In this document: in pieces, positions 1 through 39,304 of the stretch
Position numbering within the stretch: the first letter of the stretch is position 1
Layout of the letters: every line of letters starts with the position of its first letter
NCBI GenBank assembly: GCA_019114625.1
Contig: DXFD01000041.1
Location: 1-39,304, forward strand
DNA length: 39,304 nucleotides
Reading direction: 5' to 3'
DNA from: Candidatus Borkfalkia faecigallinarum
Lineage (GTDB): Bacteria > Bacillota > Clostridia > Christensenellales > Borkfalkiaceae
Notes under the pieces: model-generated
The model's database searches: none
The model's input: the letters and a program-made list of their open reading frames with translations, nothing else
What the model was told of the DNA's origin: nothing
Position numbers and translations under genes: made by a program

Positions 1-42
1 ATGGAGAAATCCGTGTGGGTTCAAGTCCCATTCTTCACACCA
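1..42 (+). tRNA. 3' end of a type II tRNA (probably tRNA-Leu), truncated by window edge
   Basis: Variable-arm hairpin GGA-GAAA-TCC, T-arm GTGGG-TTCAAGT-CCCAT, 3' acceptor strand TCTTCAC, discriminator A and encoded CCA at 40-42. Long variable arm plus discriminator A favours Leu; the anticodon is outside the window. Confidence 0.85.
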
Positions 43-47
43 AAGAG

Positions 48-79
48 GAGCATCGCGACCGCGATGCTCTTTCTTTTTT
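48..79 (+). terminator. Intrinsic terminator after tRNA
   Basis: Perfect 9-bp stem GAGCATCGC-gacc-GCGATGCTC followed by TTTCTTTTTT. Confidence 0.9.
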
Positions 80-150
80 CCGCCGCGGCCGCAGGCTTTT
101 CGCCGCCGCGGGCGGCGAAGCGCTCTTACAACGAACGAAGGAGAAGTTTC

Positions 151-1704
151 GTGGAGATCTTGCAAAAATATTCTCTGCCTCCCATATATAAGAGCGGGTG
201 GCTCCGATTTTTTTCCATCCGGAATATTTGTGAATTTTGTGACGGATACCCGTTCATCTTTCTGTATGCGGCCTTTATGTTCGTCAGCTCGCTGTGCGGG
301 TTGGAGGCGATCGTCTATGCGGTGACGGCGCTGCTCGTCGTATTGATCTGCCTGTTCGCGAAGGACACGCGGGCGATCTTGCCGCCGGCCGTGCTCATCG
401 TCTATTCGACCAGTTGGATGCACACGCCGCAGGCCGATTCCGACTTTTTCAACACGACGGCCGCATTCGTCTCGCTGGGGGTCTTGGGGGCGATCGCCGT
501 GGCGATGCTCGCCGCGCGCATGTTCCTTGCCCGCCGACGCGAAACGCTTTTCGCGCGCCCGCAGGGTCTGCAGGGCGGCATGATCGCTCTCGCTGCGGCA
601 TTCCTTTTGAACGGGGCGCTGTCGCCCGGGTATGTGCCGGAGGACCTGCTCTTCGGCGCCCTGATCGCGCTTTCCTTCGTCGCCGTCTATTTCTTCATCC
701 GCCAAACCGGCGCGAGGCGGGCGGACAACGGGCTCTATTTTGCGGCCTGCTGCGTGTCCGCAGGCATAGTCATCTTTTTGCAGATCGTGTACGCGCTCCT
801 GTTCCGTCAGGTATTCCGCACGGCGGACGGCTCCGCTTCCGGGCTGCAGATCGTGCAGCATTTTCTCGAAAGCGGATCTCTTCTTCCCGCAGTCTCCATC
901 AACAAAGACGCGATGATCGCGGGGTGGGGGATGAGCAACAATTTCGGCGGGATGCTCGCCATGTTTTTGCCCGCGTCGCTGTATCTCGCCTATAAGATTC
1001 GGCACGGCTGGATCTTCTATCCCTTTGCCTTTTTGCAGCTTGCCGCCGTCGCTTGTACGCTTAGCCGCACCGCGCTGCTGACGGGCGGGATCCTGCTGCT
1101 CGGCGGGGCGATCCTTCTCTCCGTCGTGCGCAGCCCCCGCCGCACGTTTATTCGCGTTTGCAACCTGCTCGCCGTCGCGGCCGCCGTCGTCGGCGGAGTC
1201 CTGTTTTTCGACCGTATCCGCGAACTCTTCGCGACCATCTTCGATCGCGGTTTCGGCGACTCCAACCGATTCGCGATCTGGCGGTTCGGCATGGAAAAAT
1301 TCCTGTCCTCGCCGCTGTTCGGCTACGGGTTCTATATCCGCTTCTATCCCGATTTCGGCTTTGACATCGCCAACTGGGTCTTCCCGGATATGTATCACAA
1401 CATCTTCGTACAGATCTTTGCCAGCTGCGGCCTCGTGGGGATGGTCGCCTATCTGTACCACATTTCACAGGTGCTGTGCCTGCTGTTCCGCCGCCCGACG
1501 GCCGACAGGATCTTCTATCTCGGCATCGTGCTCGCCGTCTGCGGCGCGTCGCTGCTCGATAACCACATCTTCCACATCTTTCCGGCGCTCCTGTACTCGC
1601 TCGCGCTCGGTCTGTGGGAAAAGGACGTCTACGGCGAAGCGCGCGGCCCGCTGCGCGCCCGCGATCGCGCCGACGGCTTTCTCGTTCGCCCGTCCCGTCG
1701 GTAA
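151..1704 (+). CDS. O-antigen ligase / Wzy-type polymerase-like multi-spanning membrane protein
   Basis: ORF track starts at 1, but bases 1-79 are tRNA plus terminator. GTG at 151 is preceded by GAAGGAG. Many TM segments; C-terminal FLSSPLFGYGFY...YHNIFVQIFASCGLVGMVAYL resembles the Wzy_C/O-antigen ligase family. Confidence 0.75.
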   Translation: MEILQKYSLPPIYKSGWLRFFSIRNICEFCDGYPFIFLYAAFMFVSSLCGLEAIVYAVTALLVVLICLFAKDTRAILPPAVLIVYSTSWMHTPQADSDFFNTTAAFVSLGVLGAIAVAMLAARMFLARRRETLFARPQGLQGGMIALAAAFLLNGALSPGYVPEDLLFGALIALSFVAVYFFIRQTGARRADNGLYFAACCVSAGIVIFLQIVYALLFRQVFRTADGSASGLQIVQHFLESGSLLPAVSINKDAMIAGWGMSNNFGGMLAMFLPASLYLAYKIRHGWIFYPFAFLQLAAVACTLSRTALLTGGILLLGGAILLSVVRSPRRTFIRVCNLLAVAAAVVGGVLFFDRIRELFATIFDRGFGDSNRFAIWRFGMEKFLSSPLFGYGFYIRFYPDFGFDIANWVFPDMYHNIFVQIFASCGLVGMVAYLYHISQVLCLLFRRPTADRIFYLGIVLAVCGASLLDNHIFHIFPALLYSLALGLWEKDVYGEARGPLRARDRADGFLVRPSRR

Positions 1705-1839
1705 TATACGTTTTTATCAAAACCGTCTTTTAACTGAAAACCGCTATATTGTTACCGCATTTTTACGACAAGCCGAAGGCTGACGGGGCGCAGGATTTGG
1801 ATTTTTTTATAAAATTTTTTGACTTTTTTCGCGGAACTA

Positions 1840-1868
1840 TTGAAAATCGTTAAATTCTATTGTATAAT
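1840..1868 (+). promoter_or_regulatory. Sigma-A-type promoter of glycogen operon
   Basis: TTGAAA (1840-1845), 17-nt spacer, TATAAT (1863-1868), about 44 nt before the glgB ATG. Confidence 0.8.
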
Positions 1869-1911
1869 ATTTCAGAAGACAGGCAGTTTACTGCCGTAAC
1901 CATGGAGGAAG

Positions 1912-3795
1912 ATGATGCAGTCGTCCGTTGATTTCCCTCTGTATGTTTTTCATCACGGAGAAAATTACAAGGCTTATGAGTTTTTTGGCGCACATCCGCA
2001 GACGCAGGATAGCAAGAAAGGCTTTATCTTCCGCGTCTGGGCGCCGCACGCGGAAGCGGTTTCCGTGGTCGGCGACTTCAACGAATGGGACCCGGATGCC
2101 AATCCGATGCGCAGGCTCCTGGACGGGGAGACGTTTGAACTGTTTATTCCCGGACTGAAAAATTACGCGGTCTACAAATACTGCATCCGCACGAAGGACG
2201 GGCGCTTCCTGTACAAAGCCGACCCGTATGCCTTCCATGCGGAGACGCCTTCCAAGACGGCTTCCAAAACGTATGACTTGAAGGGGTTCCGTTGGTCGGA
2301 CAAGGAGTACATGAAAAAGCGCAAGGAGAAAAATCCTTACGCTTCGCCGATGAACATCTACGAAATGAACGCGCTTTCGTGGAGGCAGTACGGCGACGGC
2401 AACTACTTCGACTTCAACAAACTGGTGGATGACCTCATCCCGTATCTGAAAAAGATGGGGTACACGCACGTCGAGTTCATGCCGCTGTGCGAATATCCGT
2501 ACGACGGGTCGTGGGGGTATCAGGTGACGGGTTATTACGCGATCACCTCCCGCCTCGGCACGCCGCACGATTTTATGCATCTGGTCAACGAGTGCCACAA
2601 AAACGGGATCGGCGTGATCATGGACTGGGTGCCCGCGCATTTCCCGAAGGACGCGCACGGGCTCTATGAATTTGACGGCCAGCCGCTCTATGAAAGCCCC
2701 GCCTGGGACAGACAGGAGCACAAGAGCTGGGGGACGCGCCGCTTCGACTACGGGCGGAACGAGATCTTGTCCTTCCTGATCTCCAACGCGTTCTTCTTCT
2801 TCGATAAATACCATGTGGACGGCCTGCGCGTCGACGCGGTCGCATCCATGCTCTATCTCGATTACGACAAGCGGCCGGGCGAGTGGCTCCCGAATAAATA
2901 CGGCGAAAACAAGAACCTCGAGGCGATCGAGTTCCTGCGCCGCCTGAATTCGACGATCTTCTCGCAGTTCCCGGATGCGCTGATGATCGCGGAAGAATCG
3001 ACGGCGTGGCCGCTCGTGACGAAGCCGGTCGATATCGGCGGGCTCGGGTTCAACTTCAAGTGGAACATGGGCTGGATGAACGACGTCCTCGATTATATGC
3101 AGACGGACCCGTATTTCCGCAAAGGCAATCATAACAAGCTGACCTTCTCGATGATGTATGCCTTTACCGAGAACTACGTCCTGCCCATTTCGCACGACGA
3201 AGTCGTGTACGGCAAGCGCTCGCTGGTCGACAAGATGCCCGGCAGCTATGAAGAGAAGTTCGCGAACCTGCGCGCCTTCATGGGCTACATGATGTCGCAT
3301 CCCGGCAAGAAATTGCTGTTCATGGGCTGCGAATTCGGGCAGTTCAAGGAATGGAACTATAAGGAAGGGCTGGACTTCTTCTTGAAGGAATATCCGCTGC
3401 ATCAGAAGCTGTCGGATATGAACGCCGCGCTGAATCATTTCTATGCGTCGACGCCCGCCTTTTATGAGATCGAAGATTCCTGGGACGGCTTCGAGTGGAT
3501 TGCCGCCAACGACGCGGACCGCAACATCGTCGCCTATCTGCGGCGCGACAAGGCGCAGAACACCTACCTCGTCGTCGTCAACTTCTCGGGCGCGAAGGCG
3601 GAAGGGTATCGCCTGGGCGTGCCGAAGGGCAAATACAAAGTCGTGTTCAACACCGATCATCCGAAATTCGGCGGGGAAGGCGAGCTGAAAAAGCGCATCT
3701 TCAACACCGAACGCAAGCCGAGCCACGGCAAGGAGTATTCGATCAAGATCGAAGTACCAAAACTGAGCTGTATCTATTTGCAAAAAATACTGTGA
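1912..3795 (+). CDS. glgB: 1,4-alpha-glucan branching enzyme
   Basis: CBM48-like N-terminus (GFIFRVWAPHAEAVSVVGDFNEWD) and GH13 motifs (VDGLRVDAV, AEEST, SHDEVV); SD GGAGGAAG. Confidence 0.97.
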   Translation: MMQSSVDFPLYVFHHGENYKAYEFFGAHPQTQDSKKGFIFRVWAPHAEAVSVVGDFNEWDPDANPMRRLLDGETFELFIPGLKNYAVYKYCIRTKDGRFLYKADPYAFHAETPSKTASKTYDLKGFRWSDKEYMKKRKEKNPYASPMNIYEMNALSWRQYGDGNYFDFNKLVDDLIPYLKKMGYTHVEFMPLCEYPYDGSWGYQVTGYYAITSRLGTPHDFMHLVNECHKNGIGVIMDWVPAHFPKDAHGLYEFDGQPLYESPAWDRQEHKSWGTRRFDYGRNEILSFLISNAFFFFDKYHVDGLRVDAVASMLYLDYDKRPGEWLPNKYGENKNLEAIEFLRRLNSTIFSQFPDALMIAEESTAWPLVTKPVDIGGLGFNFKWNMGWMNDVLDYMQTDPYFRKGNHNKLTFSMMYAFTENYVLPISHDEVVYGKRSLVDKMPGSYEEKFANLRAFMGYMMSHPGKKLLFMGCEFGQFKEWNYKEGLDFFLKEYPLHQKLSDMNAALNHFYASTPAFYEIEDSWDGFEWIAANDADRNIVAYLRRDKAQNTYLVVVNFSGAKAEGYRLGVPKGKYKVVFNTDHPKFGGEGELKKRIFNTERKPSHGKEYSIKIEVPKLSCIYLQKIL

Positions 3796-3850
3796 CCGCA
3801 GCGCGGCCGCGTATTGATAAATCAGTCAAATTAATTTTTGGGGGTAGACT

Positions 3851-5056
3851 ATGCAAAGAAAGAAAGAGTGCGTTGCAATGTTGCTTGCCGGCGGGCAGGG
3901 AAGCAGGCTTTATGCCCTGACCAACAATATTGCAAAGCCGGCAGTGCAGTTTGGCGCGAAGTATCGGATCATCGATTTCCCGCTCTCGAACTGCGTGAAC
4001 TCAGGGATCGATACGGTCGGCGTGCTGACGCAGTATCAGCCGCTCGTGCTCAACGAGTACATCGGTAACGGGCAGCCGTGGGATCTCGACCGGAACTTCG
4101 GCGGCGTACACGTCCTGTCGCCGTATCAGAAGAAGTCGAAATCGGCTTGGTATGAGGGGACTGCCAACGCCATTTACCAGAACCTGAACTTTATCAAGAT
4201 GTATAACCCGTCCTACGTCCTCATCCTGTCGGGTGACCACATCTATAAAATGGATTACAGCAAGATGCTGCGCGCGCACATCGAAAAGGGCGCCGACTGC
4301 ACGATCGCCGCGATCGACGTTCCGCTGAAAGAGGCTTCCCGCTTCGGCATCCTCAACACGAATCCGGACGGCTCCGTCTACGAATTTGAGGAGAAGCCCA
4401 AACAGCCGAAGAGCACCCTCGCTTCCATGGGCGTGTACATATTCACGGCCGAAAAGATGTATAAATATTTGGAAGCGGACGAAAACGACCCGAATTCTTC
4501 CAAAGACTTCGGCAAAAACGTCCTTCCCGCCATGCTCAACGCGGGCGAAAAGATGTTTGCCTATCTCTTTGAAGGGTATTGGAAAGATGTCGGGACGGTC
4601 AGCTCGCTCTGGGAGGCGAACATGGACCTGTTGGGCGAGAATCCCGCGTTCGACGTCGCCGACACGGCGTGGAAGATCCATTCGCGCAACCCGCTGGCGC
4701 CGCCCGAATATATGGGCGACCATTCCGTCGTCAAAAATTCCATGATCGCGCTCGGCTGCGAGGTCTGCGGCACGGTCGAAAACAGCGTCTTGTCCAGCAA
4801 CGTCGTCATCGAAGAAGGCGCCGTGGTGCAGGACAGCGTCATCATGAGCAATACGGTCATCCACAAGGGCGCCGTCGTCAAATATTCGATCATCGACGAG
4901 AGCGTCACGGTCGAGGACGGAGCCAAAATCGGCGACGACAAGGGCTCTGCCAAAGGCATCGCCGTGCTCGGGCGCGGCATTTGCGTCGGCAAGGGCGCCA
5001 AAGTCACGGCCGGCACGATCGTGGATAAGAGCATTCAAGACGGGGAGGAGGTGTAA
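3851..5056 (+). CDS. glgC: Glucose-1-phosphate adenylyltransferase
   Basis: [45 protein letters not shown]-terminal hexapeptide repeats. Confidence 0.97.
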
Positions 5057-5058
5057 TC

Positions 5059-6162
5059 ATGTCTGCAGTTGGCGTCATTTTTTCGAACATTCACGACGAT
5101 AATGTCCCGGAGCTTTCGCATAAGAGAACGATGGGCTCGCTCCCTTACGGCGGCCGCTATCGCCTGATCGACTTTGCTCTTTCCAACCTCGTCAATTCCG
5201 GCGTCACCACGGTCGGGATCATCACGAAGAACAACTATCAGTCGCTGATGGATCACCTGGGCAGCGGCAAAGACTGGGACCTCGCCCGCAAGACGGGCGG
5301 CCTCGTCCTGCTTCCGCCCTTCGGCGCGATGGATAACGCCGGGCTGTACCGCAGCCGTCTGGAAGCGCTGAAAGGGATCACCGGGTTCCTGTCCCGCCGC
5401 AACGAGGATTACGTCATCCTCTGCGACTGCGACGGCGTCTATCACATGGACTTCACGAAAGTCATCGAATATCACGAAGCCAAGCAGGCGGACATCACGC
5501 TCGTCTGCCACAACGAGGAGATCGGTAATTCCTCGCGCTATACGCTCGTTCAGTCGGACGAGACCGGCCGCGTGGTCGACATCAAGAACGATACGGTCGG
5601 CGGGTCCAACAAATTTTTCAGCAATATCCTCGTCATCAACCGCGCATTCCTGCTGCGCCTGATCAACGACGCGACGGCGCACGGGTATCAGAGCTTTGAA
5701 GAGGATATCCTTCGCCGCAATATCGTGAGCCTGAAGATCTATTCGTACGATTTCCACGGCTATCACGCGACGATCGACTCGCTCCGCGCGTACTTCGCGC
5801 ACAACATGGAGCTGCTGCAAAAGCCCATCCGCGACGAATTGTTCGGCGACCGCGACATCTACACGAAGGTGCGCGATTCGGCGCCTTCCAAGTACGGCGA
5901 CTTCGCCGACGTGCGCAATTCGCTCGTTTCCGACGGCTGCATCGTCGAAGGGACGGTGGAAAACAGCATCCTCTTCCGCGGCGTAAAAGTCGGCAGGGGA
6001 ACGGTCATCCGCAACTCGATCGTGATGCAGGATACGGTCATCGGCGAAAACGTGCGCATGAACTGTGTCATCACGGATAAAAACGTCGTTATCCGCGACC
6101 GCCGCGAGCTGTCCGGCTGTGAGATCCAGCCGTACTTCCTCGCCAAGGGCACGATGATCTGA
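5059..6162 (+). CDS. glgD: Glucose-1-phosphate adenylyltransferase-like subunit GlgD
   Basis: Follows glgC directly; GlgC paralogue with degenerate N-terminus (MSAVGVIFSNIHDDNVPELSHKRTMGSLPYGGRYRLIDFALSNLVNSG). Confidence 0.93.
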   Translation: MSAVGVIFSNIHDDNVPELSHKRTMGSLPYGGRYRLIDFALSNLVNSGVTTVGIITKNNYQSLMDHLGSGKDWDLARKTGGLVLLPPFGAMDNAGLYRSRLEALKGITGFLSRRNEDYVILCDCDGVYHMDFTKVIEYHEAKQADITLVCHNEEIGNSSRYTLVQSDETGRVVDIKNDTVGGSNKFFSNILVINRAFLLRLINDATAHGYQSFEEDILRRNIVSLKIYSYDFHGYHATIDSLRAYFAHNMELLQKPIRDELFGDRDIYTKVRDSAPSKYGDFADVRNSLVSDGCIVEGTVENSILFRGVKVGRGTVIRNSIVMQDTVIGENVRMNCVITDKNVVIRDRRELSGCEIQPYFLAKGTMI

Positions 6163-6190
6163 TTTTAAGTAAGGAGGAAATAAAATTTTC

Positions 6191-7966
6191 ATGCCGGCAA
6201 AAGCAAAAAGCAAAAAGGCGGAAGACGCCGTTATCGAGAAGGGGACGATGGCCGCAGCAGAACCGGAAACGAAGGCTGAGGAAGAGGTTTTGACGCAACC
6301 GAAAAAGGCGACTGCCAAGAAACCGGCCGCGCGCAAACCGCGCGCGAAGAAAGTGAAGGCCGAAGCGAAAGTTCCCGCCGAAGCCGAAGCCCCCGTCGAA
6401 ACGGCTCCCGTAATGGAACAACCTGCCGAGGAAGCGGCGGCCGAAGCCGCCGTTTCCGAAGCGCCCGCGGCCGAACCTGCCGAGGAGCAGGCGGCAGCCG
6501 CGCAACCGGAGATCGAGGAGGTGTCAGAAATCACGGTCATGCCTAAGAAGAAAATTTTGTTTGTCGCATCCGAGTCGACCCCGTTCATCGCGACGGGCGG
6601 CCTGGCAGAGGTCATCGGCTCTCTGTCGAAGGCGTTGGCAACCAACGAAAATTACGACGTCCGCGTCGTGATCCCGCTGTATTCGGACATTTCGTGGGAT
6701 TACCGCAGCAAGTTCAAGTATCTCGGCAATATCTTCGTGCCGTTGGCATGGCGCAATCAGTATTGCGGCATCTTCAGCTATGAGATGAACGGCGTCACGT
6801 TCTATTTCCTCGATAACGAATACTACTTCAAGCGGCCCGGCTGCTACGGGTATTATGACGACGGCGAGCGCTATGCGTTCTTCTGCCGCAGCGTCATGGA
6901 GATCATGCCGTTTTTGAACTTCTATCCCGAGATCCTGCATTGCCATGATTGGCAGGCGGCGCTCGCGGCGATCTATCTGAAAACGATCTATTGCTTCCGT
7001 CCGGAATACCAGTACACCCGCGTGCTGTTCACGATCCACAACATCGAGTATCAGGGCAAGTATTCGCTGGATATTCTGGAAGACCTGTTCGGCATTTCCA
7101 ACTCCTGGAAATATCTGCTCGAATACAATAAGTGCATCAACCTGATGAAGGCGGCAATCGAATGCAGCGAAAAGTTCTCGACGGTCAGCCCGCATTATGC
7201 GATGGAGATCAAAGATCCTTACTATTCGCACGGGTTGGATCCCATCGTTCGCCGCAACGAGTTCAAGCTGGTCGGCATCCTGAACGGCATCGATACGGAA
7301 GCGTACGATCCCGCGACAGACATCTCCATCTTCAGCCATTACAGCATCGACAACCTCGAGCCCAAAAAGCGCTGTAAAGAAGAGCTGCAGAAGATGTTCA
7401 ACCTGCCCGTCAAGCCGGACACGCCGATCATCGCGGTCATTTCGCGCCTGGTCGCGCATAAGGGCCTCGATCTCGTAAGAACGGTCATCGAGGAGGTATT
7501 GCGCCAGGACGTTCAGGTCATAATATTAGGCAAGGGTGATTCTTCCTACGAGAATTTCTTCACCGACCTGTCCCGCCGCTATGTCGGCAAGCTGGTCACG
7601 ATCATCGCCTTCAATCCCGACTTGTCGCGCAAGATCTATTCGGGCGCAGACCTGTTCCTGATGCCGTCCAAATCGGAGCCGTGCGGGCTTTCGCAGATGA
7701 TTGCGAGCCGTTACGGTACCGTGCCGATCGTCCGCGAGACGGGCGGCCTGTACGACAGCATCAAGCCTGTCGGCAACGGCGGAAACGGGTTTACGTTTGC
7801 CAATTATAACGCATATGATATGTTGTACGTCATTCGCGAGGCGATCAACTGCTACTATAACAAAGATTTTTGGCCGGAATTGATGCGGCGCGTTATGTCC
7901 GTCGATTTCAGCTGGCAGCGCTCCGCGAGAGAGTACGAAAAAGTGTATGGGGAAATGTTGAAATAA
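6191..7966 (+). CDS. glgA: Glycogen synthase (GT5) with ~116-aa Ala/Lys/Pro/Glu-rich N-terminal extension
   Basis: Catalytic core starts at MPKKKILFVASESTPFIATGGLAEVIGSL (ATG 6539); C-terminal GSDLFLMPSKSEPCGLSQ-type motif (GADLFLMPSKSEPCGLSQM). Confidence 0.95.
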   Translation: MPAKAKSKKAEDAVIEKGTMAAAEPETKAEEEVLTQPKKATAKKPAARKPRAKKVKAEAKVPAEAEAPVETAPVMEQPAEEAAAEAAVSEAPAAEPAEEQAAAAQPEIEEVSEITVMPKKKILFVASESTPFIATGGLAEVIGSLSKALATNENYDVRVVIPLYSDISWDYRSKFKYLGNIFVPLAWRNQYCGIFSYEMNGVTFYFLDNEYYFKRPGCYGYYDDGERYAFFCRSVMEIMPFLNFYPEILHCHDWQAALAAIYLKTIYCFRPEYQYTRVLFTIHNIEYQGKYSLDILEDLFGISNSWKYLLEYNKCINLMKAAIECSEKFSTVSPHYAMEIKDPYYSHGLDPIVRRNEFKLVGILNGIDTEAYDPATDISIFSHYSIDNLEPKKRCKEELQKMFNLPVKPDTPIIAVISRLVAHKGLDLVRTVIEEVLRQDVQVIILGKGDSSYENFFTDLSRRYVGKLVTIIAFNPDLSRKIYSGADLFLMPSKSEPCGLSQMIASRYGTVPIVRETGGLYDSIKPVGNGGNGFTFANYNAYDMLYVIREAINCYYNKDFWPELMRRVMSVDFSWQRSAREYEKVYGEMLK

Positions 7967-7988
7967 TTTTTAACGGTAGGAGTAGGAC

Positions 7989-10424
7989 ATGAGCAGTACG
8001 AAAAGCATTACCGAAAAAGAAGTGCAGGCACTGATCCAGGGTAAATTATCGCGTTATTTCGGCGTCTCGCCGAAAGAGGCGACCACGGATCAGATCTACA
8101 AAGCCGTCGTCATGAGCGTACGAGACATTCTCCTCGAAAAGCGGCAGCAGTTCCATAAGGTAATGAAGAGCAAAAAAGGCAAGCGCGTCTATTATCTGTG
8201 CATGGAGTTTTTGCTCGGTAGATCACTCAAAAATAATATTTACAACCTCGGCCTCGGCGACGCATACAGCAAGGCGCTCAAATACTTCAATCTCACGCTG
8301 GACGATCTGTATGAGCAGGAACCGGATGCCGGTCTCGGCAACGGGGGATTGGGGAGGCTTGCGGCTTGTTTCATGGATGCGCTCGCGACCGGGAACTACC
8401 CGGCCATGGGCTACTCCATTCGTTATGATTACGGTTTGTTCAAGCAGAAGATCGTCGACGGTTGGCAGACGGAATTGCCGGATATCTGGCTTCCGGGCGG
8501 CGAAGTCTGGCTGACGCAGCGCAGCGATAAGTCCTGCACCGTCAAATTCGACGGTTGGGTCAAGGAGGATTGGACGGAAAACGGCTTGAAAGTGACCTAC
8601 GGCGGTTACAAAGAGGTCGAAGCTGTCGCCTATGATATGATGATCTCGGGCAAGGACAGCGACGCCGTTTCCGTTCTCCGCCTTTGGAGAGCGCGCAACA
8701 TATCGCACTTCGATATGAAGCTCTTTTCCCAGGGCGATTATCTGCGCTGTATGCAGGAAGAAAACGAAGCGGAGGTCATCTCCAAAGTTTTATATCCTGC
8801 GGACGATCACTATGAAGGCAAATCGCTGCGCTTGAAGCAGCAATATTTCCTCGTTTCTGCATCCTTGCAGAACATCATCAACGATCATAAACATCGGTAC
8901 GGGCCGCTCAGCCTGCTCCCGCAGCAGGCGGCGATCCATATCAACGATACGCATCCCGCTCTCGCGATCCCGGAGCTCATGCGCCTTTTGATGGATGAAA
9001 ACGGATTTACCTGGGACGACGCGTGGAATATCGTCACGTCGACTTTCGCATACACCAACCACACGGTCATGGCGGAGGCATTGGAGACCTGGCAGGAGGA
9101 CCTGATCGCAAGGCGCCTTCCCCGCATCCATATGATCCTGAAAGAGATCAATCGCCGGTTCTGTAACGACCTGTGGGCGAGATTCCCCGGCCAGCATCAA
9201 TTCATCGAGCGGATGTCCGTCATTTCGAACGGTCAGGTCCGCATGGCGAATTTGTCCGTGATCGGTTCGCACAAAGTCAACGGCGTCTCGGCGCTGCACA
9301 GCGATATCATCAAAAACAGCATCTTCAACGGCTTCTATCAGATCTGGCCGGAGAAGTTCACGAACGTGACGAACGGCATCGCGCATCGCCGCTGGCTGTG
9401 CCAGTCCAACCCCGAACTTTGCGGGCTGCTCAACGACTGCATCGGCGACGGGTATGTCAAAGATGCGATGCAGCTGTCCAAATTCAAAAAGTTTGCCGAC
9501 GACGAGAGCGTCCTCAAACGCCTTAACGAGATCAAGCAGATCAAAAAGAAGCAGTTTGCCGATTATGCCTTCAAGAAAGAGGGCGTCGTGATCGACCCGA
9601 ACAGCGTCTTTGACGTGCAGGCGAAGCGTATGCACGAATATAAGCGCCAGCTTCTGAATACGATGAACATCATCGCGCTGTATGCCGACCTTTTGGATGA
9701 TCCGGATAAGGATATCCAGCCGCAGACGTTCATCTTCGGCGCCAAGGCTGCGCCCGGCTATCTGCGCGCGAAACAGTTCATCAAGCTGATCTGCTATCTC
9801 GCCGAAGATATCAAAAAGCATCCGAAGATCCGCGAGAAGCTGAACGTCGTCTATATGGAAGACTACAACGTCACGATGGCCGAGAAGATGATCCCCGCTA
9901 CGGAAGTGAGCGAGCAGATCTCTTTGGCGGGCAAGGAAGCGAGCGGGACCGGCAACATGAAGTTCATGATCAACGGCGCGCTCACGATCGGCACGCTGGA
10001 CGGCGCGAACGTCGAGATGAGCGAGACGGTCGGGCAGGACAACATCTTTATCTTCGGCCTGCGCGCAGATGAAGTGGAAGAGATGTGGTCGAAAGGCTAC
10101 AACGCGAGCCTGCAATACAACCAGAATCCGCTGATCCGCAGGATCGTCGAGATGCTGCTGCGCGGCTTCAACGGCGAATCCTTCTCCGAGATCGCGAATT
10201 ATCTGCTGACAGGTACGCCGGTCGCCGACCCGTATATGTGCATGGCGGACTTTGAATCTTATCACCAGACGCAGAATAAGGTCAAAGAACTCTATCGTAC
10301 CGACAAAAAGCTTTGGTCGAAGATCTCGCTCAACAACATTGCGAGCGCCGGCATTTTTGCGGCGGACCGCAGCATCAAAGAGTACGCAGACAACATCTGG
10401 CATCTGAAACCGCTGAAAGCTTGA
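7989..10424 (+). CDS. glgP: Glycogen/starch/alpha-glucan phosphorylase
   Basis: EPDAGLGNGGLGRLAACFMDALAT; PLP-site region EASGTGNMKFMINGALTIGTLDGANVEM. Confidence 0.97.
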   Translation: MSSTKSITEKEVQALIQGKLSRYFGVSPKEATTDQIYKAVVMSVRDILLEKRQQFHKVMKSKKGKRVYYLCMEFLLGRSLKNNIYNLGLGDAYSKALKYFNLTLDDLYEQEPDAGLGNGGLGRLAACFMDALATGNYPAMGYSIRYDYGLFKQKIVDGWQTELPDIWLPGGEVWLTQRSDKSCTVKFDGWVKEDWTENGLKVTYGGYKEVEAVAYDMMISGKDSDAVSVLRLWRARNISHFDMKLFSQGDYLRCMQEENEAEVISKVLYPADDHYEGKSLRLKQQYFLVSASLQNIINDHKHRYGPLSLLPQQAAIHINDTHPALAIPELMRLLMDENGFTWDDAWNIVTSTFAYTNHTVMAEALETWQEDLIARRLPRIHMILKEINRRFCNDLWARFPGQHQFIERMSVISNGQVRMANLSVIGSHKVNGVSALHSDIIKNSIFNGFYQIWPEKFTNVTNGIAHRRWLCQSNPELCGLLNDCIGDGYVKDAMQLSKFKKFADDESVLKRLNEIKQIKKKQFADYAFKKEGVVIDPNSVFDVQAKRMHEYKRQLLNTMNIIALYADLLDDPDKDIQPQTFIFGAKAAPGYLRAKQFIKLICYLAEDIKKHPKIREKLNVVYMEDYNVTMAEKMIPATEVSEQISLAGKEASGTGNMKFMINGALTIGTLDGANVEMSETVGQDNIFIFGLRADEVEEMWSKGYNASLQYNQNPLIRRIVEMLLRGFNGESFSEIANYLLTGTPVADPYMCMADFESYHQTQNKVKELYRTDKKLWSKISLNNIASAGIFAADRSIKEYADNIWHLKPLKA

Positions 10425-10443
10425 TCTACCCGCTTGTCGCTTT

Positions 10444-12261
10444 ATGAATATCTACTATAATCCCTTAGACGTGCGCTGCAAGAGCGTTACCGGTGGGATT
10501 GAGCAAAACCAAAATGTAATGATCCGTGTATACGGTAAAAGTACTGAGCCTTGTCTGTTCGTCCTGTTCAAGGACGGACAGTCCGGGGCTCAATATTTGC
10601 GTATGGACGAAGTTGCGGATGGCTGGGAATTGCTCTTGAATCTGTCGGATCCGGGGCTGTATTTCTATTATTTCCAATTCAATGACGGGCGAAAAGCGGG
10701 CTGTGGAAAGCTGCGCGACCTGGAATTTGCAGGATCGCCCGCGTTCTATCAGATCCTCGTCTATGAAACGGGGTTCCGGACGCCGTCCTGGCTGAAGGGC
10801 GGCATCATGTATCAGATCTTCCCCGACCGCTTTTACCGCAGCGGCGAAGTGAGCGTCGCGCCCGAAAAATGGCTGCACCAAAGTTGGTACGAATCCCCCG
10901 AATATCGCATGAACGCCGAGGGGAAGGTCCTCAACAACGACTTTTTTGGCGGCAATATCCGCGGTATCCTCGAAAAACTCGATTACCTGCAGAGTCTGCA
11001 CGTCACCGTCCTGTATCTGAACCCGATCTTCCGTTCCTTCTCCAACCATCGCTACGATACGGGCAATTTTATGGAGATCGATCCGACGTTCGGCACGGAA
11101 GAGGAGTTTGCCCGGCTCGTCGAAGAGTGCCGCAAGCGCGGCATCCGCATCATGCTCGACGGCGTATTCAATCATACCGGGGACGACAGCCTGTATTTCA
11201 ATAAATACGGCCGCTACCCGGGCGTCGGCGCCTATCAGTCCAAAGATTCCAAGTACTATGCGTGGTATAATTTTATCCATTATCCGGAAAAATACAGCGC
11301 GTGGTGGGGGATCGATAATCTGCCCGCCGTCAATGAAGAATGTCCGTCGTACGCCGATTACATAACGGGCGAAAACGGGGTCATTCGATATTGGCTGAAA
11401 TATCCGCTGGGCGGCTTTCGCCTGGATGTGGCGGACGAACTCCCCGACGAGTTTATTGAAAAGATCCGCCAAGCCGTCAAAGCGGCCGATCCGGAAGCCG
11501 TGGTGCTGGGGGAAGTTTGGGAGGACGCCTCCAACAAGATCGCATACAGCAAGCGCCGCAAATATTTTTGGGGCAAGGAGCTGGACAGCGTGATGAATTA
11601 CCCGCTCAAGGATGCGATCATCCAATTTATCCTCAGCGGTGACACGTCGTTGTTCCGCCAGACGGTCGCGATGCTGCGGGACAATTATCCGAAGTCCGTT
11701 CTCGATTCGCTCATGAATATCCTCGGAACGCACGACACGGCGCGCATCCTGACGGCGCTGGGCGGCGTCCACGCCTATACGAAGGATGAAATGAGTTATA
11801 CAAAACTGAGCGAAAGCGCCCGCCGCACTGCGAAAGAGCGCGTCAAGGCGGCGACGGTGCTGCTGTTCACCGTCTTCGGCGTTCCCTGCATCTATTATGG
11901 AGACGAGATCGGCATGGAGGGCTATTCCGACCCGTTCTGTCGCTTCCCGTTCGATTGGGATCATATGGATGCAGATATGCTGGCGCATTTCCGCCGCCTG
12001 GCAGAGATTCGCTCTTCGCTGCATTCCGTGTTTTATGACAGCGAATATAAGGAGATCTTTGCGGACGCTGCTTGCCTTGTCTTTGAACGGCGGAAGGGGA
12101 AAGAAGTCGCCGTCGTCGTTATGAACCGCGGTTCCGACCGATATGAAATGCAGTATCGGGGCAAGCTGTATGACCTTCTCCATGAAAACATCGCCTATGC
12201 GGACCATTACTCGATTTTGCCGAAAACATATACGATTTTGAGCAATAAACCGATAAAATAG
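10444..12261 (+). CDS. GH13 alpha-amylase/neopullulanase-type glycosidase
   Basis: N-terminal beta domain, then GIMYQIFPDRF, DGVFNHTGDDS, GFRLDVADELP, LGEVWED, LGTHDTARI. Confidence 0.92.
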   Translation: MNIYYNPLDVRCKSVTGGIEQNQNVMIRVYGKSTEPCLFVLFKDGQSGAQYLRMDEVADGWELLLNLSDPGLYFYYFQFNDGRKAGCGKLRDLEFAGSPAFYQILVYETGFRTPSWLKGGIMYQIFPDRFYRSGEVSVAPEKWLHQSWYESPEYRMNAEGKVLNNDFFGGNIRGILEKLDYLQSLHVTVLYLNPIFRSFSNHRYDTGNFMEIDPTFGTEEEFARLVEECRKRGIRIMLDGVFNHTGDDSLYFNKYGRYPGVGAYQSKDSKYYAWYNFIHYPEKYSAWWGIDNLPAVNEECPSYADYITGENGVIRYWLKYPLGGFRLDVADELPDEFIEKIRQAVKAADPEAVVLGEVWEDASNKIAYSKRRKYFWGKELDSVMNYPLKDAIIQFILSGDTSLFRQTVAMLRDNYPKSVLDSLMNILGTHDTARILTALGGVHAYTKDEMSYTKLSESARRTAKERVKAATVLLFTVFGVPCIYYGDEIGMEGYSDPFCRFPFDWDHMDADMLAHFRRLAEIRSSLHSVFYDSEYKEIFADAACLVFERRKGKEVAVVVMNRGSDRYEMQYRGKLYDLLHENIAYADHYSILPKTYTILSNKPIK

Positions 12262-12264
12262 CCT

Positions 12265-12292
12265 GTATGCATAGTACTATGCCTGACATAAT
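12265..12292 (-). repeat. Dispersed palindromic repeat, copy A
   Basis: Minus strand: ATTATGTCAGGCATAGTACTATGCATAC; contains the perfect palindrome GCATAGTACTATGC. Starts 3 nt after the GH13 stop codon. Confidence 0.8.
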
Positions 12293-12306
12293 AGGGGATT
12301 TATGCG

Positions 12307-13215
12307 ATGAAACTGCGATCCGTCCTCGCCGCTCTTCTGGCTGCGGCGTTCCTGTTGCTTGGCGGTTGTTCGTTGTTCGGCTTGGACATCGAGCGGCCGT
12401 CCGACGTCTATCTGCAATACGATCTGTCGTACGCAGCGTCGGGGGTCGCCGTTGACCGCGGGCTGCATACAGCCGTCTCGCTCGTATCGATCGGCAATTT
12501 TTCGGATAAGCTGACCTTCGGAACGATCGTAAAGATCTCGTCCGGGGTGATCATCGATCGGGAAGGATATATCTTGTCGTCGGACACAGCCCTGCGGCCG
12601 ACCTTTACCGATCCCGAGGACGGCGCCACTTATACGGGGACATGGACTTCCGTGTACGCCGTTTTGCCGGAGATCTACGGCCTCGGGAACACGCTCTATC
12701 CGCTCCGAGCGATCGACCTCGACGAGGAGAGCGGGCTGTCCCTCTTTGCTTTTCGCGATCGCTTTTATTATACGGATGCCTACGGAAATGCTGCGGAAGG
12801 CTTTCCCGTCTCGGCGCAAATTTCCTTGTCGGCAGAGGCAGGCCAGGCGTGCTTTATCGTCGGCAACGGCATCGGAGACGTCGTCAACGAGGTCGATTTT
12901 CCGTATGTGGCCGAATATATGTATATTTCGATGACGAGCGGAACGGTCGCGTCGCGTGACGGCGCGGGCGACTACATCATCGCGGCGCCCGTCACGCCGG
13001 AGCTTGTCGGCGGCGCCGTTGTGGACGAAAACGGCTATATGATCGGGCTCACATCCGCGAAAGTGCGGCATACGGACGAAAGCGATACGGTCTACGCAAA
13101 GAATGCCGTGCGTGCGATCGGATCGCAGGCGCTGACCGAATACCTCGATGCCGTCTCCGCGCGGCTACAGATCGCGATCCCTTATACCGTCGCCGTCTTG
13201 GGAGGCGAAGCATGA
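12307..13215 (+). CDS. Putative lipoprotein with degenerate trypsin-like (HtrA-type) fold
   Basis: Signal peptide and lipobox LLLGGC. HtrA-like skeleton GVIIDREGYILSSDTAL ... TPELVGGAVVDENGYMIGLTSA without recognisable catalytic His/Asp/Ser. Confidence 0.7.
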   Translation: MKLRSVLAALLAAAFLLLGGCSLFGLDIERPSDVYLQYDLSYAASGVAVDRGLHTAVSLVSIGNFSDKLTFGTIVKISSGVIIDREGYILSSDTALRPTFTDPEDGATYTGTWTSVYAVLPEIYGLGNTLYPLRAIDLDEESGLSLFAFRDRFYYTDAYGNAAEGFPVSAQISLSAEAGQACFIVGNGIGDVVNEVDFPYVAEYMYISMTSGTVASRDGAGDYIIAAPVTPELVGGAVVDENGYMIGLTSAKVRHTDESDTVYAKNAVRAIGSQALTEYLDAVSARLQIAIPYTVAVLGGEA

Positions 13216-15116
13216 AATTCGCTCGGTATTTTTCAAAACTTCGCATCGCCGCTTGGGCGATGATCTGTGCCGTGTTCTTGCTTTCGGCGGCTGCCTGCGC
13301 AGCACCGCCTGTCGAAGGCGGCGCGGATATACAAAACCGGATCGAAACTGACTATATCGCCGCGGATCCGCCGTCGGAAGATTTGACCGGTGCCTATCGC
13401 GTCGCCGCGGATTCGGTCGTGACGGTCGAGGTGAGTAACTCGTCAAGCGGCGAAACGATCCGCGGCAGCGGGTTTGTGGTGGACGACGAGAACGGTTTTA
13501 TCCTCACGTCTTCTTCTTTGATCTTCCGAGTCAACACGAGCCGGAGGGAGCTGTCCGTCACGTTTGCGGACGGAAACAGCGCCGAGGCGGAGCTGTATGG
13601 CTACTGCGCCGAGGCATCGTTCGGGCTGTATCATCCGGAAAGCAGCATCGCTGCAGATCCGCCGACGACCAACGTCGATATCGCGGTCTTATCCGTCGAA
13701 ACGCAAGACGGAGCCTATACTTCGCTTTCCGGACAGCAATGTGAACTGCCGCAGGCTTTGACGTTCGCCGATTCCGACGCGCTGACATATGGAGAAGACT
13801 GTCTGCTGATCGGCGGACTCGAAAGCGACGACGGATTCCTGCCCGCCGCCGTCTCTGCGGGTATAATATCCAAACCGTTCAATACGCACAGAGTTGCTTT
13901 TGCGAACACGAACGGAGACCTCAATATGTTTGACGGCTCTTTCCGCTATCTGATCCAGACAAGTATCCAGACCAACGACGGGAACGAAGGGGCGCCGCTC
14001 TTGAACGCCGACGGCAGAGCGGTCGGAATGATCAATCGGCGGCCGGAGCGGGCGGAGAACTATGCCCTGAACGGCGTATATGGAGTTTCCTTCGCGACGC
14101 CGTCGTCCGAGATCCGCTCGATCTTGGAAAGCGCGGACGTTGCGATCGATTATGAGGACGAAGCCGAAACTTCCGGTACGCGGGAGAGCATCATCCAAAA
14201 CGCAGATGAACTCCGCGAGGCAAGCCACTCCGTCGCCCGGATCCTGATGAACGAGACCGGTGTATACATCGGAACTCTCTATAACTACATCGGGAGCAGT
14301 GATTATTTCGTCATACCGGGGGGAGAAACGGTCGTCTTTTCCGGATCGAAACTTCGTACGGGTGAGACATCCACGGCGGCACAGCGCGTCGCGGCCGAAA
14401 ATCTCGACAAAACGGTCAAAATCATTGTCTATTTCGATCATATCGGCGATCAGCCGGCGATCGGGATCGCCGAAGGGAGCGGTTTCCTCGTCGATGCGGA
14501 CGGAACAGTCTTGACAAATCTGCACGTTTTGAATAAATTAGCCGAGCTGAACCAAAGCGAGACGGGCCACGCCAATTCCACGGTCGACCTGGAAGGCATT
14601 TCCGTATATTGCGCCTTCGAGCGCGGCGTCAACGGTCAGGAGGAATTTATTTTACTGCCGATGGAGATCGTCGCATACCAGGCGCAGGGAGACCTCGCGG
14701 TGCTGCGCTTTGTGAACAAAATTTATACGGACACCGGCTCCGGAACGCTCGTCGACGGTTTTACGGACGTCTGCGAATTCCGCACCGATTTGCCGCAGCG
14801 CGGCGAACCCGTATATGCGATCGGGAACGGCGTTGCATACGGCGTGGCGATTTCAGACGGGATCGTATCCGCCCCGAATTTTTCAGCGTATCGTGAGGAG
14901 TACGGCTATGACATGATCCAGACCGATTGCCCGATCAATGGCGGAAATTCGGGCGGGCCGCTGCTGGATGAAGACGGCCGCGTCGTCGGCATCAATACGC
15001 TGGGCCTGGGAGGCGAATACGAAAACGTCAACTGGGCGATCCCGTCGTCTTATGCTAAAACTTTTCTGGAAGCCGTCTTGCAAAACCGCGAAGGAAACGG
15101 CGTCGTATTCGTTTGA
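13212..15116 (+). CDS. Lipoprotein/secreted protein with two trypsin-like domains (N-terminal degenerate, C-terminal intact)
   Basis: Signal peptide ...LLSAAACAAP; N-domain GSGFVVDDENGFILTSSSLI / VDIAVL / GNEGAPLL; C-domain GSGFLVDADGTVLTNLHVL / GDLAVL / GGNSGGPLLDEDGRVVGIN. Overlaps upstream CDS by ATGA. Confidence 0.85.
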   Translation: MKFARYFSKLRIAAWAMICAVFLLSAAACAAPPVEGGADIQNRIETDYIAADPPSEDLTGAYRVAADSVVTVEVSNSSSGETIRGSGFVVDDENGFILTSSSLIFRVNTSRRELSVTFADGNSAEAELYGYCAEASFGLYHPESSIAADPPTTNVDIAVLSVETQDGAYTSLSGQQCELPQALTFADSDALTYGEDCLLIGGLESDDGFLPAAVSAGIISKPFNTHRVAFANTNGDLNMFDGSFRYLIQTSIQTNDGNEGAPLLNADGRAVGMINRRPERAENYALNGVYGVSFATPSSEIRSILESADVAIDYEDEAETSGTRESIIQNADELREASHSVARILMNETGVYIGTLYNYIGSSDYFVIPGGETVVFSGSKLRTGETSTAAQRVAAENLDKTVKIIVYFDHIGDQPAIGIAEGSGFLVDADGTVLTNLHVLNKLAELNQSETGHANSTVDLEGISVYCAFERGVNGQEEFILLPMEIVAYQAQGDLAVLRFVNKIYTDTGSGTLVDGFTDVCEFRTDLPQRGEPVYAIGNGVAYGVAISDGIVSAPNFSAYREEYGYDMIQTDCPINGGNSGGPLLDEDGRVVGINTLGLGGEYENVNWAIPSSYAKTFLEAVLQNREGNGVVFV

Positions 15117-15175
15117 AGAAAATTTTTACGATATTTGACTGTTAATTTTGTGCTCAATTTTACGCTTCATGAGTA

Positions 15176-15222
15176 CGCCGCCGGACGCGCGCCGATTTCA
15201 TGTGTCCGACGGCGACTTTTTT
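15176..15222 (+). terminator. Probable intrinsic terminator after protease module
   Basis: Imperfect stem CGCCGGAC ... GTCCGACGGCG followed by ACTTTTTT. Confidence 0.55.
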
Positions 15223-15482
15223 GGTTGCGTAAAAAACCGTCAAGCACACAAGCCGCACGGCGCCGATGTTGCAGAAAAAACCATCGTTACAGCGATCTTG
15301 CGGCAGAATCATATATGATCTTGCGCGTGGCGGTTTTGTGACCGATCATACGAGTGCTCGCGGTCAAAAGATAAAAATGTGAGCAAGATTAACGTCAAAA
15401 CATACAAAAAATCGGTAAGCGGCGGGCAAAAATTGAAGCAATCGGCGGAAGCAACTGCCCTATAAGCCTTTTTGCTGCCATC

Positions 15483-15519
15483 TTCGCGTAAAAGTCGTGT
15501 TTTACGCATAGATATGCGT
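15483..15519. repeat. Overlapping palindromes, dif-like architecture
   Basis: GCGTAAAA-gtcgtg-TTTTACGC (15486-15507), arms extendable to 11 bp with two mismatches; overlapped by ACGCATA-ga-TATGCGT (15504-15519). Confidence 0.7.
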
Positions 15520-15572
15520 GTCTTGTTTTCTCCTCTACCGCGTCTTTCTCTTTTGAAAAACAGCTGAAAAGG

Positions 15573-15605
15573 GTTTGGAGCGACTATGTTTGCGCCGTTC
15601 CAAAC
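15573..15605. repeat. Inverted repeat upstream of recombinase promoter
   Basis: GTTTGGAGCG (15573-15582) / CGTTCCAAAC (15596-15605), 10 bp with one G-T pair and a 13-nt loop; no T-tract. Confidence 0.6.
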
Positions 15606-15644
15606 GCTGATAATGCGGCGCCTTCTTAAACTATCGGGAAAGTA

Positions 15645-15673
15645 TTGCTTTTTTTGCGCCCTTGCGCTATAAT
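15645..15673 (+). promoter_or_regulatory. Sigma-A-type promoter of recombinase gene
   Basis: TTGCTT (15645-15650), 17-nt spacer, TATAAT (15668-15673); 6 nt between -10 and ATG. Confidence 0.75.
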
Positions 15674-15679
15674 ATTTGT

Positions 15680-16747
15680 ATGGCCGAACAGTCCTTTTAT
15701 CAAAAGCGAAACATCAAAAATCTGGAGCGCATCGAGGCCCTGAAGGAAGAATTGCCGCCGTTTGTCGACGAGTATTTTTTGGGGATCGAGAACCAGACCA
15801 GCACCTTGACGCGCCTCAATTACGCCTACGATCTGCGCATCTTTTTCGATTTTTTATCCAAAAAATGCCTGCGCGGGAAGGCTGTGCGCGCCATCACGCT
15901 GAGCGACCTCGAGGCGGTTTCCAGCCACGATATCGAGCGGTTTTTGAGTTATTTGACCCACTATGAGTTCCGTGGCTCCCAAGAAAGCTGCAACGAGCGC
16001 GCCAAAGCGCGGAAATTATCGACGGTGCGGGCGCTTTTCAAGTACTTTTTCCGCAAAGATAAGATCAGCGTCGACAACGCCGCCAAAGTTTCCATGCCCA
16101 AACTGCACGAAAAAGAGATCATCCGCCTGGAAGCGAACGAAGTCGCCGACCTTTTGAACTGCGCCGATTCGGGCAGCGGCATGACCAACCACCAGCGCGC
16201 CTTCCATGAAAAGACGCGCATCCGTGACGTCGCCATCCTCACGTTGTTTTTGGGGACCGGCATCCGTATCAGCGAGCTTGTCGGCCTGAATAACGAGGAC
16301 ATCGACTTTACGACCAATAGCTTCAAGGTGACGCGAAAAGGCGGCAATCAGGCGATCCTCTACTTTTCCGACGAGGTCGCCGACGCGTTGGCGCGATACC
16401 TCGCCTATAAAGAAGAAGATAAAAACACGCCCGAACAGGAACATGCCCTCTTTTTATCCATCAAAATGCGGCGCATCAGCGTTCGTGCCGTGGAAGACCT
16501 CGTCAAAAAATACAGCCGCATCGTCTCTCCGTTAAAAAAGATATCCCCCCACAAATTGCGCAGCACCTACGGCACGCAGCTGTATCGCGAAACGAAGGAT
16601 ATCTATGTCGTTGCGGACGTCCTCGGGCATAAAGACGTCAACACGACGCGCAAACATTATGCCGCCATCAGCGAGGATATCCGCCGCAACGTCGCCGACA
16701 AAGTCAGGCTGCGCGAACCGAAAAAGAAGGACGATCCGAACGGCTGA
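15680..16747 (+). CDS. Xer-type tyrosine recombinase/integrase
   Basis: Catalytic signature: GTGIRISELVGL (R), VTRKGG (K), SPHKLRSTYGTQL (HxxR), LGHKDVNTTRKHYA (H and Y). Start set to ATG 15680 rather than the TTG of the ORF track. Confidence 0.93.
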   Translation: MAEQSFYQKRNIKNLERIEALKEELPPFVDEYFLGIENQTSTLTRLNYAYDLRIFFDFLSKKCLRGKAVRAITLSDLEAVSSHDIERFLSYLTHYEFRGSQESCNERAKARKLSTVRALFKYFFRKDKISVDNAAKVSMPKLHEKEIIRLEANEVADLLNCADSGSGMTNHQRAFHEKTRIRDVAILTLFLGTGIRISELVGLNNEDIDFTTNSFKVTRKGGNQAILYFSDEVADALARYLAYKEEDKNTPEQEHALFLSIKMRRISVRAVEDLVKKYSRIVSPLKKISPHKLRSTYGTQLYRETKDIYVVADVLGHKDVNTTRKHYAAISEDIRRNVADKVRLREPKKKDDPNG

Positions 16748-16762
16748 CCGCTTTTTAAGCGA

Positions 16763-16790
16763 TTTATGTCACGCATAGTACTGTGCAAAA
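16763..16790 (+). repeat. Dispersed palindromic repeat, copy B
   Basis: TTTATGTCACGCATAGTACTGTGCAAAA; ends 1 nt before the hflX ATG. Confidence 0.8.
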
Positions 16791-16791
16791 T

Positions 16792-18042
16792 ATGGAAATT
16801 CGTGAAAATATCGACCCAAACGGGGTCAAGGAAAAGATTTATATCCTGCAGCCGATCTTTGAGGACGACGCGCTCGCGATCCGTGACGAGGCGATCTCGC
16901 TGATCGAAAGCGCGGGCGCCCTCTACGCCGGAACTATTTTCCAAAAGATCCGCGAAGTGAATCCCGCCACGGTGATCGGGCCGGGCAAGTTGCAGGAATT
17001 GCGCGAGCGGTTGGATGGGCTGGACGTGACCGTCCTGTTCAACGGCGAGCTCTCCCCTTCCCAGACGCTGAACATCTCCGCCGCGCTCGACCATAAGAAG
17101 GTGATCGACCGCACGACGCTCATTCTGGATATCTTTGCACGCAGCGCCAGGAGCGGCGAAGGCAAATTACAGGTCGAGCTCGCCCAGCTGCAATACATGT
17201 ATCCGCGTTTGAAGGGAAAAGGCGAAGCGCTCTCGCGCCTCGGCGGCGGCATCGGGACGCGCGGCCCGGGCGAGACCAAGTTGGAGACGGACAGGCGGCG
17301 CATCCGTATGCGCATCGCTTATATAAAAGAGAGGCTCGCTTCGATGGAAAACCGTCGCGGGCTCGTCAACGCGCGGCGGGAAAAGGAAGGCGCGCGCCGC
17401 GTTTCGCTCGTGGGATACACCAATACGGGCAAATCGACGCTTTTGAACCTTTTGACGGGCGCCGACGTGCTCGCCGAGGACCGCTTATTTGCCACGCTCG
17501 ATCCGACGACGCGGCGGCTGACCATCGACGGCATCGACTTTCTCCTGACGGATACGGTCGGCTTTTTGCGGGAATTGCCGCATAACCTCATCTCCGCGTT
17601 CCATTCCACGCTGGAAAGCGCGCTGCACTGCGATCTCGTCCTCATCGTCTGCGACGCGAAGTCCGATTACGCGATGCAGCTGCAAACGACGCTCGACACG
17701 CTCCGCGAACTCGACTGTACGGCTCCCTACCAAGTCGTCATGAATAAATGCGAGGGCATCGCGTCCTTTGAAGAATATCCGCATGACGCCGTCTTTATTT
17801 CCGCCAAAGAGGGGCTCGGGATCGATCGGTTGAAGCAGAAAATCTTGGCGCATTTCGCCGCCGATTTTTCCGACCTGTACCTGTTCATCCCCTATGCGCG
17901 CATGGACGAATACGCCCGCGTCCGCGACCTCGCTTCCGAGAAAGACCTGCGCTACCGCGACGACGGCATTTCTCTGACGGCGCGCGTCCCCAAAAAATAT
18001 GCGCATAAGTTCGCCGCGTTCCAAACCGGACCAGCCGAATGA
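16792..18042 (+). CDS. hflX: GTPase HflX
   Basis: LGGGIGTRGPGETKLETDRRRIRMRI; G-domain GYTNTGKSTLLN, DTVGF, NKCE. GTG at 16783 is an alternative start. Confidence 0.95.
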   Translation: MEIRENIDPNGVKEKIYILQPIFEDDALAIRDEAISLIESAGALYAGTIFQKIREVNPATVIGPGKLQELRERLDGLDVTVLFNGELSPSQTLNISAALDHKKVIDRTTLILDIFARSARSGEGKLQVELAQLQYMYPRLKGKGEALSRLGGGIGTRGPGETKLETDRRRIRMRIAYIKERLASMENRRGLVNARREKEGARRVSLVGYTNTGKSTLLNLLTGADVLAEDRLFATLDPTTRRLTIDGIDFLLTDTVGFLRELPHNLISAFHSTLESALHCDLVLIVCDAKSDYAMQLQTTLDTLRELDCTAPYQVVMNKCEGIASFEEYPHDAVFISAKEGLGIDRLKQKILAHFAADFSDLYLFIPYARMDEYARVRDLASEKDLRYRDDGISLTARVPKKYAHKFAAFQTGPAE

Positions 18043-18060
18043 TCGCATGACCGATAAAAC

Positions 18061-18098
18061 AAAGAGACGTATGGGTCGCCCCATGTGTCTTTCCTTTT
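18061..18098 (+). terminator. Intrinsic terminator after hflX
   Basis: AGACGTATGGG-tcgc-CCCATGTGTCT stem with U-rich tail TTCCTTTT. Confidence 0.75.
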
Positions 18099-18231
18099 AA
18101 TTGCATTTTTGCATGACGGAAACGCTTCTTTTTTATGATATCGCAACGCGTTGCCGCCGCGCAAAATTTGAGCGCGGGCGCGGCTATGTGGCTGATTTGC
18201 TTGACAAAATATGGGCATGTAGTCGATCCGC

Positions 18232-18260
18232 TTGACAAAATGTGGGCGAATTGTTACAAT
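18232..18260 (+). promoter_or_regulatory. Sigma-A-type promoter of riboswitch/transport operon
   Basis: Consensus TTGACA (18232-18237), 17-nt spacer, TACAAT (18255-18260). Confidence 0.88.
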
Positions 18261-18274
18261 ATCCGAAAACTCAT

Positions 18275-18444
18275 GCGCACGGCGGTACGCCCCGACAAGA
18301 TACGGGCGTTTAAAAGGGAAGTCAGGGCCAATTGCCCCGCAGCCCCCGCTGCCGTTTCAGCGGCGCGCGCCGACCACTGCTCACGCGGGAAGGTCGATGC
18401 GCACGCAAACCGCTGTTGTAAGCCGGAAGACCTGCCCCGTGCGC
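18275..18444 (+). promoter_or_regulatory. Cobalamin (B12) riboswitch aptamer
   Basis: AAAAGGGAA, CCGCAGCCCCCGCTGCC, CCACTG...CGGGAAGG and B12-box AGCCGGAAGACCTGCC (18421-18436), closed by a perfect 8-bp P1 GCGCACGG/CCGTGCGC. Confidence 0.93.
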
Positions 18445-18534
18445 CGAAGCCAGCCTTTCCGAGGGGATGCGGAAATGCGGAGCCTATGCCGCGGGCGCGG
18501 AGTCTTTTCGTGCGCCCTGCGGCGTCGTTTCCGT

Positions 18535-18571
18535 GCGCCCGGTCCTTGCCAAGGCCGGACGCTTTTTCTTT
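18535..18571 (+). terminator. Riboswitch expression-platform terminator
   Basis: GCGCCCGGTCCTTGCCAAGGCCGGACGC followed by TTTTTCTTT, 29 nt before the ATG. Confidence 0.8.
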
Positions 18572-18599
18572 GCCGCAATTTTTACACGGGAGTGATATC

Positions 18600-19052
18600 A
18601 TGAAAAAACGACTGATCGCATGGAGCGGCGTTCTGCTCCTGACCTTCTTTTTCGTCGCCTGCACGCCGAGCGCCGGCGACGATGCGCGCTCATACCCGGT
18701 CACGGAAAACACGGCCGAGCTTGTCGTGTTCACCGCGCCGGACGATCTTGAGCCGATCTCTCTGAAAGAATATCTGGACGGGCTGACCGCGGCCGGTACG
18801 CTTACCTACACGATCGCGGACGGTATGATCACCTCGCTGAACGGTACCGAAAACGTCACGGGCGCCGCAGGCGGCAGTTACTGGATGATCTATTGCGATC
18901 TTTTGGAGAAGGATGGCGTCATCTATGCCGATCCCGCGTACAGCTATTCGTACAACGGGCTCGCGCTGGCGAGCAGCAGCTACGGCGCGGAAGGGCTGCC
19001 CGTCCTGGCCGGTTATACCTACGCCCTCGTATATGAGGAAATGTCGTGGTAA
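18600..19052 (+). CDS. DUF4430-type lipoprotein (transcobalamin C-terminal-like domain), predicted cobamide-binding/uptake
   Basis: Lipobox FFVAC; SLKEYLDGLTAAGTLTYTIADGMITSLNG...GGSYWMIYCD; behind a B12 riboswitch. Upstream part of the ORF in the track (18135-18599) is leader RNA. Confidence 0.82.
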   Translation: MKKRLIAWSGVLLLTFFFVACTPSAGDDARSYPVTENTAELVVFTAPDDLEPISLKEYLDGLTAAGTLTYTIADGMITSLNGTENVTGAAGGSYWMIYCDLLEKDGVIYADPAYSYSYNGLALASSSYGAEGLPVLAGYTYALVYEEMSW

Positions 19053-19104
19053 AAGGCGGCAGGGATCGGGCGCGGCGGGCCGCCGCGGCGGCGGAGGTGC
19101 TGCC

Positions 19105-19866
19105 ATGAACGGTTTGCCGCGCGGACAGAGGCGCTCCGCCGCGCAGGAGATCGCCGCCTGCTCCGTCATGACGGCCATCCTGATCGCAGGGCAAGCCGTC
19201 TTTGCACAGGTCAGCGGCATCGAGATCGTCACCGTCCTCCTCCTGACCTTCTCCTGGAGCTTCGGTCCGAAGGACGGCGTCCTGGCGGCGGTCGCCTTTT
19301 CCCTGCTGCGCTGCTTTTTGTGGGGTTTTCACCCGCCTGCGATCGCCCTGTATCTCCTCTATTATCCCGCCTTTGCGCTCTTGTTCGGAACTTTGGGGAA
19401 GAGCTCGCCTCGCCGCTTTGCGGCCGCTCAATGCACGGCCGCCAACGGAGTGCTCATTCTGCTCGCTGCCGCGTGCGCGGTACTGGCGTCGACCGACACA
19501 TTGAAGCTGACCATGCTCGAAATCGAGACGATCCGCGCGCTGCTTTGGGTGATCTTTGCTCTCTGCGCCGCCCTGCTGCTCCTTCTGAACGGCGCGCTGC
19601 TCCTGCGCCGCGCCCTGCCGCGGGCGGAAGCGCTCGTCCGCGTCATCCCCGTCGTTGCGCTCGCGGCTCTTTGTACCGTATGCTTTACCCTGCTCGACGA
19701 CATCCTGACGCCGCTCTTTTACGGGATCGAATGTGGAAGCACGGCGTTCGTCTCCTATTTTTACGCATCCTTTCTTGCACTCGTTCCGCAGACGCTGTGC
19801 GCGATCGTCACGGTCGGCGCGCTGTTTTTCCCGCTGACGAGCACGTTTTCACGGATACGACATTAA
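19105..19866 (+). CDS. ECF transporter S component, predicted cobalamin-related
   Basis: Multi-TM protein with ECF S-component features (SVMTAILIAGQAVFAQVSGIEIVTVLLLTFSWSFGPKDGVLAAVAFSLLRCFLWGFHP); co-directional with DUF4430 gene under the riboswitch; SD GGAGGTG. Confidence 0.75.
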   Translation: MNGLPRGQRRSAAQEIAACSVMTAILIAGQAVFAQVSGIEIVTVLLLTFSWSFGPKDGVLAAVAFSLLRCFLWGFHPPAIALYLLYYPAFALLFGTLGKSSPRRFAAAQCTAANGVLILLAAACAVLASTDTLKLTMLEIETIRALLWVIFALCAALLLLLNGALLLRRALPRAEALVRVIPVVALAALCTVCFTLLDDILTPLFYGIECGSTAFVSYFYASFLALVPQTLCAIVTVGALFFPLTSTFSRIRH

Positions 19867-19873
19867 AAAACGA

Positions 19874-19918
19874 TCCCCAGCTGCCGAACGAAAATTCGAA
19901 AGCCGGGGAATTTTTTTG
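19874..19918 (+). terminator. Intrinsic terminator after ECF S-component
   Basis: TCCCC...GGGGA stem-loop followed by ATTTTTTT. Confidence 0.65.
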
Positions 19919-19966
19919 CGAAAAAGCGGGCTGCTGCCCCTTGTCGCCGATCGGGCATACGGCAGG

Positions 19967-20992
19967 CTAATTGCGGGCTGACAAACAGCCGTCCAAAAAA
20001 GCGGCGATCTCCTGCATGACCTGCGGATCCTCTTCCGTCAGCAGCCGATAGTCGAGGGACGCATAATAATCTTTTAACTTGGCGCGATCGGAGCGGATCT
20101 CCTTCGGGATCGCGCCGAACTGCTCGTACATCGCGCGCTGGGTGCGGTCGGAGAGATAGGCATTGTGCCCCTTTTCCGGATATAGGATAAACTTCGTGTT
20201 CGCCCTGCGCGCGGCGACCTTGCGGATGCGTGCGCCGTTTTCGCGGTAGCGGACGGTCAGATCCCGCCCGCCGTACAGCAACAGGAGCGGCTGATTGGAG
20301 GCGCGCAAAGAGCGCAAACTGTTTTGATTGGCGTCTTTCCCGAATCGGCGGCGGTTGAAGAGCCAAAGCCAGCCGGAAAGCAGCGGCGCCAAAAAGGCAA
20401 AGCGGCCGAACGTCTTCTGCGCGGCGGCAGATGCGGAGGAAGCAAACCCGCAGATCGCGACGGCCGCCCGAACGTCCGGCTGAGCGGGAAGCGCGTTCAT
20501 GACGGAAAAGGCGCCCCACGAGTGCCCGACCAATACGATCGGCAGCGCCGAAAGCGCAGGCTGTGAACGGACGAACCGCAGCGCGGCCGCAATGTCGAGG
20601 GGGCCTTGGTCGAACCCGTCCGCCCTTCCGTCGCTCGCGCCGCAGCCCGTCATATCAAAACCGAGCACGAGATATCCGCAGCGCGCCAAAAAATCGATTT
20701 CTGTCGTGTATGCGAGATGACCCGCGCCGAGCCCGTGCACAAAAACAGCGAGCGCGCGCGGCTGCAGCCCCTCCTTCCGATATAAAAAGCCGCGCAGCGT
20801 GATGCCGGGAGCGGAGGAAAAGGAGACGGGGTTCGCCTGCAGCCCGACAAAATCCGATGCCTCAAAATAACGGACGTCGGGATTCCCGTCATACCGCTTT
20901 CCGAAAAAATGCCGATCGGTTCGCACGGCGGCGATCCATGTCGCGGCGGCCGCCGCGACGAGCACGGCAAGAAAAATGATCACCCAAAGCAT
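19967..20992 (-). CDS. Alpha/beta hydrolase
   Basis: N-terminal TM; VFVHGLGAGHLAY, LVGHSWGAFSV nucleophile elbow, LYGGRD, EKGHNAYL; SD AGAGGTGA upstream of ATG at 20992. Confidence 0.88.
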   Translation of the reverse strand: MLWVIIFLAVLVAAAAATWIAAVRTDRHFFGKRYDGNPDVRYFEASDFVGLQANPVSFSSAPGITLRGFLYRKEGLQPRALAVFVHGLGAGHLAYTTEIDFLARCGYLVLGFDMTGCGASDGRADGFDQGPLDIAAALRFVRSQPALSALPIVLVGHSWGAFSVMNALPAQPDVRAAVAICGFASSASAAAQKTFGRFAFLAPLLSGWLWLFNRRRFGKDANQNSLRSLRASNQPLLLLYGGRDLTVRYRENGARIRKVAARRANTKFILYPEKGHNAYLSDRTQRAMYEQFGAIPKEIRSDRAKLKDYYASLDYRLLTEEDPQVMQEIAAFLDGCLSARN

Positions 20993-21016
20993 GCCTATCA
21001 CCTCTGTTTTTCGCGG

Positions 21017-21044
21017 TCTATGTCAGACATAGTACTTCGCAAAT
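21017..21044 (+). repeat. Dispersed palindromic repeat, copy C
   Basis: TCTATGTCAGACATAGTACTTCGCAAAT; contains TATGTC-A-GACATA palindrome. Confidence 0.8.
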
Positions 21045-21077
21045 CCTGATTTTTCGCAAAATGGAAAAATTTTTGCA

Positions 21078-21106
21078 TTGATTTTTTGTATTATTTTTGT
21101 TATCAT
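21078..21106 (+). promoter_or_regulatory. Sigma-A-type promoter of NlpC/P60 gene
   Basis: TTGATT (21078-21083), 17-nt spacer, TATCAT (21101-21106), just before SD GGAGGTG. Confidence 0.7.
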
Positions 21107-21125
21107 ACGTCTTGGAGGTGAACGC

Positions 21126-22058
21126 ATGATGAACAACAAAGCCTATCGCATCTTTGCCGTGCTGCTCGCCGCGATCATCCTCGCGGTCGGGATCGCCCTG
21201 TTCACGACCGGCTCTTTCGAGCGGCAGAGCGACATCACGGCCGACGACCCGAACGAGGATGACGAGCCGGAGGCAGACGACGAAGGCGCTCCGCCAACGG
21301 CAGGCCCCTCCCCCGATCCGCCCGAACCGGAGCCGCCTGCCGGCGGCGAAAGCGATACGGGACCGCCCGGGGAGGACTCGGAAGAGAATCCGGGTGAGAA
21401 CCCGGAACCGCCCGCAGACGACGCGGTCTACGTCCGCGCAAAGGTCGACCAACTGCAAGTCCGCAAGGGACCGGGCACGGAACACAGGTCGCTCGGCTCG
21501 CTCGACGAGGGAGATATGGTGACGCTCCTCGCCGCGGAGGGAAACTGGTACCGCACAAAATATCGAAACCAAATCGCCTATATCAGCGCCGATCGACGGT
21601 ACACAGAGCGATATGAGATCGAAAAGAATCGCTCCGAATCGGTGGAACGGGTTATCCGATACGGATACGACCTGCTCGGGTCTCCTTACGTTTACGGAGC
21701 GACGCGCTATCACGACGGGAGCGGAAAAAAACTGAGCGGCTTCGACCCGGCAAAATACGATTGCTCCTCCTTCGTCCAATACATCTTCTACCGCGGCGCA
21801 TCCGTCCTTTTGCCGATGACGACGCGGACACAGATCGCGCGGGGCCGCTTTGTGCCGCGCAGCGCGATCGCCCGCGGCGACCTGCTCTTCTTTACCAACG
21901 AGCAGCGCTACGATTATACGGGCATCGAGCGCGTGGGACACGTCGCTCTCTATCTCGGCAGCAACTACATCCTGCACACCGCGTCCGATCACGCCGTGAT
22001 CGAGCAGATCAGCGCCAAGCGCTGGAGCTATTATATCGAAGCGCGGCGGATTTTATAA
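21126..22058 (+). CDS. SH3-domain NlpC/P60 family cell-wall hydrolase
   Basis: N-terminal TM anchor, acidic/Pro-rich linker, SH3b-like VRAKVDQLQVRKGPGTEHRSLGSL, NlpC/P60 YDCSSFVQYIF...VGHVALYLGSNYILHTAS. Confidence 0.92.
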   Translation: MMNNKAYRIFAVLLAAIILAVGIALFTTGSFERQSDITADDPNEDDEPEADDEGAPPTAGPSPDPPEPEPPAGGESDTGPPGEDSEENPGENPEPPADDAVYVRAKVDQLQVRKGPGTEHRSLGSLDEGDMVTLLAAEGNWYRTKYRNQIAYISADRRYTERYEIEKNRSESVERVIRYGYDLLGSPYVYGATRYHDGSGKKLSGFDPAKYDCSSFVQYIFYRGASVLLPMTTRTQIARGRFVPRSAIARGDLLFFTNEQRYDYTGIERVGHVALYLGSNYILHTASDHAVIEQISAKRWSYYIEARRIL

Positions 22059-22115
22059 ACAGACGATTTTCGAAACGGCTTTGCTGATTTTGAGAAAAGG
22101 CTTTTGCGAGGGCGC

Positions 22116-22146
22116 AAAAAAATCGGCCGCCCAACCCGCGGCCGAT
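22116..22146 (-). terminator. Intrinsic terminator of the HD/pfkB transcription unit
   Basis: Minus strand ATCGGCCGC-gggttgg-GCGGCCGAT followed by T-run. Confidence 0.85.
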
Positions 22147-22154
22147 CCAAACTT

Positions 22155-22826
22155 TTATAAGAGGCGTACCCCGTTGATCACGAGCGCAAAAGTTTTTCCT
22201 AAGAAGGCAGCCGCGCGGCGGCAAAGCTGCATCCGGTTAAAGTATATCTCGAAATAATCCATGACGGGGCATTTCAGCGTATCGATCTGGATATCGAGCA
22301 CGATCTCGCTCGTCTCCGGATGCACGTCGACGCGCGAGCGCTCGGCGGCGAGATTGACGCGGTCATGGATGTTCTGTTCCCCCATGCTCATGCGCGTCGT
22401 GTTGTGGCGCACGCGGCTCTTATGCACGTCCGCCTTGTCCGCGATGATGAGCGCTGACGTGACGTCGCTCACGGGCAGCCCTTCCTTTTCGTCGTGATTG
22501 CCGATCGCCATCATCACTTCGGCCGCGTCGAGGTATTCCATACCCATGCGCGTCAGGATCTTGTACGCGAGCAGCGCGCCCGACTGGGCGTGGCCCGCGC
22601 GGTTGACGCTGTTGCCGATGTCGTGCAGGTATCCCGCGATCCGCGCGAGCTCCACGCGCCGCGCGTCGCCGCCGACTTTTTGCATGATCTCGCCCGCCCA
22701 GCGGCTGACGATGCTCGAATGGCGCACCGAATGCTCGGTAAAGCCGAGGGCCTCGATCTGGCTCTCGGCGATGTGCATGATCGCCTTCACTTCGGCATCG
22801 TTTTTGACATCCGCGACCGTGAGCAA
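22155..22826 (-). CDS. HD-domain phosphohydrolase
   Basis: EHSVRHSSIVSRWAGEI...RIAGYLHDIGNS...GNHDEKEG...IIADKADV. Confidence 0.88.
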   Translation of the reverse strand: MLTVADVKNDAEVKAIMHIAESQIEALGFTEHSVRHSSIVSRWAGEIMQKVGGDARRVELARIAGYLHDIGNSVNRAGHAQSGALLAYKILTRMGMEYLDAAEVMMAIGNHDEKEGLPVSDVTSALIIADKADVHKSRVRHNTTRMSMGEQNIHDRVNLAAERSRVDVHPETSEIVLDIQIDTLKCPVMDYFEIYFNRMQLCRRAAAFLGKTFALVINGVRLL

Positions 22827-22829
22827 CGC

Positions 22830-23753
22830 TTAAAATTCCTCCACTTTGATGTTTGCGAAAATTTCGTCGTATTTTTCCTTCGTAAAGGAGATCTGCCCAA
22901 AGGTCGTCACCGTCGCGGTGCCCGCGGCGACACCCGCCCGCAAGATCTCGTTGAGGGGGGCGCCCTGTTCGAGCATCATGGCTGCCGCGGCGACCATGCC
23001 GTCGCCCGCGCCGACCGTCGAATTGATCGCGACGTTGATGCTCTTGCAATAGTAATTTTTGCTGCCGTCGGTGATGATCGCGCCGCGCTTGCCCAGCGAG
23101 AGCAGGACGCGCTTGGCGCCCTTGTCCAGCAGCGCGTAGCAGCCCTTGAGCATATCCTCGCGCGACTTGAATTCCTGCTGCAGCGTGCTCTGCAGTTCGT
23201 CCTTGTTGGGTTTGACCAGATCCAGCCCCGTGCTCAGCGCGGCCAGCAGCTTCGCCCCTTCCGTATCGGCGATCTTCAGCGTGTTCGGCGCCGCGACGGA
23301 AAAGAGGCGGGAATAGTAACCGCTCTCCACGCCCTGCGGCAGGCTGCCGGAAACGATCATGACGCTGCAAGTCTTGGAAAGATTTCCGACAATGTCGACC
23401 AGCTCGTCCTGCTTGTGTTCGCTGATACATTCGCCGACGTCGTTGACTTCGGTGAGCATGGACTTGTTGTCGATAAACTTGTAGTTCTCGCGGACGCGGC
23501 CCTTGTTCCAGACAAAGACGCTCGGCACGCCTTCGCGGTCGAGGGCCTGCTCGAACTGGGAACCGTTTTCATTGTACATGAAGCCCGTCGCGTAGCTCTG
23601 CCCGTGCAGGCGCGCCACGCCGATCGCGACGTTGAGCGCCGCGCCGGTAAAACTCAGCGTCTTGTTCTTGACGTGATTGATCTTGCCGACGTTGAGCGAA
23701 TCGACTTCGATCGTAACGTCCGTGCATGGATTCAAACAGACTGTCAGGATCAT
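22830..23753 (-). CDS. PfkB-family sugar kinase (1-phosphofructokinase / tagatose-6-P kinase-like)
   Basis: MILTVCLNPCTDVTIEVDSL N-terminus and STVGAGDGMVAAAA anion-hole motif. Confidence 0.88.
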   Translation of the reverse strand: MILTVCLNPCTDVTIEVDSLNVGKINHVKNKTLSFTGAALNVAIGVARLHGQSYATGFMYNENGSQFEQALDREGVPSVFVWNKGRVRENYKFIDNKSMLTEVNDVGECISEHKQDELVDIVGNLSKTCSVMIVSGSLPQGVESGYYSRLFSVAAPNTLKIADTEGAKLLAALSTGLDLVKPNKDELQSTLQQEFKSREDMLKGCYALLDKGAKRVLLSLGKRGAIITDGSKNYYCKSINVAINSTVGAGDGMVAAAAMMLEQGAPLNEILRAGVAAGTATVTTFGQISFTKEKYDEIFANIKVEEF

Positions 23754-23838
23754 CTTTCTCTTTCCATCCTTCTATCCGACCCGCGTCGCCGTACATGCCA
23801 AACCGCAAGGCCGACGCAAAGGCGATTTTCTACCTACT

Positions 23839-23867
23839 ATTATATTACAGTCAAGAAATAATTTCAA
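23839..23867 (-). promoter_or_regulatory. Sigma-A-type promoter of pfkB-like/HD operon
   Basis: Minus strand TTGAAA, 17-nt spacer, TATAAT. Confidence 0.8.
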
Positions 23868-23944
23868 GACTATATTGCAACTTTTTTGTACTTTTTTATA
23901 AGAATAAAAGACTCGATGCTTTCAAAACGCGCCCAAACGGAAAA

Positions 23945-23967
23945 CGGCCGCCCGATCCGGGCGGCCG
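23945..23967 (-). terminator. Probable terminator of pfkA
   Basis: Perfect 10-bp stem CGGCCGCCCG-atc-CGGGCGGCCG; minus-strand tail TTTTCCGTTT. Confidence 0.65.
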
Positions 23968-23986
23968 CCTTGCTCGATCATCCCGA

Positions 23987-24949
23987 TCACATCGAAATCA
24001 TCTGCAGCGTTTCATACAATTCATAGTTGAAAGTCTTTTTCATGCTGACGGCTTCGATGATATCCATATCGATGATCTCATTTTTACGGATACCGACGAC
24101 GCGGTTGCCGATGCCGTCTTTGAGCATACGGACGGCGCGATTGCCGAACTGCGCCGCGAGCATTCTGTCCGCCATCGAGGGCGAACCGCCGCGCTGCACA
24201 TGGCCGATCGTCGTGCCGCGCACCGAATAGGTCGTCATGGCCTGCAGCTTTTTGGAGAACTCCTCCGCCGTCGAAACGCCTTCCGCCAAGACGATGATGT
24301 TCGAATGTTTGCCGTTCGCGCGGCTGCGGTTGATGCGGAGAATGATATCCTCCATATCAAAAGGGATTTCCGGAACGATGATGATCTCCGCGCCGCTCGC
24401 GATACCGGAATACAGCGCGATGTCGCCGCAGCGGCGGCCCATCACCTCGACGACGCTGATACGCTCGTGCGAGGTCATCGTGTCGCGCAGCTTGTTGATG
24501 ATATCGAGGCAGGTGTTGACGGCCGTATCGAAACCGAGCGTATAGTCGGTGTATTCAAGGTCGTTGTCGATGGTGCCGGGGATGCCGATCGTCGGGATGC
24601 CGAACTGCTCGCTGAGGCACTTGGCGCCGCGGAAAGAACCGTCGCCGCCGATGACGACCAGACCTTCGATGCCGTGGTCGTTGAGCGTCTTGACCGCCTG
24701 TTTCTGCCCCTCGACCGTGTACATTTCGACGCAGCGGGCCGTACGGAGGATCGTGCCGCCGCGCTGGACGATGTCCGAAACGCTGCGCATCTCCATCGGC
24801 TTCATTTCGTCGTTGACCAGGCCTGCATAGCCCTGCTCGATGCCATAGATCTCCATGCCGAAATACTTTGCCGTACGGACGACCGCACGGATGCATGCGT
24901 TCATGCCGGGTGCGTCGCCGCCGCTCGTCAATACACCGATTCGTTTCAT
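23987..24949 (-). CDS. pfkA: ATP-dependent 6-phosphofructokinase
   Basis: MKRIGVLTSGGDAPGMNACIRAVVR, VIGGDGSFRGA, GIPGTIDND, EVMGRRCGDIAL. Confidence 0.97.
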   Translation of the reverse strand: MKRIGVLTSGGDAPGMNACIRAVVRTAKYFGMEIYGIEQGYAGLVNDEMKPMEMRSVSDIVQRGGTILRTARCVEMYTVEGQKQAVKTLNDHGIEGLVVIGGDGSFRGAKCLSEQFGIPTIGIPGTIDNDLEYTDYTLGFDTAVNTCLDIINKLRDTMTSHERISVVEVMGRRCGDIALYSGIASGAEIIIVPEIPFDMEDIILRINRSRANGKHSNIIVLAEGVSTAEEFSKKLQAMTTYSVRGTTIGHVQRGGSPSMADRMLAAQFGNRAVRMLKDGIGNRVVGIRKNEIIDMDIIEAVSMKKTFNYELYETLQMISM

Positions 24950-25118
24950 ATAACTCCTCCGTTCCGTTAGTTCAAGTCGATCACTTTTATGCTATCCTAT
25001 TATAACAGATTCCACACAAAAAGCAAAGCATTTTGCAAGGTTTGCCTGCAATACATACGATTCTTTATCATTTCAAACATTTTTTGTCAATGATGACGCT
25101 TCCACGGCCCAAAACGGC

Positions 25119-28100
25119 TCAAACGCGCACGATCTCGTCCTCGCGCAGATACAAATTCAGCTCGTCGCGCAGCCCGCGGCAATCGTTGATATGCGTCAGA
25201 CGGTACAGTTTGCCGCCGCGCTTGATCTTGACGACGAGATCGCCGTTCATGTAGTTGGAAAAGAGGGCCGTCAGCTCGTCGAATTCCTCTTCCGTCAGCG
25301 CGGATGCGTTCAGCCACAGCGCGTGCTCGCGCACTTTGACGGGCGCGGCCGCGTTTTCTGCGGGCGCCGCCGCCCCGCCCGTAAATTCCTGCATCTTGTC
25401 GAGGATGATGACGGGCGCCTTTTCGTCGTCCAGCTGCATCTTTCCGCTCAGCCGCACGATCTTGTCGGGGACGACGATGCTGCGGATCTTTTCATATACG
25501 TTCGGGAATGCGACGCACTCGATATTCCCGTACAGATCCTCCACCGAGATGAACGCCATCGGCGCGCCCGAACGGGTATTGATGCGCTTGTACGAACCGA
25601 TGACGCCGCCCATCGTGACCGTCGCCCCGTCGGTGAGCTCGGGGTAGCTCTTATGCCCCTCCTCGTCCTCCTCAAAGTTCTGCATTTTGAGGCAGGAGAA
25701 GGAGCAGTCGTGGAAGGCTCCTGCGTATTTTTCAAAGGGATGACCGCTGACGTAGACGCCGAGCACCGCCTTCTCTTTGGCAAGTTTTTCACCCGTTTCC
25801 AGTTCGGGGAGGTCGGGATACTCGATGTCGGTCACGTCCTCTTCGATGATGTCGCCGAACAGGCTCATTTGCATACTCTGTTTTTGTTTGGCGATCTTGT
25901 TCGCGCGGTCGAGCACGCCGCCGTAGACGGCCAGCAGCTGCGCGCGGTTCACGCCGAAGCTGTCGAACGCGCACGCGCAGATCAGCCCCTCGAGCATACG
26001 CTTATTGAGGAAGGGCGCGCAGCGGAACACGAAGTCTGCAAAGTTTTTGAAAGGCCCCTTCTCCTCCCGCTCGTCGATGATGGACTGCGTCGCGTTGACG
26101 CCGACCCCCTTCAGGGCGCTCAACCCGAAGCGCACGCCGTTGCCCTGCACCGAAAAATACGTCTTGCTCTTGTTGACGTCGGGCGGCAGGACGAGGATAT
26201 TCTTCTCTTTGAGATAGACGATGTATTTGGAAACTTCCTCGATCTTTTCGATGCGGTTGTTGAGGATCGCGGCGAGGAATTCTTTGGGGTAAAAGCGCTT
26301 CAGATACGCCGTGCGATAGGCGAGAACGGCGTAGCAGGTCGCGTGGGCCTTGTTGAACGCATAGCTTGCGAAGCTCTCCATGTCGCCGAAGATCTTCGCC
26401 GCGACTTCCTTCGAGATCCCGCGGCTGACGGCGCCCTCGATATTGCCGCCGTCCTTGATGTTGCCGAAGATGAATTTATCCTTCTGCGCCATCAGCTCGG
26501 CCTTGTTCTTTTTGCCCATGGCGCGGCGGACGAGGTCCGCCTGGCCCAGGGAAAATCCGGCCAGATCCTGGAAGATCTGCATGACCTGTTCCTGATAGAC
26601 GATGACGCCGTAGGTGACCTTTAAGATGTGTTCGAGCTGCGGGCAATCGTACTTGACCTGCGACGGGTCCTGTTTGTTGGCGATATATTTGGGGATATAT
26701 GCCATCGGGCCGGGGCGATAGAGCGCGACGCCTGCGATGATGTCTTCCAGGCAGTCCGGCTTGAGGTCTTTCATGAACTTTTTCATGCCGCCTTGTTCGA
26801 GCTGGAACACGGCGTCCGTATCCCCCTCGGAGATCAGCGCATACGCGTCTTTATTGTCGTAGCCGATCTCGTCCCAATCGATGACGCGGCCGGTGTCTTC
26901 CAGAATGTAGTCGCACGCCTTCTTGATATCGGTGAGCGTCGTCAACGCGAGGAAGTCCATCTTGAGCATGCCGATGGACTCGACCTCTTTCATGTTGAAC
27001 TGCGTCGTGACGTCCTCGCCGTTGCGAGAGAGCGGAACGGCGTCGGCGATCGGTTTGCGGCAGATGACGACGCCCGCGGCGTGCATGGACGTGTTGCGGG
27101 GCATCCCTTCCAGGCGGAGGGACATATCGATGACGCGGCGGAGTTGCTCGTCCGTTTCATACAGTTCGATGAATTCTGGGTTGCGCTTTTTCTCCTGTTC
27201 GTCGACTTTTTTCAAAAGCTCGGTGCGCTTGTCCTCGTCCTGTTCGGCCGCCGCCTTTTGGCGCAGCCCCTCGATATTGCGGCCGAGCAATTCGCCGATG
27301 GTCGATTTGCCGTCCATCAGCTTGGTCACGCGGTCCGTCTCCGAATACGGGACGCGCAGCACCCGCCCTACGTCCTTGATCGCCGCCTTGGAGGCGAGGG
27401 TGCCGAACGTCACGATCTGCGCCACGTTTTCGGGATGGTACTTTTCGCGGACGTATTCGATCGTTTCCTGCCGCCTTTCGTTACAGAAGTCGACGTCGAA
27501 GTCGGGCATGGTCACGCGGTCTGGATTCAGGAAGCGCTCGAAGAAGAGGTCGTATTTGAGCGGATCGATATCCGTGATGCCGATGGCGTAGGCGACGATG
27601 CTCGCCGCGCCGCTCCCGCGCCCGGGGCCGACCGGGATCCCGCGCGCCTTGGACCACTGGATAAAATCCATGACGATCAGATAATATTCCGCGAATCCCA
27701 TCCCGAGGATGATGCCAAGCTCGTAATCGGCGCGCTTTTTGACCGCCTCCGTGATCTCGCCGTAGCGGCGCTTCAGCCCCTCCCACGTCAGTTTTGTCAG
27801 ATAATCTTTGGGATCGGAGCCGTCCTCCGGCGTATAGCCGGGGATCAGCGATTTGTCCTTGATCGGGTCGCCGTTGTCTTTGAGGTCGAAGCAGGGCTCC
27901 TCCGCGCATTTCTGCGCGACGACGAGCGTGTTCGAGATCGCCTCGGGGACATAGGAAAACAGTTCGGCCATCTCCTGCGCGGATTTCAGGTAAAATTCCT
28001 GCGTATCGAACTTCATGCGCTTGGGATCGTCGACCGTCTTCTTCATCTGGATGCACATGAGCACATCCTGCATTTCCCAATCTTCCTTGCGGATGTAATG

Positions 28101-28709
28101 GACGTCGTTCGTGGCGACGGGCGGGATATCCAGTTCCTTGGCGAGCTGCAATAAGAGCGGGATGATCTTTTTTTGCTCGGGCAGCCCGTGATCCTGGATC
28201 TCGATGTAAAAATCGTCGCCGAAGATCTCCTTCAGCTCGATCGCGGTCTTGCGCGCCCCCGCGTAATCGCCGCGCAGCAACAGCTTGGGGATACGCCCGG
28301 CAAGGCACGCCGAAAGGCACACGAGCCCCTCGCTGTGCTCGCGCAGCGTCTTATAGTCGCAGCGTGGCTTATAATAAAACCCGTCCACATAGGCGATCGA
28401 ATCCAGCTTGACGAGGTTGTGATACCCCTTTTTGTTTTTGGCGAGCAGGATCAGATGCTCGAACTCGCTCGTGCTGTCTTTGACGCGCAGATCTTGCGTC
28501 ATGTACATCTCGCAGCCGATGATCGCTTGGATGTTGTTTTTGCGGCATTGCTCCGCAAATTGCAGCGTCGCGTACATATTGCCGTGGTCGGTGATAGCGA
28601 TGGCTTTGATGCCGTTTTTGACGCAGTGCGCGACGAGCTCCTTGACCTTGCAGGCGCCGTCGAGGAGACTGTATTCGGTATGTACGTGAAGATGGACAAA
28701 ATCGCTCAT
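25119..28709 (-). CDS. dnaE: DNA polymerase III subunit alpha
   Basis: PHP domain FVHLHVHTEYSLLDGA; PGRGSGAASIVAYAIGITDIDPL; PDFDVDFCNERR; C-terminal OB region. Confidence 0.98.
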   Translation of the reverse strand: MSDFVHLHVHTEYSLLDGACKVKELVAHCVKNGIKAIAITDHGNMYATLQFAEQCRKNNIQAIIGCEMYMTQDLRVKDSTSEFEHLILLAKNKKGYHNLVKLDSIAYVDGFYYKPRCDYKTLREHSEGLVCLSACLAGRIPKLLLRGDYAGARKTAIELKEIFGDDFYIEIQDHGLPEQKKIIPLLLQLAKELDIPPVATNDVHYIRKEDWEMQDVLMCIQMKKTVDDPKRMKFDTQEFYLKSAQEMAELFSYVPEAISNTLVVAQKCAEEPCFDLKDNGDPIKDKSLIPGYTPEDGSDPKDYLTKLTWEGLKRRYGEITEAVKKRADYELGIILGMGFAEYYLIVMDFIQWSKARGIPVGPGRGSGAASIVAYAIGITDIDPLKYDLFFERFLNPDRVTMPDFDVDFCNERRQETIEYVREKYHPENVAQIVTFGTLASKAAIKDVGRVLRVPYSETDRVTKLMDGKSTIGELLGRNIEGLRQKAAAEQDEDKRTELLKKVDEQEKKRNPEFIELYETDEQLRRVIDMSLRLEGMPRNTSMHAAGVVICRKPIADAVPLSRNGEDVTTQFNMKEVESIGMLKMDFLALTTLTDIKKACDYILEDTGRVIDWDEIGYDNKDAYALISEGDTDAVFQLEQGGMKKFMKDLKPDCLEDIIAGVALYRPGPMAYIPKYIANKQDPSQVKYDCPQLEHILKVTYGVIVYQEQVMQIFQDLAGFSLGQADLVRRAMGKKNKAELMAQKDKFIFGNIKDGGNIEGAVSRGISKEVAAKIFGDMESFASYAFNKAHATCYAVLAYRTAYLKRFYPKEFLAAILNNRIEKIEEVSKYIVYLKEKNILVLPPDVNKSKTYFSVQGNGVRFGLSALKGVGVNATQSIIDEREEKGPFKNFADFVFRCAPFLNKRMLEGLICACAFDSFGVNRAQLLAVYGGVLDRANKIAKQKQSMQMSLFGDIIEEDVTDIEYPDLPELETGEKLAKEKAVLGVYVSGHPFEKYAGAFHDCSFSCLKMQNFEEDEEGHKSYPELTDGATVTMGGVIGSYKRINTRSGAPMAFISVEDLYGNIECVAFPNVYEKIRSIVVPDKIVRLSGKMQLDDEKAPVIILDKMQEFTGGAAAPAENAAAPVKVREHALWLNASALTEEEFDELTALFSNYMNGDLVVKIKRGGKLYRLTHINDCRGLRDELNLYLREDEIVRV

Positions 28710-28738
28710 AGTTCCCCGTTTGTAAAGATCTTGCGGGC

Positions 28739-28993
28739 TCAGCGCAGGCCCGCAATGAAAGAAGCGAGCCCCGCCGCCGCGCGGCGTGCGTCCGCGCCTT
28801 CGGCAAAGACGACGTACTCGTCCCCGGCCGCAAAGCGGACGGTCAGAAGCCCGACGATGCTCTTCGCGTTGGCGCGCTTGTTCCCGTCCTGGATGGTCAG
28901 CTCGCTCTTGTATTTGCTCGCTTCAAAGACGATCTGCTGCGCGTCGTACGCGTTGTAAGTGCTCTTGTGATAGGTAAACGGCTCCCGTTCCAT
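28739..28993 (-). CDS. HPr-fold protein, His-less (Crh-like)
   Basis: ANAKSIVGLLTVRFAAGDEYVVFAEGADARRAAAGLASF matches the HPr Ser46 half; N-terminal GLHARPA position reads TYNAYDA. Confidence 0.75.
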   Translation of the reverse strand: MEREPFTYHKSTYNAYDAQQIVFEASKYKSELTIQDGNKRANAKSIVGLLTVRFAAGDEYVVFAEGADARRAAAGLASFIAGLR

Positions 28994-28996
28994 CGA

Positions 28997-29959
28997 TCAT
29001 TCCTCCCCCGAAAGCTCCTCCGCCATCTTGACCAGCCTGCGAAGGCGATGGTTCAGACAGCTCTTTGTGACGCCGAGGCGTTCCGCCAATTCTTTGAGGG
29101 AAGCCTCTTTGTCGGCCAGGCGCGCCTGCGCTGCCTCGCGCAGGGGCTCGTCCAGCTCCTGCAACCCGACGGCCGCGGCGATCGTCTCGATCGCGCGGAT
29201 CTGCCGGACGGACGCCATCACGCTCTTGTCATAATTCTTTTGCAGGCAATTCGCCACGCGGTTGATGCGGTTGCGCTCCTCCTTTTCCCCGACGAGCGCG
29301 TTCAGCTTTTGCAGCGCGCCCTCCGCGCCGACGAGATCCAGAAAATCGGAGATCGCGCCGAGATTTTTCAGATACACGACGTACGTCCCCTTGCGCTCGA
29401 CGTACTTCGCCAATATCTCATAACGGGCGAGCAGTTCCAAAAAGGAATCGGCGATCTTTTGCCCGGAAAAGACGATCTCGAGATGATAACCGGAGCGCGC
29501 GTCCACTATCTTGGGCAGAGTGCAGCTGCCGCTGCCCAAAAACGCGCCGATGATATACGCGCGCTTGCAGCAGTCGTTTTCGATCATGTAGCGATCGATA
29601 TCCATTTTCAAGCTGATCGCGTCGCCCGTTCGCTCGGCGATGCCGAGCTCGCACAGGATATAAAACGAGCGGTCGGACAGGCACTGAAAGACGAGCCGAT
29701 CCCGCCCGCTGCGCACATCCGCCTCCGCGCGGACTACCTTCAATTCGGCGCCGAACAGATCCTCGAGCATCCCGATCACGAATTCCGCCGTGCGCTCGCT
29801 TTCGGTGACAAATTCAAAGCCTATGCGCGGCCCGCTGCGCAGCACGCTGCCCGTGACGCGCAAAAAAGCCGAAAGCGCCGCCGTGCGGCAGCAGGCGTTT
29901 TCAATGCCGCGGCGCACGATCTCGCGCTTGATCTCCCTCGTAAAGTTTACCGCCGCCAC
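28997..29959 (-). CDS. whiA: DNA-binding protein WhiA
   Basis: NFTREIKREIVRRG...CCRTAALSAFLRVTGSV; LFGSG-like LGSGSCTLPK...YHLEIVF; C-terminal HTH LKELAERLGVTKSCLNHRLRRLVKMAEEL. GTG start near 29959 inferred. Confidence 0.93.
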   Translation of the reverse strand: MAAVNFTREIKREIVRRGIENACCRTAALSAFLRVTGSVLRSGPRIGFEFVTESERTAEFVIGMLEDLFGAELKVVRAEADVRSGRDRLVFQCLSDRSFYILCELGIAERTGDAISLKMDIDRYMIENDCCKRAYIIGAFLGSGSCTLPKIVDARSGYHLEIVFSGQKIADSFLELLARYEILAKYVERKGTYVVYLKNLGAISDFLDLVGAEGALQKLNALVGEKEERNRINRVANCLQKNYDKSVMASVRQIRAIETIAAAVGLQELDEPLREAAQARLADKEASLKELAERLGVTKSCLNHRLRRLVKMAEELSGEE

Positions 29960-29960
29960 G

Positions 29961-30737
29961 CTAACAGTGTTTCTCCTTGTAGGCGCGGAAGCGGAAATTC
30001 GGCTTCCTGCCGTCGATGTTGTCGATCCGATCGCGCGGGATCTCGACGCGGGATAAGATCTTGTCCACAAGTTTTGTGTCGCCGACGCGGTCGGGCGTGT
30101 GCGCGTCCGAGTCGATGATGAATCGCACGCCCGTATCGCGGACCTTGACGAGCTCTTCGTCCGTCAGATGGACCTTTTTTGCGTTCAGCTCGATGTATGT
30201 GCCGTAATCGCGCGCGGCCTTCGCCACTTCCACGACGTCGCAAAAACTTTGGTAGTTGAGGTGCGTCACCGCGTCGATCGGATTTTTCTTGATGCTGTTG
30301 ATGTAGGCGTTGGTGTTGTAGCGGACCAGGCTCTTGCTCGGCCGGATATGGAAGGTCGTGTCGACCGAATTGCGCACGAACATATTCCAAAAATCCCGTA
30401 TGTGCGTGAATTTGACAAAGCGGTGGATCCCCATGAGGAAGATGTCAAAATCTTTATAGTCCTCTTCCTTCAGGTCCGTCCGCCCGTTTTCGTCGCAGAG
30501 ATTGGCTTCCGTCCCGACATAGACGGGGATGCCTGTCCGCGCGCTCGCCTCCTTGCAGTCGGCGAGCAGCTGCGGGATCCGCTCGTGGCGCAGACCGAAC
30601 GCCAGCTGCTCGAACCCGTGGTCGGTAATGGCGATCTCCTGCAGCCCGACCTCCTTGGCGCGCATCACGTTTTCAAGGACGGTCCCCTTGCCGTGGCTGT
30701 AGATCGTATGTGTATGATAATCACCGGTCAGTAGCAT
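29961..30737 (-). CDS. PHP-domain protein (YcdX/histidinol-phosphatase-like)
   Basis: GDYHTHTIYSHGKGT, AITDHG, VGTEAN, IDSDAHTPDRVG. Confidence 0.92.
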   Translation of the reverse strand: MLLTGDYHTHTIYSHGKGTVLENVMRAKEVGLQEIAITDHGFEQLAFGLRHERIPQLLADCKEASARTGIPVYVGTEANLCDENGRTDLKEEDYKDFDIFLMGIHRFVKFTHIRDFWNMFVRNSVDTTFHIRPSKSLVRYNTNAYINSIKKNPIDAVTHLNYQSFCDVVEVAKAARDYGTYIELNAKKVHLTDEELVKVRDTGVRFIIDSDAHTPDRVGDTKLVDKILSRVEIPRDRIDNIDGRKPNFRFRAYKEKHC

Positions 30738-31634
30738 CTAAAATACTCCTATGTAACGTATCTCCTCGCGCAGCAGTATCCCCGTCCGCTCCCGTACACG
30801 CGCGCGTATGCGCTCGATCAGGCAAACAAAGTCCCGCGCCGTCGCGTCGCCGCGATTGATCAGGAAATTTGCGTGCCGCGCGGACACATAGGCGCCCCCG
30901 CAGGACATCCCCTTGCACCCCGCGCGCTCGATCAGCGCGCCGGCGGACACGCCGCCCGCGTTCTGAAAGACGCAGCCCATGCTGCGGCCGGACGGAAGCG
31001 CCGAGCGCCTGCGTTTGACGCGATCTATGTCAGACAGAATACTCTGCAAATTGCCGTTTTTCAGCTGTAATTCGGCAGAAATGACGCATTCACCCCATTC
31101 CATAAAGCGCGAGCGCTTATAGGCAAACCGACACTCCCACGCCGGGACGCGCACGATCTCCCCTTCGGACCACGCGGTGACCGACCGCACGATATCCGCC
31201 ATGCAGCGCCCCTGCGCCCCCGCGTTCATAAAGATAGCGCCGCCGACCGTCGCAGGGATCCCCTGCAAAAAAGTCGCTCCGCACAAACTCTGCCGCACGG
31301 CGGCGGCGAGGACGGACGCGAGGCGCGCGCCGCAGTCGGCGACGATCCGCTCCCCTTCCGCGCGCACGGAACGAACGAAGCGCGTGCAGATGACGGCGCC
31401 GTCAAACCCCGCATCCGACGCGAGCAGGTTGGAGCCGTTCCCTAAAACAAAGTACGGCAGTCCGCGTTCGGATACACACCGCAGCAGAGCCGCAAGCTCC
31501 GCCGCGCCGCGCGGATACAGGGCGAGCGGCGCGCACCCGCCGACGCCGACCGTCGTATGCGCGCGGAAAGAAAAATCCTCTTCATGCGGCATATCCGGGA
31601 AGGCGGCGCACAGCGAATGCCATTTCTGCTCCAT
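30738..31634 (-). CDS. murB: UDP-N-acetylmuramate dehydrogenase
   Basis: FRAHTTVGVGGCAP, LGNGSNLLASDAGFDGAVI, GIPATVGGAIFMNAGA, GRSMGCVFQNAGG, SARHANFLINRGDATA. Confidence 0.96.
   Translation of the reverse strand: MEQKWHSLCAAFPDMPHEEDFSFRAHTTVGVGGCAPLALYPRGAAELAALLRCVSERGLPYFVLGNGSNLLASDAGFDGAVICTRFVRSVRAEGERIVADCGARLASVLAAAVRQSLCGATFLQGIPATVGGAIFMNAGAQGRCMADIVRSVTAWSEGEIVRVPAWECRFAYKRSRFMEWGECVISAELQLKNGNLQSILSDIDRVKRRRSALPSGRSMGCVFQNAGGVSAGALIERAGCKGMSCGGAYVSARHANFLINRGDATARDFVCLIERIRARVRERTGILLREEIRYIGVF
31024..31051 (+). repeat. Dispersed palindromic repeat, copy D (inside murB)
   Basis: TCTATGTCAGACAGAATACTCTGCAAAT; 24/28 identical to copy C. Confidence 0.75.
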
Positions 31635-31647
31635 TTTGTACTCTCCT

Positions 31648-31676
31648 ATTATACAGCAAACGAACTTTTTTTACAA
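31648..31676 (-). promoter_or_regulatory. Sigma-A-type promoter of murB operon
   Basis: Minus strand TTGTAA, 17-nt spacer, TATAAT; ATG only 13 nt after the -10. Confidence 0.7.
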
Positions 31677-31678
31677 TG

Positions 31679-32665
31679 TTATACGAGATAATTTTTCAAT
31701 TTTTTTGCGCCGCTTTTGTCTCCGCAGAGGGCGGCTTTCGCGCAGCTTTCCAGCTCGCCGCGCACCTCCTGCGTCAGGAACGCCGATACCGTCCGGCGCG
31801 GCTTCGCGTTCTCCGCCGACGACAGAACGGGATCCCCCGCATATACGGTACAGTCTATGCTGAGCATCCCGATCTTTGTGAGCGTTTCCTGCACCGCGCG
31901 CGAAAGGAGCACGTCGATAAATTCCAGCGCGGCGGCGTATCGCGGGCCGTCCTCCGCGCAGACGGAGACGTATTGATACAGGTCGCAGAACGCCGTAAGC
32001 GGCTTTGCCGAAAAGGAATAGCCGCGCGTGCGCAGACGCCAGACGTCCCGCTGCGTGCCGATCATATAGCGGTATTTTCCGCCGATCAGATCCACATACG
32101 CCTGCACGGACGGCTCCGTACTGAAATCGCCGACATACCCTTCCGATGCGGCGGCCGCCTCGACGCACGCCCCGCGCCCGACGCTCAAGACCGTATTCTG
32201 CGGCGTGACGTCCGTAAAATCGCCCTCGCCCGTCAGCAAAAAATAGCCGCCGCGGCACCACGGATACGCGACCGTTTCGCCGCCCAGCCTGCCCGCGGAA
32301 AAGTCGAGCCCGGCGAGCGGCCGCGCGAGGTCGGCGACGAACCCGACGCCCGGGCCGTAGGAGACGACATCGGGGATATGCCCTTCCGAAACGGCGTTTT
32401 CGGCGCTCTCCGGCGTGTGGGCGGTGACCAGAACGAGCCGATCCCCCTCCTTTTCATAGAGGCGCGCCACCCCGTTCAAAAAGGATGCGCGCGAGCCGCG
32501 CCCGCCCTCAAAGCTGTCGATCTGCCACACGCGCAGGATCTCCGTCCCGCCCTTCTCCTCCTCTTTCTCCCGCCCGTACGCGGGATACAGGCAGGCGGCG
32601 ACGGCGATGCCGAGACAGAGTAGGCACAAGAGCGGCGTCTTTACGGCGCGAAAAATACGATGCAT
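31679..32665 (-). CDS. Orphan extracellular solute-binding-like lipoprotein
   Basis: Signal peptide with lipobox AVAAC; EILRVWQIDSFEGG start and overall pattern resemble type 1 extracellular solute-binding proteins; no permease/ATPase adjacent. Confidence 0.6.
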   Translation of the reverse strand: MHRIFRAVKTPLLCLLCLGIAVAACLYPAYGREKEEEKGGTEILRVWQIDSFEGGRGSRASFLNGVARLYEKEGDRLVLVTAHTPESAENAVSEGHIPDVVSYGPGVGFVADLARPLAGLDFSAGRLGGETVAYPWCRGGYFLLTGEGDFTDVTPQNTVLSVGRGACVEAAAASEGYVGDFSTEPSVQAYVDLIGGKYRYMIGTQRDVWRLRTRGYSFSAKPLTAFCDLYQYVSVCAEDGPRYAAALEFIDVLLSRAVQETLTKIGMLSIDCTVYAGDPVLSSAENAKPRRTVSAFLTQEVRGELESCAKAALCGDKSGAKKLKNYLV

Positions 32666-32860
32666 ACTCTATTGTATGAATCGCGCCCCGCCGAATAACT
32701 CTTCCGCGTACAATAAAGCATCCCCGCGCGTACATTTTATAAAGGATCACTAAGGCAAAGAATAAGCGGTCCGGCAAACCGCCAAACCGCTCATGTTCAG
32801 AATTTCCTATTACAGACGCCTTCCGAAGATGATTTTCGTTCCGGCAAAAGCCGCCGCGGC

Positions 32861-34057
32861 TTACCCGCGCGCGGGCAGGCCGTACTCAAGCGCCAGTTTT
32901 TGGAAGGACGGCAGGGAGCGTTCGATCATCGAGTGCGAAACGCAGTACGCGATGCGGACATATCCCTTGCACCCGAAATCGTCGCCGGGGACGAGCAGAA
33001 GATCATACTTTTTTGCGCGCTCGCAGAACGCGTAGGCGTCCGGCTCGGGCGACTTGACGAACAGATAGAAAGCCCCGTCCGGACGGACGCAGGAAAACCC
33101 GTAATTTTGCAGGGAGCTTGCCAGCAGGTCGCGATTGCGCTCGTAGACGGAGACGTCGGACGTGACGCCCTGGCAGCACGCGATCATCTTCTGGAAGAGC
33201 GAGGGCGCGCACACATATCCGAGCGCGCGGCCGGCGCCGCAGACGGCGAGATACAGCTCTTTGGCGCGCTCCGCCGAAGGATTGACAAAAATATAGCCGA
33301 TGCGTTCGCCGGGGAGCGAAAGCGATTTGGAATAGGAATAGCAGACGACGGTGTGCGGATAGTACCGGGTCAGATACGGGACCTTGACCCCGCCGTAAAC
33401 GAGCTCGCGATAGGGTTCGTCGGTGATGAGATAGATCGTCTTGCCGAGCTGCGCCGATTTTTCGGTCAGGATGTGCGCCAGGCGCACGATCGTCTCCTCG
33501 CTGTACACGACGCCGCTCGGGTTATTGGGCGAATTGACTAAGACCGCCGCCGTCTTTTCATTGATCGCGCTTGCCAGCTTCTCCAAGTCGATCTGGAAGG
33601 TGTCTGGATCCGAGTCGAGGGCGACGAGCGACGCGCCCGCCGTCTCCGTAAAGACTTTGTATTCGGTAAAATAGGGCGCAAAGGTGATCACCTCGTCGCC
33701 GGGAACGCAGACCGCGGACAGCGTGATCGTCAGCGACGCCGCCGCCCCGCAGGTCATATAGATGAAATTCGCGTCCGCATCGACGCCGTGCGTCTTGCGG
33801 ATGTAGTCCGCGATCGCCGCGCGCACGGACGCGTCGCCCTGCGCCGACGTATAACCGTGCAGGGCCGTCGGCTCCTCTTCGCGCAGCAGCCTGTGCAGCG
33901 TATCCGTCACGATCTGCGGCGGCACGACGCTCGGGTTGCCGAGGCTGAAATCATATACGTTTTCCGCGCCCACTTGTGCGGCGCGCTTTTTGCCGAATTC
34001 AAAAATTTCCCGGATCACCGAGCGGCGGCTGCCAAGCCCCAACATCCTCTGATTCAT
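32861..34057 (-). CDS. Pyridoxal-phosphate-dependent class I/II aminotransferase
   Basis: YDFSLGNPSVVPP, NSPNNPSGVVYSEE, TDEPYRELVY, SYSKSLSLPGERIGYIF. ATG 34057 preceded by AAGGAG. Confidence 0.93.
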   Translation of the reverse strand: MNQRMLGLGSRRSVIREIFEFGKKRAAQVGAENVYDFSLGNPSVVPPQIVTDTLHRLLREEEPTALHGYTSAQGDASVRAAIADYIRKTHGVDADANFIYMTCGAAASLTITLSAVCVPGDEVITFAPYFTEYKVFTETAGASLVALDSDPDTFQIDLEKLASAINEKTAAVLVNSPNNPSGVVYSEETIVRLAHILTEKSAQLGKTIYLITDEPYRELVYGGVKVPYLTRYYPHTVVCYSYSKSLSLPGERIGYIFVNPSAERAKELYLAVCGAGRALGYVCAPSLFQKMIACCQGVTSDVSVYERNRDLLASSLQNYGFSCVRPDGAFYLFVKSPEPDAYAFCERAKKYDLLLVPGDDFGCKGYVRIAYCVSHSMIERSLPSFQKLALEYGLPARG

Positions 34058-34238
34058 CCTGTTTTCTGCTCCTTGCGTTTTCTTTTGGCGACGCGCAGCA
34101 AAACGGGCGCGCGTCCGCCGTTCATTCCCATACAGTATATCACAAAAAGGCGGCATCCTTCAACAAAAACGGCGGCGCGCCGCGCGATTTATGCGGAAAT
34201 TATTTCGGCGGCGGCGCTCCCCTTCCCTTTTCGAATAC

Positions 34239-34267
34239 TTGACAAACCACGCAAAAAAATTTATACT
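34239..34267 (+). promoter_or_regulatory. Sigma-A-type promoter of mgtE
   Basis: TTGACA, 17-nt spacer, TATACT. Confidence 0.85.
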
Positions 34268-34301
34268 AATCGATGGAAATATCGCGCGAGGAGGTGGCCC
34301 T

Positions 34302-35999
34302 GTGAAGGAAAAGATCATTCAGCTTTTAGACGAAAACCGCATCGAAGATCTGCACTCGATCCTGGACGAGCTCTCCGCGGAAGATCTCGCCGCGCTGCTC
34401 GACTCGATGGACGGCGAACATCTCCCGAAGCTGTTCGGCTGCCTCGACAAAGAGCTCGCCGCAGACGTGTTCGTCCTGCTCGACAGCGACACGCAAAAGC
34501 GCGTCCTCAAAGATTTCAGCGACGTCAAGCTGCAGCCGGTCACGGACGAGATCATCGACGACGACGTCGAGGATCTGCTCGAGAGCATGCCGACGGAGGT
34601 CGTGCACGAGGTCCTGCGCAAGGCGACGCCCGAAAACAGAAACGACAAGATCGTCGAGATCGTCGACTATTTGGAAGAAAAGAAGTTCCCCCTGCTCAAG
34701 CCCCTGCTCGCCGAGCTGGAGCCCGCCGACCTTGCGGAGATCTTTTCCGAACTGGACGAACGGGATATCCCCATCGTCTTTCGTCTCCTGCCGAAGGAAC
34801 TTGCGGCGGAGACGTTCGTCGAGATGGGAAGTTCGCAGCAGCAGCTTTTGATCAACTCTTTCTCCGATAAAGAGCTCAAGCTGATGTTGGACGAGCTGTT
34901 CGTGGACGATACCGTCGATCTGATCGAGGAGATGCCCGCCAACGTCGTGAAAAGGATCTTGCTGCAGGCGGACAGCGAAACGCGCAAAGAGATCAACGAG
35001 ATCCTCAAGTACCCGAAAGACAGCGCCGGAAGCCTGATGACGACGGAGTGCATCTCCCTGCATCAGACGATGACCGTCAGCGAGTGCTTCGACAAGATCC
35101 GCCGAGAGGCGATCGATAAAGAGACCATTTACACCTGTTATGTGACGGACAACCAGCGCACCCTGCTCGGCATCGTCACCGTCAAGGACCTGCTCCTGCA
35201 CAACTACGACGAAACGATCGGCACCTTCATGGAGACGAACATCATCTCCGTCAAGACGCTGGACGACAAGGAAGAGGTCGCGAACCTCCTCTCCAAGTAC
35301 GATCTGCTCGCCGTGCCCGTCGTCGATCAGGAAAACAGGCTGGTCGGCATCGTCACCGTCGACGACGCGTTGGACGTCATCACCGAAGAGGCGACGGAAG
35401 ATATTTCGTACATCAACGCCGTCACCCCGTCCGACAAGCCGTATTTGGAGACGAACGTCTTCAGCGTCTATCTGCACCGCCTGCCCTGGCTCGCCATCCT
35501 TATGGTCGGCGCGACCTTTTCCGGGCTGATCCTGAACATCTATGAAGAGCTGCTCCCCACCGTGCTGGTCGCCTGCGTGCCGATGATCATGGGCACGGGC
35601 GGCAATGCCGGAAGCCAGGCTTCGGTCACCGTGATCCGCGGCATGGCGCTGGACGAGATCCGACCGCGCAATATCTTACAGGTCATCTGGAAAGAACTGC
35701 GCGTGGCGGTGCTCATCGCACTCTCCATCGGCATCATCTGCTTCGCGAAATTACAGCTGATCGATCGGCTCATTTTCGGCTACGAATATACCGTGTATTA
35801 TTCCCTCGCCGTCGCCGTCGCGATCGCCTTTGCCGTCATCGTCGCCAAGATCGTCGGCTGCTGCGTGCCGATCCTCGCCGAGACCATCCACATCGACCCG
35901 GCCGTATTCGCGAACCCCTTCATCACGACGATCACAGACGTGCTCTCGCTGCTCATCTTCTGCGGCGTTTCGCTCGGTTTGTTCCACATCGTCAGTTAG
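34302..35999 (+). CDS. mgtE: Magnesium transporter MgtE
   Basis: MgtE N domain, tandem CBS domains (AGSLMTTECISL...TFMETNIISV), TM domain PMIMGTGGNAGSQASVTVIRGMAL. GTG start with SD GAGGAGGTG. Confidence 0.96.
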   Translation: MKEKIIQLLDENRIEDLHSILDELSAEDLAALLDSMDGEHLPKLFGCLDKELAADVFVLLDSDTQKRVLKDFSDVKLQPVTDEIIDDDVEDLLESMPTEVVHEVLRKATPENRNDKIVEIVDYLEEKKFPLLKPLLAELEPADLAEIFSELDERDIPIVFRLLPKELAAETFVEMGSSQQQLLINSFSDKELKLMLDELFVDDTVDLIEEMPANVVKRILLQADSETRKEINEILKYPKDSAGSLMTTECISLHQTMTVSECFDKIRREAIDKETIYTCYVTDNQRTLLGIVTVKDLLLHNYDETIGTFMETNIISVKTLDDKEEVANLLSKYDLLAVPVVDQENRLVGIVTVDDALDVITEEATEDISYINAVTPSDKPYLETNVFSVYLHRLPWLAILMVGATFSGLILNIYEELLPTVLVACVPMIMGTGGNAGSQASVTVIRGMALDEIRPRNILQVIWKELRVAVLIALSIGIICFAKLQLIDRLIFGYEYTVYYSLAVAVAIAFAVIVAKIVGCCVPILAETIHIDPAVFANPFITTITDVLSLLIFCGVSLGLFHIVS

Positions 36000-36013
36000 C
36001 CGACACGGCAGTC

Positions 36014-36039
36014 AAAAGGCACCCTTGCGGGTGCCTTTT
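36014..36039 (+). terminator. Bidirectional-looking intrinsic terminator
   Basis: AAAAGGCACCC-ttgc-GGGTGCCTTTT. Confidence 0.88.
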
Positions 36040-36056
36040 CGTCTGTCTTTTTTCCT

Positions 36057-36998
36057 TCAGATCAGCTCGCACAGGAGCATCAGCAGCGGGATCGTCACGA
36101 TGCAGAGGATGGTATTCATCAGCGTGGACGCCGCCGCCGTTTCGCGATCGCCCCCGAACATTTCCGCAAAATTAAGCGCGCTGGACGCCGTCGGCATGGC
36201 GGCGATGATGAACAGCGCGATCACGACGAATCGATCGAGCGGGAAGACGAGGTCGACGAGCAGCATGATCCCCAGGCTGAGCAGCGGCGAGACGATCAGT
36301 TTGATCGCGGCGACGGCATAGACGCGCACATCCGCGACCAGGCGGAGCGGGTGCATATCCGCGAGCCGGATGCCGAGGATGATCATGGAGAGCGGGAGCG
36401 TCATGTCGCCGAGATAACGGACGGGCAGCGCGACCGCCTCCGGGATCGCGACGTTGCAGAAAAAGAACGGAAGCGCGATGATGACCGCGATCGTCGGCGG
36501 GTTGAGGAGGACTTTGAGCGGGTTGATGCGCTTCTTTTCGCCCGTGATCGCGTAGACGCCGAGCGTCCAGGTCATGGCGTTGAACGCGATGTTGTAGACG
36601 ACGGTGTACAGGATCATCTCGTCGTTGCCGGGGAAGAGCATCTCCATGACCGGGATCCCCATAAACCCGACATTGCCGAGATAGGAGGACGCGACAGCCG
36701 CCCGTTTCGCCGCCTCATTCCGATCGCTTCGGAAGCAGAGCTTTGCAAAAAAATAGACCGCCAGCTGCAGCGCGACCGCAAAGCCGAGCACCCAGGCAAA
36801 GCGCGCGAGCATGGCCGGGTCGAACGGCTTGTTGAAGATGGACGACATCATCAAAAAGGGCTGCGCGATGTACAGGAGCAGCACCGCGAGCAGGGACGCC
36901 GCCTTGTCCGAGAACAGCTTGCTCTTGCGCAGGACAAAGCCTGGCACGGCCAGCACGACGATCGTGACGACGTTGATAAAAGTCTCTAAAAACGCCAT
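36057..36998 (-). CDS. AEC-family (auxin efflux carrier-like) permease
   Basis: Ten-TM pattern; SSYLGNVGFMGIPVMEMLFP; MPTASSALNFAEMFGGDRETAAASTLMNTILCIVTIPLLM. Start at ATG 36998 after AGAAGG. Confidence 0.9.
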   Translation of the reverse strand: MAFLETFINVVTIVVLAVPGFVLRKSKLFSDKAASLLAVLLLYIAQPFLMMSSIFNKPFDPAMLARFAWVLGFAVALQLAVYFFAKLCFRSDRNEAAKRAAVASSYLGNVGFMGIPVMEMLFPGNDEMILYTVVYNIAFNAMTWTLGVYAITGEKKRINPLKVLLNPPTIAVIIALPFFFCNVAIPEAVALPVRYLGDMTLPLSMIILGIRLADMHPLRLVADVRVYAVAAIKLIVSPLLSLGIMLLVDLVFPLDRFVVIALFIIAAMPTASSALNFAEMFGGDRETAAASTLMNTILCIVTIPLLMLLCELI

Positions 36999-37043
36999 AT
37001 AAAACCTTCTTTCCAATTCTCTCTCCGCCGCGCCGACCGCCCG

Positions 37044-37116
37044 GCGGGCACGGCAATGCCCGAATCGCCTGTTCAGCAGCGGGCACGGCAATGCCCGCGA
37101 CGTGCGCGGGCATTGC
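37044..37116. repeat. Tandem 19-bp direct repeat plus inverted copy
   Basis: GCGGGCACGGCAATGCCCG at 37044-37062 and 37079-37097; second copy forms a perfect 12-bp hairpin GCAATGCCCGCG-acgtg-CGCGGGCATTGC (37088-37116). Confidence 0.85.
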
Positions 37117-37184
37117 TTTCGCTCACATCGGGTGCAAGCGCATACGCTTACGCTGCCCGCGCGGCGCGGGCTTTTGCTGCAAAA

Positions 37185-37598
37185 TCAACGGATCAGGCGG
37201 AATTTCCCGAGTACGGGCAGTTCCCAGCACTCCCCTTTCGCGACGCCGACGATGCAATAGATGCACGCGACGAGCACGGCCAGACCGAGCAAGCCGCACA
37301 GGATCCCGAACAGGATGCCGACGACGGGGATCAGGCACAAAATCCCGAAAACGACTTCGCCGATGACGGCGCACAGCAAGATCAGCAGAGACTGGTTCGC
37401 GTGGAAGCGCGCCTCCGCCTCGTTCGGATACAGGAGCAGCGGCAAAAAGAAAAGTATGCCGAAGAGATAGGCGAGGATATACACGACCTTTCTCTGCATC
37501 CCGTCGTCGGAAGAGCCGTTGTCCGGGCGCCCGCCCTCCGGCTGCTGTTCCGAGCTCGTGCCGCCATCCTGCTGCGGATCATATTCATCATTCATCAT
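37185..37598 (-). CDS. Small membrane protein, DUF4870-like
   Basis: RFHANQSLLILLCAVIGEVVFGILCLIPVVGILFGILCGLLGLAVLVACIYCIVGVAKGE; low-complexity polar N-terminus. Confidence 0.65.
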   Translation of the reverse strand: MMNDEYDPQQDGGTSSEQQPEGGRPDNGSSDDGMQRKVVYILAYLFGILFFLPLLLYPNEAEARFHANQSLLILLCAVIGEVVFGILCLIPVVGILFGILCGLLGLAVLVACIYCIVGVAKGECWELPVLGKFRLIR

Positions 37599-37635
37599 GC
37601 TACAACACCTCGAAAATAAACGATATTCAAACAGA

Positions 37636-38613
37636 TCAGCGATCTGATTTGTCTGTCCTGCTTTCCTGCGCCGCAGCGCTCTCCTCTTTCGAGTCGGCAT
37701 CCGCGAACGCGCCGCTTTGCGGCGCGGGAACTTCCGCCGCGGAGCCGTTTTTCAAAGAGGGATCGCCCGCCGCCGAACCGCCTTTCGCCGCTTGGGCGGG
37801 ATCGGCGAAAAAGCCGCGCCCCTTGCGGGAGCAAATCACAAAATACCCGACATAGATCGCCGCCCCGACGAGGATCATAAAGATCGCCGTGACCTGGGAG
37901 GGCGAAAGGCCGGGGATCAGCGACGCGCCGCGGTCGTCCGTGCGGAAAAATTCGATGACGAAGCGCCAAACGCCGTAGCCGATCAGATAGACGGGCGCCT
38001 CCAGCCCCTTCCCCTTCCAGATGCGCGCGATGATGAACGCCGCCAGCGCAAAGAGGAAGATCGCTTCAAACAGCTGCAGCGGCACGACTTTGACATAGAC
38101 GCCGTCGCTTACGCCGATATCCATCGGGATGCCGTACCATGCGTCCGTCTCGCCGCCGTGGCAGCAGCCCGCCAGAAGACAGCCGATCCGCCCGAACCCG
38201 TGCGCGAGGGGCACGCATGCCGCGGCAATGTTTGCCAGCGTCGGGAACCTTCGCACGCCTTCGGCATTGCTCCCGAACAGGATGCGCGAGCCGACGAAAT
38301 AAATGAGGATCAGGCAGGCTGCCCCGCCAATCAGTCCGCCGTAGAAGGTGGCGCCCGTGGTCTCGTCGATCACAAATTCGCCCGTTTCCAGCGCGTTGTA
38401 CACGGCCTGGAACAAGACGGCGGTCAGATAGCCGACGACGACGGAGACGACGATCCCGACGAGGATCAGATTCTGCATTTTGGCAGGCATCTTCCGCCTC
38501 CCCGCCAGGAGGGAAAACAGCACCATCGCCGCAATGACGCCGACGAGCATACAGATCTCATAAAACCCGATGCTGCTGCCGTCCGGAAAACTGAGTAAGG
38601 GATAGGGATACAT
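37636..38613 (-). CDS. lgt: Prolipoprotein diacylglyceryl transferase family protein
   Basis: Lgt topology; HGFGRIGCLLAGCCHGGETDAWYGIPM signature region; PLQLFEAIFLF; YGVWRFVIEFFRTD. Confidence 0.87.
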   Translation of the reverse strand: MYPYPLLSFPDGSSIGFYEICMLVGVIAAMVLFSLLAGRRKMPAKMQNLILVGIVVSVVVGYLTAVLFQAVYNALETGEFVIDETTGATFYGGLIGGAACLILIYFVGSRILFGSNAEGVRRFPTLANIAAACVPLAHGFGRIGCLLAGCCHGGETDAWYGIPMDIGVSDGVYVKVVPLQLFEAIFLFALAAFIIARIWKGKGLEAPVYLIGYGVWRFVIEFFRTDDRGASLIPGLSPSQVTAIFMILVGAAIYVGYFVICSRKGRGFFADPAQAAKGGSAAGDPSLKNGSAAEVPAPQSGAFADADSKEESAAAQESRTDKSDR

Positions 38614-38619
38614 CGGCGT

Positions 38620-39304
38620 TTACTGAGCTCCCTCGAGGATGTCGAGATATTCGTCGTAGGTGACGTTCTTGTCAAAGGTCTTGGTGTCGTTGATCTCGAT
38701 GATGCGATTGGCGACCGTATTCATGAGCTCCTGGTCGTGCGACGTGAACGCCATGCAGCCGCGGAAATTATTCATGCCGTTGTTGAGCGCCGTGATCGAT
38801 TCGAGGTCGAGGTGGTTGGTCGGCTCGTCCATGACGAGGAAGTTGCCCCCTTCCAGCATCATCTTCGCGAGCATACAGCGCACCTTCTCGCCGCCGGAGA
38901 GGACCTTTGCCTTTTTGAGCGCCTCCTCCCCCGAAAAGAGCATCCTGCCCAGCCAGCCGCGCAGGTACTCCTCGTAATGGTCGTTGGAGAACTGGCTCAG
39001 CCATTCGACCAGCGTCAGGTCGCATCCGTCGAAAAAGTCGTTGTTGTTTTGCGGCAGATAGGAAAACATGATCGTTTTCCCCCACTTGACCGTGCCGGAA
39101 TCGGGCTGTACTTTGCCGGTCAAGATGTCGAACAGCATGGTGATGGTCGTGCTCTTATCGCTGACAAAGCCGATCTTGTCCCCTTTCTGCACGATAAAAT
39201 CGAGGTCGCGGAAGTATCCTTCCTTCGTCAACCCCTCGACGATGAGGATATCGTTGCCGATCTCGCGCTCGAACTTGAAGTCGATGAACGGATATTTGCG
39301 CAGC
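38620..39304 (-). CDS. ABC-F family ATP-binding protein (YkpA/YbiT-like), N-terminal part outside window
   Basis: KVLSGGEKVRCMLAKMMLEGGNFLVMDEPTNHLDLESITALN. Frame stays open to the window edge (LRKYPFIDFKFEREIGNDILIVEGLTKEGY), so the ORF-track start at 39231 is not the true start. Confidence 0.93.
   Translation of the reverse strand, partial: LRKYPFIDFKFEREIGNDILIVEGLTKEGYFRDLDFIVQKGDKIGFVSDKSTTITMLFDILTGKVQPDSGTVKWGKTIMFSYLPQNNNDFFDGCDLTLVEWLSQFSNDHYEEYLRGWLGRMLFSGEEALKKAKVLSGGEKVRCMLAKMMLEGGNFLVMDEPTNHLDLESITALNNGMNNFRGCMAFTSHDQELMNTVANRIIEINDTKTFDKNVTYDEYLDILEGAQ

Follow-up and report, generated by a model that had tools for sequence, protein, structure and literature searches.

In the 39,304-nt stretch of Candidatus Borkfalkia faecigallinarum DNA analysed here (the window), a palindrome lies upstream of a gene for an Xer-type tyrosine recombinase, and the locus raises the question of what function keeps it there. 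The earlier note on this DNA had suggested that the palindrome could serve the neighbouring recombinase as its cognate site, either for recombination or for autoregulation. Our analysis supports the recombination half of that proposal and does not support the autoregulatory half. The 34-bp palindrome is very probably the chromosomal dif site, and the adjacent 355-aa recombinase the single enzyme acting on it. This reading is favored because the site is single-copy, lies at the terminus and co-occurs with the recombinase, because the catalytic set of the enzyme and an FtsK-gamma domain are present, and because no canonical dif was found.

The palindrome had been described as an 11-6-11 element at 15483-15510. 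The window sequence there is exactly as written, but an 11-bp arm is too short, since the arms extend to 14 bp. The full symmetric element is ATCTTCGCGTAAAA-GTCGTG-TTTTACGCATAGAT (34 bp, 15480-15513), with 12 of 14 arm positions symmetric and the 6-bp centre read from that symmetry. It is the sole 14-6-14 palindrome with at least 12/14 arm symmetry in the window, against an expectation of 0-2 per block-shuffled window (mean about 0.25), and its local occurrence is only mildly unlikely by chance. Because this chance rate is not low, local statistics give no proof and the case rests on conservation. The genome search for a unique match that had been suggested returned one match at up to 3 mismatches; this genome is a draft, 88.6% complete, and both the uniqueness of the site and the absence of XerC/XerD lean partly on relatives. 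A second, terminator-like hairpin is possible at 15503-15520, formed by the right arm and the following TATGCGTG, a flank that is not conserved in most relatives.

Table 1 Features of the recombinase locus in the window.
Feature	Position	Strand	Basis
Isolated GCGTAAAA octamer, possible half-site relic or chance	15158..15165	-	Octamer count in window, genus flank count
Isolated GCGTAAAA octamer, possible half-site relic or chance	15227..15234	+	Octamer count in window, genus flank count
Putative dif-like site of 34 bp, two 14-bp arms flanking an asymmetric 6-bp spacer	15480..15513	+	Uniqueness, conservation (genus, order, class), GC-skew terminus
Left arm ATCTTCGCGTAAAA	15480..15493	+	More degenerate arm in window, L006, L007, L026
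Central hexamer GTCGTG, asymmetric, gives site direction	15494..15499	+	Compared across genus and other families
Right arm TTTTACGCATAGAT	15500..15513	+	Better conserved arm
Predicted promoter: TTGCTT 15645-15650, 17-nt spacer, TATAAT 15668-15673, 6 nt to ATG	15645..15673	+	Orthologue comparison
Single tyrosine recombinase of the Xer type (355 aa), closest to XerS	15680..16747	+	Pfam PF00589/PF02899, NCBIfam, 21-orthologue alignment

The four octamers that had been noted as a cluster all sit where they were placed, and they are four of the six in the window (1.4 +/- 1.1 expected). The +/-300 bp flanks of 21 genus sites hold five extra octamers against 0.98 expected, with a maximum of 4 in 50 shuffles. 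Extra GCGTAAAA half-site-like octamers occur upstream in L006 and L012. Such additional copies close to the site may be remnants of earlier sites. The coordinates of the cluster were right, but with at most a small excess in the genus flanks it is secondary, and the octamers at 15158 and 15227 support the argument weakly and in a minor role.

Conservation of the palindrome upstream of orthologues, a check proposed earlier, was found throughout the genus. The recombinase is present in 25 of 37 genus genomes, the other 24 sharing 76-93% identity, and a site match occurs in 24 of these 25, nearly always as a single copy. G009 has an additional poor match with 3 mismatches, and the 25th genome (G029) carries a perfect 14-6-14 variant, AACACTGCGCAAAA-CCCTTC-TTTTGCGCAGTGTT, upstream of its recombinase gene. 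No site match was found in the 12 genus genomes without the recombinase, nor any Xer-type protein with the XerD model at E <= 1e-20. Recombinase, XerD-model match (E <= 1e-20) and site are all absent together in G002, G003, G004, G006, G007 and G011, and also in G023, G025, G026, G027, G034 and G035. In these 12 of 37 drafts, some of them more than 90% complete, either the terminus is under-assembled or the system has been lost.

Around the site core, conservation in the genus alignment drops to background past about -20 and +25; the core columns were selected by the search pattern and the flanks were not. The two arms covary (ATGCGT/ACGCAT, CTGCGT/ACGCAG, TTCGCA/TGCGAA), and a paired change is seen as CACTGCGTAAAA...TTTTACGCAGTG. 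The centre hexamer is GYYGTG in the genus and of the CTTGTC, CTTGTA or GCTGTG type elsewhere. The right arm is better conserved than the left across the genus, and its equivalent TTTTGCGCATAG is the constant arm in families f36, f73 and f81; by analogy, this constancy would fit a preferred arm as in XerH.

The pairing extends well beyond the genus. Of 21 other families in the order, 18 carry a palindrome of this 14-6-14 class ahead of the orthologous gene, and the spacer is 6 bp in every case. The order-wide site pattern CTMTKCGYAAAAN6TTTTRCGMAKAG, with two mismatches allowed, matched 235 of 297 order genomes, mostly once, and the reversed-pattern control matched 1 genome. A site was found in 233 of 266 order genomes with the recombinase versus 2 of 31 without it (Fisher p = 1e-20), a joint table tallied by hand from two listings in which, site and gene being neighbours in most genomes, joint absence in drafts is partly a shared assembly gap. 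The other 33 of the 266 recombinase-bearing genomes have no site at this stringency. Outside the order, the recombinase (E <= 1e-60) occurs in 46 of 372 class genomes, from 14 families, and by hand counts from tables 25 of 27 site-bearing genomes carry it, in 8 of the 14 recombinase families; at the pattern stringency used, 21 of the 46 recombinase genomes have no site.

Several observations were made alongside these surveys. Family f19 includes genomes with two site-pattern matches each instead of one (G105, G142, G184, G196, G231, G273, G284 and G305). The 361-kb plasmid pCY360 of Butyrivibrio proteoclasticus (NC_014389.1) encodes a relative of the recombinase, 38% identical, and a near-perfect palindrome, AAAGTAGTTCGCTAAAT-GTTGT-ATTTAGCGAACTACTTT (L285:880-918), lies upstream of its probable start; gene and palindrome are possibly a plasmid version of the same site/recombinase module. 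The 2.63-Mb record NZ_CP154629.1 of Acetoanaerobium noterae, filed as plasmid pTPELB2, is chromosome-sized with only 4 annotated features and is probably a mislabelled chromosome.

Analysis of GC skew, also suggested by the earlier note, placed the site at the terminus in complete chromosomes. In G067, G090 and G372 (three chromosomes from two orders, each read in twenty evenly spaced 20-kb samples) the + to - skew turn falls in the sampled interval containing the site, and the opposite turn lies about half a chromosome away. Both the skew and the gene-strand bias turn sharply at the site on a 400-kb contig of G044; the skew of G032 agrees with a site at the turn, that of G001 is weak, and the window itself has little GC skew and is weak in this respect. 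A scan of five genomes for terminus-biased octamers (KOPS/SRS candidates) found general purine-rich skew only, and the B. subtilis SRS GAGAAGGG is rare in them, so no translocation signal is claimed.

Genomes with the site far from the gene reveal which of the two goes with the terminus. The site of G038 lies at 64.3 kb and the gene at 118 kb; the cumulative skew peaks at 48-64 kb, and the skew at the gene is that of one replichore. Site and gene are on different contigs in G021, G028, G338, G429, G349 and G582; in G582 and G021 the turn is on the site contig, and the gene contig has no comparable + to - turn. The terminus position is marked by the site, not by the gene. G015 was rejected as a further unlinked case, its assembly breaking inside the palindrome.

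These parted genomes bear directly on the alternative that the palindrome is an operator for the recombinase gene, bound by the recombinase or another regulator and kept by linkage instead of recombination. In favor of an operator, the site precedes the start codon by 167 bp in the window and usually by 40-800 bp elsewhere, and a recombinase bound there could also influence transcription. However, the site is kept at 54 kb from the gene in G038 and on other contigs in the six genomes above, and skew turns at the site where the gene is far away count against a role as operator or leader. How the site is oriented with respect to the gene also varies, with reversal in L016 and L020, and the site stands well upstream of the predicted promoter. 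We therefore consider an operator very unlikely. With the site retained far from the gene in several genomes, autoregulation is not needed, and that part of the earlier proposal is set aside.

The promoter was read by comparison, the sigma-70 scan having missed it because the hexamer criteria were unmet. In nearly every genus orthologue (L005-L028) a TATAAT box precedes the ATG, at 6-9 nt by one count and 12-15 nt by another, and a TTGNTT-type box stands 17 nt upstream of it. No Shine-Dalgarno was found before the recombinase gene in nearly all genus orthologues; in several other families one is present. Judging from these elements, the recombinase mRNA is probably leaderless and starts downstream of the site, and a promoter so placed would leave the palindrome outside the transcribed region. 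This leaves little room for the idea that the inverted repeat works as RNA, either as the terminator of the upstream gene or as a hairpin in the recombinase mRNA leader. The arms could pair, and a terminator-like hairpin was called at 15503-15520, but the predicted transcript starts about 165 bp downstream of the palindrome, no Rfam match was found and no T-run follows the palindrome. Moreover, the spacer is conserved and found in both directions, and the site survives apart from the gene. A function in RNA is thus extremely improbable.

The dif reading also draws on the enzyme. The recombinase is a two-domain protein (PF02899 and PF00589, Pfam), and its gene follows that of a trypsin-like/HtrA-type protease and precedes hflX. 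R196, K220, H291, R294, H317 and Y327, the six catalytic residues as assigned by motif, are invariant in 21 orthologues (46 to 93% identity), and the catalytic set appears intact. Its best NCBIfam model is XerS, and each of the 21 orthologues tested also matches this model. With 206 bits, the window protein stays under the cut-off of 267, whereas annotated XerS proteins from Bacilli plasmids score 397-470 bits; on the XerC and XerD models it reaches 165 and 151 bits, far below the cut-offs of 335 and 330. A maximum-likelihood tree with four XerS sequences, all plasmid-borne, unites the orthologues (97/97 to 99/98) next to the XerS proteins (100/97-98), with a split of provisional depth, and separates them from XerC/XerD-like proteins. 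An FtsK gamma domain is encoded in the same genome (G000:C24:7960-8136, 75 bits) and in 39 of 41 genomes tested.

A second Xer-type protein was not found in the genus genomes with the XerD model (E <= 1e-20; drafts 66-96% complete), and an XerD-like protein is also encoded in some other families. The canonical Firmicutes dif has a TATTATGTWAA-type consensus, which, in the form used here, matched none of 61 genomes at three mismatches. Two findings had been named beforehand as speaking against the proposal, namely a palindrome not conserved with the gene and a canonical dif with xerC/xerD elsewhere; both were looked for and neither was found. The claim of a recombination site accordingly holds on its single copy, terminus position, co-occurrence with the enzyme, linkage in most families, and the lack of a canonical dif or an XerC/XerD pair in the genus. 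That the site is instead the attachment site of a mobile element, with the recombinase as the integrase of that element, is scarcely credible: mobile-element tyrosine recombinases are relatives, and integrative elements use dif sites in other bacteria (PMC5357621, PMC9765430), but this site is single-copy, vertically spread over an order and at the terminus, the gene adjoins hflX, the clade is that of a two-domain Xer-type enzyme, the site has no flanking second copy, the 121-bp site region has no phage match, and no site pair around an element with its own genes was seen in the genus.

Among known systems, XerS/difSL of streptococci and lactococci is likewise built on one recombinase of about 356 aa, with its gene beside the site and the site at the terminus (PMC5357621). 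The single recombinase is shared at the level of the genus genomes (E <= 1e-20 with the XerD model). The two enzymes share about 34% identity and belong to separate clades, with 206 bits here against the XerS cut-off of 267. By the published description, difSL measures 31 bp, its arms TTTCCGAAAA / TTTTCTTGAAA enclosing a centre of 11 bp (PMC5357621), whereas the site here has 34 bp, symmetric 14-mer arms and a 6-bp centre by symmetry, and unlike difSL it is unlinked from the gene in several genomes. No similar palindrome was found close by the plasmid XerS genes. On model score, clade and site sequence the pair falls outside XerS/difSL, though it would operate in a similar way.

XerH/difH of Helicobacter and Campylobacter, which is FtsK-dependent, also combines a single recombinase of similar size with a 6-bp centre, inner arm bases AAAA...TTTT and arm asymmetry (PMC2731167, PMC5241119). 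Its consensus TGAAAAC---A-TTTTCAAA (PMC2731167) differs from the TKCGYAAAA arms here, as judged from that published consensus. XerL/dif of Legionellales resembles the present system, by description, in its single recombinase, its long uninterrupted inverted-repeat arms and in spanning an entire order while escaping homology-based detection with known dif sites, but it belongs to different bacteria and xerL lies more than 400 kb from dif (PMC9765430). The XerC/XerD (CodV/RipX) system with the canonical Firmicutes dif likewise has a site at the terminus, close to the shift in GC skew, in the form of an imperfect palindrome of 28-34 bp around a 6-bp centre (PMC3025954), but uses two recombinases where one is found here. 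Single-recombinase dif/Xer systems are a known kind, described in the published surveys that we found solely from streptococci and lactococci, epsilon-proteobacteria, Legionellales and archaea (PMC2731167, PMC3025954, PMC5357621, PMC9765430). We found no published description of this recombinase clade or dif class in Clostridia, with subscription papers and preprints outside the search, and both are apparently undescribed.

We infer that recombination and dimer resolution take place at the site, and likewise that the recombinase binds and cleaves it at defined positions in dependence on FtsK. Each site would be occupied by two recombinase monomers, on its two 14-bp arms. Once sister chromosomes have been joined as a dimer through an odd crossover, their two dif copies would meet at the septum, where FtsK may activate the recombinase tetramer at the synapsed sites. 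Strand exchange across the asymmetric 6-bp centre, in two rounds, would then return the dimer to two monomers before cell division. Two-monomer binding, synapsis and an FtsK trigger for ordered strand exchange are proposed by analogy with XerS/difSL and XerH/difH (PMC5357621, PMC5241119).

Resolving chromosome dimers belongs to the basic upkeep of the cell, and the pair of site and enzyme recurs over a large, mostly uncultured part of Clostridia. If the dif reading is true, a single enzyme with a recognisable 34-bp site serves an entire order of gut Clostridia as well as many surrounding families. The unlinked cases indicate that the terminus position is held by the site itself and not by the gene. 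The site consensus offers a ready terminus marker for draft genomes of uncultured bacteria, and the natural arm and enzyme variants from dozens of families make specificity mapping possible.
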